Below, piece after piece: positions 1 to 64,000 of a DNA stretch of 64,000 bases (position 1 is the stretch's first letter; every line of letters starts with the position of its first letter). Origin of the DNA: Bacteroidales bacterium (GTDB taxonomy: Bacteria; Bacteroidota; Bacteroidia; Bacteroidales; UBA932). Both the position numbers and the translations under genes were made by a program. The stretch covers positions 78,650 through 142,649 of the forward strand of contig JAFZQO010000006.1 in the NCBI GenBank assembly GCA_017620335.1, given 5' to 3'. The notes under the pieces are model-generated. The model was given only the letters and a program-made list of their open reading frames with translations, made no database searches and was not told the origin of the DNA.

Positions 1-1386
1 GGCGTGCTCGGAAGCGCCCGCCTGGACCTCATTGACGCCATGGTCAAGTCCGCCGACCCTTCGGTCAGCGACGCCGATGTGGCTGCCATCGAAGGCTGCG
101 CCTGTCCGACCTGCGGCAGCTGCTCCGGCATGTTCACGGCCAACTCCATGAACTGCCTTACTGAGGCAATAGGTCTCGCCCTGCCCGGCAACGGCACCGT
201 ACTGGCTACCCACGCACTTCGCAAGGAACTCCTCCTGCAGGCTGCACGCCAGATCGTGGCGAACACTTACAGGTATTACGATGATGACGACGCTTCCGTA
301 CTCCCGCGCAGCATCGCCACCCGCACGGCTTTCCTGAACGCCATGTCGCTTGACATCGCGATGGGTGGTTCCACCAATACCGTCCTCCACCTCCTGGCCG
401 TAGCGGGGGAGGCCGGGACGGACTTCACCATGAAGGACATCGACGACCTCTCGCGCAGGGTTCCCTGCATCTGCAAGGTCGCTCCCAATACGCAGAAGTA
501 CCACATACAGGACGTCGGCCGCGCTGGCGGCGTGCTCGGCATCATGTCCGAGCTTGCCAAGGCGGGGCTGGTGGACACTTCAGCAGTACGCGTGGACGGA
601 ATGACGCTCGGCGAGGCCGTGGCCCGCTATGACATCCTTGGAGGGGATTGCAGCCAGGAGACCTTCAGGCTTTACGCCTCCGCACCCGCCGGCCGCAGGA
701 CCACCCTCATGGCGTCCCAGGACTTCTACCACAAGACCCTCGACACCGACCGTGAGAACGGCTGCATCCGCGACATCGCCCACGCCTATACGAAGGACGG
801 CGGCCTCGGAGTGCTTTTCGGCAACATAGCGAAGGACGGCTGCGTCATCAAGACCGCCGGCGTGGACGAGTCCATCTGGCATTTCAAGGGTCCCGCAAAG
901 GTCTTCGATTCCCAGGAGGCTGCGTGCGACGGCATCCTCGGCGGAGCGGTGAAGAGCGGCGACGTGGTCGTCATCAACTTCGAGGGCCCCAAGGGCGGTC
1001 CCGGCATGCAGGAGATGCTCTATCCTACCTCCTACATCAAGTCCATGCACCTTGGGAAGGAATGCGCCCTCATCACCGACGGACGCTTCAGCGGAGGCAC
1101 CTCCGGCCTTAGCATCGGGCACATCTCGCCCGAGGCGGCGGCCGGCGGCGACATCGCCCTCGTCCGCGACGGCGACCTCATCGAGATCGACATCCCCTCG
1201 CGCAGCATCAATGTACTCCTTCCGGAGGGCGAACTTGAGCGCAGGCGTGCGGAGGAGGAGGCCAAGGGCCGCAAGGCCTTCCGGCCGCCGTTTCGCGTTC
1301 GCGAGGTTTCCAAGAGCCTCAAGGCATATGCATCGATGGTCAGCAGCGCCGACAAGGGCGCAAGGCGCATCATAGAAGACGATTAA
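1..1386 (+). CDS. ilvD: Dihydroxy-acid dehydratase, C-terminal ~460 residues (5' end outside window)
   Basis: Dehydrates 2,3-dihydroxy-isovalerate and 2,3-dihydroxy-3-methylvalerate to the keto acids of valine and isoleucine. The reading frame is open from base 1 with no convincing start, and the family is usually about 600 residues, so roughly the first quarter lies upstream. The Fe-S/active-site stretch with [15 protein letters not shown] is seen near residue 35. The GRFSGGTSG motif of the C-terminal domain is seen near residue 362. First visible gene of a nine-gene ilv-leu operon; ilvB follows after 12 bases. Confidence 0.96.
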
Positions 1387-1398
1387 AACACTACGAAC

Positions 1399-3132
1399 AT
1401 GACAGATACACCGAACGGCTGGATGCTGAAAGGGTCCCAGATCCTTCTCGAATCCCTCATCAACCAGGGCGTGGATACCATTTTCGGATATCCGGGCGGT
1501 TCCATCATGCCCGTGTACGACGCCATGTACGACTACACGGACCGGCTCCGCCACATACTCGTGAGGCATGAGCAGGGCGCTATCCATGCCGCCCAGGGCT
1601 ATGCCCGCGTCAAGAATTTCCCCGGTACGGTCATAGTTACCTCAGGTCCGGGCGCCACCAATGTGATAACCGGCGTCGCGGATGCCATGATCGACTCCAC
1701 GCCGGTCGTGGTCATAGCCGGACAGGTGGCTTCCGCCGCCCTTGGAACGGACGCCTTCCAGGAGACCGACCTCATTGGTATGACAACCCCCATCTCCAAA
1801 TGGGCTTACCAGATACGCCGTCCCAAGGACATTGCCTGGGCCGTGGCCCGCGCCTATTACATAGCCGCCAGCGGCCGTCCCGGCCCCGTCGTCCTCGACT
1901 TCACGAAGGACGCGCAGATCGGCATGGCCGAGTATGTCCGCAAGAGCTGCTCGTTCATCCGCAGCTATGTCCCCGTTCCCGAGCCTTCCGAGAGTTCCCT
2001 TGCGGAAGCCACCGCCATGATCGACGCGGCCCGCAAGCCTTTCGTGGTTTACGGCCACGGCATCATCCTCTCCGGCTCGGAGAAGGAGCTCGCCGCATTC
2101 CTGGACAAGGGCGGCATCCCCGCCGGTTCCACCATGCTGGGACTCAGCGCGCTGGATTCCGACAATCCCCATTATACCGGCATGCTCGGCATGCACGGCA
2201 GCCTCGCCTCCAACGTCCTCACTCAGGAATGCGACCTTCTCATCGCGGTCGGAATGCGTTTCGACGATCGCGTTACTGGAACTGTCTCCACCTATGCGAA
2301 GCAGGCCAAGGTCATCCACATCGACATAGACGCTTCCGAGATAGGGAAGAACATCCCCGTCGACCTGGGTATCCTCGGCGACGCGCGCGAGGTGCTGGCG
2401 GAGCTTACCCGCCGCATCAAGGGCGGCGTCAAGCGTGACTGGGACGGGGAGAAGGCTACATGCGAGTCGGTGGAGAAGAAGATGGTCATAGACCCGGAGG
2501 TGAATCCCGGCGAGGGCCTCATCAAGCCCGGCGAGGTCATCGCCGCGGTGGCGGAGGCCTGCGACGGCAATGCCATCGTCGTGACCGACGTGGGGCAGAA
2601 CCAGCTTTTCGCCTCGCGTTATTCGCGCTTCAGGCAGTCCCGCAGCATGATCACCTCGGGAGGCCTCGGCACGATGGGCTTCGGCCTGCCGGCCGCCATC
2701 GGCGCCAAGGTGGCCGCCCCGGACCGTCCCGTCTGCCTTTTCGTGGGCGATGGCGGCATCCAGATGACCGTGCAGGAGCTCGGTACTATCATGCAGGACG
2801 GCATAGGCGTCAAGATCGTCCTCCTGAACAACAACTGGCTGGGCAACGTCCGCCAGTGGCAGGAGCTTTTCTTCGACGGGCGCTACTCCTTTACGAGGAT
2901 GCAGAATCCTGATTATGAGAAGCTTGCCGAGGCTTATGGCATAACCTGCGTGTCCCTTGAGGACCGTGCCGGCATGCCTGCCGCCATTGAGCGTATGCTC
3001 TCCGACGACCGCCCCTTCATCCTGAACGTGCACGTCGCCGAGTCCGACAACGTGTTCCCGATGATACCTCCGGGAAAGAGCGTCGGCGAGATAATGTTGA
3101 ACGATAAAGACTGGTTCGTTTATGGAAAGTGA
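1399..3132 (+). CDS. ilvB: Acetolactate synthase, large (catalytic) subunit
   Basis: A TPP- and FAD-dependent enzyme that condenses two pyruvates, or pyruvate and 2-oxobutyrate, in the first common step of branched-chain synthesis. At 577 residues it is full length. The N-terminal domain has the family's GYPGGSIMPVYDA and catalytic-glutamate RHEQGAIHAAQGYA segments. The C-terminal TPP-binding motif begins GDGGIQMTVQELGT and ends NNNWLGNVRQWQ. The 3' end overlaps the regulatory subunit ilvN by 11 bases, which implies translational coupling. Confidence 0.97.
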   Translation: MTDTPNGWMLKGSQILLESLINQGVDTIFGYPGGSIMPVYDAMYDYTDRLRHILVRHEQGAIHAAQGYARVKNFPGTVIVTSGPGATNVITGVADAMIDSTPVVVIAGQVASAALGTDAFQETDLIGMTTPISKWAYQIRRPKDIAWAVARAYYIAASGRPGPVVLDFTKDAQIGMAEYVRKSCSFIRSYVPVPEPSESSLAEATAMIDAARKPFVVYGHGIILSGSEKELAAFLDKGGIPAGSTMLGLSALDSDNPHYTGMLGMHGSLASNVLTQECDLLIAVGMRFDDRVTGTVSTYAKQAKVIHIDIDASEIGKNIPVDLGILGDAREVLAELTRRIKGGVKRDWDGEKATCESVEKKMVIDPEVNPGEGLIKPGEVIAAVAEACDGNAIVVTDVGQNQLFASRYSRFRQSRSMITSGGLGTMGFGLPAAIGAKVAAPDRPVCLFVGDGGIQMTVQELGTIMQDGIGVKIVLLNNNWLGNVRQWQELFFDGRYSFTRMQNPDYEKLAEAYGITCVSLEDRAGMPAAIERMLSDDRPFILNVHVAESDNVFPMIPPGKSVGEIMLNDKDWFVYGK

Positions 3133-3445
3133 GAAACTGTATGAGATAACGGCCTATACCGAGAACCAGGTAGGTCTGCTCAGCTCCGTCGCCGGCATAT
3201 TCACCCGCCGGAGCATCAACATAGAGAAACTGCTCGTGTACCCCTCAAAGATCGAAGGCATCCACAAGTTCAAGATCCTCGCGCGCACCACGGAGAAGAA
3301 CGCCCGTGCGGTCGTACTTCAGATGGAGAAGCGCGTGGACGTGGTCCGCGCCTTCTACCAGGAGGACAACGAGCGCTCGTTCCGCGAGATCGTTTCCGTG
3401 GGACGTTTCCTTAAAGAAAGAGAACAAACGGTTAAAAACAGATAA
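3122..3445 (+). CDS. ilvN: Acetolactate synthase, small (regulatory) subunit, short form
   Basis: Regulatory ACT-domain partner of IlvB. In this family the ACT domain binds valine and stimulates the catalytic subunit. The ACT fold is visible from about residue 6 (YEITAYTENQVGLLSSVAGIF) to about 80. The protein has only 107 residues and lacks the second C-terminal domain of the usual 160-180-residue form, so it resembles the short enterobacterial small subunits. It overlaps ilvB by 11 bases, and ilvC begins 2 bases after its stop. No frameshift is evident; the shortness looks genuine. Confidence 0.9.
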   Translation: MESEKLYEITAYTENQVGLLSSVAGIFTRRSINIEKLLVYPSKIEGIHKFKILARTTEKNARAVVLQMEKRVDVVRAFYQEDNERSFREIVSVGRFLKEREQTVKNR

Positions 3446-3447
3446 AT

Positions 3448-4494
3448 ATGGCAAAGATGAATTTCGGCGGTGTCGAAGAGAATGTCGTGACCCGCGAAGA
3501 GTTTACCCTTGAAATGGCCCGTGAAACCCTTGCAGGCAGGACCATCGCAGTTATCGGATATGGTGTCCAGGGCCCCGGACAGTCCCTCAACCTCAGGGAC
3601 AACGGATTCAAGGTCATCGTCGGACAGCGTCCCGGCAAGACTTTCGAGAAGGCCGTCGCTGACGGCTGGGTGCCCGGTGAGACCCTTTTCGGCATCGAGG
3701 AGGCCTGCGAGCGAGGCGACATCGTGATGTGCCTGCTCTCCGACGCGGCCGTGATGTCCGTCTGGCCCCGTATCAAGCCTAAGCTTACCGCAGGCAAGAC
3801 CCTTTATTTCTCACATGGCTTCGCCATCACCTGGAACGACCGTACGGGCTGCGTCCCTCCGGCCGACATCGACGTCATCATGGTCGCCCCGAAGGGCTCT
3901 GGCGCCACCGTCCGTTCCCTCTATCTCGAGGGCCGCGGCATCAATTCCTCGTATGCAGTGTACCAGGACGTCTCCGGACACGCCCTCAACGACGCCATCG
4001 CCCTCGGCATCGGCATCGGTTCGGGCTACCTCTTTGAGACTACCTTCCAGCGTGAGGCTACCTCCGACCTCACCGGCGAGCGCGGCTCGCTGATGGGCGC
4101 CATCCAGGGCCTCCTTTCCGCCCAGTACGAAGTGCTGCGCGAGAACGGCCATACCCCCAGCGAGGCCTTCAACGAGACCGTCGAGGAGCTCACCCAGTCC
4201 CTCATGCCGCTCTTCGCGGCCAAGGGCATGGACTGGATGTACGCCAACTGCTCCACCACCGCCCAGCGCGGCGCCCTCGATTGGATGGGACCCTTCCATG
4301 ACGCCATCAAGCCCGTCATGCAGAAACTCTACGCCAGCGTGAAGTGCGGCAACGAGGCCCAGATCTCGATCGACGCCAACAGCAAGCCCGACTATCGCGA
4401 AGGCCTGGAGAAGGAACTCAAGGCCCTCAGGGAGAGCGAGATGTGGCGCACCGCCGTTACCGTCCGCGCCCTTCGTCCGGAAAACAACAAGTAA
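3448..4494 (+). CDS. ilvC: Ketol-acid reductoisomerase
   Basis: Mg-dependent isomerisation and NAD(P)H reduction of acetolactate or acetohydroxybutyrate. The 348-residue size fits a class I enzyme. The Rossmann motif is AVIGYGVQGPGQSLNLRD near residues 34-51. The all-alpha C-terminal domain follows, with the LTGERGSLMGAIQG segment supplying metal-binding acidic residues. The start ATG has an A-rich upstream stretch and sits 2 bases after the ilvN stop; leuC begins 9 bases later. Confidence 0.96.
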   Translation: MAKMNFGGVEENVVTREEFTLEMARETLAGRTIAVIGYGVQGPGQSLNLRDNGFKVIVGQRPGKTFEKAVADGWVPGETLFGIEEACERGDIVMCLLSDAAVMSVWPRIKPKLTAGKTLYFSHGFAITWNDRTGCVPPADIDVIMVAPKGSGATVRSLYLEGRGINSSYAVYQDVSGHALNDAIALGIGIGSGYLFETTFQREATSDLTGERGSLMGAIQGLLSAQYEVLRENGHTPSEAFNETVEELTQSLMPLFAAKGMDWMYANCSTTAQRGALDWMGPFHDAIKPVMQKLYASVKCGNEAQISIDANSKPDYREGLEKELKALRESEMWRTAVTVRALRPENNK

Positions 4495-4503
4495 ACCCTG
4501 CCG

Positions 4504-5871
4504 ATGAACACCCTTTTCGACAAAATCTGGGATGCGCATATAGTGGACAAGCCTGAAGGCGGTCCGGACCAGGTCTATATCGACCGTCTGTACTGCCATG
4601 AGGTGACTTCTCCGCAGGCATTCGACGGCCTCAGGGCGCGCGGCATCAAGTGCCTGCGTCCCGAGAAGGTCTTCTGCATGCCGGACCACAATACCCCGAC
4701 GCACGACCAGGATAAGCCCATTGCCGAGGAGCAGTCCCGCACCCAGGTGGACCTCCTCGAGCGCAACGCCCGCGAGTTCGGCCTGACATACTACGGCATG
4801 ATGAGCCCGGACAACGGCATCATCCATGTGGTCGGGCCCGAGAAGGGCCTTTCCCTCCCGGGAATGACCATTGTCTGCGGCGACTCACACACCTCTACCC
4901 ACGGCGCGATGGGCGCCGTCGCGTTCGGCATCGGCACTTCCGAGGTGGAGATGGTGCTCGCTTCGCAGTGCATCCTCCAGAAGAAGCCCAAGTCCATGAG
5001 CATCAGGGTGGAAGGGGAGCTCGGTCCCGGCGTCACCGCCAAGGACCTCGCCCTTTACCTGATGATGAAGCTCACCACCAGCGGAGCCACGGGATACTTC
5101 ATCGAGTACCGGGGCTCGACCGTCCGCTCGCTCTCCATGGAGGGCAGGCTGACCTTGAGCAACCTCTCCATCGAGATGGGCGCCCGCGGAGGATTCATCG
5201 CCCCGGACGAGACAACTTTCGAGTATCTGAAGGGCCGCGAATATGCCCCCAAGGGTGAGGACTGGGACAAGGCCGTGGCGTACTGGCGTACGCTCAAGAG
5301 CGGCAACGACGCCGTCTTCGACCGTGAGGTCGTGTTCGACGCGTCCGATATCAAGCCGATGATCACCTACGGCACCAATCCCGGCATGGGCATGCCCATT
5401 GACGGCCGCATCCCCGCCGACGCCGCCCGCAAGTCCCTGGACTACATGGGCCTTGAGGCGGGGGAGTGCCTGCTCGGCCATCCTGTCGACTACGTTTTCC
5501 TCGGCGCCTGTACCAACGGCCGCATCGAGGATTTCCGGGCCTTCGCTTCCATAGCCGCAGGCAGGAAGAAGGCTCCGGGCGTGACCGCGTGGCTGGTTCC
5601 GGGCTCCTGGATGGTCAAGCATCAGATCGAGGCCGAAGGCCTTGACAAGGTGCTTGAGGCCGCCGGCTTCGAGATCCGCCAGCCCGGTTGTTCCGCCTGC
5701 CTGGCGATGAACGACGACAAGATACCCGCCGGCAAGTATGCCGTTTCTACGAGCAACCGCAATTTCGAAGGCCGCCAGGGCCCCGGTTCGCGCACGATGC
5801 TGGCGAGCCCGCTCACAGCCGCTTCCGCGGCGGTGACAGGAGTAGTAACCGATCCGAGAGAATTCCTATGA
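4504..5871 (+). CDS. leuC: 3-isopropylmalate dehydratase, large subunit
   Basis: Aconitase-family large subunit that isomerises 2- to 3-isopropylmalate with LeuD. At 455 residues it is full length. The early [13 protein letters not shown] substrate/metal motif is present. The [4Fe-4S] ligand cysteines sit in GACTNGR (about residue 340) and GCSACLAMN (about 400). Its TGA stop overlaps the leuD ATG (ATGA), so the two subunits are probably translated together. The same subunits can serve the citramalate route to isoleucine. Confidence 0.96.
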
Positions 5872-6464
5872 AACAGAAGTTCGATATCATAGAGAGCACC
5901 TGCGTGCCCCTGCCGGTGGATAACGTCGATACCGACCAGATCATCCCCGCCCGCTTCCTCAAGGCTACGACCCGCGAGGAGAAGTTCTTCGGGGACAACC
6001 TCTTCTGTGACTGGCGCTATGACAGGGAAGGGAAGCCGAAGGCGGGTTTCGTACTGAACGACCCGCGTTACGGCGGATGCATACTCGTGGCGGGCGAGAA
6101 CTTCGGCTCGGGATCGAGCCGCGAGCACGCCGCCTGGGCCATCGCCGGATACGGTTTCCGCGTGGTCATAGCCAAGTCGTTCGCCGACATACACAAGAAC
6201 AACGAGCTGAACAATTTCGTCCTCCCCGTCGCCGCTTCCGCGGCCTTCGTGGACGAGTTGCAGGCCTGCATCGCCGCCGACCCGTCGGTTAAGGTGCGCG
6301 TGGACCTGCCGGCACAGACCGTGACCAACCTCGCCACCGGCCGTTCCGAGCATTTCGACATCATGCCATACAAGAAGTTCTGCCTCGAGAATGCCCTGGA
6401 CGACATTGATTTCATGCTTGCAAACAAGTCGAAGATAGAAGATTACGAGAAATCGAAATGCTAG
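5868..6464 (+). CDS. leuD: 3-isopropylmalate dehydratase, small subunit
   Basis: Swivelling-domain partner of LeuC, 198 residues. The N-terminus has the family's [13 protein letters not shown] segment. The [14 protein letters not shown] motif near residue 80 contacts substrate. The ATG at 5868 was chosen over an in-frame start 180 bases upstream because it forms an ATGA overlap with leuC and gives the normal family N-terminus. The 3' end overlaps the next gene by 7 bases. Confidence 0.96.
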
Positions 6465-7990
6465 AGATACTTGACACCACGCTCCGTGACGGCGAACAGA
6501 CCGCCGGTGTGTCGTTCAACGCGAACGAAAAGCTTGCCATAGCCCAGCTCCTGCTCGAGGAACTGAGGGTTGACCGCATCGAAGTGGCTTCCGCAAGGGT
6601 TTCCAAGGGGGAGTCCGAGGCCATCTCTCGTATCTGCGCCTGGGCGGACTTCAAGGGTCTGCTCGACCGCGTCGAGGTCCTCGGCTTCGTCGACGGAGGT
6701 GCATCCGTAGACTGGATCTCGTCATGTGGCGGCCGTGTCATCAATATCCTGGCAAAGGGTTCGCTGAAGCACCTCACCACCCAGCTTCGCAAGACTCCAC
6801 AGGAACATGTCGCGGACATAGCGTCCGAGGTGGCCTACGCCCGTTCCAAGGGCATGACCTGCAACATCTATCTTGAGGACTGGTCCCATGGCATCACCGA
6901 GTCCCCGGAGTATGTGTATGAGTTGATGGACGGATTGAAATCCTTGGATATCAGGCATTTCATGCTCCCTGACACCCTCGGCGTGTTCGACCCGTGGAGC
7001 ACATCCGAGATGTGCTGGAAGATGCTCCGCCGCTATCCCGGCCTTTCCTTCGACTTCCACGCCCATAACGATTACGGCTTTGCCGTGGCCAACACCATGG
7101 CCGCGGTCCGTGCGGGCTGCACCGGTGTTCACACCACTGTCAACGGCCTCGGCGAGCGCAGCGGAAACGCCCCGGTAGCCTCGGTCGTGGCAGCGCTGAG
7201 CGACATGATGCCCGTGAAGATGCGCATAGACGAGAGCAAGCTCACGCACGTATGCAAGTACGTCGAGAGCATCTCCGGCATCCGCATCCCGGACAACGAG
7301 CCAGTGGTGGGGGAGAACGTGTTCACCCAGACCAGCGGCGTTCACGCCGACGGTGACCGCAAGGGTTCGCTTTATGCCAACCTCCTGCTTCCCGAGCGCT
7401 TCGGACGCGTGCGCCAGTACGCGCTCGGCAAGATGAGCGGCAAGGCCAACATCATCGAGAACCTCGACAAGCTCGGCATCAGCCTCTCGCCCGAGCAGGT
7501 CAAACTCGTGACGCAGCGTGTCGTGGAGCTTGGCGACAAGAAGGAGATGATGACAGCCGAGGACCTGCCCTTCATCGTGGCCGACGTCCTCAAGGGAGGC
7601 CATTCCACATCGGACAACATCCAGATAGTCAATTATTCCCTGCAGCTCACCAAGGGGATGAAACCCGCCGCCATGCTGAAGGTCAGCATCGACGGGACGG
7701 AGTACGAGACCAGCTCGAACGGAGACGGCCAGTACAACGCGTTCATGCGCGCCCTCTGGAAGATCTACGACAGGCTTGGGAAGAAACACCCCGTCCTGGC
7801 GGACTATATGGTCAGCATCCCTCCGGGCGGAAAGACCGACGCCCTCGTCGCGACCACCATCGTGTGGGACATGGACGGCCATGAGTTCAAGACCCGCGGC
7901 ATCGACTCCGACCAGACCGAGGCGGCCATCAAGGCCACGGTCAAGATGCTCAACATCATCGAGAATTTGGATTTAACCACCATAAAATGA
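6458..7990 (+). CDS. 2-isopropylmalate/(R)-citramalate synthase family enzyme (LeuA/CimA-like)
   Basis: A DRE-TIM metallolyase that condenses acetyl-CoA with a 2-keto acid. The N-terminal barrel begins [17 protein letters not shown] and has the metal-binding HAHND motif near residue 210. The C-terminal half, from about residue 390, is a LeuA-type allosteric domain. The sequence TAGVSF and the [12 protein letters not shown] variant differ from classic LeuA (SPGASM, HCHNDLG) and resemble the second LeuA paralogue of Bacteroides operons or citramalate synthases. It is the only synthase in this operon, so 2-ketoisovalerate versus pyruvate specificity cannot be settled from sequence. Confidence 0.85.
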
Positions 7991-9057
7991 GACTGAAGAT
8001 TGCTGAGGTGCCGGGTGACGGCATCGGACCGGAAGTGGTCAACCAGGCGAAGAAGGCCGTGGACGCCGTCTGCGCCCGTTTCGGACACGAAGTTGAATAC
8101 CGTTTCGCTAAGGCCGGGGCCTGCGCCATAGACGAATATGGCTCGGCCTATCCGGAGGAGACGCACAAGATATGCATGGAGAGCGACGCTGTGCTGTACG
8201 GCGCCGTGGGAGACCCCAGGTATGACAACGACCCCACCGCGAAGGTGAGGCCCGAGCAGGGCTTGCTTGCGATGCGCAAGCAGCTCGGGCTCTACGCCAA
8301 CCTCCGTCCCGTGGAGACCTTCCCGTCCCTGGTCCACAAGAGCCCCCTGAAGGAGGAGCTGGTGGACGGTGCGGATTTCCTGTGCATACGCGAGCTCACG
8401 GGAGGCATGTACTTCGGCGAGAAGGGCCGCCTGGACGGCGGTGACACCGCTTACGACACCAACATCTACCACCGTTTCGAGATCGAGCGCATCCTTAAAC
8501 TCGCTTTCGAGTATGCCATGCGCCGCCGCAAGCATCTGACAGTTGTGGACAAGGCCAATGTCCTGGAATCCTCCCGCCTCTGGCGCCAGGTCGCGCAGGA
8601 GATGGAGCCTCAATATCCTGAGGTCCGGACGGATTACATGTACGTGGACAATGCCTCCATGCAACTCATCCGCTGCCCGAAGTTCTTCGACGTGATCGTG
8701 ACCGAGAATACCTTCGGCGACATCCTCACGGACGAGGCAAGCGTAATCTCCGGCTCCATGGGCCTGCTCGCTTCCGCTTCGATAGGGGAGCATACGGGCG
8801 TTTTCGAGCCCATTCACGGCTCCTATCCGCAGGCGGCGGGCAAGAATATAGCCAATCCCCTGGCTACGATCCTTTCCGCCGCGATGATGTTCGAGTATGC
8901 ATTCGGGCTGATGGAGGAGGGGCGTGCCATCCGCGAGGCGGTGGCGGCGTCCATCGAGGCGAAGTACGTCACCGAGGACCTCGCCGGCGAGGGCGTGCCC
9001 GCACGCAGCACCTCAGAGGTGGGCGACTGGGTGGCTGACTACATCAGAAACGCTTGA
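7987..9057 (+). CDS. leuB: 3-isopropylmalate dehydrogenase
   Basis: NAD-dependent oxidative decarboxylation of 3-isopropylmalate. It has 356 residues with the isocitrate/isopropylmalate dehydrogenase signature. PGDGIGPEV is at the N-terminus and [14 protein letters not shown] is near residue 139. The Mg-binding [12 protein letters not shown] is near residue 240, and the NAD-binding [18 protein letters not shown] is near residue 275. The start overlaps the preceding stop (ATGA). Confidence 0.96.
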
Positions 9058-9059
9058 CC

Positions 9060-10370
9060 ATGAAGATATTCAGCGAAGAACTGGTGGCAGAGGCCTGCAG
9101 GGCCCAGAGCGTCGAGAACCTCTCCACCGCCACCATCGGCGAAGTACTGCTCGTGGCGCAGTACCTTGAGAACAAGACCGGGATCCCGTTCATACGCATG
9201 GACCAGGGCTCACCCGGCCTGCCGATAAACCGTTACGGGGTCGAGGCCGAGAAACGCGCCCTTGACAGCGGGATCGGCTCGCAGTATCCTGCGGCCGCAG
9301 GCGTACCCGAGCTCAAGAAAGCCGCTTCACGCTTCGTGAAGGCTTTCATCGACATCGATATCGCGCCAAGGGGCTGCGTGCCCACCACGGGCTCCGTAGC
9401 GGCCTCTTTCGGCTCTTTCATAGCCGTCACGCAGCGCATCCCCGGCAAGGACAAGGTCCTGTTCATCGACCCTGGTTTCCCGATTCAGAAATCGCAGCTT
9501 CGCGTGCTCGGTATAAAGTGGCGCGAGTTCGACATCTATCCGTACAGGGGCGCCGAGGCCTTGGAGGCGAAACTCGAATCCGAACTTGCCGCAGGCGACA
9601 TCGCCGCGATAGTATATTCCAACCCCAACAATCCCGCCTGGATATGCCTTGACGAGGGTGAGCTCGCCGCCGTCGGACGCCTCGCTACGAAATACGATGT
9701 CGTGGTGATGGAGGACCTGGCATATTTCTGCATGGACTACAGGCGCGACCTCAGCCATCCTTTCGAGGCCCCGTACGTGCCTACGGTCGCACGCTACACC
9801 GACAACTATATCCTGATGCTTTCGGCATCAAAGATTTTCAGCTACGCCGGTCAGCGCATCGCGTTGTGCTGCATCGGTGACAAGCTGTACGATAATCATT
9901 ATCCCGCGCTGGCAGAACGCTACCACGATGCCGGGGTATTTGGTGTAACCCTCACGGCTTCAATCCTTTACATGATTACCAGCGGCTGCACCGCCACAAC
10001 CCAGTATGCCTATGCGGAGATGCTTGACCTTTCATGCGACGGTGTGATCGACTTCGTGGAAGATACGCGCGAGTATGAGCGCAGGGCCGCCAGGATGAAG
10101 GAGATATTCTGCCGCCACGGCTTCCATGTCGTGTACGACCGCGACGTCGACCAGAAGGTCGGCGACGGATTCTTCTTCACCCTCGGGTATGGTGACATGA
10201 CGGGGGAGGAACTCCTGCTCGAATTGATGTATTACGGAGTAAGCAGCATCTGCCTTTCTACGACAGGCAGCCTGAAATACGGCGTGCGCGCCTGCGTCAG
10301 CCGCATGAGGGAGGAACTTTACGACGTTCTGGACGAGCGCATGGCCGCCTTCGCCGCCGATCACGTTTAG
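9060..10370 (+). CDS. Class I/II PLP-dependent aminotransferase, last gene of the ilv-leu operon
   Basis: Fold-type I aminotransferase of 436 residues. YSNPNNPAW (about residue 185) is the substrate-carboxylate/PLP motif. VMEDLAYFCMDY carries the PLP-pyridine Asp, and SASKIFSYAGQRI (about 258) carries the Schiff-base Lys. ATG 9060 was chosen over an in-frame TTG at 9054, because ATG 9060 lies just 2 bases after the leuB stop. No IlvE-type (fold IV) transaminase is seen in the operon, so this enzyme may perform the last amination of Val/Ile/Leu synthesis. That is inference from position; an aromatic or aspartate specificity is equally possible. Confidence 0.85.
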   Translation: MKIFSEELVAEACRAQSVENLSTATIGEVLLVAQYLENKTGIPFIRMDQGSPGLPINRYGVEAEKRALDSGIGSQYPAAAGVPELKKAASRFVKAFIDIDIAPRGCVPTTGSVAASFGSFIAVTQRIPGKDKVLFIDPGFPIQKSQLRVLGIKWREFDIYPYRGAEALEAKLESELAAGDIAAIVYSNPNNPAWICLDEGELAAVGRLATKYDVVVMEDLAYFCMDYRRDLSHPFEAPYVPTVARYTDNYILMLSASKIFSYAGQRIALCCIGDKLYDNHYPALAERYHDAGVFGVTLTASILYMITSGCTATTQYAYAEMLDLSCDGVIDFVEDTREYERRAARMKEIFCRHGFHVVYDRDVDQKVGDGFFFTLGYGDMTGEELLLELMYYGVSSICLSTTGSLKYGVRACVSRMREELYDVLDERMAAFAADHV

Positions 10371-10372
10371 AC

Positions 10373-10400
10373 TGTCATTCCGAGCGGAGCGAAGGAATCT
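10373..10400 (-). repeat. REP-like 28-bp palindromic repeat, copy 1
   Basis: Minus-strand copy of the dispersed repeat that starts AGATTCCTTCGC and ends GCTCGGAATGACA; ATTCC and GGAAT at its ends can pair. It lies between the converging ilv-leu and his operons, and its first two bases (AG) are the last two of the hisIE TAG stop. It differs from the other direct copies at one base (CTCC for CTTC) and could act as a bidirectional terminator or mRNA-end hairpin. Confidence 0.85.
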
Positions 10401-10998
10401 ATCTGTGCCTGTAGGACAGTTCCTTCTCGATATCTTCAATGCTTACGCCCATCTCCTCCATGAGTACGAGGAAATGATACACGAGGTCCGAGGCCTCGTA
10501 CACGAAACGGTCCTTCTTGCCGGTGACCGCTTCGATCACGGCCTCGGCCGACTCTTCACCGACTTTCTTCGCGATGCTCTTCACTCCCTTGATGAAGAGC
10601 TTCGTCGTATATGAGCCTTCGGGCATTTCCTCGTGGCGCTTACGGACAACTTCCATGAGCTTGCGCACGAAACCTTCGCTGTCAGGAGTGTCGAAGCAGG
10701 CGGTGGTACCCCGGTGGCAGGTCGGGCCTGCGGGGACGGCTTTTATCAGCAGGGTGTCGGAGTCGCAGTCCTTGTACATCTCCTTGACGGTCAGATAGTT
10801 GCCACTGGTCTCTCCTTTGGTCCAGAGACGCTGCTTTGAACGTGAGAAAAAGGTTACACGGCCCTCTTCGCGGGTCTTCTCAAAAGCCTCTCGGTTCATG
10901 TAACCCAGCATGAGGACCTTGAGCGTCCTGGCATCCTGTATGATGACGGGGAGAAGTCCGTCTCCTGTCTTTTCAAGTCTGAAGTCCTTGAATTCCAT
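10399..10998 (-). CDS. hisI: Bifunctional phosphoribosyl-AMP cyclohydrolase / phosphoribosyl-ATP pyrophosphatase
   Basis: Fused HisI-HisE protein (hisIE) of 199 residues performing steps 2 and 3 of histidine synthesis. The N-terminal cyclohydrolase domain has LMLGYMNREAF, the GETSGNYL segment and a metal-binding CD.D..L motif. The C-terminal MazG-like pyrophosphatase, from about residue 105, has GEESAEAVIEA. Last gene of the his operon, 11 bases after hisF. The stop codon is completed by the REP-like repeat. Confidence 0.95.
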   Translation of the reverse strand: MEFKDFRLEKTGDGLLPVIIQDARTLKVLMLGYMNREAFEKTREEGRVTFFSRSKQRLWTKGETSGNYLTVKEMYKDCDSDTLLIKAVPAGPTCHRGTTACFDTPDSEGFVRKLMEVVRKRHEEMPEGSYTTKLFIKGVKSIAKKVGEESAEAVIEAVTGKKDRFVYEASDLVYHFLVLMEEMGVSIEDIEKELSYRHR

Positions 10999-11009
10999 AA
11001 TACCGGTTT

Positions 11010-11765
11010 TTATAATCGTACGGGGACGCCGGCTTCGGCCAGTGCCCGCTTGAGTGTCGGGATGGGGATTTCTCCGTAGTGGAAGATACTGGCGGCGAGG
11101 GCGGCGTCGGCGCGGCCGCGCGTCAGGACATCGACGATGTCCGCGACGCTGCCCGCGCCGCCGGACGCGATGACCGGTATGCTGAGCATATCCTCGAGCA
11201 TAGCGTACTGCTCGCAGGCATAGCCCGTCTTGGTGCCGTCATGGTCCATCGAGGTGAACAGGATCTCTCCCGCACCGCGTTCCTGCGCCTCCCTGGCCCA
11301 GGAGAAGAGTTCGCGCTCAGTCATTCGACTGCCTCCGTGCGTGGTGACGCGCCAGACGCCTTCGACGCATTTGGCGTCAATGGCGCAGACAACGAACTGA
11401 CTGCCGTAACGGTCGGCGATGTCGCTTATAAGTTTGGGATTGGCGATGGCGGCGCTGTTGACGGAGATCTTGTCGGCGCCCCTGTCCAGCAGGCGTGAGG
11501 CGTCGTCCATGGAGGAGATGCCCCCTCCGACCGTGAAGGGGATGTTTATGCCCAATGCAATGCGCTCCACCAGTTCCGTGAAGGTGCTCCGGTCTTCCTT
11601 GGAGGCGCTGATGTCAAGGTAAACCAGTTCGTCGGCGCCCTCCTCGCTGTACTTGACGCCCATTTCCACGGCGTCGCCCACCTCGCGGAGACCCTCGAAG
11701 TTGATGCCCTTGACTACCAGGCCGCCCTTGACGTCGAGGCAGGGGATTATGCGTTTAGCGACCAT
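11010..11765 (-). CDS. hisF: Imidazole glycerol phosphate synthase, cyclase subunit
   Basis: A (beta/alpha)8 barrel of 251 residues that closes the imidazole ring with ammonia delivered by HisH. The start is MVAKRIIPCLDVKGG, with catalytic Asp in CLDV and a second catalytic Asp in TSMDHDGTKTGY (about residue 130). Half-barrel phosphate loops (GGGISS, ASGGAGSVAD) are present. It overlaps the end of hisA by 19 bases. Confidence 0.96.
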   Translation of the reverse strand: MVAKRIIPCLDVKGGLVVKGINFEGLREVGDAVEMGVKYSEEGADELVYLDISASKEDRSTFTELVERIALGINIPFTVGGGISSMDDASRLLDRGADKISVNSAAIANPKLISDIADRYGSQFVVCAIDAKCVEGVWRVTTHGGSRMTERELFSWAREAQERGAGEILFTSMDHDGTKTGYACEQYAMLEDMLSIPVIASGGAGSVADIVDVLTRGRADAALAASIFHYGEIPIPTLKRALAEAGVPVRL

Positions 11766-12475
11766 GCCCTGATGTCATCAAGCTTGATGCGCTTCTCGTA
11801 GATGGCCTTTCCGACCACGACCTTAGGCACGCCTATACGGTCAAGCTCCTTGATGTCGTCCATGCCGCTGATGCCGCCGCTCGCTGTGAAAATGACGCTC
11901 TGGAACTCCTCCATCAGTTCGGCGTAAAGGTCGAACGAGGGGCCCTTGAGCAGGCCGTCCCTGGAAATGTCGGTACAGACGACGAACTTGAGTCCGTCCT
12001 CGAGGAACCAGCTGATCTGCTCGTAGAGCGTGAGACCCGTCTGCTGGACCCAGCCCTTGACGGCAACTACGCCGTCGCGGACGTCCGCACCGAGAAGTAT
12101 GCGGTCGGGGCCGAAGATCTTGAGCCAGCGCGAGAACTCTGCGGGGCGCAGGGCGGCGACGCTGCCGACAATGGCCTGCGTGGCGCCTGCGTTGAAAACG
12201 GACGCGAGTGCGGAATCGTCCGCAATGCCTCCGCCCCATTCGATCTCGACGCCCGACTTGGAGGCGACCTCCTCGAGGGTCTTCATGTTCATCGGTTTTG
12301 AACGCCTGGCGCCGTCCAGGTCCACCATGTGGATGCGGCGCACGCCGCAGTCGGCGTACTGCATTGCCATTTCGAGGGGCGATGCGTCATAGACTTTCTT
12401 GTCGGCGAAATCGCCTTTGGTCAAGCGGACACAGCGTCCGTCAATGATGTCGATTGCAGGGATGATCTCAATCAT
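11747..12475 (-). CDS. hisA: ProFAR isomerase (phosphoribosylformimino-AICAR-P isomerase)
   Basis: A 242-residue (beta/alpha)8 barrel catalysing the Amadori rearrangement of ProFAR. The N-terminal IIPAIDIIDGRCVRLTKGD is the family signature, with Asp 8 as the catalytic base, and the second-half catalytic Asp lies in CTDISRDGLLKGPS. The start overlaps the hisH stop (ATGA type). Confidence 0.96.
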   Translation of the reverse strand: MIEIIPAIDIIDGRCVRLTKGDFADKKVYDASPLEMAMQYADCGVRRIHMVDLDGARRSKPMNMKTLEEVASKSGVEIEWGGGIADDSALASVFNAGATQAIVGSVAALRPAEFSRWLKIFGPDRILLGADVRDGVVAVKGWVQQTGLTLYEQISWFLEDGLKFVVCTDISRDGLLKGPSFDLYAELMEEFQSVIFTASGGISGMDDIKELDRIGVPKVVVGKAIYEKRIKLDDIRAWSLNA

Positions 12476-13059
12476 AATCCTATGAAATTCATTAATATCC
12501 TTTCTCCGACGGCACCGCTTTTCTCAGGATGGAACTGGGTGCCGTAAAAATTCTCGTATTTCAGCGCGGCGCTGAACAGGGTGCCGCCGTGGCGGCAGGT
12601 AGCTATCGTGTCCGGGCACAGGCCGGCATAGTAGGAATGCACGAAATAGACGCACGATCCTCCCGGGACGTCGGCGAAGAGCTTGCCGGAGAGGTTGCCG
12701 AGGGAGTTCCATCCCATGTGGGGTACCTTGATTCCCGGTTCGGGGACGAAGCGGCGGACCTCGCAGTCGAAGATGTCCATGCAGCGGACGTCTCCTTCCT
12801 CCGAGCGGCGGCACATCAGCTGCATGCCCACGCAGATGCCGAGGACCGGCTGGCGGAGGCTCATGACGACCGGCTCGAGGCCCTTGGCCCTGAGGCTCTC
12901 CATGGCCGCTGCGGCATTTCCGACGCCGGGAAGGATGACCTTCTCCGCCGAGCGGATGAGCGCAGGGTCAGCCGTGAGGGTGTATTCCACCCCCAGGCGC
13001 TCCAGGGCGTTGGTGACGGACTTTATGTTGCCCGCATCATAATCCACGATCGCTATCAT
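12472..13059 (-). CDS. hisH: Imidazole glycerol phosphate synthase, glutamine amidotransferase subunit
   Basis: Class I glutaminase of 195 residues feeding ammonia to HisF. Seen are PGVGNAAAAM (oxyanion strand), the nucleophile-elbow motif GICVGMQLM with Cys near residue 77, and C-terminal GTQFHPEKSG carrying the His-Glu of the triad. Start and stop overlap hisB and hisA in ATGA-like junctions. It links histidine synthesis to the glutamine pool. Confidence 0.96.
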   Translation of the reverse strand: MIAIVDYDAGNIKSVTNALERLGVEYTLTADPALIRSAEKVILPGVGNAAAAMESLRAKGLEPVVMSLRQPVLGICVGMQLMCRRSEEGDVRCMDIFDCEVRRFVPEPGIKVPHMGWNSLGNLSGKLFADVPGGSCVYFVHSYYAGLCPDTIATCRHGGTLFSAALKYENFYGTQFHPEKSGAVGERILMNFIGL

Positions 13060-14120
13060 AGCAGCCCTTTCGAAGACGGCAGGTCGTATTTGAACACATC
13101 GCGCCTGACCGCCTGCCTGACGGCCCTCGCGAAGGCCTTGAAGACGGCCTCGGCGATGTGATGGTTGTTCTCTCCGGATGCGTCGACGCGGAGGTTGCAG
13201 CGTGCGGCGTCGCTAAGGGACTTGAAGAAATGCCTGAACATCTCCGTCGGGACGTCTCCTACGTACTCGCGCGTGAAAGTGACGTTCCAGACCAGTTCGC
13301 TACGGCCTCCGAAGTCGAGTAGTACCATTGCGGAGCTCTCGTCCATGGGCAGTGCGAATCCGTAGCGCTCGATGCCCCTCTTGTCGCCCAGGGCGGCCTT
13401 CAGGGCTTCTCCAAGGGCTATTCCGATATCCTCCATGGTGTGATGCTCGTCGACTTCGAGGTCGCCCTTGCAGCGTATCGTGAGGGAGACGCCGCCATGG
13501 TGGACCAGCTGGGTGAGCATGTGGTCGAGGAACTTGAGTCCGGTGTCGATCTCAGACGGTCCCTTGCCGTCAAGGTCGAGGCTGACGTATACGTCGGTCT
13601 CGGAGGTTTTCCTGGCGACCACGGCGCAGCGTTCCGTGGAACGTATGCGCTCCACCGCTTCGGCCCAGCCGTTCTTGTCGGAAACGAGGAGTCCGGTCGC
13701 ACCGAGGTTGCGGGCCAGTTCGAGGTCCGTCTCGCGGTCGCCGATCACGAAGCTTGCCGACATGTCGTAGTCGTCGCCGAGATATTTGCCGAACATTCCG
13801 ATGCCGGGCTTCCTGGTGGGGAGATTGTCCGCAGGAAAACTCCGGTCGATGAGGAAGTCGTCGAAAAAGACGCCTTCGCCTTCGAGCGTGCGGAGCATCT
13901 TGTCATGGGCGGGCCAGAAGGTGCTCTCAGGGAAGGAGGGCGTTCCGAGCCCGTCCTGGTTCGAGGCCATCACGAGTTCGTAGCCAAGGCCCATGAGGGA
14001 CCTCAGCGAGGAGATGGCGCCGGGGACGAATTCGAGCTTCTCGAGGGAGTCTATCTGTTCGTCATTCGGCTCGACGATTATGGTTCCGTCCCTATCGACG
14101 AATATGGCTTTCTTTTTCAT
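13056..14120 (-). CDS. hisB: Bifunctional histidinol-phosphatase / imidazoleglycerol-phosphate dehydratase
   Basis: A 354-residue fusion. Residues ~1-165 are a HAD phosphatase (DRDGTI nucleophile motif, VIGDRETDLELA near 122). Residues ~170-354 are IGP dehydratase with metal-binding FLDHMLTQLVHHGG, DEHHTMEDIGIALG and ENNHHIAEAVFKAFARA. It overlaps hisC by 29 bases. The bifunctional form is shared by enterobacteria and Bacteroidota. Confidence 0.96.
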   Translation of the reverse strand: MKKKAIFVDRDGTIIVEPNDEQIDSLEKLEFVPGAISSLRSLMGLGYELVMASNQDGLGTPSFPESTFWPAHDKMLRTLEGEGVFFDDFLIDRSFPADNLPTRKPGIGMFGKYLGDDYDMSASFVIGDRETDLELARNLGATGLLVSDKNGWAEAVERIRSTERCAVVARKTSETDVYVSLDLDGKGPSEIDTGLKFLDHMLTQLVHHGGVSLTIRCKGDLEVDEHHTMEDIGIALGEALKAALGDKRGIERYGFALPMDESSAMVLLDFGGRSELVWNVTFTREYVGDVPTEMFRHFFKSLSDAARCNLRVDASGENNHHIAEAVFKAFARAVRQAVRRDVFKYDLPSSKGLL

Positions 14121-15150
14121 ATCTTTCCAGTGATAGGAGGAGTTTGTCGTTTTCTTCGGGAAGTCCCACCGTGATGCGCAGGCAGTCCTTGCAGCCGGGG
14201 ACTTTGGTGCGGTTGCGGACTATTATGCCGTCGGAAATAAGATGTGAATAGAGGGCGTCAGCGTCGTCCACTTTCACGAGAAGGAAGTTGGCTTCGCTCG
14301 GGAATATCCTGCGTATGCAGGTGAATTTCAGAAATTTGTGCACCAGGCGAATGCGTTGGGCAACAATCTCGGCGACCTCGCGGTCTATTGGCTTTTCGAG
14401 GGCCTTGAGTGCCAGGCGCTGGGTGGATTCGTTGATGTTGTAGGGATATTTCACCATGGACATCAGACGGATGATATAAGGCTGCGAAAAGGCCATTCCG
14501 AGGCGCAGGGCGGCCATGCCGCGGGCCTTGGAGAAGGTCTGGAGCACGATGAGGTTCGGGAAGCGCCAGATGGCCGGGAGAAGGCTGGGGACCGAGCAGA
14601 AGTCGATGTAGGCCTCGTCCACGACCACGATGCCGTGGAAACGGTCGAGTATCTCGAAGACCGTCTCGTTGGGGATGGCGTTGCCGGAAGGGTTGTTGGG
14701 GGAGCAGAGGAAGATGGCCTTGGTGTGTCCGTCACATGCGGCGAGGAGCTCTTCGACCGGCAGGGAGAAATCGTCCCTCAACTGCACGTGCTTCACTTTC
14801 ACATCGTTGATGTCGGCGGCAACTTCATACATGCCGTAGCTCGGGGACATTGCAACGACATTGTCCTCTCCGGGAGTACAGAACACCCTGAAGACCAGGT
14901 CGATGGCCTCGTCGGATCCGTTGCCGAGGAAGATGTTCTCCGCATTCACTCCCTTGATGGGCGCGATGCGCGCCTTGAGTTCCTTCTGGCGCGGGTCGGG
15001 ATAGCGGTTCCAGCCGGTGGGGTAGGGGCTTTCGTTTGCGTCGAGGAAGACGCCGAGCCTGCCGCTGAACTCGTCGCGGGCGGTGCTGTAGGGGCAGAGC
15101 TGCTGGATGTTGGGGCGTACGAGGGCCTCTATGTCTGCTGCATTCATCAT
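14092..15150 (-). CDS. hisC: Histidinol-phosphate aminotransferase
   Basis: Fold-type I PLP enzyme of 352 residues that transaminates imidazole-acetol phosphate. Motifs seen are NGSDEAIDLVFRVF, CSPNNPSGN, VVDEAYIDF with the PLP-ring Asp, and TFSKARGMAALRLG with the Schiff-base Lys near residue 213. It begins in an ATGA overlap with hisD. Confidence 0.95.
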   Translation of the reverse strand: MMNAADIEALVRPNIQQLCPYSTARDEFSGRLGVFLDANESPYPTGWNRYPDPRQKELKARIAPIKGVNAENIFLGNGSDEAIDLVFRVFCTPGEDNVVAMSPSYGMYEVAADINDVKVKHVQLRDDFSLPVEELLAACDGHTKAIFLCSPNNPSGNAIPNETVFEILDRFHGIVVVDEAYIDFCSVPSLLPAIWRFPNLIVLQTFSKARGMAALRLGMAFSQPYIIRLMSMVKYPYNINESTQRLALKALEKPIDREVAEIVAQRIRLVHKFLKFTCIRRIFPSEANFLLVKVDDADALYSHLISDGIIVRNRTKVPGCKDCLRITVGLPEENDKLLLSLERYEKESHIRR

Positions 15151-16424
15151 TCTTCCGTGCGTATTGATGCCGCGGCGGCGTGGGCCTGCAGGCCTTCCGC
15201 CTCCGCCATCGCCACGATGGTGGGGGCGAGCCTGCGGAGACCGTCGCGGCTGATCTCCTGAAGGGTCATCTTTCTCATGAAACTGTCGAGGTTCACCCCG
15301 CTGTGCGAACGGGCCCAGCCGCTCGTGGGGAGGGTGTGGTTTGTACCGGAGGCGTAGTCTCCCGCGCTCTCAGGGGTGCAGGCACCGACGAAGACGCTGC
15401 CTGCGGCGGTGACGCGGTCGGCTATCGCCCAGGGGTCGCCCGTCGAGACGATGAGATGCTCCGGGGCGTATGCGTCAGCGAAAGCGATGACGTCGTCGAC
15501 ATCCTCGAGGACTATCGCATGGCTCCTTGAAAGCGCTCCCTTCGCCAGGTCCGCGCGGCCGAGAGCCTCGACCTGGCGCACGACCTCGCCTGCCACGGCT
15601 TCGGCCTTGACGGCCGAGGTGCTGACGAGCATCACCTGGCTGTCGCGGCCGTGCTCGGCCTGCGAGAGCAGGTCGGCGGCCGCGAATGCGGGGTCGGAGG
15701 AATCGTCAACGACGACCATGACCTCCGACGGTCCTGCCGGCATGTCGATGGCTACGGCGCTTCCACCAAGAAGCTGTTTCGCGGTGGTGACATATTGGTT
15801 GCCGGGGCCGAAAATCTTGTCAACTTTTGGGACGCTCTCAGTGCCGAAAGCCATGGCGGCTATCGCCTGTGCGCCACCGATGCGGAAGATGCGGTCCACC
15901 CCGCAGAAGGATGCGGCGTACAGGACGGCCGGCGCTATCTGTCCGTCACGTCCGCAGGGCGTGCAGAGCACGACCTCGGAGCAGCCGGCAATCTGCGCCG
16001 GTATGGCGAGCATCAGTACGGTGGAGAACAGGGGAGCGGTGCCTCCGGGGATATAAAGCCCGACGGCCCTGATAGGGACGGGCTTTTGGATGCAACGGAC
16101 GCCGGGAGCGGTCTCGACCTCGATCCTGCGAGGCATCTGGGCCTCATGGAAGGCACGGATGTTGGCCGCGGCGTCGTCTATCGCCCGCCTGACCTGCTCC
16201 GGCACCTGCTCCGAGGCCTTGCGGATCTCCTCCGCGCTCACCTCGAAACGCTCGGGGGCGAAGCCGTCGATCTCGGACGAGAGCGCCCTGAGGGCCTCGT
16301 CGCCGCCCTCGCGGACGCGGGCGACGATGGCCTCGACGCGCTCCCGTACTATCGGGTTGACGTCGGCCGGGCGCCGGCAGAGTTCCGGCCATTCCTTCCT
16401 CGGGGGATTGATCCTGATATCCAT
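15147..16424 (-). CDS. hisD: Histidinol dehydrogenase
   Basis: Zn-dependent NAD oxidoreductase for the last two steps to L-histidine, 425 residues. The chosen start begins MDIRINPPRKEW; its ATG shares bases with the hisG stop (TAATG), which fits the coupled layout better than an in-frame ATG 78 bases upstream inside hisG. Motifs seen: GLYIPGGTAPL, FGPGNQYVTTAKQ, and DMPAGPSEVMV with metal and substrate contacts in QAEHGRDSQ. Confidence 0.96.
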   Translation of the reverse strand: MDIRINPPRKEWPELCRRPADVNPIVRERVEAIVARVREGGDEALRALSSEIDGFAPERFEVSAEEIRKASEQVPEQVRRAIDDAAANIRAFHEAQMPRRIEVETAPGVRCIQKPVPIRAVGLYIPGGTAPLFSTVLMLAIPAQIAGCSEVVLCTPCGRDGQIAPAVLYAASFCGVDRIFRIGGAQAIAAMAFGTESVPKVDKIFGPGNQYVTTAKQLLGGSAVAIDMPAGPSEVMVVVDDSSDPAFAAADLLSQAEHGRDSQVMLVSTSAVKAEAVAGEVVRQVEALGRADLAKGALSRSHAIVLEDVDDVIAFADAYAPEHLIVSTGDPWAIADRVTAAGSVFVGACTPESAGDYASGTNHTLPTSGWARSHSGVNLDSFMRKMTLQEISRDGLRRLAPTIVAMAEAEGLQAHAAAASIRTEE

Positions 16425-17275
16425 TACGGAATGATTTTGTCTACGTTGAGCACGAGTATTCCTTCGGCTCCGATGGCTTTCAACTGGCGTATCTTCTCCC
16501 ACAGCCTGTCAGCGTCCACGACGGAGTGCATGGAGCACCATCCGTCAGCGGCGAGTGGCATGATGGTCGGGCTGCGCATGGCGGGAAGTATCTTCACGGC
16601 CTCTTCTACGGAAGCCTGGGGAAGGTTCATCAGGAGGTATTTCTTGCCGCGGCTGACCTTTACGGAACCTATGCGGAAGCGGATCTCGTCGAGCAGCGCC
16701 CTGTCTTCTCCAGACAGGCCGGGCCAGGCGATGAGCACCGCCTCGGACCAGAAAACCTGCTCGACCTCCTTAAGTCCGTTCGACACTAGCGTGCCGCCGG
16801 AGGAGACGATGTCGAAGATGGCGTCGGCTATGCCGGCGGCCGGGGCGATCTCCACGGAGCCGGTGATGACCTCTATCTTTGCATCTATGCCGTTCTCCTC
16901 CAGATATTTACGAAGAATCTTCGGGTAGGATGTCGCTATCCTTTTGCCGTTGAAATAGGCGGGACCGTCATACTGTTCGGACTTCGGGATGGCGAGGCTG
17001 ATGCGGCAGCCGCCGAAGCCGAGCCTCTCGACAATCTCTACTTCCGCGCCTTTCTCCTCGACCTCATTGAGGCCGACGATGCCCAGCGACGCGGTGCCGG
17101 AAGCGACGACCTGCGGTATGTCGTCGTCGCGCATATACAGGACTTCCAGGGGGAAGTTCGCCGACTGTGAGAGGAATTTCCTCTTGGAATCGTCCACGGT
17201 GATGCCTATCTCCTGGAAAAGGGCGGAACTGTCCTCGTTCAGCCTTCCTTTCGATTGAATGGCTATCCTTAACAT
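16424..17275 (-). CDS. hisG: ATP phosphoribosyltransferase, long form
   Basis: Committed, feedback-inhibited step of histidine synthesis. At 283 residues it is the long form that carries its own C-terminal ACT-like regulatory domain (from about residue 212), so no HisZ partner is needed. N-terminal IAIQSKGRLNEDS and the PRPP-binding segment EIAPAAGIADAIFDIVSSGGTL near residue 145 are typical. First structural gene of the his operon, directly behind the leader described at 17292-17423. Confidence 0.96.
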   Translation of the reverse strand: MLRIAIQSKGRLNEDSSALFQEIGITVDDSKRKFLSQSANFPLEVLYMRDDDIPQVVASGTASLGIVGLNEVEEKGAEVEIVERLGFGGCRISLAIPKSEQYDGPAYFNGKRIATSYPKILRKYLEENGIDAKIEVITGSVEIAPAAGIADAIFDIVSSGGTLVSNGLKEVEQVFWSEAVLIAWPGLSGEDRALLDEIRFRIGSVKVSRGKKYLLMNLPQASVEEAVKILPAMRSPTIMPLAADGWCSMHSVVDADRLWEKIRQLKAIGAEGILVLNVDKIIP

Positions 17276-17291
17276 GATTCAACAATAATTA

Positions 17292-17327
17292 ACAAAAACG
17301 GCTTACCATATCTCCCCATGGCAAGCC
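17292..17327 (-). terminator. Attenuator terminator of the his leader
   Basis: On the minus strand, GGCTTGCCAT pairs with ATGGTAAGCC (10 bp, one G-U, 8-base loop) and is followed by GTTTTTGTT. It lies 17 bases before the hisG start. Confidence 0.9.
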
Positions 17328-17375
17328 TCCTCTTAACACTACTTCATCCTCACACGGCAGGGCTCACCAACTCGT

Positions 17376-17423
17376 TCATGAGCGGTGGTGATGTCCCTCT
17401 ACTGTGTTAGCGTTCTTTGTCAT
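17376..17423 (-). CDS. hisL: his leader peptide with three consecutive His codons
   Basis: Fifteen codons, MTKNANTVEGHHHRS then TGA, starting at an ATG preceded by GCGGAGCA, which contains a GGAG ribosome-binding site. Three adjacent His codons (17393-17385) sit just where a stalled ribosome would mask the first strand of the alternative RNA structure. The ORF is too short to be called from coding statistics; it is supported by position, His run, ribosome-binding site and the downstream hairpins. Confidence 0.87.
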   Translation of the reverse strand: MTKNANTVEGHHHRS

Positions 17424-17476
17424 TGCTCCGCTAAGTTAATTTAAAAATTTTTAATTTCCAAGAATCCAGGCGATTT

Positions 17477-18589
17477 TCAGCATCCTATGACCCATTTGCT
17501 GCCTGGAATGAGCGAAATGAGCTTCGAAGTGACCGCACAGCAGATGTAAGTGAGCACGGCGATGGCGGGTATGGCCAGCCATACGGGGATGGACGGGGAG
17601 GCGGGGTCGCCGCCGATGATCCAGGTGGCTATGGGCACCATGAAGAACAGGTGCATGAGGTACATTCCATAGGAAAGCTTCGCGACGGAGGTGACCATCG
17701 CCGGTGCCTTTTCGCGGCGGATGCAGGAGAATACGAGGAAAAGGCCGAAGGTCGCGAGCAGGACGTTGGGGGTGCAGAAATCCCAGGACCATTCCACCGT
17801 GGGGGTCTCGATGAGCTGTCCCGGGACGGCCTTGGTCCAAAAGGCCCAGCCGGTGAACAGGGCCCCTATGATGAAGCAGGGCCAACCGACCGCGAGTTTC
17901 TTCGCCCGCGACCAGTCCAGATGTTTGCGGATGTAGTGGGCCAGGACGAGATAGCCCAGGAATCCGGAGAAGTACCAGAGCATGTCGAACTCGTTCCAGA
18001 AAGCCTCGCCCCAGACTTCCGGCTTGATGTAGTCGTGGATCCAGGGGATGAAGGTCGAGAGTACGAACAGGCCCAGGAATATGCGTTCCTCCTTGGCGGA
18101 AGCCTTCTCGATCCAGGGTGATATAACGGGTATGATCAGATAAAGGCCTATGAGGGGGTACATGAACCAAAGGTGGCCTGCCATGGAAGGGAAGTTGAAA
18201 GGCAGGAGCTTGAGGTCGTTCAGTGACTGTTCCCATGTCATTCCGCCCCAGGCGAGGGGGAGGAAGGTGTAGAGCAGGAGGAAGATGATGAAAGGCGGGA
18301 GGACGCGCTTGAAGCGCCGTTTGTAGAACGCTCCCATCGTCTGTCCTGGTTTCATCGGTACGAGCAAGAAGGCCGAAACGATCATGAAGAGGGGGACGCA
18401 TGTCCTCGCCACGGTTCCGTCGTAGAACGCCACCCAGAAGCGGTTGGCCCCGTTCGCGATGTACGAGTAGCTCGCTGCGAGTCCGGAGGCATCCGCTCCG
18501 TAGAAGTTCTCGCTGGCATGTACCAGCATGACGAGGAAACACGCGATGACGCGGATGTAATCTATGAAGACTATGCGCTCTTTTTCCAT
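17477..18589 (-). CDS. Acyltransferase 3 family integral membrane protein
   Basis: A 370-residue polytopic protein with about ten hydrophobic segments. The N-terminus FIDYIRVIACFLVMLVHASE is the acyltransferase-3 signature (Arg and His of the first helix). Family members transfer acetyl or succinyl groups to surface polysaccharides or lipids. The gene stands alone, 53 bases upstream of the his leader and in the same direction, so it is not obviously tied to a polysaccharide locus. The acceptor is unknown. Confidence 0.9.
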   Translation of the reverse strand: MEKERIVFIDYIRVIACFLVMLVHASENFYGADASGLAASYSYIANGANRFWVAFYDGTVARTCVPLFMIVSAFLLVPMKPGQTMGAFYKRRFKRVLPPFIIFLLLYTFLPLAWGGMTWEQSLNDLKLLPFNFPSMAGHLWFMYPLIGLYLIIPVISPWIEKASAKEERIFLGLFVLSTFIPWIHDYIKPEVWGEAFWNEFDMLWYFSGFLGYLVLAHYIRKHLDWSRAKKLAVGWPCFIIGALFTGWAFWTKAVPGQLIETPTVEWSWDFCTPNVLLATFGLFLVFSCIRREKAPAMVTSVAKLSYGMYLMHLFFMVPIATWIIGGDPASPSIPVWLAIPAIAVLTYICCAVTSKLISLIPGSKWVIGC

Positions 18590-18610
18590 GACCGGATCTT
18601 TATTCAGTCA

Positions 18611-18618
18611 CAAATATA
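18611..18618 (-). promoter_or_regulatory. -7 promoter element of the acyltransferase gene
   Basis: TATATTTG on the minus strand matches the Bacteroidota TAnnTTTG -7 box and ends 21 bases before the ATG. No clear TTTG -33 element is present. Confidence 0.55.
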
Positions 18619-18630
18619 GCAAATTTCACA

Positions 18631-19953
18631 CTAATACCCGTATTTCTTCCTCAGTCCCAGGACGAGGGCGACGGACATGATCAGCGCCAGCACCTCGGCC
18701 ACGTTCACGGCCAGCCAGATGCCGTCGATGCCGAAAATGAGCGGAAGCAGGAACACGCAGCCTAGTTCGAAAACGAGGGTGCGGGTGAAGGATATGAGCG
18801 CGGAGACCGGTCCGTTGTTCAGTGCGGTGAACCATGCTGAAGCGAACATGTTGAAACCGCAGAGCAGGAAGGAGACCATGTAGATGTGCATGGCATAAGT
18901 CGTAAGGTCGCGCAGGGCGGGGGAGTATCCGACGAAGAATGCGGACAGCTGCGGTGCAAGGAGTTCCACTGCCGCGGTGATGAGGAGGCCGGCTACGGCG
19001 ATGAGCGCGCAGCTCTTGCGGAGCAGGCTGCGCAGCTCGTCCGTGTCGCCGGCCCCGTACTTGTACGATATGACCTGCGAGATGCCCATGTTATACCCGA
19101 TGAAAACAGAACCGAAAATGAATCCGACGTACATCAGGACGCCGTATGCTGACACTCCGTTTTCGCCTATGTATTTCATCAGCTGGAGGTTGTAGCAGAT
19201 GCCGACGATGTTGAAGGAAATGTTTCCGACAAACTCCGACAGGCCGTTGGAGAGCGACTGGCCTATGGCTTTCCAGTCCTCCGGGCTGTCATTGAGGAAG
19301 CGGACCGGAGTATTGTTCTTCTTCGAGGTGAAGAAAACGAGGGGTATCGCACCTCCGACCAGGAAGGATGCCGCCGTGGCAATGGCAGCTCCTGTGAGGC
19401 CCCAGCCGAAGACTGCCACGAAAAGCGCGTCCAGCACGATGTTCGTCAGGCCGCATGCGATGCTGGTGATGGTTCCGAGCTCAGGTCTCCCGGCTACCAT
19501 GAAGAAAGGATTGAAGGCCATCTGGAGCATGTACACGGGCAATGCCGCGGTGAGGATGCGGCCGTATATGACAGCCAGCCTAACCATCTCCCCTTCAGCG
19601 CCCAGTGCCTCCGCGGCCGGCCGCATCAGGAGGATGAAAAGGAAGGAAATGACGGCACCTGCGATGAACGTCAGGCGCATCAGCATGGTGAAGATGTGGT
19701 TGCCCTTTTCGTTGTCCCCTTCGCCGAAAGTCTTGGACACCAGCGCGCTGCCTCCGGCTCCGACCATCAGGCCCAGTGCCGAGATTATCGCAATGGCCGG
19801 CCAGATGATGTTCATCGCGGCGAATGCCGTGCTGCCGGCGAAATTGGATATGAACCACCCGTCCACGATGCTGTACACCGACGTCACCATCAGCATCAGC
19901 ACCATGGGCCACAGTTCCTTCAGGATTCGCCTGTATCCGTAGTGTCCTTCCAT
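18631..19953 (-). CDS. MATE family multidrug/metabolite exporter
   Basis: A 440-residue membrane protein with about 12 predicted helices in two homologous halves; MATE transporters use Na+ or H+ gradients to export cationic drugs or metabolites. The start is set at MEGHYGYRRI, which puts the -7 box just upstream. The first helices contain the family's N-terminal pattern (IVDGWFISNFAGSTAFAAMNI). Substrate cannot be inferred. It is divergent from the sigma-54-driven gene at 20050. Confidence 0.92.
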   Translation of the reverse strand: MEGHYGYRRILKELWPMVLMLMVTSVYSIVDGWFISNFAGSTAFAAMNIIWPAIAIISALGLMVGAGGSALVSKTFGEGDNEKGNHIFTMLMRLTFIAGAVISFLFILLMRPAAEALGAEGEMVRLAVIYGRILTAALPVYMLQMAFNPFFMVAGRPELGTITSIACGLTNIVLDALFVAVFGWGLTGAAIATAASFLVGGAIPLVFFTSKKNNTPVRFLNDSPEDWKAIGQSLSNGLSEFVGNISFNIVGICYNLQLMKYIGENGVSAYGVLMYVGFIFGSVFIGYNMGISQVISYKYGAGDTDELRSLLRKSCALIAVAGLLITAAVELLAPQLSAFFVGYSPALRDLTTYAMHIYMVSFLLCGFNMFASAWFTALNNGPVSALISFTRTLVFELGCVFLLPLIFGIDGIWLAVNVAEVLALIMSVALVLGLRKKYGY

Positions 19954-19961
19954 AGTGGCTG

Positions 19962-19969
19962 CAAAGATA
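19962..19969 (-). promoter_or_regulatory. -7 promoter element of the MATE gene
   Basis: TATCTTTG on the minus strand, a perfect TAnnTTTG, only 8 bases before the proposed ATG, which would make the mRNA almost leaderless. No convincing -33 box. Confidence 0.5.
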
Positions 19970-20002
19970 AACATTTTCCCAGACTTCGCATCAGAGGGTA
20001 GA

Positions 20003-20017
20003 TGGCACGGATATTGC
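20003..20017 (+). promoter_or_regulatory. Sigma-54 (-24/-12) promoter upstream of the TPR/DUF4919 gene
   Basis: TGGCACG, four bases, then TTGC, with the invariant GG (20004-20005) and GC (20016-20017) exactly 10 bases apart. This matches the YTGGCACG-N4-TTGCW consensus at every core position. Transcription would begin near 20029, 21 bases before the ATG at 20050. It implies control by an NtrC-type activator; one is encoded in this window at 55319. Confidence 0.75.
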
Positions 20018-20049
20018 GGCCCGGAACGGTGCTGATGATTCCCGTGATT

Positions 20050-21438
20050 ATGAAACGATTATACATACTGGCCGCTCTTTTTTGCGGCATCTTTTCCCAG
20101 TCTTTCGCCCAGATTTACGATTTCAGGACGTTCGAGCCTCTGATGGAGAGCCGTGACACCGCGGCCATCAGGAAAATGCTTGAATCCTGGGAGCCCAGGA
20201 ACGCCGACTATTACGCCGCTGCATTCAATTCCCTGATACTTACTGCCGAGAGTTATGAGGACGCTATGCACAGTTTCGAAGTTGTCAGAGAGGGTATTGG
20301 GCTCTATCCCGATCGTCTTGACCTCAGGTTTGGTTTGATCCATACGCTTGTGATGGTGGAGGACTTTCCCTCTGCACTGTCTTGGATAGATGACGTCCTT
20401 GTACGGGATTCCGAAAACGGGGGACAGTGGCTGTGGATGAACGACGAGCCGGTGGATGACTGTCGCAACACGATTTTGTCCGGTATTGATGATTACCTTT
20501 CTGCAATACTTGACTCCGGAGACGAAGATATTGTATATCAATGGCTTGATAAAGCTTCTGAGGCTTATCCGTTCTATAGGAACGGTCTGTTGGTCATCAA
20601 GGGCCGGATGCTTTCGGGACAGTGGAAACAGGAAGAGGCGATGGCTGTCATTCGGTCAATCCTGGAGGATGACCCGGAATATTACGGGGCCCTGTACGAC
20701 CTGGCGTACCTTTCATATCTGAGGGGCGATTTCGATACGGCCATCGAGTATTTCGGAAAAATCCTCCTGATTGAAGACGATGAGGATGAAAGGGCGTCGA
20801 TATCCCGGAACATACTGATATGCGAGCAGGAGAAGGCCGATGAGCCCGTGCTGCCGGACATGGCTGAACTGGAGCGGATGGTGAAAGAAGACAGACCGCA
20901 GTATGATGCGCTCGTGGCCCGCTTCGAGGCTGCCGATTCGACCATGACGGATGCGGACATACAGATGGTGTATTACGGATATGCGTTCACGGAGTCATAT
21001 TCTCCCGCTTCCGATTACAAGACCATGGTCAACGCCCTTGTGGAGCAGGACAAGCTCGATGAGGCGAAAAAAGTCGCCGAAGGCCTGCTGAAGAAGTATC
21101 CCGTGTCGCTGTGGCTGTTGAAACAGCTGTATTTCATCTCCCAGGACCTGGAAGAGGACAGCGATAATTATTATATCCGTTATGTCCGCCTGACGGACGG
21201 CATTGTCGCTTCCGGGAACGGCCGTTCGCCCGACATGGGCATACACGTGATCTCCACTTCCGACGAATACGAGATCCTGGATTTTTTCCGTGCAAGGTCA
21301 TTCGGGGGCCAGTCGCTCGTGGAGCATGACGGTTCCGCCTTTGACCGCATGGATTTCATCAATGATTTTGGCGACGCCGTAAGCCTCTACTTCAACGTCG
21401 ACCTCCTCTTCCGTAAGTATAACGAAATATTCCAGTAA
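20050..21438 (+). CDS. Secreted TPR-repeat protein with C-terminal DUF4919-like domain
   Basis: A 462-residue protein beginning MKRLYILAALFCGIF with a signal peptide ending at SFA-Q. This start was chosen over an in-frame ATG at 20002 because that ATG overlaps the sigma-54 promoter and would bury the signal peptide. Residues ~30-260 contain helical TPR-like units (ALYDLAYLSYLRGDFDTAIEYF). The last ~180 residues resemble DUF4919, with the pattern YIRYVRLTDGIVASGNGRSP and VISTSDEYEIL. The function is unknown; periplasmic or surface scaffolding is plausible. It stands alone. Confidence 0.75.
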   Translation: MKRLYILAALFCGIFSQSFAQIYDFRTFEPLMESRDTAAIRKMLESWEPRNADYYAAAFNSLILTAESYEDAMHSFEVVREGIGLYPDRLDLRFGLIHTLVMVEDFPSALSWIDDVLVRDSENGGQWLWMNDEPVDDCRNTILSGIDDYLSAILDSGDEDIVYQWLDKASEAYPFYRNGLLVIKGRMLSGQWKQEEAMAVIRSILEDDPEYYGALYDLAYLSYLRGDFDTAIEYFGKILLIEDDEDERASISRNILICEQEKADEPVLPDMAELERMVKEDRPQYDALVARFEAADSTMTDADIQMVYYGYAFTESYSPASDYKTMVNALVEQDKLDEAKKVAEGLLKKYPVSLWLLKQLYFISQDLEEDSDNYYIRYVRLTDGIVASGNGRSPDMGIHVISTSDEYEILDFFRARSFGGQSLVEHDGSAFDRMDFINDFGDAVSLYFNVDLLFRKYNEIFQ

Positions 21439-21445
21439 CGTGCGT

Positions 21446-22312
21446 TCAGCGCGCCATGGCAGCGGCGAAGAAGGCGGTGAGGCGGTCCTGGATATCGTAG
21501 AAACGGGGAGTCAGCACGCCTTCCCTGTCCAGGTGGAGCCTGTGACCTTTTTCCTGGCAGGGAACGTGGTCGCAGGGGATGCCGAGAGCCGCTGCCCTGT
21601 CGAAGACCGCCTTGGTACCGTAGACCGTACCTGCTGATTTCCTGTTGAGCGGGCAGCCTTTTTCGTAAGGCACCACCGGATCCTGGATAGACTGGAAGGA
21701 AACGATTGGTACCGAGGCGTTTTCAAGGACGGAAAGGTCGCGGACATATCCCCAGAGGTCGCCGACGGCGAGGATGCGGCAGCCTGCGGCCGGAGGGGCG
21801 TATGCCAGGCTGAGGGCCAGGGCCCCGCCGGCGCTCGTCCCGGCCACGAAGACGCGCCCGGCATCAGCCTTGAGCCTGTCGTCCGACAAGAGGAAGGCCA
21901 AAGCCGCGCGGGCGTCCTCCAAGGCGTCGGCTTCCGCTGTGAGAAGACCGCTCTTTTTGATATGGAAGCCCATCCGATAGTCGATCGAGGCCGCTACATA
22001 GCCAAGCGAGGCGAAATGACGGCACCATTCCGTCTGGCCTTTCTCATTCTTGTTTCCGAACAGGAAACTCCCTCCGTGCATCATCAATAAAAGCGGTCTG
22101 CTGGAAGCCCCGTCACATTCAGGTGTGTAGATGTCCATCTTGAGTTCAAGTTCCTCCTGCGGTTTCAGCAACTTTGCCCAGTTGAGCGAAGGCTCGTCGA
22201 AACGGTCCGGCCCTTCGCTCCAGTACCCCTTCGCTTTTCGGTACACCACGTCACGCTCGACATTCACTCCGAATGCCGGGACTGTGTATCCGTTGTGTGA
22301 GTCATTTCCCAT
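21446..22312 (-). CDS. Alpha/beta-hydrolase, esterase/lipase (carboxylesterase-like)
   Basis: A 288-residue alpha/beta hydrolase. The oxyanion-hole motif MMHGGSFLFG lies near residue 80 and the nucleophile elbow GTSAGGALALSL near 158. The acid is likely in QDPVVPYEK and the His in KGHRLHLDREG. The start MGNDSHNGYTV was preferred because upstream in-frame codons run into the palindromic repeat at 22332. No signal peptide is visible, so probably cytoplasmic. Substrate unknown. It converges with the DUF4919 gene with 7 bases between stops. Confidence 0.85.
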   Translation of the reverse strand: MGNDSHNGYTVPAFGVNVERDVVYRKAKGYWSEGPDRFDEPSLNWAKLLKPQEELELKMDIYTPECDGASSRPLLLMMHGGSFLFGNKNEKGQTEWCRHFASLGYVAASIDYRMGFHIKKSGLLTAEADALEDARAALAFLLSDDRLKADAGRVFVAGTSAGGALALSLAYAPPAAGCRILAVGDLWGYVRDLSVLENASVPIVSFQSIQDPVVPYEKGCPLNRKSAGTVYGTKAVFDRAAALGIPCDHVPCQEKGHRLHLDREGVLTPRFYDIQDRLTAFFAAAMAR

Positions 22313-22331
22313 TCCGAAGCAAATATAGCCA

Positions 22332-22417
22332 TTTTGTGTGCAAAATCGCCCGGATCGCACACGGAATGGCATGGATGAAGGCTTTTGTGTGCGGAAACGC
22401 CCGAATCGCACACGGAT
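22332..22417 (+). repeat. Two palindromic repeats at 51-bp spacing
   Basis: Near-identical units at 22332-22366 and 22383-22417 share a TTTTGTGTGC start, a CGCCCG centre and a GCACACGGA end. In each, GTGTGC can pair with GCACAC around an ~14-16-base loop. They fill the gap between the esterase and the DMT exporter stop, both on the minus strand. Distinct in sequence from the 28-bp repeat. Confidence 0.8.
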
Positions 22418-22430
22418 GCTAAAGCCCGGG

Positions 22431-23306
22431 TCAGGAGAGCTGACGGTGGGACTGGAGGGCGACGGAGATGACGATAAGTGTAAGGCCGGCCCAGAAGGAG
22501 AGGCCCACCTCGCGGGTCTCGCCGAATATCAGGGCCGCGAAGATGATGCTGTAGACCGGTTCCAGGTTGTATGTGACGTTGACCGTGAAAGGTTTCAGGT
22601 GCCTCAGGGCGTGGATCTGCAGCAGGAAGGGGATGATAGTGAAAACCGACCCCAGGAGGATGAGCGCAAGGAGGTCCTGTCGCGGCGGGAATGCCGGAAG
22701 GCCGGGATTGAGCCTGACATAGAACGGCATGCACAGGGCCAGGAAAGCCACGCATCCGACCAGTTCGTATAACAGCATCGTGGCGCTGTCCTGACCGGTG
22801 GAGGCGGAGACACGGACGTTGAATATGGAAAAAAGGGAATAGACGGCAGCGGAAAGGAGCCCGAGGGCTATGCCGAGCCGGTAACGGATGTCAAGGGTGA
22901 AGATCAGGAGGATGCCCGCTATCGCTATGAAGCTGATGAAGAAGTCTTTCCAGGAAAGCCGGTGACGGTTAAGGAGAGGGTCGAATATGGCCGTGAAGAA
23001 ACAGGAGGTGGCAATGCAGGCGACGCCGACGGAGACATTCGAGGCCTTGATGCTGGCGAAGAACGCCACCCAGTGTATGCCGAGCAGCGCGCCGCAGAAT
23101 GCAATCCTGAGGATGGAGGCGGCGCCCACGCGGTGCAGCCGGCGCGAAAGCGCCAGCACCGCGGCCAGGGCCGCCAGCGCCACCATGGACCGGTACCAGA
23201 CCAGCGGCAGGCCGCCCAATGAAATGATCCTGCCGAATATCCCGGTCCATCCTGCGAGGAAGACGGCGATATGCAGCAGGATCAATGTCCTGGAACGCTG
23301 TTTCAC
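22431..23306 (-). CDS. DMT superfamily (EamA) transporter
   Basis: A 291-residue protein with ten hydrophobic helices in two EamA halves; the family exports amino acids, nucleotides or sugars. The GTG start at 23306 was chosen because it lies 4 bases after the isochorismatase-fold gene's stop; a 48-residue upstream extension would read through that gene and is Arg/Thr/Ser-rich, unlike a membrane protein. End of the second half: NVTYNLEPVYSIIFAALIFGE, typical of DMT exporters. Confidence 0.85.
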   Translation of the reverse strand: MKQRSRTLILLHIAVFLAGWTGIFGRIISLGGLPLVWYRSMVALAALAAVLALSRRLHRVGAASILRIAFCGALLGIHWVAFFASIKASNVSVGVACIATSCFFTAIFDPLLNRHRLSWKDFFISFIAIAGILLIFTLDIRYRLGIALGLLSAAVYSLFSIFNVRVSASTGQDSATMLLYELVGCVAFLALCMPFYVRLNPGLPAFPPRQDLLALILLGSVFTIIPFLLQIHALRHLKPFTVNVTYNLEPVYSIIFAALIFGETREVGLSFWAGLTLIVISVALQSHRQLS

Positions 23307-23310
23307 GCGC

Positions 23311-23892
23311 TTATGCCTTCGGGAAGGCTGCGATAAGCTCGTCGTCGGTGTATGCGTCGGCGCCGTAGCAGGTCTTGAGATATGCGATGCCGTAGGTGTA
23401 GTCCTCCTCGGTGAACGAGTCGGTGGCTTCCTTGGCGACCACCACGTCATAACCGAGCATGTAAGCGTCGGCGGAAGTGTGGCGGACGCACATGTGGGCG
23501 TGAAGTCCGGTCATGATGACGGTATTGACGCCAAGCTCCTTGAGCAGGATGTCGAGGTCGGTCTGGAAGAATCCGCTGTAGCGGCGCTTCGGAACAACAT
23601 AGTCCTTGTCACAGAGATTGAGTTCGGGAATGACCTCCGCGCCCGGGGTGCCGACGAGGGCGTGGTCGCCCCAGAGGGCAAGCTCGCGGTCGATCTTGGG
23701 AAGGTGGCAGTCGTTGCAGAAGATAACCGGGACGCCGGCTTTGCGGGCTGCGTCGAGGAGGCGTGCCGTGGCGGGGACGATCGCTTTGCCCCTGTCGCAT
23801 GCGAGCGCACCGTAAACGAAATCCTGAAGCATGTCGACGACCAGCACGGCGGCGTGGTCGAGGACCAATGGTTTCCTGTCTGAATTTTCCAT
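23311..23892 (-). CDS. Isochorismatase-family cysteine hydrolase (nicotinamidase-like)
   Basis: A 193-residue protein. Catalytic Asp lies in VVDMLQDF (about residue 20), Lys in VPKRRYSGFFQTDLD (about 102), and the nucleophile Cys in GLHAHMCVRHTSADA (about 135). A candidate metal-binding D.H pattern, as in nicotinamidases, occurs in CNDCHLP. Nicotinamidase or a related amidase is likely, but isochorismatase-fold specificity is hard to call. The next gene starts 4 bases after its stop (operon). Confidence 0.85.
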   Translation of the reverse strand: MENSDRKPLVLDHAAVLVVDMLQDFVYGALACDRGKAIVPATARLLDAARKAGVPVIFCNDCHLPKIDRELALWGDHALVGTPGAEVIPELNLCDKDYVVPKRRYSGFFQTDLDILLKELGVNTVIMTGLHAHMCVRHTSADAYMLGYDVVVAKEATDSFTEEDYTYGIAYLKTCYGADAYTDDELIAAFPKA

Positions 23893-23956
23893 GTTCTAAT
23901 CAGTTGAAGATAAGTGCAAACAATCGTTTGCCGCGCTAAGTTAGTGAAAATAGTTG

Positions 23957-23987
23957 TTTGATTTCTTATTTCAATATATTATTTTTG
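23957..23987 (+). promoter_or_regulatory. Bacteroidota-type promoter of the esterase at 24015
   Basis: TTTG (23957-23960), a 19-base spacer, then TATTTTTG (23980-23987): an exact -33/-7 match with the consensus spacing. Transcription would begin near 23992, about 23 bases before the ATG. Confidence 0.8.
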
Positions 23988-24014
23988 TAATAGTCTATCG
24001 TAAAGGGCCCGGGA

Positions 24015-24683
24015 ATGCTTCAGACGCGTATATATCACTCTCTTCAGTTCGACATCGCCACGGCGGATTCCGACGCCGTCTGCTATATACTCATGCCCGA
24101 ACTCCCCACAAGGGAGTCGTTGAAGTGGCTTGACGACATGTCCGCCCGTTTCTCATGCAACCTCGTGTTCGTGACAGGTTTCGACTGGGACGACGATTTC
24201 TCTCCCTGGCCCGCGGAAGGTCTGAAGAAAGGGGAGTGGTTCAAAGGCAGCGCTGGGATGACGCTTTCGGAACTGCAGTCCGACTATTTCCCTTTCCTGG
24301 AGCCTCTCCTTAAGCTTTCATCGCCGAAGCGTTCGCTCGTCGGCATCTCGCTTTCCGGACTGTTCGCCGTCTGGGCGGCGCACAAGACCGACGCCTTCAC
24401 GGCCGTCGCTTCGGTGTCCGGCTCGATGTGGTACGACAATTTCCCCGAATGGGTATCCAAGCACAGGCTGTCCGACAGCATCACCAATGTCTATCTTTCG
24501 CTTGGAGAACGTGAGAAGAATGCAAAAAGCACCCGCATCGCCCGTATCGAGGACGCGACCCGCGAGGTGAGCGATACGCTCGCTGCACAGGATGTCCAGG
24601 TGGTCTTCGAACTCAATCCCGGCTCGCATTTCTCCTCGCCGCTGCCGCGCCTGGAGAAAGCGCTCGCCGCCATCCTTGCCTAA
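24015..24683 (+). CDS. Putative esterase, alpha/beta-hydrolase fold
   Basis: A 222-residue protein with the nucleophile elbow GISLSGLFAVWAAH near residue 115 and a C-terminal PGSHF that probably supplies the catalytic His. The layout resembles the esterase family (IroE/Fes type). No signal peptide is seen. The substrate is unknown. It converges with the DNA methyltransferase with 5 bases between them. Confidence 0.75.
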   Translation: MLQTRIYHSLQFDIATADSDAVCYILMPELPTRESLKWLDDMSARFSCNLVFVTGFDWDDDFSPWPAEGLKKGEWFKGSAGMTLSELQSDYFPFLEPLLKLSSPKRSLVGISLSGLFAVWAAHKTDAFTAVASVSGSMWYDNFPEWVSKHRLSDSITNVYLSLGEREKNAKSTRIARIEDATREVSDTLAAQDVQVVFELNPGSHFSSPLPRLEKALAAILA

Positions 24684-24688
24684 GCCCT

Positions 24689-25624
24689 TCAAGAGTTCCT
24701 TTCCCTGAAATACACCCCGTCGTAGCCCTGGATGCGCTTGTCCGTGTCCGCGAGCATCAGCCGTTTCGCGGCCACGAGACAATAGTCCCTGTCTATCTCC
24801 ACCCCGACAAAATGCCGGCCGAGCTTCTTCGCCGTCACGCAGGCGGAGCCGCTGCCGGCGAAAGGCTCGAAGACCACGCCTCCGGGCGGGCAGGACGCGA
24901 GGATAAGCTTTGCCATGAGCTTTTCAGGTTTCTGCGCGGGATGCTCGGTATTCTCGGGCATGGACCAGAAAGGTACGCTGATGTCATCCCAGAAATTGGA
25001 CGGGCACGTCAGCCTGGAAGGCCCTTCCGGAGTATCTTCCCAATCTTTAGGGACACCGTTTTCACGATATGGGGCGATGACGCGCCTCCTGAGCTTGACC
25101 GCCTCCAGGTCGAACCAGTAATGTCCCGGTGCCTTGACTCCGAACCATATGTCTTCCATGCCGTTCTTCCAGTTGGCGGCTGCCCCGCGGCCCTTCTCCC
25201 TCTGCCAGGTGATGCGGTTCATCACCGTGAGTTCCTCCTCCATGACCCTCTGGATGGACGACGAGCTCCGCCAGTCGCCGCAGAGATAGAGCGACCCGTC
25301 GGGTTTCAGTTTAGTGCAGAGCCCGTGGAACCAGGTCCGGAGATAATCCTCGTAGCGTTCGCTGGACATGGCGGAGAAACCGGTGGAGCCGAACCTCTTG
25401 CTGAGATTGTACGGCGGATCCGCGATTATCAGGTCCGCGAAAGAGTCGGGAAGGAGTCCCAGGACCTCCATGAGGTCGCCGTTGACCAGGGTGTCGGCGA
25501 ATGACAGGCTTCCGCCGGAAAGGTCGGAAGGCGTGAGGATCCCGGGGCCGAGCATCCTTGCCTCGGACTCCGACACCGTGATGGTTTTGTTCCTTTTAGA
25601 GCGTTTTGCGGTCAATTCGGACAT
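24689..25624 (-). CDS. Site-specific DNA-methyltransferase (DPPY, beta-class), solitary
   Basis: A 311-residue AdoMet-dependent methyltransferase. The catalytic motif IV, IIADPPYN, is near residue 86 and precedes motif I, FEPFAGSGSAC (about 264), the order of the beta class. DPPY points to N6-adenine (or N4-cytosine) methylation. HPAQKPEKLMAKLI is the conserved motif just before motif I. No restriction endonuclease, specificity subunit or Vsr gene lies beside it, so it is either an orphan epigenetic methylase or a remnant of a restriction system. Confidence 0.88.
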   Translation of the reverse strand: MSELTAKRSKRNKTITVSESEARMLGPGILTPSDLSGGSLSFADTLVNGDLMEVLGLLPDSFADLIIADPPYNLSKRFGSTGFSAMSSERYEDYLRTWFHGLCTKLKPDGSLYLCGDWRSSSSIQRVMEEELTVMNRITWQREKGRGAAANWKNGMEDIWFGVKAPGHYWFDLEAVKLRRRVIAPYRENGVPKDWEDTPEGPSRLTCPSNFWDDISVPFWSMPENTEHPAQKPEKLMAKLILASCPPGGVVFEPFAGSGSACVTAKKLGRHFVGVEIDRDYCLVAAKRLMLADTDKRIQGYDGVYFRERNS

Positions 25625-25844
25625 GATACTGGAAACTACAGATACAAATTTAGGAGTTTTTTCGTAACTTCGTGCACACAGTACAGAGGCCCATGAACAA
25701 GCCTGTTGGCCACAGGAGCCAATTTATAGCCTTTCTAAATTAGATTTTAAATAAGCTATTGCGTGTCAGCGCGTTAAACGTCTTTGTTGATTGTACTGTT
25801 AATAACTTTTAAAAGAAAATTCCAAAATATGCGCAAAACCTTCC
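25625..25844. other. Intergenic AT-rich stretch upstream of nrdD
   Basis: No ORF, tRNA or repeat recognised. It contains a small hairpin TTGGC...GCCAA and the self-complementary CTAAATTAG. It separates the methyltransferase start (minus) from the nrdD promoter. Confidence 0.4.
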
Positions 25845-25909
25845 TAATTTTGTAAGGAAGGGACGCGTCGCCCTCACCGGGCGGCGCGTCTTTACTGACC
25901 ACGCGTCCC
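25845..25909 (+). promoter_or_regulatory. nrdDG promoter -7 box and structured 5' leader
   Basis: TAATTTTG (25845-25852) fits the -7 box. Right after it are two competing GC-rich helices. GACGCGTCGCCC (25862-25873) pairs over 12 positions, one of them T-G, with GGGCGGCGCGTC (25879-25890), followed by TTTACT. Alternatively GGGACGCGT (25860-25868) pairs perfectly with ACGCGTCCC (25901-25909). The shared first arm makes these mutually exclusive, suggesting a regulatory switch or an mRNA-stabilising element. No leader ORF precedes the nrdD ATG. Confidence 0.6.
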
Positions 25910-25941
25910 GAGAAGATAATACAAAAACAGAAACATACACC

Positions 25942-28116
25942 ATGGAAGTTCGCAAAACCAATGGCTCCTTCGAGGAGTTCGACCGGGAAAAACTGATGAA
26001 CGGTATCCGGCTGGCCTATGTGACTACAGGCCAGCCGTGTCCCGAGGATGTCGTCGTCTCTATCGTCGACAACCTTTACACTTACGACAAGATGTCCAGC
26101 CAGGAGATCCGCCGCCAGGTGGTCGAGTCGCTCATGTCCATCAACAAGAAAGTTGCGCTTGAGTACATCGAGACCTTCGACCGCGGCATGGACCTCCGCA
26201 AGAAGAACGACTTCATCAAGGACTACATCAAGGCCTCCAACGCCGCAACAGGCTCCAAGTTCGACTCAAACGCCAACATCACGCACAAGAACATCGTGAC
26301 CCTCGGCAACGAGCTGTACAAGGAGAACAACATCAAGCAGAACCGCTACATCATGCAGGACAAGATCAAGTCCCTGTACGGCCGTGCGCTCGCCCAGCAG
26401 TACATCAACGACCTGGAGTCCCACGTCCTGTACAAGCACGACGAGAGCGGCACTCCGGGATATCCCTACTGCGTGGCCATCACCATGTATCCTTTCCTCG
26501 TATCCGGCCTCCGCGAGCTCGGCGGCGTCTCCATCGCCCCGACCGACCTCAAGTCATTCTGCGGCGAGTTCATCAACCTGGTCTATTCGGTTTCCTCACA
26601 GTTCATGGGCGCCGTCGCGACCCCCGAGTTCCTGATGTACCTCGACTACTTCATCCGCAAGGACTACGGCGACGACTACATCAACAGGCTCGACAGCGTG
26701 GTGGAGAACAACACCAAGCAGCGCACCCTGCTCAAGGTCATCGACAACTGCTTCCAGCAGGTGGTCCACTCCATGAACATGCCGGCCGGCAACCGCGGCT
26801 ACCAGACCGTGTTCTGGAACATCGGCTATTTCGACAAGCCGTACTTCGACGGAGTCTTCGGCGATTTCCGCTTCCCTGACGGCACCGCACCGATCTGGGA
26901 GACCCTCTCCTGGCTCCAGAAGCATTTCATGCAGTGGTTCAACGAGGAGCGCAACCACTACATCCTGACCTTCCCGGTCGAGACCATGGCCCTCCTTACC
27001 GACGGCGGCAACGACTACGCCGACAAGGAGTACGCCGACTTCACCGCCGAGATGTGGGCCAAGGGACACAGCTTCTTCTGCTACATCTCCAACAGCCCCG
27101 ACAGCCTCGCGAGCTGCTGCCGCCTGCGCAACGAGATCCAGAAGGACGACGGCCACAACCACACCACGCACCAGTATTCCATGGGTACCGCCTCCGTGGC
27201 CACCGGCTCCAAGTCCGTCATGACCATCAATCTCAACCGCCTCATCCAGGACGCCGCCCGCAAGTATTTCCGCCAGGAGGAAGGCGAGAACCTCACCCCC
27301 GGCAAGCCGCTCAGGAGGGACCAGTACGACAAGGACCTCATGTATGCGTACATCCGCGAGGCCGTGACCGAGGAGACCGTCCGCGTGCACAAGTACCAGA
27401 CCGCCTTCAACGAGATCATCAAGGACTTCCTCAAGGCCGACATGCTCGACGTCTACCGCGCCGGTTTCATCGACATGCGCAAGCAGTACCTCACCGTCGG
27501 CGTCAACGGCCTGACCGACGCCGCCGAGTTCCTCGGGCTGGAGGTGTCGCCCAATCCCGAGTACAGGGAGTTCGTCAACGCCCTCCTTGAGACCATCAAC
27601 ATCGCCAACAGGAAGGACAGGACCAAGGACTGCATGTTCAACACCGAGTTCGTTCCCGGCGAGAACCTTTCCGGAAAGAACTACAAGTGGGACAAGAAGG
27701 ACGGCTACTTCGTGTCGCCCAAGCACAACATGTACAGCTCCTACTTCTACAATCCGGAGGACGAGAGCCTGTCCATGATCGACAAGTTCAAGCTCCACGG
27801 AGAGGATTTCGTGAAGTATCTCGACGGAGGTTCGGCCCTTCACATGAACATCGCCGAGCATCTCAGCAAGGACCAGTACCGCAGGCTCCTGAACACCGCC
27901 GCCCACTACGGCACCAACTACTTCACCTTCAACTGCCGCAACACGGTCTGCAACGACTGCGGATACATCAGCAAGGACACCCTCAGCGTCTGCCCCAAGT
28001 GCGGCAGCAGCAACCTCGACTACCTGACGCGCGTCATCGGTTACCTCAAGCGCATATCCTCGTTCAGCGAGATGCGTCAGGAGGAGGCCCACCAGCGCTT
28101 CTACATCGAGAGATGA
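25942..28116 (+). CDS. nrdD: Anaerobic (class III) ribonucleoside-triphosphate reductase
   Basis: A glycyl-radical enzyme that reduces NTPs to dNTPs without oxygen. It has 724 residues. The N-terminal ~90 residues are an ATP-cone (MEVRKTNGSFEEFDREKLMNGI). A C-terminal zinc site has CNDCGY and CPKCGS (residues ~672-692), and the glycyl radical is in RVIGYL about 22 residues from the end. It overlaps nrdG by ATGA. Presence of the class III enzyme fits an anaerobe. Confidence 0.96.
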   Translation: MEVRKTNGSFEEFDREKLMNGIRLAYVTTGQPCPEDVVVSIVDNLYTYDKMSSQEIRRQVVESLMSINKKVALEYIETFDRGMDLRKKNDFIKDYIKASNAATGSKFDSNANITHKNIVTLGNELYKENNIKQNRYIMQDKIKSLYGRALAQQYINDLESHVLYKHDESGTPGYPYCVAITMYPFLVSGLRELGGVSIAPTDLKSFCGEFINLVYSVSSQFMGAVATPEFLMYLDYFIRKDYGDDYINRLDSVVENNTKQRTLLKVIDNCFQQVVHSMNMPAGNRGYQTVFWNIGYFDKPYFDGVFGDFRFPDGTAPIWETLSWLQKHFMQWFNEERNHYILTFPVETMALLTDGGNDYADKEYADFTAEMWAKGHSFFCYISNSPDSLASCCRLRNEIQKDDGHNHTTHQYSMGTASVATGSKSVMTINLNRLIQDAARKYFRQEEGENLTPGKPLRRDQYDKDLMYAYIREAVTEETVRVHKYQTAFNEIIKDFLKADMLDVYRAGFIDMRKQYLTVGVNGLTDAAEFLGLEVSPNPEYREFVNALLETINIANRKDRTKDCMFNTEFVPGENLSGKNYKWDKKDGYFVSPKHNMYSSYFYNPEDESLSMIDKFKLHGEDFVKYLDGGSALHMNIAEHLSKDQYRRLLNTAAHYGTNYFTFNCRNTVCNDCGYISKDTLSVCPKCGSSNLDYLTRVIGYLKRISSFSEMRQEEAHQRFYIER

Positions 28117-28640
28117 TCAAGTACGTCCCGGAGATGACCTCCGTCGTGATGGAGGAGATACCCGACCGCGTTACCCTGGCAGTGGACATATCCAACTGCC
28201 GGGGTAACTGCATAGGGTGTCACTCGCCGTTCCTGAAAGAAGATGTCGGCGAGGAGCTCACGCCCTCGGTCATCGACTCACTGGTCGAGGCCAACTTCGG
28301 CATTGACTGCTTCCTCTTCCTCGGGGAGGGGAGGGATCCGGAAAGGCTGCTCGAGCTCGCCGCCCACGTCAGGTCGCTGGGCCTCATACCCGCACTGTAC
28401 AGCGGCAGAAGGGAAGTGGACGGCAATTTCTGGGAGTATTTCGACTATCTCAAAGTCGGCCCTTATATCCCCGAGCAGGGACCTCTGAACAATCCCGGGA
28501 CCAATCAGAGGCTGTACCGCGTCCTTGGCGCGGATGAAAAGGCCCCGGAGGGAGCCGAGTTCCGCATGCGGGCCTCCGGCCGCCGCTTCATCGACATCAC
28601 CCCTCGTTTCTGGCACCGCGGCCTGGAGGCGCAGAAATGA
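28113..28640 (+). CDS. nrdG: Anaerobic RNR activating protein, radical SAM
   Basis: A 175-residue activase that installs the glycyl radical on NrdD using AdoMet and a [4Fe-4S] cluster. The cluster motif CRGNCIGC (CxxxCxxC) is near residue 29. The start at 28113, overlapping the nrdD stop, was chosen over longer in-frame readings that run inside nrdD. A terminator follows. Confidence 0.95.
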   Translation: MIKYVPEMTSVVMEEIPDRVTLAVDISNCRGNCIGCHSPFLKEDVGEELTPSVIDSLVEANFGIDCFLFLGEGRDPERLLELAAHVRSLGLIPALYSGRREVDGNFWEYFDYLKVGPYIPEQGPLNNPGTNQRLYRVLGADEKAPEGAEFRMRASGRRFIDITPRFWHRGLEAQK

Positions 28641-28646
28641 ATCTTT

Positions 28647-28677
28647 CCGAAAATTCCTTCGGAATATTTTGGTTTTT
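28647..28677 (+). terminator. Terminator of nrdDG
   Basis: CCGAAAATTCC and GGAATATTTTGG pair around a TTC loop with one bulge, followed by five T. The glnN -33 element lies within the 3' arm. Confidence 0.7.
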
Positions 28678-28697
28678 AAAAATTTTTTCTAACTTTG
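28668..28697 (+). promoter_or_regulatory. glnN promoter
   Basis: TTTG (28668-28671), an 18-base spacer, then TAACTTTG (28690-28697). The predicted start is near 28701, which leaves an unusually long 5' region of about 190 bases before the glnN ATG. Confidence 0.75.
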
Positions 28698-28721
28698 TAA
28701 GCAGTTGGTTAGAGAACAGAT

Positions 28722-28808
28722 ATGGCACACGTCGATCAGAAAAAGCAGAAGCGCTCTCAGGCTCAGGCCTGGCAGCGCGTTTGTCGTCGTATCCACCCGG
28801 TTGGATAG
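28722..28808 (+). CDS. Candidate Gln-rich leader peptide of glnN
   Basis: A 28-codon ORF beginning MAHVDQKKQK and ending RRIHPVG before TAG. It has five Gln codons (6, 9, 13, 15 and 18) and is basic overall. It starts about 21 bases after the predicted transcription start, with a weak purine-rich ribosome-binding site (AGAGA). Gln enrichment in front of glutamine synthetase mirrors the His run in front of hisG, but five in 28 could arise by chance and the codons are not consecutive. Confidence 0.5.
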   Translation: MAHVDQKKQKRSQAQAWQRVCRRIHPVG

Positions 28809-28846
28809 CGAGTCTGAAACGACTGTACGCCTGTAATCCCATATTG

Positions 28847-28882
28847 TCCGGTTCTCCCACGTGGCGAATCGGATTTTTATTT
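28847..28882 (+). terminator. Intrinsic terminator in the glnN leader
   Basis: TCCGGTTC (28847-28854) pairs with GAATCGGA (28866-28873), 8 bp with one G-U, followed by TTTTTATTT. It ends 9 bases before the glnN ATG and would cut the transcript before the gene. Confidence 0.7.
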
Positions 28883-28891
28883 GAAAAGGAT

Positions 28892-31072
28892 ATGGAAAGC
28901 AACAGACTGGACCTGGTAAGGTATTCCTTCGAGAAGAAGGCACTGCCCGTGGATGTCCCTCAGGAACGTACTTCCGAGTATTACGGCGAACTCGTGTTCG
29001 ACCGCGCGAAGATGCGCAGGTATCTCAAGCCGGACGTGCTCAGGGCACTGCTGGACTGCATCGACAACAGCAAGCCCCTCGACCGCACCACCGCCGACGG
29101 AGTTGCCAGGGGCATGAAGGAATGGGCCCTGGACCATCACGTGACCCATGTCACGCACTGGTTCCAGCCCCTGACCGAAGGCACCGCCGAGAAGCACGAC
29201 GCCCTGATCGAGTATGACGGCGAAGGGGGAGTGATAGAACAGTTCGACGGCAAGTCGCTCGCACAGCAGGAACCCGACGCCTCCTCGTTCCCCAGCGGGG
29301 GCATCCGCGCCACCTTCGAGGCGCGCGGATACACCGCGTGGGATCCGACCTCTCCGGTGTTCATCCAGGGCGACACCCTCTGTATCCCAACCGTTTTCAT
29401 TTCCTATACCGGCGAGGCCCTGGACTACAAGACCCCGCTGAAAAAGGCCATCAAGGCCGTTTCAGACGCCGCCCTGCCCATCTGCCGTCTCTTCGACCCG
29501 GCCGTGAACAAGGTTTTCTGCTATCTCGGATGGGAGCAGGAGTATTTCCTCGTCGACGAGGCCCTGTACGCAGCCAGGCCCGACCTGATGATCACCGGCC
29601 GCACGCTCATGGGGCACATGTCATCCAAGAACCAGCAGCTTGACGACCATTACTTCGGAGCCATCCCTTCGCGCGTGGCCGCTTTCATGCGTGAGCTCGA
29701 GATAGCCGGGCACAGGCTCGGCATCCCCCTGAAGACCAGGCATAACGAGGTTGCGCCGAACCAGTTCGAGCTCGCCCCCATCTACGGTGAATGCAATCTC
29801 TCCAACGACCAGAACCAGATGGTGATGAACCTCATGAACACCATCGCCCGCAAGCACGGATTCGTGGTCCTGCTTCACGAGAAACCTTTCGAGGGCATCA
29901 ACGGCTCCGGCAAGCACAACAACTGGTCGCTCGGCACCGATACCGGCGTGCCGCTCATGGCGCCTGGCAAGGACCCGATGGGCAACCTCCAGTTCATCAC
30001 GTTCTTCGTCAACGTGCTCGCTGCCGTGCAGAGGCACAACGCCCTGCTCAAGGCCAGCATAGCAAGCGCCACCAACGCACACCGCCTCGGCGCCAACGAG
30101 GCTCCGCCCGCAATTGTCTCGGCCTTCCTCGGCCGCACGATGACGCAGGTGCTCCGCAAGCTCCTGGAGCTGCCGTCCGACACCCCCGTCGAGATCGCGG
30201 GCAAGAAGGGCCGCGGAGTCGGCCTCGTCGAGATACCCGAGATCTTCGTGGACAATACGGACCGCAACCGCACCTCGCCCTTCGCCTTCACCGGCAACCG
30301 TTTCGAGTTCCGCGCCGTCGGCTCCTCTGCCAATTGCGGCGAGGCCATGGCTACGCTCAACGCCGCCGTCGCGCAGCAGCTTACGGCCTTCAAGAAGGAC
30401 CTGGACGCCGAGCTTGCAAAGGGCAAGGAACTCCGCGTCGCGCTCATGGATACGCTCAAGCCTGTCATAAGCTCTATCCTCGACGTCGTCTGCTTCGACG
30501 GCAACGGCTATTCCGAGGAGTGGAAAGCCGAGGCCGCAAGGCGCGGTCTGGACACCGAGACCAGGGTCCCCGAGATGATCAAGGCATACCTCGCCCCCGG
30601 CGCCTTGGAGATGTTCGCCGAGACCGGAGTCTTCTCCGAGAAGGAGATCATCGCCCGCTGCGACGTCAAGTGGGAGACTTACTGCAAGAAGGTGCAGATC
30701 GAGTCGCGGGTGATGGCCAGGATGGCCGCGAACCATATCGTGCCAACAGCCATAGAGTACAAGACCCGGCTGCTGAAGGAGATGTCCCTGAACAAGGATG
30801 TCCTCGGTTCGCTCGAGGGCTGCGACACCGAGCTCGGCATGGTCAGGGAGATTTCCGCCCTCATCGACGAAATCCGCGAGCGCGTGGATGCCATGCACTC
30901 GGCCCGGAAGGCCGCCAACGCCATCGAAGATACCTGCGGGAGGGCTGAGGCCTATTATTATATCGCCGAGAGCCTGTACGCTCTCCGCAAGCCCATCGAC
31001 AGGCTCGAGGAGATCGTCGACAACAGCCTCTGGCCCCTTCCCAAGTACCGCGAACTATTGTTTATCAGTTAG
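28892..31072 (+). CDS. glnN: Glutamine synthetase, type III
   Basis: ATP-dependent amidation of glutamate. The 726-residue length is that of GSIII (dodecameric, Bacteroidota/cyanobacteria) rather than GSI (~450). ATG 28892 after AAAAGGAT was chosen; an in-frame reading from 28637 would cross the promoter and terminator. Motifs: EQEYFLVDE near residue 212 (catalytic Glu), RHNEVAPNQFELAP near 284, and NGSGKHNNWSLGTDTG near 336. It leads a block of ammonia-handling genes, ddh 27 bases later. Confidence 0.96.
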   Translation: MESNRLDLVRYSFEKKALPVDVPQERTSEYYGELVFDRAKMRRYLKPDVLRALLDCIDNSKPLDRTTADGVARGMKEWALDHHVTHVTHWFQPLTEGTAEKHDALIEYDGEGGVIEQFDGKSLAQQEPDASSFPSGGIRATFEARGYTAWDPTSPVFIQGDTLCIPTVFISYTGEALDYKTPLKKAIKAVSDAALPICRLFDPAVNKVFCYLGWEQEYFLVDEALYAARPDLMITGRTLMGHMSSKNQQLDDHYFGAIPSRVAAFMRELEIAGHRLGIPLKTRHNEVAPNQFELAPIYGECNLSNDQNQMVMNLMNTIARKHGFVVLLHEKPFEGINGSGKHNNWSLGTDTGVPLMAPGKDPMGNLQFITFFVNVLAAVQRHNALLKASIASATNAHRLGANEAPPAIVSAFLGRTMTQVLRKLLELPSDTPVEIAGKKGRGVGLVEIPEIFVDNTDRNRTSPFAFTGNRFEFRAVGSSANCGEAMATLNAAVAQQLTAFKKDLDAELAKGKELRVALMDTLKPVISSILDVVCFDGNGYSEEWKAEAARRGLDTETRVPEMIKAYLAPGALEMFAETGVFSEKEIIARCDVKWETYCKKVQIESRVMARMAANHIVPTAIEYKTRLLKEMSLNKDVLGSLEGCDTELGMVREISALIDEIRERVDAMHSARKAANAIEDTCGRAEAYYYIAESLYALRKPIDRLEEIVDNSLWPLPKYRELLFIS

Positions 31073-31099
31073 TAATATCATTCCCCAATAATCATTTCT

Positions 31100-31999
31100 A
31101 TGGAAAAGATCAAAGTTGCGATTGTCGGTTACGGCAACATCGGCAGGTATTCGCTGGAGGCGGTCGAGGCCGCCCCGGACATGGAATGCGTCGGAGTGGT
31201 CCGCAGGAGCGGGTCCGCCGAGGGCTTCCCGGAACTTGCCGCCTATAACGTGGTTTCCGATATAAGGGAACTGGGAAAGGTGGACGTCGCCATCCTTGCG
31301 ACCCCTTCGAGGAAGGTCAAGGAGAATGCGGAGAAATACCTGGCCATGGGCATCAATACCGTGGACAGCTTCGACATCCACACTGACATCTGCGCGCTCC
31401 GCGCCGACCTCGATCCCCTGGCCAAGGCCAACGGGGCCGTCAGCATCATTTCGGCCGGCTGGGATCCGGGTAGCGACTCCATTGTCCGCGCCCTGATGCA
31501 AGGCCTCGCCCCCAAGGGTGTGACCTATACCAATTTCGGCCCCGGACGCTCCATGGGCCATTCCGTGGCCGCCAAGTCCATCCCCGGTGTGAAAGACGCC
31601 CTGAGCGTAACCATCCCGATAGGCACCGGCCTGCACCGCCGCATGGTGTACGTCGAGCTTGAGGAGGGCGCCGATTTCGCGGCAGTGGACGCCGCCATCC
31701 ACGCCGACCCGTACTTCTCCCACGACGAGACGCATGTGACGCAGGTGGACTGCGTCGACGACCTCAATGACGTCGGCCACGGCGTGAACCTCGTCCGCAA
31801 GGGCGTCTCCGGCAAGACCCACAACCAGCATTTCGAGTTCGACATGAGCATCAACAACCCCGCCCTCACGGGCCAGGTCCTCGTCATGGTAGCCCGCGCG
31901 GCCGTACGCCAGCGCCCTGGTTGCTACACCATGATCGAGATTCCCGTCATCGACATGCTCGCCGGCGACCGCGAAACGCTCATCCGCAGCCTCGTATAG
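31100..31999 (+). CDS. ddh: meso-Diaminopimelate dehydrogenase
   Basis: NADPH-dependent reductive amination that makes meso-DAP in one step from tetrahydrodipicolinate, for lysine and peptidoglycan. It has 299 residues. The N-terminal Rossmann motif is [15 protein letters not shown]. The substrate region includes [19 protein letters not shown] (about residue 115) and [14 protein letters not shown] (about 145), all signature sequences of Ddh. It consumes free ammonia, which fits its place between glnN and gdhA. Confidence 0.95.
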
Positions 32000-32037
32000 A
32001 AGAAAGTTAGTAGTGTAACCCTATAATAAAACGAATC

Positions 32038-33396
32038 ATGTCAAAGTTTACTGACAAGTATGTCGAGTCTTTCATGACCGACCTCATCGCCAAGAACCCC
32101 GGTGAGACCGAGTTCCACCAGGCAGTCCGTGAAGTCCTTACCAGCGTCGCTCCCGTCCTCGAGGCCTATCCCCATCTCCTTGACAACAAGATCATGGAGC
32201 GCATCGTGGAGCCCGAGCGCGTCATCATGTTCCGCGTTCCCTGGACCGACGACAAGGGCGAGATCCACATCAACCGCGGTTTCCGCGTGCAGATGAACAG
32301 CGCCATCGGCCCTTACAAGGGCGGTATCCGCTTCCATGCCAGCGTCAACCTCAGCATCATGAAGTTCCTCGCCTTCGAGCAGACCTTCAAGAACAGCCTT
32401 ACCACTCTCCCCATGGGCGGCGGCAAGGGCGGCTCCGACTTCAACCCGCGCGGCAAGTCCGACGCCGAGGTCATGCGTTTCTGCCAGAGCTTCATGACCG
32501 AGCTTCAGCGCCACATCGGCCAGGACACCGACGTTCCCGCCGGTGACATCGGCGTGGGCGGCCGTGAGATCGGCTTCCTCTTCGGCCAGTACAAGCGTCT
32601 GCGCGACGAGTTCACCGGCACCCTGACCGGCAAGGGCCTCGCATGGGGCGGCAGCCTCCTGCGTCCTGAGGCCACCGGCTACGGCGCCTGCTATTTCGCA
32701 CAGGACATGCTCGCCACCCGCGGCGAGACCTTCGAGGGCAAGACCGTCGTCGTCTCCGGCGCCGGCAACGTCGCCCAGCATGCCGCCGAGAAGGCCATGC
32801 GCCTCGGCGCCAAGGTCGTCACCCTCTCCGACTCCGACGGCTTCGTCTATGACCCGGACGGCTTCAACGAGGAGAAGATCGCCTATGTGAAGCATCTCAA
32901 GAACGCCCTCCGCGGACGTATCAAGGAGTATGTGACCAAATATCCCAACGCTACCTACACCGGCAACGGTGAGAAGCCTTGGGGCGTCAAGTGCGACATC
33001 GCCATGCCTTGCGCCACCCAGAACGAGCTTAACGGCGAGCAGGCCAAGCTCCTCCTTGCCAACGGCTGCATGTGCGTTTGCGAAGGCGCCAACATGCCTT
33101 GCACCCCCGAGGCCATCGAGGCCTTCCAGGCCGCGAAGATCCTCTATTCCCCGGGCAAGGCGTCCAACGCCGGCGGCGTGGCTACTTCCGGTCTTGAGAT
33201 GACCCAGAACTCCATCCGCCAGAAGTGGACCTCCGAGGAGGTCGACGCCCAGCTCCACAGGATCATGTCCGACATCCACGCCGCGTGCCTCAAGTACGGC
33301 ACTGAGGAGGACGGATATATCAACTACGTGAAGGGCGCCAACATCGCCGGCTTCATCAAGGTCGCCAACGCAATGGTCGACCAGGGACTTGTTTAA
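32038..33396 (+). CDS. gdhA: Glutamate dehydrogenase, NADP-type
   Basis: Reductive amination of 2-oxoglutarate. It has 452 residues of the hexameric family. NSAIGPYKGGIRFHASVN near residue 86 and the catalytic-Lys segment LPMGGGKGGSDFNPRGKSD near 124 are typical. A Rossmann GAGNVAQHAAEKA is near residue 241. It follows ddh by 38 bases and precedes the receiver/ATP-grasp gene by 9, probably in one transcript. With GSIII it gives the usual Bacteroides ammonia-assimilation pair. Confidence 0.96.
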   Translation: MSKFTDKYVESFMTDLIAKNPGETEFHQAVREVLTSVAPVLEAYPHLLDNKIMERIVEPERVIMFRVPWTDDKGEIHINRGFRVQMNSAIGPYKGGIRFHASVNLSIMKFLAFEQTFKNSLTTLPMGGGKGGSDFNPRGKSDAEVMRFCQSFMTELQRHIGQDTDVPAGDIGVGGREIGFLFGQYKRLRDEFTGTLTGKGLAWGGSLLRPEATGYGACYFAQDMLATRGETFEGKTVVVSGAGNVAQHAAEKAMRLGAKVVTLSDSDGFVYDPDGFNEEKIAYVKHLKNALRGRIKEYVTKYPNATYTGNGEKPWGVKCDIAMPCATQNELNGEQAKLLLANGCMCVCEGANMPCTPEAIEAFQAAKILYSPGKASNAGGVATSGLEMTQNSIRQKWTSEEVDAQLHRIMSDIHAACLKYGTEEDGYINYVKGANIAGFIKVANAMVDQGLV

Positions 33397-33405
33397 AAGA
33401 TTCAA

Positions 33406-36342
33406 ATGGAAAGCAGCACGACATTGATGTCCAGGCGTATCCGCAGTATCCTGCTGATATGCAACAGTTACGACAGCTTCTCCCTTGAGGAGGATGGACG
33501 TATAGAAACGCAGATCGCGCAGGAGTACGCGGAGCTGGGTCTGAGCAACCCGCCGCAGATCCGGAGGGTGGAGACCACCGCCGAAGCGCTCACCCTCTTC
33601 GAGGGCGGCGAGCGCTTCGACCTGGTCATCACCATGTATTACGTGGGGGAGATCAATGTCTTCGAGTTTTCGGAGAAAGCGAAGGGGTACGATCCGGACA
33701 TGCCGATCGTACTCCTTTCGTCGTTCTCCAGGGAGGTTTACCGCAAGATCGAGTCCTTCGGGCGTTCCGGCATCGACTACGTCTTCTGCTGGAACAATTC
33801 CACGGACCTCATCATCGCCATCATCAAGCTCCTGGAGGACCGGATCAACGCCGAGGACGACATCCTGGGCGGGGGAGTGCAGGGCATACTCCTGGTGGAG
33901 GATTCCATCCGCTATTATTCCACCTACCTGCCCGCGCTCTACCGCATGGTGCTGCAGCAGAACAAGGAGTCCATCAAGGACACCCTGAACGAGCAGCAGC
34001 AGATCGCGCGGAAGCGGGCCAGGCCCAAGATCCTGATGGCCACGAACTACGAAGACGCGGTCGCGCTGTACGAGAAATACAAGACCAACCTGCTCGGTGT
34101 CATAACCGACGTGGGCTTCGTCCTGCACAAGGACGACAAATCCTCCGACGAGAAGATCGACGCCGGAGTGGACCTCTGCCGAATGATACGCGCAGACAAT
34201 CCCCGCATGCCCATACTCATGCAGTCCTCCCAGGAGAGCATGAGGGTCGTGGCGAAGGGGCTGGGCGTTGGATTCATCCGCAAGTCCTCCAAGATGCTCC
34301 TTCAGGAGCTCGAGGAATACATAGAGCGCGAGTTCGGCTTCGGTGACTTCGTCGCCGTCGATCCCGCCACCGGTGTGGAGATAGGCCGTGCGAGGGACCT
34401 CTACGAGTTTGAGAACCTCTTGCGCACGATACCCCCGACCGTTTTCCGGGCCCTCGCGGACAAGAACTATCTGTCCAAGTGGCTCTATTCCAGGGGTATA
34501 TTCAAGCTTGGAAGGGCTCTCAACCCCGTCCGCTCCGAGGACTATGCCGACGTGGAGACGCACAGGGCGTATGACCTCAAGGTCATCCACGACTACCGCA
34601 TTTCCCAGGCTCTCGGCGTCGTTGCGGCCTTCAATCCCGCGACCTTCAACGACACCATCTGGTTCTCGCGCCTCGGTACGGGATCCATCGGCGGCAAGGC
34701 CCGCGGCCTGGCTTTCCTGAACAACATCCTCGAAAAATACAACCTCTACGACCAGTGGGAGGACGTGCATGTCATGGTGCCGCGCACCCTGGTCATCACG
34801 ACCGACTGGTTCGACCGCTTCATCCATGAGAACGGCCTGAAATACGTCATCGACTCGGACATGAGCGACAGCGACCTGCTGTCCGAATTCGTATCCTCCA
34901 ACCTCCCGAAGGAGCTTATGGATTCACTCAAGGCCTTCATCAAGGTTGTCCGCAAGCCTCTAGCCGTACGTTCCTCGTCGCGTCTGGAAGATTCCTACCA
35001 TCAGCCGTTCGCGGGTGTATATTCGACTTACATGCTTCCTTGGGCCGACCATACCGGCCAGCAGCTCAGGCTCCTCTCCAAGGCCATAAAGAGCGTCTAT
35101 GCCAGCGTTTTCTTCTCCGCCGCCAAGAGCTATATCCTTTCCTCCGGCAACGTCATCTCCGAGGAGAAGATGGCCATCGTCATCCAGGAGGTCTGCGGCA
35201 GCGAGGACCACGGTTATTTCTTCCCGACCGTGTCGGGAGTGGCCCGCTCGATCAACTTCTATCCCGTCGGTCACGAGACCGCCGAGGACGGCATCGTAAA
35301 GGTCGCCTACGGCCTCGGAAAGGCCGTCGTGGACGGCGAGCAGGTACTCCGTTTCTCCCCGAAATATCCCAAGCACGCCCTCCAGGTTTCGACTCCGGAA
35401 CTGGTCATGACAGACACGCAGAAGTCTATGCTTGCGCTGAGCATGAGCCCGGAGCGCTTCAAGACTTCGGTGGACGAAGCCGTGAACCTCGAGCGGCTCA
35501 ACATCGTGGACTGCTACAAGTTCAGGTCCTTCTCAAAGGTCGTCTCCACCTGGGACTACAGCAACATGCGAATGGTCGATTCCGCGTTCCCTGAGGGACC
35601 GAAGTACATCACCTTCGCCCAGATGCTCAAATACAACACGGTGCCCATAGCCGACATCGTGGACCGTCTCCTGCACATCGCCAAGGACGAAATGAAGTGC
35701 AACGTGGAGATCGAGTTCGCTGCCGACTTCGAGCCGGACGGCAGGGCCCTGTTCAACGTGCTTCAGGTCAGGCCCATTTCTGTCGACACCCGTTTCGCGG
35801 ATGTCAATTGGGATGAGATCGATACGGATGACGCGTTCCTGACTTCAGGCTGCGCCCTCGGCACGGGCTGGGTGGAAGGCGTGCAGGACGTCGTTTATTT
35901 GAAGAAGGACGCCTGGGACGTGCTCAAGACGCATGACATAGCGAGCGAAGTGTCCGCGGTCAATACTCGGATGCTTGAGGAAGGGAAGGGATACATCCTC
36001 ATCGGTTTCGGCCGCTGGGGCACCAGCCAGCCCACTTTGGGCGTTCCGGTGCGCTGGAGCGACATCTCGGAGGCGAAGGCCATCGTGGAGTGCTCGCTGC
36101 CGAACTTCCAGATCGATCCCAGCCAGGGTACGCACTTCTTCCAGAACCTGACATCCTTCAATGTCGGATACATCAACGTCAATCCTTACGCCCATCATGA
36201 GGACAGGCTTGACTTCTCCGTACTCGACGCCATGCCGGCGGTGAGTGAGACGGAGTACCTGCGCCACGTGCGCTTCCAGGACGAACTGCAGGTCTGCATT
36301 GACGGCAAGACCAACAGGGCAATGGTAAAATGCAAAGGATAA
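33406..36342 (+). CDS. Receiver-like domains fused to a PEP synthase/PPDK-type ATP-binding domain; function unknown
   Basis: A 978-residue cytoplasmic protein. Residues ~13-150 look like a degenerate receiver: no acidic pair in [11 protein letters not shown], and Met where phospho-Asp is expected (LVITMYY). Residues ~160-320 look like an intact one (LLVEDS, VITDVGF, Lys in FIRKSSK). From ~420 on is a pyruvate-phosphate-dikinase N-terminal ATP-grasp domain: [29 protein letters not shown], and LQVRPIS near 787. The phosphohistidine (TSH) swivel and PEP/pyruvate barrel of true PPDK/PpsA are absent. It overlaps guaA by 13 bases. Confidence 0.75.
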
Positions 36343-37850
36343 TCATCCTCGATTTCGGGTCCCAGACGACCCAGCTTATTGGCAGGCGCGTACGCGAACT
36401 GCATACTTTCTGCGAAATACTCCCTTACGACAAGTATCCCTCCGACGACTCGGACGTGATCGGCGTGATTCTCAGCGGCTCCCCGCTGAGCGTGTATGCG
36501 CCGGACGCGGCCAGGCCCGACTTGTCGGGCTTCCTGGGCCGCCTGCCGGTGCTCGGCATCTGCTACGGCGCCCAACTTCTCAGCTACAGCCTCGGCGGCC
36601 TCGTCGAGCCCGTCGGGACGCGCGAGTACGGCCGTGCTGAGCTGTCCTCCATCGACCCTTCCTGCCCGCTTTTCAGCGGCATCAAGGCCCCTTCGCAGGT
36701 ATGGATGAGCCATGGGGATACCATTACCCGGCTGCCTGAAGGATATAAGGTTACGGCGTCCACCGAGAGCGTCCGGTTCGCGGCGTTCGAGGCATCCGAC
36801 GCGCCCGTGTGGGGCGTGCAGTTCCACCCTGAGGTTATGCACACCACCGAGGGCGCGCGTCTCCTGGAAAACTTCGTCGTGGGCATCTGCGGCAGCCGCC
36901 GCGAATGGACTCCCGACTCGTTCGTTGAGAGCTCCGTGCAGGAGCTCCGCACCATGCTAGGGAACGACAAGGTCGTCCTCGGCCTGAGCGGCGGCGTGGA
37001 TTCGTCCGTTGCGGCCGTGCTCCTGAACCGCGCCATAGGCAGCAATCTCACCTGCATCTTCGTCAACCACGGCCTTCTGCGCAAGCACGAGTTCGAGGAT
37101 GTCATGGAGGACTATAAGGGCTTGGGGCTCAACGTCATAGGCGTGGACGCATCGGAATCTTTCCTGTCGGAACTGGCAGGGGAGGCGGACCCGGAGCGCA
37201 AGCGCAAGATCATAGGCAGGAAGTTCGTCGAGGTCTTCAACGCCGAGGCGGCGAAGATCGAGGGTGCCCGCTGGCTCGCCCAGGGCACCATCTATCCCGA
37301 CCGCATCGAGAGTAGTAATATCACCGGCAAGGTCATCAAGAGCCACCACAACGTCGGCGGCCTCCCGAAGGAGATGAAGCTGAAACTGTGCGAGCCCTTG
37401 AAATGGCTGTTCAAGGATGAGGTCCGTGCTGTCGGCCTCAGCCTCAGGATGCCGCGCAGGATGGTGTTCAGGCATCCTTTCCCGGGTCCGGGACTCGCGG
37501 TACGCATCCTCGGGGACATCACACCTGAGAAGGTGCGCATACTGCAGGACGTGGACGACATCTTCATGAGAGGCCTGCGTGACAACGGCCTTTACGAAAA
37601 GGTCTGGCAGGCCGGGGCCATCCTCCTTCCGGTCCGGACGGTCGGCGTTATGGGCGACGAGCGCACCTACGACAGGGCTGTCGTGCTGCGCGCGGTGACC
37701 AGCTCGGACGCCATGACCGCCGACTGGGCTGACCTCCCGGTCGGCTTCATGAGGAATATCAGCAATGAGATTATCAACAAGGTGAAGGGCGTCAACAGAG
37801 TATGTTACGACATCTCCTCCAAACCCCCGGCAACCATAGAATGGGAATAG
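36330..37850 (+). CDS. guaA: GMP synthase (glutamine-hydrolysing)
   Basis: Amination of XMP to GMP, 506 residues. The N-terminal class I glutaminase has [12 protein letters not shown] with catalytic Cys near residue 76, and the partner His-Glu in FHPEVMHT. The ATP pyrophosphatase domain has the PP-loop [14 protein letters not shown] near 215. The C-terminal dimerisation domain ends KPPATIEWE, as in the family. It depends on glutamine made by glnN upstream. Start overlaps the preceding gene; glmS begins 3 bases after its stop. Confidence 0.97.
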
Positions 37851-37853
37851 CTT

Positions 37854-39698
37854 ATGTGCGGAATCGTAGGATATATAGGTGACAGGCAGGCTTGCCCGAT
37901 CCTGGTGAAGGGCCTCAAGAGGCTCGAATACAGAGGATACGACAGTGCCGGAGTGGCCCTGGTGGGGGAGGACGGCTCCCTGAACGTTTACAAGTGCAAG
38001 GGAAAGATCAGCGCCCTGGAGCATTTCCTTGAGGACAAGGACACCCGCGGCACGATAGGCATCGCCCATACGCGCTGGGCCACCCATGGGGAGCCCAACG
38101 ACACCAATGCACACCCCCATTTCTCTTCCGACGGGAAGATTGCGATGATCCACAACGGCATCATCGAGAATTACCGCGTGCTGAAGGAGGCGCTTTCCGC
38201 CGAGGGAGTGGTTTTCCGCAGTGAGACCGATTCTGAAGTGCTGGTCAATCTCATCGAGTATGTGCGCGTAACTGAAGGCTGTTCCCTTGAAGAGGCGGTG
38301 CGTCTAGCCCTCAAGAAGGCCGTGGGAGCCTATGCTATCGCCGTCATTGAGCAGTGCAACCGCGACAGGATCATCGCCGCCCGCCAGAGCAGCCCTATGG
38401 CCATTGGCGTGGGTAAAGGGGAGTATTTCATCAGCTCCGACGCTTCTTCCATTGTCGAATACACCCATGAAATAGTCTATGTCGAGGACGGCGAGATAGC
38501 CGTCATCGAGCGCGGCAAACCCCTGCAGCTCATCACTTTGGAGAACCAGGAGGCGGATGTCAAGATCACTACTCTGGATATCTCCATCTCCGACCTGGAG
38601 AAGGGAGGCTATCCCACATTCATGCTCAAGGAGATCAACGAGCAGCCCCGCACCATCGTCGACTGCATCAGGGGACGCGTGAATTCCGAGAGCGGACACG
38701 TCATCCTTTCCGGAATCCGGGACAATATCGACCGCTGGTTGGCGGCCCGTCGTGTCATATTCGTCGCGTGCGGCACTTCGTGGCATGCCTCGCTTATCGG
38801 CAAGCAGCTCTTCGAGAACATCTGCCGCATTCCCGCCGAGGTGGAGTACGCGTCGGAATTCCGCTATCGCAACCCTGTCCTTTATCCTGACGACGTGGTA
38901 ATCGCCGTGTCGCAGTCCGGCGAGACCGCAGACACGCTGGCGGCCATCACGCTTGCGCGGAAGGCTGGAGCGTTCGTTTACGGCATCTGCAACGTCATTG
39001 GCTCGAGCATAGCGCGTGCGACCGACAGCGGTACTTACGTTCACGTAGGCCCCGAGATCGGCGTCGCCTCGACCAAGGCCTTCACCGGACAGGTCACGGT
39101 CATGGCCATGATGGCGCTGACCATAGCCGAGCGCAAGGGGACTGTCTCCGGCGATTATTATGAAGAAGTGGCACAGGGCCTGCTCGGCCTTCCTGCGAAA
39201 CTGAAGGAGGTCCTGGAACTGAGCGGCCAGGTCGCGGACCTCGCCAAGATATTCACCTACGCGCACAACTTCATCTATCTCGGGCGCGGTTACAACTATC
39301 CTACTGCCCTCGAGGGAGCGCTCAAGCTCAAGGAAATCAGCTATATACATGCGGAAGGCTATCCGGCCGCAGAGATGAAGCACGGTCCTATCGCGCTCAT
39401 CGACGCGGAGATGCCGACGGTCGCCATCGTCACTCCTGACGTGACTTATGAAAAGACTCTGAGCAACATCGAGGAAGTCAAGGCCCGCGGCGGAAAGGTC
39501 ATCGCCGTCATGGCGAAAGGCGACGAGACCGTCCGCAGGATCGCGGACTATGTCATCGAGGTCCCTGCCACGACAGACTGCCTGATGCCGATCATCGTGT
39601 CCGTCCCCCTCCAGCTTCTCGCGTATTACATCGCGGTTTACAAGGGTCGCAACGTCGACCAGCCCCGCAACCTCGCCAAATCAGTGACAGTCGAGTAG
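37854..39698 (+). CDS. glmS: Glutamine-fructose-6-phosphate aminotransferase (isomerizing)
   Basis: Makes glucosamine-6-phosphate, the entry to amino-sugar and cell-wall synthesis. It has 614 residues. The mature N-terminus is MCGIVGYIGD with Cys2 as the glutaminase nucleophile, followed by RLEYRGYDSAGV and HTRWATHG. Two SIS domains form the isomerase, with CGTSWHA near residue 304, SQSGETADT near 350, and the C-terminal RNVDQPRNLAKSVTVE. A glmS ribozyme would sit upstream, but only 3 bases separate it from guaA, so none is present. Confidence 0.97.
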   Translation: MCGIVGYIGDRQACPILVKGLKRLEYRGYDSAGVALVGEDGSLNVYKCKGKISALEHFLEDKDTRGTIGIAHTRWATHGEPNDTNAHPHFSSDGKIAMIHNGIIENYRVLKEALSAEGVVFRSETDSEVLVNLIEYVRVTEGCSLEEAVRLALKKAVGAYAIAVIEQCNRDRIIAARQSSPMAIGVGKGEYFISSDASSIVEYTHEIVYVEDGEIAVIERGKPLQLITLENQEADVKITTLDISISDLEKGGYPTFMLKEINEQPRTIVDCIRGRVNSESGHVILSGIRDNIDRWLAARRVIFVACGTSWHASLIGKQLFENICRIPAEVEYASEFRYRNPVLYPDDVVIAVSQSGETADTLAAITLARKAGAFVYGICNVIGSSIARATDSGTYVHVGPEIGVASTKAFTGQVTVMAMMALTIAERKGTVSGDYYEEVAQGLLGLPAKLKEVLELSGQVADLAKIFTYAHNFIYLGRGYNYPTALEGALKLKEISYIHAEGYPAAEMKHGPIALIDAEMPTVAIVTPDVTYEKTLSNIEEVKARGGKVIAVMAKGDETVRRIADYVIEVPATTDCLMPIIVSVPLQLLAYYIAVYKGRNVDQPRNLAKSVTVE

Positions 39699-39766
39699 TC
39701 TCCACCATATTGCGGCCTTGCTTCGTAATCCCTTTGCATCGCCCATCTTTTTTCCCTTGCCCCAGC

Positions 39767-39957
39767 CAAACGGGCCCGGGGGATGGAGGTTCCGGGCCCG
39801 AACTAGGGGTTTGGGGGGCAAATGGGCCTGGGAAAGGCTATTTTGGGCCCGAACTAAGTGTTTGGGGGGGCATGTGGGCCCAATAAAGGGGATTTCGGGC
39901 CCGAAACGGGGTTTTTGTGACAAAACGGGCCTGGGATGAGAATTCTGGGGCCCGTTT
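39767..39957 (+). repeat. ~52-bp palindromic tandem array, left part
   Basis: Imperfect units at 39767-39818, 39819-39870 and 39871-39920, plus a partial one at 39921-39957. Each runs CAAA-YGGGCC-...-CGGGCCCGAA-...-GTTTGGGG. Within a unit GGGCC(T/C)G pairs with CGGGCCC across a ~15-20-base loop. It lies between the glmS stop and the RAYT stop and continues in the same phase and orientation at 40982, beyond the RAYT gene. Confidence 0.85.
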
Positions 39958-40884
39958 TCAGCCTGAAACGAAGAGGCCTTCAATGAGCGAGAGGTCGAGT
40001 TTCAACATACGGGATATTTGTTTCGCGTTGGCGTTGTATTCGTAATGCAGTTTCCTGGCGACATCAATCTTAGCTTGAGCCGGCAGGAGATTGGGGCGTC
40101 CTGCGTTGTAATGTTCGCGGCAGATTTCCAGAACGATTGAGTAAAGGTCATCGTCAGTGTAGTAGACGCTTTCGCCGATCTCCTTCGCGATTTCTTTCAT
40201 GTTTTCCATGTTTCTGGATAGAGTGGAGAAATAATGACGGGCATTCCTGAACAGGCCCTCGGCAGAGGCAATGTCGCAGAAGGTCGGGGGAGGGATTGAT
40301 CCGTCCATGAACGGTCTTCCTGCAAAACCGTCTAATTTGTGCGTATGGTAACTGTCCCGGATGAATGTCTTCGGGATGGTGCTGCGGCAGTCCTTAAATC
40401 TTCGTTTTGCGTCCGGATTGAAGAAGAACCTGTTGGCACCCCAGGGGTAATTGAACGGAGTGGAGTCTCGATGGACCAGGAAGCCGTTGCGGTTGTTGTA
40501 GGCGATGACATTGCGGATATCGCGGAGGGATTCTATCTCCCTGAGCTTGAAATCCCATTCGTTCAAGGTGCCCGATCTGCCTTTGGAGACAAGGTAATTG
40601 TCGAGGTATTTCCTGAGCATTGCAAACATTTCATCGATGTCATTTTCAGGGCCCGCGATGGTTATGTGGAGATGATTGCTCATCCACTGGAAGGTGAGGA
40701 TGCGTACGGAGGGAAAGCTGAGTGCGCAGATTGCCAGAAGGGTCATGGCAGCGCAGTAGTCCTCTTTCGTGACAAGGATAACGGGATGATTTTCTGGCGT
40801 GTAGAGGTGCCAGCATGGGCCGAGCTGGCGGAAGATGAATTCACAGCGGGTTTCTTCGGAGGAAAAGGAGTTATTCATAGTCAT
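39958..40884 (-). CDS. REP-associated tyrosine transposase (RAYT, Y1/HUH family) with C-terminal helix-turn-helix
   Basis: A 308-residue protein. The HUH motif is in WMSNHLHITIAG (about residue 70). The catalytic Tyr is probably in AYNNRNGFLV (about 130), followed by FNYPWGANRFFF; together these correspond to the family's Y.HxNPv.aG...dYpWSSy pattern. The last ~45 residues (ARKLHYEYNANAKQISRMLKL) look like a helix-turn-helix. The gene is flanked on both sides by ~52-bp palindromic repeats, the arrangement expected of a RAYT with its REP substrate. Confidence 0.82.
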   Translation of the reverse strand: MTMNNSFSSEETRCEFIFRQLGPCWHLYTPENHPVILVTKEDYCAAMTLLAICALSFPSVRILTFQWMSNHLHITIAGPENDIDEMFAMLRKYLDNYLVSKGRSGTLNEWDFKLREIESLRDIRNVIAYNNRNGFLVHRDSTPFNYPWGANRFFFNPDAKRRFKDCRSTIPKTFIRDSYHTHKLDGFAGRPFMDGSIPPPTFCDIASAEGLFRNARHYFSTLSRNMENMKEIAKEIGESVYYTDDDLYSIVLEICREHYNAGRPNLLPAQAKIDVARKLHYEYNANAKQISRMLKLDLSLIEGLFVSG

Positions 40885-40926
40885 CTGTTTTGCCCAAGAT
40901 AACGACTATTTGTGGACAGGATAATC

Positions 40927-40962
40927 AAAAAGATATTTTTCCGAAGGGGAATATATCTTTTT
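40927..40962. repeat. Inverted repeat upstream of the RAYT gene
   Basis: AAAAAGATAT (40927-40936) and ATATCTTTTT (40953-40962) are perfectly complementary, with a further TTCC/GGAA pairing inside. It lies between the RAYT start codon and the right repeat array. It could be a transposon-end palindrome, an operator or a terminator. Confidence 0.65.
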
Positions 40963-40981
40963 ATATGTTTTTTCTGAATTA

Positions 40982-41105
40982 GTTATTCTGGGGCGAACTG
41001 AGTGTTTTGTGGCAAACGGGCATGGGGAGGGCGATTCCAGGCCCGAAATGAGGGTTTTGGGAGTAAATGGGCCTGGGAATAGCGATTTCGGGCCCGAAAG
41101 GAGGG
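40982..41105 (+). repeat. ~52-bp palindromic tandem array, right part
   Basis: Partial unit 40982-41012, then units 41013-41063 and 41064-41105, same orientation as the left array. ATTCTGGGG occurs at both inner borders (39942-39950 and 40985-40993), at the same position within the unit. The array ends flush against the stop codon of the flavodiiron gene. Confidence 0.85.
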
Positions 41106-42290
41106 CTAGGCGAGGAGGGCGTCGGCGAGGGCTTCGAGCGCGGGGAGGTCGGTAGATTTCATGCAGCTGCGGATGGTGACGACGGGGCCGACGAGCTCGA
41201 CGTCCTTCATTGCAGCGACCATCTCTTTCATCACACGTGCTGCCGAAGGGGCCCATGAGCCGTTCTCCACAAGAGCGACTCGGCGTTTGGAGTAACCCTT
41301 TATCTGAAGCCTGTGAATGAACTCATACATAGGTGTAAAGAGTCCTGCATCATATGAGGATGCGGCGAGAACCATCGTAGGGTAGCGGAAGGCGTCCTCG
41401 ACGTTTTCCGCGACGTCTGAGCGGCAGAGGTCGCTGACCACGACCTTCTTCGCACCCTTGGCGCGGAGTATCTCCGCGAGCTTTTCCGCGGCCGCGAGGG
41501 TGCCTCCGTGGATGGATGCGCAGGCTATGAAGATACCCTCAGACTCGGGAGCGTATCGGCTCCAGGTGTCGTACAGCGAGACGTAATCGCCCAGGTTGTC
41601 CTCGAGGACGGGACCGTGGAGCGGGCGGATGGTCATTACCGGCAGGCCGGCTAGCTTCTTCAGGAGAGCCTGGACCTGGGCGCCGTATTTCCCGACGATA
41701 TTGAAATAATACCTTCTGCCCTCGCAGGCCCAGTCATCGTCGTCGCGGCCGTAGAAGCCGCACTTGGACAGCGCGCCGAACTTGCCGAAGGCGTCGGCGC
41801 TGTAAAGTGCGCCGTCGGCCGCGTCGAAGGAGACCATGACCTCGGGCCAGTGCACCATCGGGGCGGCGAAGAAACGCAGGCTGTGCTCTCCGAGCTCCAG
41901 CACGTCTCCTTCCTTGACGGTCATGGTACGTCCCTCCAGATCTATGCCCTCGAAGAACTGGCCAAGCATCTGGATGGCCTTGGCGCTGGCCACGAGGACA
42001 AGGCCGGGATAGGCTTCGAGCGCCCAGGCTATGAGCGCGGAGTGGTCGGGTTCCATGTGATGCACAACCAGGTAATCGGGCTTGCGGCCCTCGAGCGCCT
42101 CGGCCAGATTGGCTTTCCACTCCTCGCCCTTGCGGGCGTCCGTGGTATCCATGACGGCCACCTTGCCGTCAAGGATTACGTATGAATTGTAAGACATGCC
42201 TTCCGGCACGACATACTGGCTTTCAAAAAGGTCGAGGTCGAGGTCGTCGACGCCGATATACTTGACTTTGGGATTGAGAGCTACGGTCAT
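41106..42290 (-). CDS. Flavodiiron protein (FprA-type A flavoprotein)
   Basis: Reduces O2 to water (or NO to N2O) with electrons from rubredoxin, protecting anaerobes. It has 394 residues. The N-terminal metallo-beta-lactamase domain carries the diiron ligands HMEPDH near residue 80 and His in MVHWPEVM near 146. The C-terminal flavodoxin domain, from about 250, starts FIACASIHGGT, which binds FMN. The start MTVALNPKVKY was chosen over an upstream in-frame ATG because that extension reads through the -7 box and the 28-bp repeat. Divergent from the rubredoxin gene. Confidence 0.94.
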   Translation of the reverse strand: MTVALNPKVKYIGVDDLDLDLFESQYVVPEGMSYNSYVILDGKVAVMDTTDARKGEEWKANLAEALEGRKPDYLVVHHMEPDHSALIAWALEAYPGLVLVASAKAIQMLGQFFEGIDLEGRTMTVKEGDVLELGEHSLRFFAAPMVHWPEVMVSFDAADGALYSADAFGKFGALSKCGFYGRDDDDWACEGRRYYFNIVGKYGAQVQALLKKLAGLPVMTIRPLHGPVLEDNLGDYVSLYDTWSRYAPESEGIFIACASIHGGTLAAAEKLAEILRAKGAKKVVVSDLCRSDVAENVEDAFRYPTMVLAASSYDAGLFTPMYEFIHRLQIKGYSKRRVALVENGSWAPSAARVMKEMVAAMKDVELVGPVVTIRSCMKSTDLPALEALADALLA

Positions 42291-42310
42291 GATATGCGTT
42301 TTTGAGGTTA

Positions 42311-42318
42311 CAAAGATA
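42311..42318 (-). promoter_or_regulatory. -7 element of the flavodiiron gene
   Basis: TATCTTTG on the minus strand, 20 bases before the ATG; exact TAnnTTTG. It is back-to-back with the rubredoxin promoter. Confidence 0.6.
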
Positions 42319-42327
42319 GCAAACTGT

Positions 42328-42358
42328 TTTGAGAAATCGATTCGGGTGGTTATATTTG
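42328..42358 (+). promoter_or_regulatory. Promoter of the rubredoxin gene
   Basis: TTTG (42328-42331), 19 bases, TATATTTG (42351-42358): an exact Bacteroidota promoter. The resulting ~85-base 5' region includes the 28-bp REP-like repeat. Confidence 0.75.
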
Positions 42359-42374
42359 TAAGGGAGAGGGAAGA

Positions 42375-42402
42375 AGATTCCTTCGCTTCGCTCGGAATGA
42401 CA
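42375..42402 (+). repeat. REP-like 28-bp palindromic repeat, copy 2
   Basis: Identical to the copies at 61472 and 63900. It lies in the 5' untranslated region of the rubredoxin transcript rather than next to a stop codon. Confidence 0.85.
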
Positions 42403-42448
42403 GAGACAATACTCAAACAATAACCTTTAATTCCTAAACAATCGCGTT

Positions 42449-42607
42449 ATGGCAAAGTACGTATGTGACCTGTGCGGCTGGGAGTACGATCCCGAGGCCG
42501 GATATCCTGAAGGAGGCATCGCCCCCGGAACTGCTTGGGAGGATGTTCCCGCAGATTTCGAATGTCCGCTCTGCGGAGCTTCCAAGGAAGAGTTCTCCGA
42601 GGCATAG
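42449..42607 (+). CDS. rub: Rubredoxin
   Basis: A 52-residue one-iron electron carrier. The Fe(Cys)4 ligands are in [15 protein letters not shown] (residues 6 and 9) and [12 protein letters not shown] (residues 39 and 42), with the conserved [15 protein letters not shown] loop between. Likely electron donor to the divergently encoded flavodiiron protein. Confidence 0.96.
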
Positions 42608-42618
42608 ACCCATCTTTG

Positions 42619-42643
42619 ATTCTCCGGCCAAGCGCCGGAGAAT
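42619..42643 (+). terminator. Hairpin after the rubredoxin gene
   Basis: ATTCTCCGGC and GCCGGAGAAT form a perfect 10-bp stem with a 5-base loop, 11 bases after the rubredoxin stop. It lacks a strong T tract, so it may be a terminator or an mRNA-stabilising stem. Confidence 0.55.
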
Positions 42644-42663
42644 TCATTAATCCACAAACGATT

Positions 42664-44148
42664 ATGAAAAGGATACTTCTTGTCGCAGCGATGCTTCTCG
42701 CTGCCGTCGGCGCGCGTGCCGAACTCTCCCTGCGCCACCCCACGGGGGACCACATGGTGCTCCAGCAGAACGCCGAGGCGGCGGTATGGGGATACGCTTC
42801 ACCTGGTTCAACGGTCACTGTAATACCTTCCTGGGACACACAGCCTTATGTCGCCAAGGCCGACGAGAAGGGTCATTGGACCGCTCGCGTGAAGACGCCC
42901 GCGGCCAGTTATAAGGCATATACTATCACTGTCAGCGGAAATGGCTCCGTCATCACCATAAACGACGTCCTTGTGGGCGAGGTCTGGCTCGCGTCGGGCC
43001 AGTCCAACATGGAGATTCCGCTGAGGGGCTTTACCAACTGTCCCATAGAGAATTACAACGAAGTCATCACCCGCGCTCCCGCCCGGGACCGCATCCGCAT
43101 GTTCTATGCGCATGCCGACCAGACCGACGAGCCGCTGGAAGAAGTCCGCATAACCGAAGGATGGCAGTGCGCCGACCCGAACTCCATCCCGGAGATGAGT
43201 GCGGTAGGATATTTCTTCGCATACAAGCTCAACGAGGTTCTTGACATCCCTATCGGCATTGTAGCCTTCCCTCGCGGAGGCGCCCGAGTCGAGAGCTGGC
43301 TGCCGCGCGAGACCGTGGCTTCATACGGGACGGAGGACCTCAGCCCGGAGGGCATTGCCAGGATGGGCGGGTATCTGCGTCCCTTCCAGATGTACAATGC
43401 AATGGAAGTGCCCCTGCAGGGCTATACCGCCCACGGCTTCATCTGGTACCAGGGCTGCTCCAACGTGGACCACGAGGACGAGTTCGTGCCCCGCATGCAG
43501 GACCTCGTGAGGCAGTGGCGCAGCGACTGGGGCGACAAGGACGACTCCATGCCTTTCTACATGGTTGAGATCGCGCCGTATCTTTATTCAAGGGACAATG
43601 GCGACAGCGGCGCGAGGCTGCGCAAGGCGCAGCACGACGCCGCGAAAGCCATCCCAAACTCCGCCATAGTCTGCACCAACGACCTGGTGGCGGCGTTCGA
43701 GGCAGACAACATCCATCCCTGCAGGAAGGAACCCATCGGCAACCGCCTGGCTTACATAGCCTTGAACAGAGACTACGGCTTCGAAAGGGTGGCCTGGCAG
43801 TCGCCCGAGGCGGTGGAGGTTTTCAAACGCGAGCCCCCCAAGGAAGGCGATCCCCGTGCGAGAGGCCCCTGGGGCCGCATTCCGGCGAATGAGATCAACG
43901 TCAGGATCGCCAACTGCCCCAACGGCATAGACCGCGTGAACGAGATCGAAGGACTTGAGGTCTGCGGAAGCGACGGCGTATGGCATCCCGTTTCGAAGAT
44001 ACGTTACAACGGTGATACGATGAGCATCACGCTCGACGAGGTGCAGGACCCGAAGGCCGTCCGCTACGGCTGGGCCGACTTCAGGCCCGGCAACATCCAC
44101 AGCGTCGAGGGACTGCCGCTGGTGCCCTTCAGTCTGACTTTGGAATAA
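42664..44148 (+). CDS. Secreted SGNH-fold acetylesterase (sialate O-acetylesterase family)
   Basis: A 494-residue protein with an N-terminal signal peptide (MKRILLVAAMLLAAVGARA). The SGNH block I motif ASGQSNMEIPL, with nucleophile Ser, is near residue 117. Other family segments are AVGYFFAYKLNEVLDIPIG, GIVAFPRGGARVESW and WYQGCSNV. Family members remove acetyl groups from sialic acid or, in xylan loci, from xylose or glucuronoxylan. With GH115 12 bases downstream, xylan deacetylation is the better guess. Confidence 0.9.
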   Translation: MKRILLVAAMLLAAVGARAELSLRHPTGDHMVLQQNAEAAVWGYASPGSTVTVIPSWDTQPYVAKADEKGHWTARVKTPAASYKAYTITVSGNGSVITINDVLVGEVWLASGQSNMEIPLRGFTNCPIENYNEVITRAPARDRIRMFYAHADQTDEPLEEVRITEGWQCADPNSIPEMSAVGYFFAYKLNEVLDIPIGIVAFPRGGARVESWLPRETVASYGTEDLSPEGIARMGGYLRPFQMYNAMEVPLQGYTAHGFIWYQGCSNVDHEDEFVPRMQDLVRQWRSDWGDKDDSMPFYMVEIAPYLYSRDNGDSGARLRKAQHDAAKAIPNSAIVCTNDLVAAFEADNIHPCRKEPIGNRLAYIALNRDYGFERVAWQSPEAVEVFKREPPKEGDPRARGPWGRIPANEINVRIANCPNGIDRVNEIEGLEVCGSDGVWHPVSKIRYNGDTMSITLDEVQDPKAVRYGWADFRPGNIHSVEGLPLVPFSLTLE

Positions 44149-44160
44149 TTGTACGGATCG

Positions 44161-46686
44161 ATGATGCACAGACGTTTTTCATTCCTTCTGGCGGCGATGC
44201 TGCTGTTCTCTTCCAATACGTTCGCATTGGACCATCCCGGAATAACCGAGGCCCGGAACGCAGCCGGACGTTTTCCATTGATTGCTGACGGCGTGCCCGT
44301 AGCGGTGGTGGCCGATCCGGCCGACGCGCAGGGCGTCCTCATCGCAGCGGAGACGCTGCGCGAGGACTTCAGGCGCGTCTGCGGGCGCAAGGCGTCCTCC
44401 GCCGGCCCCCGCGCCATCATCGCCGGCACCGTGTACAGCCCGCTCATCATGAAACTGGCTTCGGACGGGGTAATCGACTTGTCGCCGCTTAAAGGGCAGT
44501 ACGAAACCTATATCATCAAGACAGTCGGCGCGGTGCAGGGCTATGAGGATGCCCTGGTGATCGCCGGAGCCGACATGCGCGGTGCCATCTACGGCATATA
44601 CGAGATCTCCGAGCAGATAGGCGTGTCGCCATGGTACGACTGGGCGGACGTGCCCGTGAAGCATCAGGACAACCTTTCCCTTGCAAACGGGGCATATACC
44701 GTGGAGCAGCCCGCAGTGCGCTACAGAGGCATTTTCCTCAACGACGAGGCCCCCTGCCTGACTTCATGGGTGAAGAACACCTACGGCACGGACTACGGTG
44801 ACCATCGCTTCTACTCACGAGTGTTCGAGCTCCTTCTGCGCCTCAGGGCCAATTTCATGTGGCCGGCGATGTGGGGCTGGTCCTTCTATGCCGACGATCC
44901 GGAGAACAGCCGTACCGCAGACGAGATGGGTATCATCATGGGCACCTCGCACCACGAGCCGATGGCCCGCAACCATCAGGAGTGGGTAAGGAAGAACGAC
45001 GCAGAAGGTCCCTGGGATTATACCGTCAACAAGAAGGTCCTTGACAGGTTCTTCACCGAAGGCATGGAGCGGGCGAAGGATACTGAGGACCTCATCACCA
45101 TCGGAATGAGGGGCGACGGCGACGCCGCGCTCGGCAAGGAAGGGGAGGAGGCCAAGTACATCAGCCTGCTCGAGAGTATCATCGACAACCAGAGGAAGAT
45201 CATCAGGAAGGTCACCAAGCGTCCTGCGGAGGAAAGGCCCCAGGTCTGGGCCCTCTACAAGGAGGTCCAGCAGTATTACGACCTCGGGCTCCGCGTCCCG
45301 GACGACGTCACCATCCTCCTGAGCGACGACAACTGGGGCGATGTCCGCAAGCTCCCGACGGCTGCCGAGCGCAGCCGCAAGGGAGGCTGGGGCATCTACT
45401 ACCATGTCGATTACGTAGGTGCTCCCCGCAATTCCAAGTGGCTGAACATCACCCCCATACAGAACATGTGGGAGCAGCTCCAGCTGACTTACGCATACGG
45501 AGTCGACAGACTCTGGGTGCTCAACGTGGGCGACCTCAAGCCCATGGAGTATCCCATAGACCTGTTCCTGGCCATGGCCCGCAGGCCGGAGTCGTTCACC
45601 GCCGGGAACCTCCTGGACCATACCCGTGAGTTCTGCGCTGCGGCGTTCGGAGAGGACCAGGCGGAGGAGGCCGCACGCATCCTCAATCTCTACAGCAAGT
45701 ACAGCGGCCGAACCACCGCCGAGATGATGGACCGCAGGACCTATGACCTGCCTTCCGGCGAATTCAAGCAGGTCTGCGACGAATTCGTCAGGCTGGAGGC
45801 GGAAGCCCTTAGGCAGTTCATGGCTTTGGCTCCAGAGGCCAGGGACGCTTACCGTCAGATAATCCTTTTTCCCATCCAGGCCCTCTCCAACGTCTATGAC
45901 ATGTACTACGCACAGGCGATGAACCATGACCTCTACGCCAAGGGAGACCCCGACGCCGACTACTGGGCGGACCAGGTCGAGAAATGCTTCGAGCGCGACG
46001 CGGAACTCATGCGTCAGTACAACAAGGAGATGTCCGGTGGCAAATGGGACGGCATGATGACGCAGAAGCACATCGGCTACCGTTCCTGGAACGACAACTT
46101 CCGTGCGGACACGATGCCGGAGGTGAAGCGCATTGGCGAAGTGGAAGCCGGAGGCTTCTCCTTCGCTGCAGCGCCCCGGGCCGGCTATACCGCCGTCGAG
46201 GCGGAGCATTATTTCGCCTCAGAGGCGCCTGAAGGCACGGAGTGGACCGTGATACCGTACATGGGCCGTACGCGCAGCGGCGTGGCTTTAATGCCCTATA
46301 CACAGCCTTCCGAGGGCGCTTCGCTGCGTTACCGCATTGAGCTGCCGGAAGGTACGGACAAGGTGAAGGTCCACGTGGTCACGAAATCCACCCTGGCCTT
46401 CAACAACACCGGCCACCGCTACGAGGTGGAGATGGGAGGAAGCAAGGAGATACAGCATTTCAACGCCCGCCTCAACGAGGACCCCGCCAACATCTACTCC
46501 GTATATTATCCGACCGTGGCCCGCAGGGTGGTGGAGACGGTCTCGGAACTGCCTGCCAAGGAAGGCTGGAACGAAATCGTGATCCGTCCGCTGGATCCGG
46601 GCATCGTTTTCGAGAAGATAGTCGTCGATTACGGCGGATATACCCCACAGTTCCTCTTCGGAGCCGAATCCCCGGCGTCGCGATGA
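44161..46686 (+). CDS. Glycoside hydrolase family 115, xylan alpha-1,2-glucuronidase
   Basis: An 841-residue secreted protein (signal peptide after MMHRRFSF). It fits GH115 throughout: YGIYEISEQIGVSPWYDWAD, RGIFLNDEAP, FMWPAMWG, IGMRGDGD near residue 315, LSDDNWGD near 390, and a C-terminal beta domain ending around VDYGGY. GH115 removes (4-O-methyl-)glucuronic acid from xylan. It pairs with the acetylesterase upstream as a debranching module. No SusC/SusD or xylanase gene is adjacent, so the locus is a partial one. Confidence 0.94.
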   Translation: MMHRRFSFLLAAMLLFSSNTFALDHPGITEARNAAGRFPLIADGVPVAVVADPADAQGVLIAAETLREDFRRVCGRKASSAGPRAIIAGTVYSPLIMKLASDGVIDLSPLKGQYETYIIKTVGAVQGYEDALVIAGADMRGAIYGIYEISEQIGVSPWYDWADVPVKHQDNLSLANGAYTVEQPAVRYRGIFLNDEAPCLTSWVKNTYGTDYGDHRFYSRVFELLLRLRANFMWPAMWGWSFYADDPENSRTADEMGIIMGTSHHEPMARNHQEWVRKNDAEGPWDYTVNKKVLDRFFTEGMERAKDTEDLITIGMRGDGDAALGKEGEEAKYISLLESIIDNQRKIIRKVTKRPAEERPQVWALYKEVQQYYDLGLRVPDDVTILLSDDNWGDVRKLPTAAERSRKGGWGIYYHVDYVGAPRNSKWLNITPIQNMWEQLQLTYAYGVDRLWVLNVGDLKPMEYPIDLFLAMARRPESFTAGNLLDHTREFCAAAFGEDQAEEAARILNLYSKYSGRTTAEMMDRRTYDLPSGEFKQVCDEFVRLEAEALRQFMALAPEARDAYRQIILFPIQALSNVYDMYYAQAMNHDLYAKGDPDADYWADQVEKCFERDAELMRQYNKEMSGGKWDGMMTQKHIGYRSWNDNFRADTMPEVKRIGEVEAGGFSFAAAPRAGYTAVEAEHYFASEAPEGTEWTVIPYMGRTRSGVALMPYTQPSEGASLRYRIELPEGTDKVKVHVVTKSTLAFNNTGHRYEVEMGGSKEIQHFNARLNEDPANIYSVYYPTVARRVVETVSELPAKEGWNEIVIRPLDPGIVFEKIVVDYGGYTPQFLFGAESPASR

Positions 46687-46707
46687 CGCGCTTTTGCGAA
46701 AACTTGT

Positions 46708-46715
46708 TATCTTTG
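46708..46715 (+). promoter_or_regulatory. -7 element of the 5-alpha-reductase operon
   Basis: TATCTTTG, exact TAnnTTTG, 16 bases before the first ATG at 46732. No TTTG at the -33 distance. It separates this operon from GH115. Confidence 0.6.
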
Positions 46716-46731
46716 CGTTAATTTGACCTGA

Positions 46732-47508
46732 ATGACTATGTTTTCGTTGCACGCATTCAACATCTTCCTCATCGTGATGGCCGTCATAGCCGTCGTGGTA
46801 TTCGTCTGCCTGTTCTTCGTGGACGCCGGCTACGGCAAGTTCTACCAGCCCAAGTGGGGTCCGTCCCTGGACAACCATCTGGGCTGGGTGCTCATGGAAG
46901 CACCGGTATTCATCGCGATGCTGCTGCTCTGGTGGTTCTCGGACCGCAGGGGAGACCCCGTGCGCCTGGTGTTCCTGCTGATATTCGAACTTCACTATTT
47001 CCACCGTTCTTTCATATTCCCTCTGCATATTCGCGGCCACAACAGGATGCCCATGAGCATAATCCTAATGGGCGCGCTCTTCAACACCCTCAATGCATTC
47101 ATGCAGGGCGGGTGGATATTCTACCTGTCCCCGGCGGACATGTATCCGGCCTCATGGCTGGTCTGCCTGCCCTTCATTCTCGGCACCGCCTTCTTCTTCT
47201 TCGGCATGTCCGTCAACATAGGCTCCGATACGATAATCCGCAATCTCCGCAAACCGGGAGACACGGCGCATTACCTGCCCAAGGGCGGGATGTTCCGCTA
47301 CGTGACGAGCGCCAACTATTTCGGGGAGTTCATCGAATGGGTGGGCTTCGCGATCCTGACATGGTCCTGGTCCGGGGCGGTCTTCGCCCTCTGGACCTTC
47401 GCGAACCTGGCGCCCCGCGCAGCGCGCATCTATGACATGTACAGCAGGGAATTCCCGGACGAACTCGACACGTCGAAGACGAAGAGGATGCTTCCGTTTA
47501 TTTATTGA
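46732..47508 (+). CDS. 3-oxo-5-alpha-steroid 4-dehydrogenase (steroid 5-alpha-reductase) family protein
   Basis: A 258-residue integral membrane protein with about six or seven helices. Family marks are ELHYFHRSFIFPL near residue 85 and the C-terminal NADPH-binding block YVTSANYFGEFIEWVGFAI near 190, ending in YDMYSREFPD. Homologues reduce the delta-4 double bond of 3-oxo-steroids to the 5-alpha (allo) configuration. An ATG at 46738 is an alternative start. First gene of a coupled operon with an OYE reductase and two SDRs. Confidence 0.85.
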   Translation: MTMFSLHAFNIFLIVMAVIAVVVFVCLFFVDAGYGKFYQPKWGPSLDNHLGWVLMEAPVFIAMLLLWWFSDRRGDPVRLVFLLIFELHYFHRSFIFPLHIRGHNRMPMSIILMGALFNTLNAFMQGGWIFYLSPADMYPASWLVCLPFILGTAFFFFGMSVNIGSDTIIRNLRKPGDTAHYLPKGGMFRYVTSANYFGEFIEWVGFAILTWSWSGAVFALWTFANLAPRAARIYDMYSREFPDELDTSKTKRMLPFIY

Positions 47509-47509
47509 A

Positions 47510-48748
47510 ATGATTGATTCTCCAATATTTACTCCGGTGCAGATAGGCCCGGTGACCTTGCGCAACCGCGTGATCCGCTCGGCTGCGTTCGAGAACATGG
47601 CCTACGGCAACAAGCCTTCCAAGGACCTTTTCGACTACCACGTCGCAGTGGCCCGCGGGGGAGTGGGAATGACTACCCTGGCATACGCTTCGGTGAACAG
47701 GAGCGGCCTGTCTTTCGACGGGCAGCTCTGGATGCGCGAAGAGATCGTCCCCGCTCTGAAGGAGATTACGGACGCCGTCCACGCCCAGGGGGCGAAGGCG
47801 TCCATCCAGCTCGGTCACTGCGGCAACATGACCCACCGCGCCACCTGCGGATGCATGCCTGTGGGTGCCTCAGGCGGATTCAACCTGTATTCCCCGACTT
47901 TTGTCAGAAAGCTCAGAGTGGATGAGATCGAGGCGCTGGTGGAGGATTTCGGCCACGCAGTGGACCTCGCCCGGCAGGCGGGATTCGACTGCGTCGAGAT
48001 CCACGCCGGGCACGGCTACCTCATCAGCCAGTTCCTTTCGCCCTATACCAACCATCGCCACGACAGTTTCGGAGGCTCGCTGGATAACCGCATGCGCTTC
48101 ATGCGTATGGTCATCAAACGCGTCATGGAGGCTGCCGGGGACGACATGGGAGTGCTGGTCAAGATGAACATGCACGACGGCTTCCGCCGCGGAATGCAGA
48201 GGGGAGAGTGCCTTGAGGTGGCCCGCGAGTTGGAGAGGCTCGGAGTCCATGCCATCGTCCTCTCCGCAGGATTTGTCAGCAAGGCTCCGATGGAGGTGAT
48301 GCGCGGTGCGATGCCGCTGCGGACTTTCGCCCACTACATGGATTTCCGCAAGTTCTGGTGGCTCAAGGCTTTCGTGCGTCTTTTCGGCCGCGTCGTGATT
48401 CCGACCGTCCCGTACAAGGACGCCTATTTCCTGGAGGATGCGAAGCAGTTCCGCGAAGCCGTAAATCTGCCGCTGGTATGCGTCGGAGGCATGGTCTCGC
48501 GTTCCTCGATCGAGGAGGCGCTCGGGGCCGGCTTCTGCGCCGTGCAGATGGCCAGGGCGCTGGTCCGTGACACGGATTTCGTCAACAAGCTTCACAGCGG
48601 GGAAGTGGAGCGCAGCGACTGCAGGCACTCGAACTACTGCATCGGGCGCATGTACTCGCTGGAAATGAAATGCAATCACTGTACGGGAGAGCTGCCCGCC
48701 TCCCTGCGCCGTGAGATAGACAAAGCTGAGAAGAGATGGTCGCGCTGA
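47510..48748 (+). CDS. Old-yellow-enzyme family NADH:flavin oxidoreductase (candidate delta-4-3-ketosteroid 5-beta-reductase type)
   Basis: A 412-residue FMN-binding TIM barrel. Substrate/FMN motifs are IQLGHCGNMTH near residue 102 and EIHAGHGYLISQFLSP near 163, followed by TNHRHDSFGGSLDNR. A C-terminal cysteine cluster (CRHSNYC, CNHC) near 370-395 may hold an Fe-S centre. The second FAD/NAD domain of FadH/BaiCD-type enzymes is missing. It starts 1 base after the 5-alpha-reductase stop. Gut bile-acid 5-beta-reductases belong to this family. Confidence 0.82.
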   Translation: MIDSPIFTPVQIGPVTLRNRVIRSAAFENMAYGNKPSKDLFDYHVAVARGGVGMTTLAYASVNRSGLSFDGQLWMREEIVPALKEITDAVHAQGAKASIQLGHCGNMTHRATCGCMPVGASGGFNLYSPTFVRKLRVDEIEALVEDFGHAVDLARQAGFDCVEIHAGHGYLISQFLSPYTNHRHDSFGGSLDNRMRFMRMVIKRVMEAAGDDMGVLVKMNMHDGFRRGMQRGECLEVARELERLGVHAIVLSAGFVSKAPMEVMRGAMPLRTFAHYMDFRKFWWLKAFVRLFGRVVIPTVPYKDAYFLEDAKQFREAVNLPLVCVGGMVSRSSIEEALGAGFCAVQMARALVRDTDFVNKLHSGEVERSDCRHSNYCIGRMYSLEMKCNHCTGELPASLRREIDKAEKRWSR

Positions 48749-49500
48749 TAACAGGAGGAAGTTCCGGAATGGGACTGGAGTTCTCCCGCGCCCTCGCCGC
48801 GCGGGGCTGCGACCTTGTGCTCGTGAGCAACCGGGAAGATGAACTGGCTGCTGCCGCCGAAGCTCTTTCGAAGGAGTTTCCGGTGCAGGTCAGAACGCGC
48901 TTCCAGGACCTTGCGAGGCTTGAGGCTGCGGAAGAACTGTACGGCTGGTGCGAGTCGGAAGGTATTGAAGCGGACATTCTGGTCAACGATGCCGGAATGT
49001 TCTTTTTCAAGGAGTTGCAAGTTTCAGACCTGGACCGCGTCCAAGCCATGATAAACCTCCATGTGACTACTGTGACCCGCCTTTGCATCCTCTTCGGGCA
49101 GAGGATGAAAGAGCGTAAAGGCGGATACATCCTCAATGTCTCTTCGATGGCCGCTCGCATCCCTTCGCCAGGCATCGCGGTCTATTCCTCTACCAAGGCT
49201 TACCTGCGCACTTTCGGCAAGTCTTATCCGTTCGAGCTGGAGCCTTACGGCGTGAAAATGACGACCGTCTGTCCAGCTGCCATCGCCACGCCTCTCTACA
49301 GGCTCGATCCCAAATGGATGAGGTTCGGCGTCCGCATCGGCATCATCAAAACCCCGCAGTGGCTGGTCAAACGGGCGCTCAGGGCTCTCTTCCGGGGCCG
49401 GAGGATAATCAGCCCCGCGTTCATGAACGTATGGCTTCCCGCCATCGTGAGGGGCCTTCCTGGACCTTTGGAGGCAAGAATCTGGGATAAAGTCAAATGA
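48736..49500 (+). CDS. Short-chain dehydrogenase/reductase (candidate hydroxysteroid dehydrogenase), SDR 1
   Basis: A 254-residue classical SDR. NAD(P)-binding ITGGSSGMGLEF is at residues 5-16, NDAG near 86, catalytic Ser in LNVSSMAAR, and YSSTK (YxxxK) near 155. A C-terminal amphipathic/hydrophobic tail (FMNVWLPAIVRGL) is seen, as in membrane-associated 17-beta-HSD-like members. It overlaps the OYE gene by 13 bases. 3-Keto/3-hydroxy steroid interconversion is inferred from the neighbours only. Confidence 0.82.
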   Translation: MVALITGGSSGMGLEFSRALAARGCDLVLVSNREDELAAAAEALSKEFPVQVRTRFQDLARLEAAEELYGWCESEGIEADILVNDAGMFFFKELQVSDLDRVQAMINLHVTTVTRLCILFGQRMKERKGGYILNVSSMAARIPSPGIAVYSSTKAYLRTFGKSYPFELEPYGVKMTTVCPAAIATPLYRLDPKWMRFGVRIGIIKTPQWLVKRALRALFRGRRIISPAFMNVWLPAIVRGLPGPLEARIWDKVK

Positions 49501-50315
49501 AGGACGGGAAGGTCATAATCACCGGCGCGTCCGGCGCCATGGGAAGCGTGGCCGTCCGGGCGCTCGCCTCCCAGGGCAGGTCCGTCGTCATGGCATGCCG
49601 CAACGTGCAGAAAGCGGAAGACGTCAGAAGCCGCATCATCGCGGAACTGCCCGATGCCGATATCGAAATCCGCAGGCTGGAGTTGGGCTCGCTGGAGTCC
49701 GTCAAGTCATTCGCAGAGGGTGTGGGCGGCACGCCTGTCTCAGCACTTTTCAACAATGCAGGAGTAATCAGCAGGGGCTATTCGCTTACCGCCGACGGAC
49801 TTGAGAATACCTTCGCGGTCAATTACTTCGCCCCGGTCCTCCTCACCAAACTCCTCCTGCCCCTCATGCAGCCTGACGCCATGGTCGTGAACATGGTGTC
49901 GTTGACCTGCAGGTTCGTAAAGATAGACGGCAAATCTCTAAGGCCCGGTCCGGAGGATTTCTCGCAGCTCGGCACCTACGCCCGCTCGAAACTCGCACTC
50001 CTGCGTTTCTCGCAGGAGTTTGCCCGCCGCAATCCCTCCATCAGGGTTAACCTCGCCGACCCTGGCATCGTCAATTCCAACATGATATCGATGGGCAAAT
50101 GGTTCGACCCACTGGCCGACGTCCTCTTCCGTCCCTTCTGCAAGTCGCCGGAGAGGGGAGTGCAGCCCGCCCTCCGGGCGCTGGCGTCGGAAGAGCGCAA
50201 CCGCTACTTCGTCGGGAAAGGCTCGAAGCCCATTTCGGAAAGATACTCCGATCCGGAGCTGGACCTGCGGCTCTGGAAGGAAACGGAACGCATTTTGTCA
50301 GAGGTCGGGGCATGA
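49497..50315 (+). CDS. Short-chain dehydrogenase/reductase, SDR 2
   Basis: A 272-residue SDR of the retinol-dehydrogenase-like type. ITGASGAMGSVA is at the N-terminus, FNNAGVI near residue 83, and YARSK (YxxxK) near 161. The Ser of the catalytic triad is in VNMVSLTCR. It starts in an ATGA overlap with SDR 1, and its own stop overlaps the PCMD gene start. A second SDR could supply a 3-alpha versus 3-beta (or other position) dehydrogenase. Confidence 0.82.
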   Translation: MKDGKVIITGASGAMGSVAVRALASQGRSVVMACRNVQKAEDVRSRIIAELPDADIEIRRLELGSLESVKSFAEGVGGTPVSALFNNAGVISRGYSLTADGLENTFAVNYFAPVLLTKLLLPLMQPDAMVVNMVSLTCRFVKIDGKSLRPGPEDFSQLGTYARSKLALLRFSQEFARRNPSIRVNLADPGIVNSNMISMGKWFDPLADVLFRPFCKSPERGVQPALRALASEERNRYFVGKGSKPISERYSDPELDLRLWKETERILSEVGA

Positions 50316-51253
50316 GACGGTTATTTCTGATACTTCCGGCCCTTTTGGCCATGTCGCAGTCCCTGTCGGCCCAGCGGGTGGAACTCCTCCCGTTCGGGGA
50401 CTTCGAGCACTGGACAGTGCGCCATATCCAGGAGTCCTCAATACTCGGAGGCGAGGTCAAGACCATCTATGTCGTCGGTCCCGACGAGGTCATCGAGGGC
50501 AACAAGGCCTACGATTACAAAAAGACCCCCTGGGCCTCGTCGAACGCCTATGCTAAGGTTTCGGGAGTCACCAAGACCAGCTTGTCGGTCGAACCTGACA
50601 ACGGCCCGACAGGACGCTGCGCGAAGCTGTCTACGGTATTCGCCTCGTGCCGCGTCGCAGGCCTTATGGACATCCAGGTCCTGGCCACCGGCTCACTCTA
50701 CTGGGGGAAGATGTTCGAGCCGATCACCAGCGTCAAGAATCCCTATTCCAACATTGACTGGGGTATTCCCTTTACCGGAAAGCCTTCCGCTCTTCTGATT
50801 GATTATAAAGCCCTTCTGCCCGCCACAGGCAAGCTGGTCAAGGGCACGACCTTCCACAAAACGGAGTTTCCCGGCGAGGACCCTTGCCGGGTGATGCTGC
50901 TGCTCCAGCGACGCTGGGAGGATGCTGACGGCAACATCCACGCGGAGCGCGTGGGCACAGCCGTCCTGCTCATCGGCCGCAGCACCCAGGGCTGGGTCAA
51001 GGACGGCCGCATCCCTGTAATCTATGGCGAGGCAGGGAAGAAGCTCATGGACCTCATCAACGGCGAGAACGCGCTGTACGCGGTAAACAGCCGCGGCAAG
51101 CGCGTAAAGATAATGGAGGACGGCTGGGCAGGGGCCGACGCCCCGTGCACGCATGCAGTCCTCCATATCTCTTCGGGCTCGCAGGGAGGCTATACCGGCG
51201 CCCCCGGCAATACCCTTTGGATTGACAATCTCAGGATGGAATATCCGCGCTAG
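50312..51253 (+). CDS. Secreted PCMD-domain protein
   Basis: A 313-residue protein with a signal peptide (MRRLFLILPALLAM...SAQ). The body resembles the putative carbohydrate-metabolism domain (PCMD) of Bacteroidota. Seen are GDFEHWTVRH near the start, LATGSLYWGKMFEP and IPFTGKPSALLIDYKALLP in the middle, and a C-terminal LWIDNLRMEY typical of the carbohydrate-binding-like jelly roll. The ATG lies in an ATGA overlap with SDR 2, so it belongs to the reductase operon although it is exported. Role unknown. Confidence 0.75.
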   Translation: MRRLFLILPALLAMSQSLSAQRVELLPFGDFEHWTVRHIQESSILGGEVKTIYVVGPDEVIEGNKAYDYKKTPWASSNAYAKVSGVTKTSLSVEPDNGPTGRCAKLSTVFASCRVAGLMDIQVLATGSLYWGKMFEPITSVKNPYSNIDWGIPFTGKPSALLIDYKALLPATGKLVKGTTFHKTEFPGEDPCRVMLLLQRRWEDADGNIHAERVGTAVLLIGRSTQGWVKDGRIPVIYGEAGKKLMDLINGENALYAVNSRGKRVKIMEDGWAGADAPCTHAVLHISSGSQGGYTGAPGNTLWIDNLRMEYPR

Positions 51254-52578
51254 ATGCCGGAATTCTTGTCCTCGTATTTCTTGATCTCGGCCTGCTTGCG
51301 CTTAACCTGGACCTTCGCCGCCACGAGCAGGGCCTTGAGATTCTCAAGGGACGAGACCGCTTCCTTGTATTCCGCCTCAAGCGCAGCGAGTTTTTCTGTC
51401 AGCTCGGTGAGCCTTGTCCTGGCCTTCCCCAGGGCTTCCGAAGCCTTGTCGGCATTCTTCCCTGACGCGATGGCGGAATCGTAGGCCGCCTGCTTCGCCT
51501 TGACGGCCTCCTTGGCGGTCATTACCTTGGCGGACTGCGTTTCCTTGCCGGAAGGATAGTCATTGATGATCTTGTTCGCCTTCTTCAGGTCTTTATCCGC
51601 AGCACTTTCCTGCGCCTTGTAATATGCGAGCTCCGTGCCTCTGAACCAGTCGCGGTAGCGCACCCAGGCGTGCAGCCAGACCTTCGCGATACTCTCCACC
51701 GCATCGGCGAAAATGACCTTGCTGTACTCGAAAAAATGCTCCTTGAAAGCATCCGACTCCCTGTATAACTGACGCGTAATGTCGGAAGGCACGTGGTCAG
51801 CCGGGATCAACCGGTATGCCATAAGATATGAGTATTGTGATATGCCACTCATGTAGTCCCATGTATTGTTGCAGCCGCGCCCCCAGTCCCAAACGAATTC
51901 GCGCTTCTCCAGTTCATCTTCGACATATTCCATAAGTTCGGACATCTCCGGTTGCTTGAGCGGATAGCCTTCCGGGTCGTAGAAGAAACGGTTGTTGTCG
52001 TCGTCAACGTAGTATGAGTTCTGCACCTGCTTGTCCCATATCTCCTCGATAAACGCGTGCACGTCATTGTCGTTGGCGAAAGAACGGGCGTCGCAGTGCA
52101 AGGGCATATGGCAATCCGCGATATAATGGGACAGGATGAAGAAACGCATTGCAATATGGTTGTTCGAAGGGACGATGGGGGAGCCCTCATTCTCCATCGT
52201 CAGAATCTTGAACGAGTCGATGAGGCTTTCTGTAAAAGACTCGCAACGGTCGCACAGGTTGTGTTTCTTCTCAAGGAAAAAAGGCTTTCCATACAGATCC
52301 GACCTTAAACCGTACTGGTACAACTGAAGGGTCGGGGGCATGATCCTGAAAGAGGGAGTGGCCTCCCCGTCGTCAGGCCTGTACTTGACTATGTGACTCG
52401 TAGACATATCCTTGAACACGGAATCGGGATACCATGACCCGGAGATGACGAAATCACGGTAGTTCTTGAACCAGGTGATCAGTGCCTTGGCGTCGTCCTT
52501 CTGCCTTTCGGGAATCTTCGCCTTCTCAATCCTCTTCATGGCCATCATGGCCAGCCATGCGTGCGTGTACTTTTTCAT
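51250..52578 (-). CDS. S1/P1 nuclease / zinc phospholipase C-fold protein with C-terminal coiled coil
   Basis: A 442-residue protein. Putative zinc ligands are H6 in KKYTHAW, the Asp in GSWYPD, SHYIADCHMPLHCD near residue 155, and HAFIEEIWD near 176. These follow the H...D...HxxxD...HxxxD arrangement of the S1/P1-PLC fold. The last ~110 residues are charged and helical (coiled coil, A/K/E-rich). No signal peptide is visible, which is unusual for the fold. The start MKKYTHAW puts the first ligand at the N-terminus. Its stop overlaps the PCMD stop (convergent). Confidence 0.65.
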   Translation of the reverse strand: MKKYTHAWLAMMAMKRIEKAKIPERQKDDAKALITWFKNYRDFVISGSWYPDSVFKDMSTSHIVKYRPDDGEATPSFRIMPPTLQLYQYGLRSDLYGKPFFLEKKHNLCDRCESFTESLIDSFKILTMENEGSPIVPSNNHIAMRFFILSHYIADCHMPLHCDARSFANDNDVHAFIEEIWDKQVQNSYYVDDDNNRFFYDPEGYPLKQPEMSELMEYVEDELEKREFVWDWGRGCNNTWDYMSGISQYSYLMAYRLIPADHVPSDITRQLYRESDAFKEHFFEYSKVIFADAVESIAKVWLHAWVRYRDWFRGTELAYYKAQESAADKDLKKANKIINDYPSGKETQSAKVMTAKEAVKAKQAAYDSAIASGKNADKASEALGKARTRLTELTEKLAALEAEYKEAVSSLENLKALLVAAKVQVKRKQAEIKKYEDKNSGI

Positions 52579-52695
52579 AACATAAAAAAAAGTGATTATT
52601 ACAAAAATAAACAAAAAAACAACAAAACAATTATTGCATCCGTCCGTCTATTATATGTTTACAGGCTTTTCCATTGCTTGTACGCGAATAATACG

Positions 52696-52703
52696 TATAT
52701 TTG
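52696..52703 (+). promoter_or_regulatory. -7 element of the secreted protein at 52724
   Basis: TATATTTG, exact TAnnTTTG, 20 bases before the ATG. Confidence 0.6.
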
Positions 52704-52723
52704 AACAAAATAATACTGAAGAG

Positions 52724-53161
52724 ATGAAACGCACCCTCACCATCATTGCATTCCTGATGCTTTCCGTGCTGGCCTTCGCCCAGCGTACGGACTATTGCTC
52801 CGTCAAGGCCGACAACAAGGACTATCAAGTGTTCTCATTCCAGGATGAGAGCGGCACTCCCGGGTATTACCTTAGCCTCGGCGCCCCTACCTGCATCTAT
52901 ATCGGTTCCAATGCCGCTGAGGCGCAGCGCACCCTCAATTCCCTTGTGAACCTTGTCGATTCCCCGGAGGGCACCGTCCAGGAGTTCCAGGCCCGCACGC
53001 TGGCCGGCGGCAAGCTCGGCGCCTTCGGTACCACCAATTCCGTCGTGGAGAAGAAATCGGGTCCCAAGCATATTTGTTTCCCTTACAACCAGTCAGAATC
53101 CTATCTGACCAAGAAGGCCGCGACCGCCATCAGCGCGGCCGCCAAGGGCACTCTCAAATAA
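52724..53161 (+). CDS. Small secreted hypothetical protein
   Basis: A 145-residue protein with a signal peptide MKRTLTIIAFLMLSVLAFA then Q. The mature part (~125 residues) has no domain that I recognise; it contains two or three Cys and a plausible beta-rich core. The start is fixed by the -7 box 20 bases upstream and the signal peptide; an in-frame ATG at 52592 would cross the promoter. Followed by a strong terminator. Confidence 0.75.
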   Translation: MKRTLTIIAFLMLSVLAFAQRTDYCSVKADNKDYQVFSFQDESGTPGYYLSLGAPTCIYIGSNAAEAQRTLNSLVNLVDSPEGTVQEFQARTLAGGKLGAFGTTNSVVEKKSGPKHICFPYNQSESYLTKKAATAISAAAKGTLK

Positions 53162-53181
53162 TCGACCCGTCGAAATATACG

Positions 53182-53213
53182 AAAACGGCTGACCCTTCCG
53201 GGCCAGCCGTTTT
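53182..53213. terminator. Bidirectional terminator between convergent genes
   Basis: AAAACGGCTGACCC and GGGCCAGCCGTTTT form a 14-bp stem with one mismatch and a TTCC loop. A-tract and T-tract at the ends allow termination on both strands. Confidence 0.9.
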
Positions 53214-53231
53214 CCATGTGTCGGCGCGCTG

Positions 53232-54344
53232 CTATTTGAAGAGCAGGCGTGCGAAGGTGTTGAGGTAGAGACGCCAGTTGAACCACACGTGGCCGCCGTC
53301 GGAGGCGTAGATGGTGTGCTCCATGCCGTTGCGCTCGAGGGCCTTGTCGAGGACCTCGGTGTTCGGCCATGCAAAGTCGTCGGTGCCGCAGCCTACCCAG
53401 TAGAGCTTGTAGCCGGCCTTCTTGATGCCCTGGAGCTGGGCGTCGAGCTCGTCGCTCTCACGGATGCCGCAGCTGAGGGGGCAGATGTAGTCGAACACGT
53501 CGGGATAGAGGATGGTGGCGCGGGTGGTGTGGCCGCCGCCCATGGAGAGGCCTGCGATGGCGCGGGAGGCCTTCTTGGGGATGGCCCTGTAGTTCTTCTC
53601 GATGAAGGGGACGATCTCGGTGACGAGGCTCTTGACATAGGCGTCGGGCTCGTTGACCTGCTTGGTAGGGAGGTTCAGGGTTCCGGCGGCCTGCTGTCCG
53701 GGATTGCCATTAGGCATCACGACGATCATAGGCTCGGCGAGGCCCTTCTCGATGAGGTTGTCCATGATCTGGGCGGTGCGGCCCATGGAGATCCAGGCCT
53801 CCTCATCGCCGCCGGCTCCGTGAAGGAGATAGAGGACGGGATATTTCTTCTTGGGATTGGCCTCGTAGCCGTAAGGGGTGTAGACGGTCAGGCGGCGGTT
53901 GATGCCGAGGATCTGGCTGTCATACCAGGGATGGCTGACGGTGCCGCGCTGGTTGGCCTCGACGTAGTTCTCGCTGCGCTCGCCGGGGATTATCACCATG
54001 CTGAGGAATCGTGTGCCGTCGCGCTGGACGAGGATGTTCTGGGGATCGTTTACGGAGACGCCGTCCACCACGAAGTTATAGGTGTAGATCTCGGGACGGG
54101 GGCAGGGGAGCTTGACGGACCAGACGTTGTTCTCGCCGCGGCGCATGTCGACCGCACCGGTCCAAGAGGTGCTGAGCCTGACGACGGTGGCATAGTCGGC
54201 GCGGAAGCGGAAGGTCACGCTGTCATTCTGGATTTCGGGGGATACGACACGGCCGCCTCCTCTCTGGAAGTTGGCCAGTTCCTGGGCGTTCAGGGTGCCT
54301 GCAACCATGCAGAGCGCTGCGATGACGGTAAGGATCTTTTTCAT
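53232..54344 (-). CDS. Secreted CE1-type esterase (feruloyl/acetyl-xylan esterase-like) with N-terminal E-set domain
   Basis: A 370-residue protein with a signal peptide (MKKILTVIAALCMVAGTLNA). Residues ~30-125 look like a CBM48-type immunoglobulin-like domain (SVTFRFRADYATVVRLS, YTYNFVVDGV). The alpha/beta-hydrolase domain has LYLLHGAGGDEEAW near 171, nucleophile GLSMGGGHT near 260, and C-terminal DGGHVWFNW with catalytic His near 352. Such enzymes act on xylan side groups, in line with the GH115/acetylesterase pair 7 kb upstream. Start chosen at the signal peptide. Confidence 0.88.
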   Translation of the reverse strand: MKKILTVIAALCMVAGTLNAQELANFQRGGGRVVSPEIQNDSVTFRFRADYATVVRLSTSWTGAVDMRRGENNVWSVKLPCPRPEIYTYNFVVDGVSVNDPQNILVQRDGTRFLSMVIIPGERSENYVEANQRGTVSHPWYDSQILGINRRLTVYTPYGYEANPKKKYPVLYLLHGAGGDEEAWISMGRTAQIMDNLIEKGLAEPMIVVMPNGNPGQQAAGTLNLPTKQVNEPDAYVKSLVTEIVPFIEKNYRAIPKKASRAIAGLSMGGGHTTRATILYPDVFDYICPLSCGIRESDELDAQLQGIKKAGYKLYWVGCGTDDFAWPNTEVLDKALERNGMEHTIYASDGGHVWFNWRLYLNTFARLLFK

Positions 54345-54374
54345 AAAAGTTTGTGTTTTAGTGAAGTGTTTGTG

Positions 54375-54382
54375 CAAAGATA
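54375..54382 (-). promoter_or_regulatory. -7 element of the CE1 esterase gene
   Basis: TATCTTTG on the minus strand, 30 bases before the ATG. Confidence 0.6.
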
Positions 54383-54473
54383 GGCAATGCGATGATTCCG
54401 GACTTTACGCAATTGTCAATATGTTTCACATAATGTTCAATCGGAATCTCTTGATATGCTGGGAGAAAAGAAG

Positions 54474-54481
54474 TATTTTTG
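54474..54481 (+). promoter_or_regulatory. -7 element of the flavodoxin gene
   Basis: TATTTTTG, exact TAnnTTTG, 19 bases before the ATG, with a partial -33 (TTGA) near 54451. Confidence 0.6.
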
Positions 54482-54500
54482 CGCATTAAACATTACAGTT

Positions 54501-55316
54501 ATGAAAAAGATCGTTCTTTTCGCAGCGATACTCATCGCTTCTGTAGCCTGCTCTCAGAGCAAGGCCCCCAAGGCACTCGTCCTTTATTATTCCCAGACCG
54601 AAACGACCGCCAAGGTCGCCCAGGAGATAAGCAACCTTCTCGGAGCAGACATCGAGGAGATCGCCCTTGTAAACCCTTACGACGGCACCTACCAGGAGAC
54701 CATCGCCCGCTCCAACGAGGAGAGGCAGAGCGGCAAGCTCCCGGAGCTCAAGCCCCTGAACTCCGACCTCAAGAAATACGACGTAATCTTCCTCGGATAC
54801 CCGATCTGGTTCGGCACCTATGCCCTTCCTATCGGCTCCCTGCTGGAATCTGTTGACTTCAGCGGCAAGAAGGTCGTCCCCTTCTGCACCTTCGGAAGCG
54901 GCGGTCTTGACGCCAGCGTAAAGGACCTCAAGGCCAACATTGCCGGCGCCGAGGTGCTTCCCGGCTATGGCGTGAGGCAGGCCCGCATCGACGCGATGCC
55001 CGCGGAGGTCGAGCGCTTCCTGAAGGCGGGCGGCTTCCTCGGCGGAGAGTTCGCCCAGCCGGGCGAATTCTCGGAGATGAAGCCGGCCACCGAGGCCGAG
55101 GCGGCCATCTTCGACGCCGCCGTATCGACCTATCCGATGATCCGCGCCACTGCCCAGAACGTGGCCTCCAGGGCCATTGAGGGCGGCACCGAGTATCTCT
55201 TCGAGGCCCGTGACATCCCCCGCGACCCCGAGCATCCCGAGATGGCCGGCACCAGCAAGATCTACGTCCTCGCACTCGACGGACAGGACCCCGTGTTCAC
55301 TCAGGTCGTAAGATAA
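54501..55316 (+). CDS. Flavodoxin-domain lipoprotein
   Basis: A 271-residue protein. The N-terminus is a lipoprotein-like signal (MKKIVLFAAILIASVAC), so it is probably anchored outside the cytoplasm. The flavodoxin domain follows: FMN-phosphate loop YYSQTETTAKVA near residue 30, then YPIWFGTYALPI and FCTFGSGG as FMN-ring loops. About 100 C-terminal residues beyond the flavodoxin core show no recognised domain. An extracytoplasmic flavodoxin is unusual and implies an electron partner in the periplasm. The regulator gene starts 2 bases after its stop. Confidence 0.8.
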   Translation: MKKIVLFAAILIASVACSQSKAPKALVLYYSQTETTAKVAQEISNLLGADIEEIALVNPYDGTYQETIARSNEERQSGKLPELKPLNSDLKKYDVIFLGYPIWFGTYALPIGSLLESVDFSGKKVVPFCTFGSGGLDASVKDLKANIAGAEVLPGYGVRQARIDAMPAEVERFLKAGGFLGGEFAQPGEFSEMKPATEAEAAIFDAAVSTYPMIRATAQNVASRAIEGGTEYLFEARDIPRDPEHPEMAGTSKIYVLALDGQDPVFTQVVR

Positions 55317-55318
55317 CG

Positions 55319-56698
55319 ATGGCTTCCGGGGCGGGGAAGATACTGGTAGTGGATGACAACGCCGGCATACGCCGGACGTTGGAGATCCTGTTGCCGGTAC
55401 ACTTCTCCGAAGTGAAGACCATACCCTCGCCGGTGACGCTGGTATCTACTCTGGAGCAATTCCAGCCGGACGTCGTGTTGCTGGACATGAATTTCCATAC
55501 CAGTATCAATACCGGCAATGAAGGCCTCTACTGGGCAGGGGAGATCAAGAAGATGGTCTCCGAGGTGGAGGTAGTTCTGTTTACGGCTTACGCCGACATC
55601 CAGCTGGCGGTGGAAGGGATGAAGAGGGGAGCCTTCGACTTTATAGTGAAGCCGTGGGAGAATGAAAAGCTGGTGGAAGTCCTGACCGCCGCCCGGGACA
55701 AGGCCCGCAAGGCGAAGGGTGTCAGGCCGGCCCCGGTCACGTCCGAGGCGCCTCACGCGCCGCAGGACCTCGCTCCGGGGCAGGTCGGGGATCCGATGTT
55801 CTGGGGCACCTCCCCGTCCATGAAATCCATCCGCAAGACGCTTGACAAGATCGCCCCGACGGATGCGACCGTGCTGATTACCGGCGAGAACGGTACCGGT
55901 AAGGACGTTCTCGCCCGGGAGATCCACTTCCGAAGCCTCCGGAGAGACAGACCTATGGTAGTTGTCGACGCCGGAGCCATCACCGAGACCCTCTTTGAAA
56001 GCGAGCTCTTTGGACACGTGAAAGGAGCTTTCACTGACGCGTTTACTGACCATGTAGGAAAGTTTGAGCAGGCCGACGGCGGTACCCTTTTCCTCGACGA
56101 GATCGGCAATATCCCGCTCCATCTGCAGGCTAAACTTTTGCGTGTGATCCAGAGCCGCAGCATCGTCCGTGTTGGCGGTACTAATGCCATTCCGGTGGAT
56201 ATCAGGCTGATTTGCGCTACCAATAAGGACCTCGAGGCGCTAGTGCGCGAAGGTCGTTTCCGCGAGGACCTTTACTACCGCATCAATACCGTCCATGTCG
56301 CACTGCCGCCCCTACGGGAGCGTCGCGAGGACATCGTACCGTTGGCAGATATGTTCCTGAAGGGGTTCGCGGAGAAGTATCACAGGCCGCTGACCGGGCT
56401 CGCGGCGGACGCCGCCGGCGCGCTGCAGGCGCAGCGCTGGGGCGGCAATGTCCGCGAGCTCCAGAACTGCATCGAGAAGGCCGTCATTCTCTCGGAAGGA
56501 ACTGTCCTGACCGTATCTGACCTGGCGCTGGATGCCCGATCTGCAACTGGCATGACGGATTCCTCCGACACTGCTGCCGAGGAGCGGCTCGTCCGCGACG
56601 CCATGCTGCGCACGGGCGGCAATGTCTCCGCCGCAGCGAAGCTGCTCGGAGTCAGCCGCCCCACCCTCTACGCCAAACTTAAAAAGTACGGTCTCTGA
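55319..56698 (+). CDS. Sigma-54-dependent response regulator, NtrC family
   Basis: A 459-residue protein. The receiver domain has acidic pair VVDDN, phospho-Asp in LLDMNF near residue 57, and Lys in VKPWE. The AAA+ domain has Walker A GENGTGKD near 186, the sigma-54 contact loop as GAFTDA (canonical GAFTGA), and Walker B GGTLFLDEIGNIP. Below it are the arginine-finger region and a C-terminal Fis-type helix-turn-helix (NVSAAAKLLGVSRPTLYAKLKKY). Its kinase follows 1 base later. Likely activator of the sigma-54 promoter at 57981. Confidence 0.93.
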   Translation: MASGAGKILVVDDNAGIRRTLEILLPVHFSEVKTIPSPVTLVSTLEQFQPDVVLLDMNFHTSINTGNEGLYWAGEIKKMVSEVEVVLFTAYADIQLAVEGMKRGAFDFIVKPWENEKLVEVLTAARDKARKAKGVRPAPVTSEAPHAPQDLAPGQVGDPMFWGTSPSMKSIRKTLDKIAPTDATVLITGENGTGKDVLAREIHFRSLRRDRPMVVVDAGAITETLFESELFGHVKGAFTDAFTDHVGKFEQADGGTLFLDEIGNIPLHLQAKLLRVIQSRSIVRVGGTNAIPVDIRLICATNKDLEALVREGRFREDLYYRINTVHVALPPLRERREDIVPLADMFLKGFAEKYHRPLTGLAADAAGALQAQRWGGNVRELQNCIEKAVILSEGTVLTVSDLALDARSATGMTDSSDTAAEERLVRDAMLRTGGNVSAAAKLLGVSRPTLYAKLKKYGL

Positions 56699-56699
56699 C

Positions 56700-57575
56700 A
56701 TGCCACTCTACCTTATCATAATCCTCATCGTCCTCGCCGCCGTTCTCGCGGCGGTGGTTGCCACCGTCCGAACCCGGCGGCGGGACATCAAGAAGGTGGC
56801 ATACATGATGGACGCCCTGGAGGACGGCGAACTCAATTTCCGTTTCCAGGACAAGAACCGCTTCAACCGCACTCTCAACCGTATCCGCACCATCTTTGAA
56901 AAGCAGCGGCAGGCTCACGAGCAGGATTCCTGGACAAAACTCATACGCGTGCTCACGCACGAGATCATGAACACCGTGGCGCCGATTGCTTCCCTGTCCG
57001 ACGCCATGGCCAAGTCCCTCGACGAGAACGGGCACAGCGAGCTTGACATGAAGGCCGGGCTGGAGACCATTTCCGATTCTTCGAAGAACCTCATAGGCTT
57101 CGTGCAGAACTACCGCCAGCTCTCCGGCGTGGCCAGGCCCGTACGCAAGGCTCTTGTACTGGACGAACTGATAACCAGCGTCTTGGCTCTCAACAGCGAG
57201 CAGGCTGCCTCATGCGGAGCAGAGATCTCCTTCCAGACCAAAGAGCCGGATCTTATCATCTACGCCGACGAAGGACAGATCTCGCAGATTCTTATCAACC
57301 TCATCAAGAACGCCCTCCAGGCTGGCGCTAAACACATCGTCATCAGCGCCGGGATGGGCGACGAGGACGACGTCTTCGTCCGCGTCGCCAACGACGGAGA
57401 GCCCATTCCCGTTTCCGCCCAGGAGCAGGTCTTCATTCCCTTCTACACCACCAAGAAGGAAGGCTCAGGCATCGGCCTCAGCATCTCCCGCCAGATCATG
57501 CGCAACCACAACGGCACCATCGAGCTCCTCCGCAGCGACGCCTCCCAGACCGTCTTCGAGCTCCGCTTCCGCTGA
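56700..57575 (+). CDS. Sensor histidine kinase partner of the NtrC-type regulator
   Basis: A 291-residue kinase. One N-terminal membrane helix (residues ~3-24) is followed by a short linker and no evident sensing domain. The H box is VLTHEIMNTVAP near residue 89. The N box NLIKNALQAG is near 201, and the G box EGSGIGLSISRQIM is near 260. ATG 56700 places the start just past the regulator stop; a longer frame would overlap it. The lack of a periplasmic loop suggests sensing in or near the membrane, perhaps through the adjacent transporter. Confidence 0.92.
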   Translation: MPLYLIIILIVLAAVLAAVVATVRTRRRDIKKVAYMMDALEDGELNFRFQDKNRFNRTLNRIRTIFEKQRQAHEQDSWTKLIRVLTHEIMNTVAPIASLSDAMAKSLDENGHSELDMKAGLETISDSSKNLIGFVQNYRQLSGVARPVRKALVLDELITSVLALNSEQAASCGAEISFQTKEPDLIIYADEGQISQILINLIKNALQAGAKHIVISAGMGDEDDVFVRVANDGEPIPVSAQEQVFIPFYTTKKEGSGIGLSISRQIMRNHNGTIELLRSDASQTVFELRFR

Positions 57576-57617
57576 TTTCCCCCTCACACCCCTCACCCCT
57601 CACCACTCACCCCCGCA

Positions 57618-57745
57618 TCCTTCTACCTCCGGTCGAAGGATAACGCCCTTTTTACCGAAAACTGCCACTTCCTTCTACCTCCGGTCGAAGGATAACGCCT
57701 TTTTTGTCGAAAACTGCCACTTCCTTCTACCTCCGGTCGAAGGAT
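57618..57745 (+). repeat. 52-bp tandem palindromic repeat, three copies
   Basis: Units at 57618-57669 and 57670-57721 differ at only a few positions; a third, partial one spans 57722-57745. Each holds a hairpin, CCTTCTACC...GGTCGAAGG (57619-57639, 57671-57691, 57723-57743), then CGAAAACTGCCAC. It begins 42 bases after the kinase stop, following a C-rich stretch with CCCCTCAC(C) repeats. Confidence 0.88.
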
Positions 57746-57754
57746 GTTGCCGTC

Positions 57755-57876
57755 TGCCCGCAGGTTGCGGTGTTTTCGGCTTGACGTGCGGGTGAATGCC
57801 CGCAGGTTAGGGCGTTTTCGGCTTGACGTGCGGGAGAATGCCCGCAGGGGAGGGCAAAAACGGGGTAGCCTGCGGG
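57755..57876 (+). repeat. 42-bp tandem palindromic repeat, three copies
   Basis: Units at 57755-57796, 57797-57838 and 57839-57876 start TGCCCGCAGG. Each can fold through CCCGCA/TGCGGG (8 bp in the third). The first two share GTTTTCGGCTTGACGTGCGGG. It abuts the 52-bp array but has an unrelated sequence. Confidence 0.85.
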
Positions 57877-57926
57877 AGTGTAAAGTGTAAAGGGAAAGTG
57901 TAAAGGAGTGTAAAGGACTTTACACT
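57877..57926 (+). promoter_or_regulatory. AGTGTAAAG motif cluster and perfect palindrome, candidate activator sites
   Basis: AGTGTAAAG occurs at 57877, 57884, 57897 and 57907. The last forms a perfect inverted repeat with CTTTACACT (57918-57926), separated by GA. The palindrome centre is about 91 bases upstream of the predicted sigma-54 transcription start, a common distance for NtrC-family enhancer sites. It could alternatively be a short hairpin terminator (followed by TTTTC). Confidence 0.6.
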
Positions 57927-57980
57927 TTTCGTATTATCGATTCGAGGGGTTAATGATTGGTGATCAATGCTTTAACGAGT

Positions 57981-57997
57981 TTGGCACGGCAGATGCT
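57981..57997 (+). promoter_or_regulatory. Sigma-54 (-24/-12) promoter of the TolC/ABC export operon
   Basis: TTGGCACG, GCAG, ATGCT: the YTGGCACG-N4-TTGCW consensus with one mismatch (A for T). GG and GC are exactly 10 bases apart. Transcription would start near 58008, 24 bases before the proposed start at 58032. It lies 406 bases downstream of the NtrC-type regulator/kinase pair. Confidence 0.75.
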
Positions 57998-58031
57998 TGC
58001 ACGTGCGGGTATAGCAAAACAATGGTATAAG

Positions 58032-59501
58032 TTGAAAAGAGAGTTTTACATTTTGCTTATTGTGGTGATGGGGCTTTCCGCCGTGATGGCGGGAGCCTCA
58101 GAGCCGCAGGGCAAAGGAGCCTGGGGACATGAGATGTCCGGCCAGGCCGGCCAGGACGGAGAAATGGTCAGTGGGGGAGAGGTGAAAGAGGGGAGAGTCA
58201 TGACGCTGAAGGAGTGCATGGAGTATGCGGTTTCCAATTCTACGAAGATGAGGATACAGGAAGCGGAGGTCGGAAACGCCCGCCTCGCGAGGCGCGAGGC
58301 GATTCTGAACGCGTTCCTGCCGGGCATCAGTACGAGCACTTCAGCGTCATACAGTTTCGGCCGCAACATCGACCCTGAGACCAACACCTACATCAACACA
58401 AGGTCTTTCAGCAACAGCTACAGCCTTGGCGCAAGCATCACCCTCTTCAACGGATTCAGCGCGGTAAACAATCTTAAGATCTCAGAGACATCGCTCAAGA
58501 TGGGGGAGACCCGCGAGCGCCAGACCGAAGCAGACATCTGCCTGGCGGTGATGGAGGCGTACTACAATGTGGTGTATTACAAGCGATTGACGGTTATTTG
58601 CGAGGAGCATGTTGCTACGGCGGAGACTTCACTTAAAAAGGCTCAGCGCGAAGAGGGGCTTGGCCTGAAGGGCCATGCAGACGTGGTGCAGATGGAGGCG
58701 GACCTGGCCGACCGCCAGTACGACTTGATCAATACACGGAACATGTATGAGAATCAACTCCTGACGCTGGAGGACCTGATGTTCTGGCCTATGGACGAGG
58801 AACTGGTGATCGATACCGGGATGCCTGGTCAGTCCGGAAATGAAGCAATAGTGACCGGGAGTCCTTCCTCAAGAGAAAGCATCTCGGGAAATATCGAGAC
58901 CGATGAAACCATCGCCTTCGCCCTTCGGCACAATCCGGTGGTGCTGCTCGCGGACGGGGCGAGGCTCAACGCGCAACGCGAGCTGAGCACCGCCCGGTGG
59001 CAGCTCCTGCCGTCGGTCAGCGTTTCCGGAGGATGGGGTACGAGTTACTACAACTACACCGGAAGCCCGATTGCGCCGTACATGGAAATGCTCAAACGCA
59101 ACGGCGGCGAGTACCTCTCGATGTCGATGAGCATTCCCATCTTCAACCGCCTCTCGCGTCGCACGGCAATTGCGCGGAAGCGCAATGCCCTGGCGACCGC
59201 CGAGGCGCAGTACGACCAGGCCCTTCGCGACGTCGAGTCCGAGGTCCGCAGGGCTGTCCAGGACCGCGACGGCGCCGCCCGCGCCTGCACCCAGGCACAG
59301 TACAAGGCCGAGCTTCAGGAGGAGGCTTACAACCTTAATCTGAAGAAACTGGAGCAGGGCCTCATCTCTCCTCTGGAGTTCCAGACGGCGAATAACAATT
59401 ACCTCAGAGCCAAGGCCGACGAGATGAACAGCCTCTTCCAGTATCTCATCAAGCAGGCTGTCGTAAGATACTATAACGGAGAAGAATACATTAACCAATA
59501 A
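58032..59501 (+). CDS. TolC-family outer membrane efflux protein
   Basis: A 489-residue outer-membrane channel subunit. The TTG start at 58032 gives a normal signal peptide (M)KREFYILLIVVMGLSAVMAGA and lies downstream of the sigma-54 promoter. Longer readings (GTG 57957, ATG 57993) would begin inside it. Two OEP repeats are seen, the first from MTLKECMEYAVSNSTKM and the second from TIAFALRHNPVV. Coiled-coil helices (QREEGLGLKGHADVVQMEADL; KLEQGLISPLEFQTA) follow, typical of TolC. Partner genes follow directly. Confidence 0.88.
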   Translation: MKREFYILLIVVMGLSAVMAGASEPQGKGAWGHEMSGQAGQDGEMVSGGEVKEGRVMTLKECMEYAVSNSTKMRIQEAEVGNARLARREAILNAFLPGISTSTSASYSFGRNIDPETNTYINTRSFSNSYSLGASITLFNGFSAVNNLKISETSLKMGETRERQTEADICLAVMEAYYNVVYYKRLTVICEEHVATAETSLKKAQREEGLGLKGHADVVQMEADLADRQYDLINTRNMYENQLLTLEDLMFWPMDEELVIDTGMPGQSGNEAIVTGSPSSRESISGNIETDETIAFALRHNPVVLLADGARLNAQRELSTARWQLLPSVSVSGGWGTSYYNYTGSPIAPYMEMLKRNGGEYLSMSMSIPIFNRLSRRTAIARKRNALATAEAQYDQALRDVESEVRRAVQDRDGAARACTQAQYKAELQEEAYNLNLKKLEQGLISPLEFQTANNNYLRAKADEMNSLFQYLIKQAVVRYYNGEEYINQ

Positions 59502-59503
59502 CC

Positions 59504-60760
59504 ATGGACAGACTATTAGAGAAGAAGACTGGATGGCGCCTTGCGTTCACGAAGAAAGCCCTGCCTTGGTGGTTCGGCGCGCTTCTGCTGGCATTCATCA
59601 TCTACCTGATTGCCCGGCCGAACAACAAGACGCTTAGAGTGGACGGCGACATGCTCACGATCAGCACGGCGCAATTCGGTGAGTTCAACGATTACATCCG
59701 CGTAAGCGGGCGCGTGCAGCCGATGACCACCGTGCAGCTGAGCCCGCAGGAGGGCGGCATCGTCCAGCAGATCCTCGTCGAGGAAGGGTCGCGCGTCAAG
59801 GCCGGCGACCCCATCCTCGTCCTTTCCAACGACCAGCTCGACCTTCAGATCCTCAACTCCGAGGCCGAGCTGGCGGAAAAGGAGAACATCCTCCGCAACA
59901 CCCAGATCCAGATGGAGCAGCAGAAGCTCGACGTGAACCAGAGCGTCCTCGAGTACGGCATCCAGGTCGAGCGCCTGCGCCGTGCCTATGAGCAGCAGAA
60001 GGCCCTCTACGAGGACCAGCTCATCGCCCGCGAGGACTACCTGAAAGCAGAGGAGGATTACCGCCTGGCCCAGCAGAAATACGAGCTCACCCGCCAGCGT
60101 TCCAAGCAGGACAGCCTCTACCGCGGCACCCAGATCGACCGCATGGAGGAAAGCCTCGACAACATGCTCAAGAACATGTATATGATCCGCCGCCGCAAGG
60201 ACAACCTTATCGTCAAGGCCCCAATTGACGGCGAACTAGGCCTGCTGGACGTAGTCCTGGGCCAGAGCATCGGCAGCGGCACCAAGATCGGCCAAATCAA
60301 CGGTGTCGGCACCTATAAAGTTGAAGCCCAGATAGATGAGCATTACATCGACCGCGTGGTCGCGGGCCTCGAGGCCACCTTCGAGCGTCAGGGCGAGACT
60401 TATTCCACCGTCATCCGCAAGGTCTATCCGGAGGTCCGCGAAGGAAAGTTCCAGGCAGACTTCCGCTTCGAGGGCGTCCAGCCCGAGAACATCCGCTCCG
60501 GCCAGACCTACTACCTCAACCTCCAGCTCGGCCAGCCCGAGGAGGCGGTCATCATCCCACGCGGAACCTTCTACCAGAAGACCGGCGGCAAATGGATCTA
60601 TGTTGTAAGCAAGGAAGGCAACAAGGCCGTCAAGCGTGAGATCCGCATCGGCCGTCAGAACCCCCAGTACTACGAAGTCCTCGAAGGCCTCGAGCCTGGC
60701 GAAAAGGTCATCACCTCCGGCTACGACTCCTTCGGCGACAGCGACGTGCTGGTGTTTTAG
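59504..60760 (+). CDS. Periplasmic adaptor (membrane fusion) protein, HlyD/MacA type
   Basis: A 418-residue protein with one N-terminal membrane anchor (WWFGALLLAFIIYLIA). A split lipoyl domain is seen near residues 75-105 (GIVQQILVEEGSRVKAGDPIL) and resumes near 240. Between them is a long coiled-coil hairpin (residues ~112-235), then a beta-barrel and a membrane-proximal domain ending GEKVITSGYDSFGDSD. It bridges the ABC permease to the TolC channel. Two bases separate it from the TolC gene. Confidence 0.92.
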   Translation: MDRLLEKKTGWRLAFTKKALPWWFGALLLAFIIYLIARPNNKTLRVDGDMLTISTAQFGEFNDYIRVSGRVQPMTTVQLSPQEGGIVQQILVEEGSRVKAGDPILVLSNDQLDLQILNSEAELAEKENILRNTQIQMEQQKLDVNQSVLEYGIQVERLRRAYEQQKALYEDQLIAREDYLKAEEDYRLAQQKYELTRQRSKQDSLYRGTQIDRMEESLDNMLKNMYMIRRRKDNLIVKAPIDGELGLLDVVLGQSIGSGTKIGQINGVGTYKVEAQIDEHYIDRVVAGLEATFERQGETYSTVIRKVYPEVREGKFQADFRFEGVQPENIRSGQTYYLNLQLGQPEEAVIIPRGTFYQKTGGKWIYVVSKEGNKAVKREIRIGRQNPQYYEVLEGLEPGEKVITSGYDSFGDSDVLVF

Positions 60761-60792
60761 TACAGAAACAAACAATTAACATTCAGATAATT

Positions 60793-61473
60793 ATGATCAA
60801 AGTTACCAACCTTTCCAAGATCTTCCGGACGGAGGAGATCGAGACCACTGCCCTCAACGGCGTTTCGTTTGAGATCAAGGACGGCGAGTTCGTCGCCATC
60901 ATGGGCCCTTCGGGCTGTGGCAAGTCCACGCTGCTCAACATCCTCGGCCTGCTGGACAACCCCACCAGCGGCTCGTACGAGCTGCTCGGCACCGAAGTAG
61001 CCGGCCTGAAGGAGAAGGAGCGCACGAAGTTCCGCAAGGGCAACATCGGCTTCGTCTTCCAGAGCTTCAACCTCATCGACGAGCTCAACGTGTATGAAAA
61101 CATCGAGCTCCCGCTCCGCTACCTGAACATCAGCGCCACCGAGCGTAAACAGCGCGTCACCGACCTGATGAAGCGCATGGCCATCAGCCACAGGGCCAAC
61201 CACTTCCCGCAGCAGCTCTCGGGCGGCCAGCAGCAGCGCGTCGCTATCGCCCGCGCTGTCGTGGCCGGCCCGAAGTTGATCCTCGCCGACGAGCCCACCG
61301 GTAATCTCGACTCCAAGAACGGCAAGGAGGTCATGGACCTCCTGAAGGAGCTTAACGGCGAAGGCACCACCATCGTCATGGTGACCCACTCCCAGAAGGA
61401 CGCCGCCTGCGCCCAGCGCACGATCGACCTCTTCGACGGCCAAATCGTCTCCGACGTTAAGAACGAACTTTAG
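60793..61473 (+). CDS. ABC transporter ATP-binding protein, MacB/LolD type
   Basis: A 226-residue ATPase. Walker A GPSGCGKST is near residue 38, Q-loop GFVFQSFNL near 90, signature LSGGQQQRVAIARA near 141, Walker B LILADEPTGNLD near 161, and the switch His in VTHSQ. The size and the LN(I/G)LGLLDNPTSG stretch are those of the MacB/LolD/FtsE group. Its TAG stop shares AG with the 28-bp repeat. Confidence 0.95.
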   Translation: MIKVTNLSKIFRTEEIETTALNGVSFEIKDGEFVAIMGPSGCGKSTLLNILGLLDNPTSGSYELLGTEVAGLKEKERTKFRKGNIGFVFQSFNLIDELNVYENIELPLRYLNISATERKQRVTDLMKRMAISHRANHFPQQLSGGQQQRVAIARAVVAGPKLILADEPTGNLDSKNGKEVMDLLKELNGEGTTIVMVTHSQKDAACAQRTIDLFDGQIVSDVKNEL

Positions 61474-61499
61474 ATTCCTTCGCTTCGCTCGGAATGACA
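61472..61499 (+). repeat. REP-like 28-bp palindromic repeat, copy 3
   Basis: It fills almost the whole 28-base gap between the ABC ATPase stop and the permease ATG (61502); its first two bases belong to the TAG stop. The permease is thus left without an obvious ribosome-binding site of its own. Confidence 0.9.
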
Positions 61500-61501
61500 C
61501 T

Positions 61502-63901
61502 ATGAAGAGTTACCTCAAATTCCTGTCGCGCAACAAGATGTACACCGCCATCGAGGCGGTGGGGCTCATCGTGAGCCTGGCGTTTGTGATCATCATCGGC
61601 ACGTCAATACGGGACCAGCTAGGGATCGTGAACAATGTCCCCGACCACGAGAATCTGTATCTGGTCGGAGCCTATCAGGGCAGCACCCTTGCTGAATACT
61701 GGATGAATGAGCCCCTGTCCACGATTCCGGAGATAAACAGCCTGTCTGCTTTCATAGTCTCGATTTCCCCGATACAGGTAAACGGAGAGAACCATTACCT
61801 GAACATCGGTATAATGGATTCCTCCCTTCTGGACATTATCCCGCTTGAGGTCAAGTCCGGCAGCAACCCTCCGTTTGCCGGCGGGGAAGGCGTAGCAATC
61901 ACTGAAAGGGCTGCACGCCGTTTCTTTCCGGACCGTGACCCGGTAGGAGAGACGGTCGGTTTTATGGAAAGCCCGCTGGATGAAGAGATTATCCCTGCCA
62001 CCATCACCGCGGTCATCGAAAACCCCGATTACACCATTTTGGGGGATTTCGACTTTGCCGTAGACATTCAGTCGAAGTCTTGCTGGATTGCAACCGAAAA
62101 ACGCGAATCAAATGCCAGGGCTCAAGGCTTCGGCTCCATGGTTTATTTCTTTGCAAAGACGGCTCCCGGCATCCAGGCGGATACGCTGGACAAGAAAGTC
62201 AGGTCCCTTCCCTGGCTGAGAAGCTCTGATGATGCACGTTTATCTATACCGTATGATGAGTTGTATTATTCGGCAGACTCCTACCACTCTTTACGGCAGG
62301 GCAAAAGGCTGTACTTCTCCATTCTGGTCGTCCTGGTGCTGTTGCTTCTGCTCTCAGCCATCCTGACTTACATAAACCTGAGTTTCGCGGTCACGGGAGC
62401 CAGGGCCAGGGAGATGGCCACGCGACGGCTGGTCGGAGAGGACCGGGACGACATTTTCAAGCGTGTCCTGGGCGAGTCTATGGTATTCACTCTGGCCTGT
62501 TTCGCTTTGTCTATACTGCTGGCTTTCTGGCTCGCACCAGTGCTTGACAGTCTCAGGCCGACGGACTTCAACGTCCCGTTCAGGCTTCATCTGGATGCGC
62601 CTTTCTGGCTGATGTCGGCCGCGCTGGTACTGGTCGTCGGCCTGTTGGCCGGCACAGTACCAGCGGCCGCCTGCGCATCCTTCCGCCCCCTGGACGTGGT
62701 ATCCGGAGAAGTCCGTCGCAAGCGCAAAATGTCCCTGGGACGTGCCTGCATCATCTTCCAGAGCGCGATGGCCATAATTCTGACAGTTGTTGCCATCACC
62801 CTTGGAAGCCAGCTCCGTTTCCTTGAACGGGCTGACCTGGGAGTCGACATGCAGGATGACCTTTATTTCTTCGAGACACCGTTTGGAGAGGACGAGGGGT
62901 TCATGGCTGTCCTAACAGACCGTTTTCGGTCCTCCCCGATGGTTATGGATATCGGCTATACAAGCGCATATCCGACCTATTTGAAGTCTTTTCAAGCGGG
63001 GAAAAACCACGTAACAATGAGTCCTGTCCGGTGCGACAGCGTAGCCTTTGAAATGCTGGGATTCAGGATTAAGGAATTGTTTGGACCGATCTCCGGTTCC
63101 TTGCTGCTGTCCGAATCGGCGGCAAATGCTTTGGGCATAACAAAGGATAATGCCACACTCGATAATGTATATGTTGATTATGGGGGAGGCTTCAGGAGAT
63201 ATTATACTTCTTCTTCAGTAGGAGGAATCATCGGGGACTTTCGGATGACACCGGTCAATGGTAATAGTCAAATGCCATTAGACGCAGTCCCGGTAGTGGA
63301 GGTGACTCATGCAGGAGTGGTCCCGAGGGGATGCATGGGTGTCCTGATGCAGACATCTCCGAATCACCGGGCTTTCGAAGAATGGTTCCGTCCTACAGTC
63401 AATGCCCTTCACGAGGAAATGATCGGGATGCCGGATGTTTTCGAGCTGTACGACATGGGCGTGAGGGGAGGCTACGTCAAGGACCTGATCGCCGCCGACC
63501 ATGAGGACATGCGCCGCTACATGCGGCTGGTGAGGTATTTCTGTCTGGTTTCGATCCTTATGTCCCTGCTCGCGCTGCTAGCAATGAGTACGTTCTATGC
63601 AGGAACCAACTCCAAGGGCATAGCGATCCGCAAGGTCTTCGGAGGGACGATCAGGAGCGAGACACGCAGGGGAGTACTGACCTATATGCTCTGGGTCGGC
63701 ATCGCGATGGTCATCGCCATTCCGCTGGCGGTGTTCGTATGCAGCCGTTTTCTGCAGACCTACCCCGAGCACATCACGGGCTACTGGTGGATATTCGTCC
63801 TCGCCGCCCTGCTGACCGTCGCACTATCCTTCGCCTCGGTGCTGTGGCAAACCCTCAAGGCCGCCCGCACCGACCCGGCGGTGGAACTGAAGAAGGAATA
63901 G
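61502..63901 (+). CDS. ABC transporter permease, MacB/FtsX type
   Basis: A 799-residue membrane protein with two MacB-type periplasmic domains and two FtsX-like permease domains. Helices lie near residues 14-35, 265-295, 325-345, 365-390 and 415-435; the C-terminal three start near 675, 730 and 770. FFPDRDPVGETVGF near residue 140 is a MacB core-domain signature. MacB-type systems export peptides, antibiotics or lipids using a periplasmic lever. It is the last gene of the sigma-54 operon, and its TAG stop is completed by the next 28-bp repeat. Confidence 0.92.
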   Translation: MKSYLKFLSRNKMYTAIEAVGLIVSLAFVIIIGTSIRDQLGIVNNVPDHENLYLVGAYQGSTLAEYWMNEPLSTIPEINSLSAFIVSISPIQVNGENHYLNIGIMDSSLLDIIPLEVKSGSNPPFAGGEGVAITERAARRFFPDRDPVGETVGFMESPLDEEIIPATITAVIENPDYTILGDFDFAVDIQSKSCWIATEKRESNARAQGFGSMVYFFAKTAPGIQADTLDKKVRSLPWLRSSDDARLSIPYDELYYSADSYHSLRQGKRLYFSILVVLVLLLLLSAILTYINLSFAVTGARAREMATRRLVGEDRDDIFKRVLGESMVFTLACFALSILLAFWLAPVLDSLRPTDFNVPFRLHLDAPFWLMSAALVLVVGLLAGTVPAAACASFRPLDVVSGEVRRKRKMSLGRACIIFQSAMAIILTVVAITLGSQLRFLERADLGVDMQDDLYFFETPFGEDEGFMAVLTDRFRSSPMVMDIGYTSAYPTYLKSFQAGKNHVTMSPVRCDSVAFEMLGFRIKELFGPISGSLLLSESAANALGITKDNATLDNVYVDYGGGFRRYYTSSSVGGIIGDFRMTPVNGNSQMPLDAVPVVEVTHAGVVPRGCMGVLMQTSPNHRAFEEWFRPTVNALHEEMIGMPDVFELYDMGVRGGYVKDLIAADHEDMRRYMRLVRYFCLVSILMSLLALLAMSTFYAGTNSKGIAIRKVFGGTIRSETRRGVLTYMLWVGIAMVIAIPLAVFVCSRFLQTYPEHITGYWWIFVLAALLTVALSFASVLWQTLKAARTDPAVELKKE

Positions 63902-63927
63902 ATTCCTTCGCTTCGCTCGGAATGACA
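63900..63927 (+). repeat. REP-like 28-bp palindromic repeat, copy 4
   Basis: Identical to copies 2 and 3. The first two bases complete the permease TAG stop. It forms an inverted pair with the copy at 63956, so a long stem-loop could form after the operon. Confidence 0.9.
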
Positions 63928-63955
63928 AGGGAATGCTCGGAATGAAAAGGATTCC

Positions 63956-63991
63956 TGTCATTCCGAGGAAGCGGAGCGACCGAAGGAATCT
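63956..63991 (-). repeat. REP-like repeat, copy 5, inverted, with 8-bp expansion
   Basis: Minus-strand copy, longer by about 8 bases in the middle (GGAAGCGGAGCGACCG on the plus strand). With copy 4 it makes a head-to-head pair 28 bases apart, the layout of a REP doublet (BIME), and may act as the terminator of the efflux operon. Confidence 0.8.
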
Positions 63992-64000
63992 AAAAGATAA

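Follow-up and report, generated by a model that had tools for sequence, protein, structure and literature searches.

A putative glutamine-codon leader attenuator before type III glutamine synthetase in Bacteroidales

The window considered in this study, which is the whole stretch of 64,000 nucleotides that was analysed, comes from a Bacteroidales genome of 2.76 Mb (54 contigs, 96.6% complete). Within it the gene for type III glutamine synthetase (GSIII), glnN, is preceded by a leader that, judged by comparison of sequences, very probably serves as a ribosome-mediated (trp-type) transcription attenuator sensing charged tRNA-Gln. Asn codons are present as well in many related leaders, which may therefore respond to asparagine too; in these relatives tRNA-Asn is probably sensed along with tRNA-Gln. 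A sequence-only reading of the window had proposed an undescribed Gln-type leader attenuator in front of a GSIII operon. That proposal is supported: the Gln codons are conserved, the leader has no match in Rfam 15, and no report of a Gln or Asn leader-peptide attenuator was found in the open-access literature (subscription papers lie mostly outside this search). Beyond that reading, the switch also occurs before glnK, gltB and asnB, including glnK in the window's own genome. The mechanism itself is already known; what appears to be new, by the open-access literature searched, is the specificity for Gln and Asn and the nitrogen-wide set of genes, as a variant of ribosome-mediated attenuation.

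The proposed mechanism rests on four segments of the leader, numbered 1 to 4. When glutamine is short, the ribosome would stall at the Gln codons of the leader and cover or crowd segment 1, leaving segment 2 free to pair with segment 3; this pairing would block the terminator, and RNA polymerase would go on to transcribe glnN and the genes that follow. With ample glutamine, the ribosome would reach the stop codon and cover segment 2, segments 3 and 4 would pair, and transcription would end before glnN. With no translation at all, segment 2 would stay within hairpin 1:2 and termination would be the usual outcome. I infer the stalling of the ribosome and the direction of control; the promoter box, the Gln-rich ORF, the terminator, their conservation and recurrence, the covariation of 2:3 and 3:4, the excess of hairpin 1:2 in relatives and the spacing are read from the sequences themselves.

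The glnN leader and the genes behind it

The features of the leader and of the genes that follow it are as follows.

28690-28697, + strand: promoter -7 box TAACTTTG, Bacteroidota type (read from the sequence, with the box in relatives)
28705-28713, + strand: 5'UTR element TTGGTTAGA, identical in L202, L203 and L267, also present in L002, which is without a Gln-rich ORF
28722-28808, + strand: leader ORF of 28 codons, MAHVDQKKQKRSQAQAWQRVCRRIHPVG, with five CAG (Gln) codons at 28737, 28746, 28758, 28764 and 28773
28790-28794, + strand: segment 1, TATCC, pairs with 28803-28807
28796-28800, + strand: core of segment 2, CCCGG, which lies in the hairpin 1:2 loop and is proposed as the antiterminator strand, its position fitting CCRGCC of relatives
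28803-28807, + strand: segment 1', GGATA, closes hairpin 1:2 and overlaps the stop codon (28806-28808)
28846-28854, + strand: segment 3, 5' arm of the terminator, GTCCGGTTC (fold and relatives)
28866-28874, + strand: segment 4, 3' arm of the terminator, GAATCGGAT (fold and relatives)
28874-28882, + strand: T tract of the terminator, TTTTTATTT (sequence)
28892-31072, + strand: glnN, GSIII (Pfam GSIII_N PF12437, 241 bits; PF00120, PF18318)
31100-31999, + strand: diaminopimelate dehydrogenase (TIGR01921, 359.7 bits, over cut-off)
32038-33396, + strand: gdhA, NADP-specific glutamate dehydrogenase (NF006929, 755 bits, over cut-off)
33406-36342, + strand: PPDK_N-domain protein (PF01326, 139 bits) with a weak receiver-like stretch (Response_reg below cut-off)
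36330-37850, + strand: guaA, GMP synthase, named by its domains (Pfam GMP_synt_C, GATase)
37854-39698, + strand: glmS-like glutamine amidotransferase with SIS domains, named by its domains (Pfam SIS, GATase_6)

The gene upstream of the leader, ending at 28640, is presumably nrdG-like. A promoter had been claimed about 190 bases before glnN, and the box TAACTTTG lies there; I call it a promoter on the assumption that TAnnTTTG is the consensus of the Bacteroidota -7 box. A scan of the window for sigma-70 promoters gave nothing ahead of the leader ORF. In related leaders the box, as TANNTTTG or TANNTTGC, is found in 44 of 52 (shuffled sequences average 6.6, with a maximum of 13), mostly 100-127 nt 5' of segment 2. 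As to the 5'UTR element at 28705-28713, TTGGTT reappears by eye in several other leaders.

The 28-codon ORF with its five Gln codons, also noticed from the sequence alone, exceeds what shuffling would produce, since of 5000 dinucleotide shuffles of 28693-28891 only 7 contain an ATG ORF that is 15-60 codons long and has five or more Gln codons. The share of Gln in the leader ORF is 17.9%, as against 2.7% in nine genes of the window, and the leader has no Asn codons. The intrinsic terminator claimed just 5' of glnN is likewise real as a fold: its stem (28846-28874, with the T tract running to 28882) has a predicted energy of -14.1 kcal/mol (z -2.76, equalled by 1 of 200 shuffles), and the T tract ends 9 nt before the glnN ATG. 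The leader folded as a whole has a z of -2.17, and 7 of 200 shuffles fold equally well. A simple scan of the window for terminators did not list this one, probably because its loop is longer than 8 nt.

The successive genes from glnN to the glmS-like gene are separated by gaps of 27, 38, 9, -13 and 3 nt and presumably form one transcript. Leaving aside the PPDK_N protein, I take the products of the cluster to be, without exception, enzymes that use ammonia or glutamine. The PPDK_N protein, with its sub-threshold receiver-like stretch, is encoded between gdhA and guaA, inside the putative nitrogen operon. The window's genome encodes a GlnRS (701.8 bits), and GatB was not found in it (96.6% complete), so the charging of tRNA-Gln should follow free glutamine. 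The genome also encodes sigma-54 and NtrC-like proteins that score below the NtrC cut-off, and for this reason the attenuator is not claimed as the sole regulator. One NtrC-like stretch lies in the window itself, at 55340-56536 (G000:C5:133989-135185; 342 bits, below the NtrC cut-off).

If the leader instead held a glutamine riboswitch or a T-box, the ORF would be incidental. Glutamine riboswitches do control glutamine metabolism in cyanobacteria, according to the available text of PMC6316151, but no Rfam 15 family matches 28601-28950 at E ≤ 1, and Rfam finds nothing except a tRNA gene at 11 related loci. Of the explanations considered here this is the least probable, and I give it hardly any weight. 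A tRNA-like decoy was considered as well, and ARAGORN finds none.

Proposed alternative helices in related leaders and in the window

Alignments of leaders from related Bacteroidales support a trp-type switch with a common layout: hairpin 1:2 with segment 2 in its loop, an antiterminator formed by 2:3 and a terminator formed by 3:4. The alignment A3 has 56 distinct rows, and the model that aligned them was fitted to the terminator, not to the 2:3 pairs. In A3, segment 2 (CCRGCC) and segment 3 (GGCYGG) are paired in 93.0% of lettered cells, as against 3.5-54.0% when one is slid along the other; after shuffling, the mean is 90.6% and 1 of 500 shuffles reaches 93.0%. Two-sided changes occur in 15 cells (shuffled mean 7.6), a number reached by none of 500 shuffles, nor does any of 500 reach the covariation score. 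Further pair types are no more numerous than in shuffles, 493 of 500 of which have as many. Segment 2 belonged to the consensus used to find the rows, and sequences that are related can outscore shuffles of this kind even with no structure. The terminator, 3:4, is 97.7% paired with 73 two-sided changes, reached by 0 of 500 shuffles, in an alignment that leans to the terminator.

Hairpin 1:2 is stronger than expected in 51 distinct related leaders, with a mean duplex energy of -12.2 kcal/mol compared to -8.1 kcal/mol with shuffled spacers (p 3e-9), and taken singly 26 of the 51 reach p ≤ 0.05 by energy and 14 by helix length. The distance from the last Gln codon to segment 2 has a median of 30 nt (IQR 26.5-31) over 39 leaders, and is 23 nt in the window. 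Measured from the end of the stop codon in the same 39, L159 aside, the start of segment 2 ranges from 23 nt upstream to 11 nt downstream. These statistics exclude 12 rows that have no ATG ORF by rule (a GTG start or no ATG; L139 at a contig edge), and they retain L159, whose ORF was mis-assigned, as an outlier. The spacing would fit a stalled ribosome that frees segment 2 and a terminating ribosome that covers it.

Folding with a ribosome mask, applied to 54 leaders, lends the model modest backing across the set: segment 3 is predicted to be paired at 0.60 with the ribosome stalled and at 0.43 with it at the stop codon (p 0.003), with 22 leaders clearly for the model and 7 clearly against, and the stalled value is not above that obtained with shuffled spacers (0.54, p 0.12). 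RNAalifold draws an additional hairpin over the Gln codons in columns 32-56 of alignment A1 (CAGAACC...GGTCCTG, with several two-sided changes), which might, as one thought, be a pause hairpin.

Three close relatives of the window leader lie before GSIII genes whose products are 89-92% identical to that of the window (L202, L203 and L267); the relatives named by their GSIII are Candidatus Cryptobacteroides and Bacteroidales MAGs from rumen or gut. The leader peptide is MLNGFQKKQKRSQAQSWQGVCCRIHPVG in L202 and L203 and MANGFQKKQKRSQAQSWQGVCRRIHPVG in L267, and the leaders of L202 and L203 are identical, so that three relatives provide two independent comparisons. All five Gln codons, whose conservation the sequence-only reading had put forward as a check, are kept in the three relatives (two distinct leaders), as are the hairpin TATCCACCCGGTTGGATA and segment 3 (CATATTRTCCGGTTCT). 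Codons 2-5 and most of the spacer have changed. In the window, hairpin 1:2 (28790-28807) reads TATCC-ACCCGGTT-GGATA, with a predicted energy of -5.3 kcal/mol and the same letters throughout the window-type leaders, and it is presumably the counterpart of hairpin 1:2 in the wider relatives.

The window leader fits the family models poorly. R1, a covariance model whose training set was 17 leaders other than the window's, does not match it when run on 28701-28890, and R1 also misses L032, a relative of the window leader. R2, the model derived from A3, has its best match in 350 nt at the right position, though a weak one (7.5 bits, E 0.018). Segments 2 and 3 have only CCGG in common in the window-type leaders, and the window's 2:3 contact, which would be its antiterminator, is CCGG:CCGG; shuffles reach the energy of the 2:3 duplex in 49% of cases for the window, 8% for L202 and 17% for L267. 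The ribosome-mask values for the three window-type leaders are split (0.56/0.68, 0.18/0.46 and 0.51/0.15).

Such a poor match and weak 2:3 pairing might mean that the attenuator has decayed, with loss of the antiterminator from the window's lineage and survival of the Gln ORF and of a terminator that acts constitutively, and related GSIII genes with a terminator but few Gln codons do exist (L002, L076 type). Yet the five Gln codons, hairpin 1:2 and segments 2 and 3 were kept while the spacer and the N-terminal codons changed, and a constitutive terminator ahead of such an operon would presumably be costly. I therefore consider decay in the window unlikely. In five loci (L076, L086, L088, L096 and L097) GSIII follows a conserved terminator and ORFs with only 1-3 Gln codons, and these are possibly decayed attenuators.

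The sequence-only reading had placed the antiterminator elsewhere, in the region of the leader's start codon (28712-28725), which would pair with the 5' arm of the terminator so that initiation on the leader would help decide the outcome. Both of its 6-bp helices (28712-28725 with 28839-28856) do exist in the window, and the leader cut before segment 4 folds in this way. The first helix (AUAUGG/CCAUAU) is intact in L202 (6 of 6 pairs), where G-C has become U-G by a two-sided change, and has 5 of 6 in L267; the second (GAGAAC/GUUCUC) has 6 of 6 in L267, two of them wobbles; and both the 5'UTR element and the CATATT before segment 3 are conserved. The second helix, however, loses 3 of its 6 pairs in L202 (and thus in the identical leader of L203). 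The duplex of the 5'UTR with the terminator arm, -9.2 kcal/mol in the window, is matched in energy by 37-42% of shuffles (37% in the window), and AUAUG includes the start codon, which would be reason enough for its conservation. The compensatory changes that were expected in these helices are indeed present in relatives, but in 2:3 and 3:4. What stands of that claim is the presence of the helices in the window; as the antiterminator they are an unlikely choice, if a shade less so than decay, and 2:3, supported in the relatives as part of a trp-type switch, is the putative antiterminator retained here.

Leaders before other genes of nitrogen metabolism

GSIII is present in 327 of 398 genomes of the window's family. 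I examined 100 upstream regions of GSIII, which are part of the matches listed, and 25 of them have a full-length sense match to R1, 12 in its training set and 13 outside. Of 80 named loci, 26 have an ORF that starts with ATG and contains four or more Gln codons, and in 19 of those 26 the leader pattern is evident by eye. Typical leader peptides before GSIII in relatives are MAYFVYNQQQNQQSQAQQVPGVSVCV and MSFVVLNNNNQNNNQNQQVLIASV, and some related leaders appear to use a GTG start. A leader is lacking, or has few Gln codons, at several GSIII genes of the group.

Matches to R1 at E ≤ 0.01 occur in 200 of the 398 family genomes, many of them to the terminator part only. From these matches, 30 listed loci and 40 further places were taken. 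Of the 40, 28 carry in my judgement a leader with amino-acid coding (20 for Gln/Asn, 8 for Trp/Phe) and 12 carry none. The genes after the 20 Gln/Asn leaders encode PII (10), GSIII (4), AsnB (3), gcw_chp-glnK-amt (2) and GltB (1), with amt, carA and a glutamine amidotransferase taken for PurF found further downstream; one example of each kind was assigned by HMM and the rest by the same N-terminus. One leader of this sort, MIDIFTISANFKQQSQSESNNNSQNNLVSCPAGRIR, lies before glnK in the window's own genome, and by eye its core, GTCCTGCCGGCCGGATAAGG, resembles that of the window leader, ATCCACCCGGTTGGATAGCG.

The 51 leaders used above are Gln/Asn leaders by selection (55 loci were chosen, with Trp/Phe and leader-less ones excluded), and the final 30 or fewer residues of their frames average 20.6% Gln and 14.9% Asn. 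By N-terminal motif the genes after them are 33 GSIII, 10 PII, 4 AsnB, 1 GltB and 2 gcw_chp, together with L078, where the stretch is too short for the motif to be read but which was fetched as a GSIII upstream region.

Across the order, 28 of 295 genomes have R1 matches at E ≤ 1e-4, including the window's genome and one more of its family. Eleven of 30 loci among the matches listed were inspected. L283, in genome G649 of another family, has a leader upstream of GSIII; the remaining ten are by appearance terminators without a leader. Upstream of PII outside the family (29 loci, 24 of them inspected also before the preceding gene) none was convincing except L322, a leader before gcw_chp-glnK in the same genome, G649. 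L338 and L320 have ORFs bearing Asn or Gln codons and no clear terminator. At 13 GSIII loci of other families (L016, L018, L020-L030) no related leader was found by a rule that considers only the content of ORFs with ATG starts within 450 nt; the best ORFs have 5 Gln codons (L029) or otherwise at most 3, and were judged unrelated. Among the loci inspected, then, such leaders occur beyond the window's family in one genome only. R1 also matches the window at 53180-53213, which I rejected as an ordinary terminator between convergent genes with no leader; it is a strong bidirectional terminator (GGCTGGCCC...GGGTCAGCC) that looks like those of the attenuators.

In genus g39, eight loci (L165, L169, L173, L174 and L176-L179) have Trp/Phe-rich leaders that end in a similar kind of terminator and precede a TrpB-like gene. 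The peptides read like MNAQVNSFFFWRAWFWQSSVSVCASPIV, though L176 has no ATG by the ORF rule and for L178 the frame picked by the script was a different one further downstream. By eye, 30 nt separate the last Trp codon of L165 from the CCG of segment 2, and GTTTCTGTGTGCG follows the regulatory codons both in L165 and in Gln leaders such as L062. These leaders are apparently a Trp attenuator on the same scaffold, which suggests that the scaffold can be re-aimed by swapping regulatory codons.

The Trp/Phe version also bears on whether the window's short ORF might encode a functional small protein, with a hairpin of independent function, for instance hiding the glnN start. Residues 6-28 of the leader peptide are well conserved among window-type leaders, and the T tract stops very close to the glnN ATG. 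On the other hand, the peptides of wider relatives share little besides length and richness in Gln and Asn, the window peptide is without a Pfam match, and a version with other codons stands before a TrpB-like gene. I consider a small protein very unlikely.

Known attenuators and the control of nitrogen assimilation

Operons for trp, his, leu and ilv have attenuators of the trp type, and glutamine is a classical nitrogen signal. To my knowledge, little is understood of how ammonium assimilation is switched on in Bacteroidales.

The leaders described here resemble trp-type attenuators in having a leader ORF rich in codons of the pathway, alternative helices and an intrinsic terminator, as in the part of PMC1262725 available, which also describes complementary gGCC-rGCy-GGCC triples in actinobacterial trp attenuators. 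They differ in their Gln and Asn codons, in their occurrence in Bacteroidales and in the genes of ammonium assimilation that they precede (GSIII, glnK-amt, gltB, asnB). With the cyanobacterial glutamine riboswitches of types 1 and 2 they share the proposed role of a glutamine-sensing RNA in nitrogen metabolism; those, however, bind through a direct aptamer and are said, in the accessible portion of PMC6316151, to be restricted to cyanobacteria, whereas the leaders here have no Rfam match. Two motifs in the available text of PMC8632094 are also comparable: the gltD (SRC-18-1) riboswitch candidate lies upstream of a glutamate synthase gene, as does one leader here (gltB), and the uORFC-8-2 cysS motif, like the leaders here, has an upstream ORF (with Cys codons) and features of ribosome-mediated attenuation. 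But uORFC-8-2 belongs to Rhodobacterales, both motifs are associated with other genes than those found here, and that text names neither a Gln-codon leader nor Bacteroidales.

Within the same phylum, leader-peptide attenuation has been suggested before amino-acid operons of Flavobacterium psychrophilum (PMC9723704) and for small ORFs in 5'UTRs of B. thetaiotaomicron (PMC7366714). Unlike the present case, the accessible parts of these two papers name no glutamine or nitrogen-assimilation leader.

Tentatively, and with slightly more doubt than conviction, I propose that in this group of Bacteroidales the translating ribosome is a main sensor of nitrogen status, through a Gln/Asn attenuator regulon of glnK-amt, GSIII, gltB, gdhA (in the window), asnB, carA, a PurF-like gene, guaA and glmS, on a scaffold that can be re-aimed by a codon swap. 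If this is true, the regulon would join the uptake and sensing of ammonium (glnK-amt), its assimilation (GSIII, gltB and the window's gdhA) and the users of amide nitrogen (asnB, carA, PurF-like, guaA, glmS). The occurrence of such leaders before glutamine synthetase and further nitrogen genes suggests that uncultured Bacteroidales of gut and rumen judge their nitrogen supply by the ribosome running short of glutamine (or asparagine). A switch governed by tRNA charging would link glutamine directly to gene control, without an aptamer or NtrC.

Prevotella ruminicola 23 offers an analogy. Under low ammonium its amtB, PRU_1977, glnK, asnB, glnN-2 and gltBD rise approximately 27- to 69-fold, as given in the available part of PMC5552732. 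The words NtrC, promoter and sigma are absent from the main text of that paper, and so are 'attenuat' and 'leader'. Its low-ammonium genes are largely of the same kinds as those behind the Gln/Asn leaders here. A Gcw_chp-like protein adjoins glnK-amt at L168 (428-1120; Pfam 23.3 against a cut-off of 24), as does one that is Gcw_chp-like by look at L183 (428-1117), and their position recalls that of PRU_1977 in P. ruminicola.
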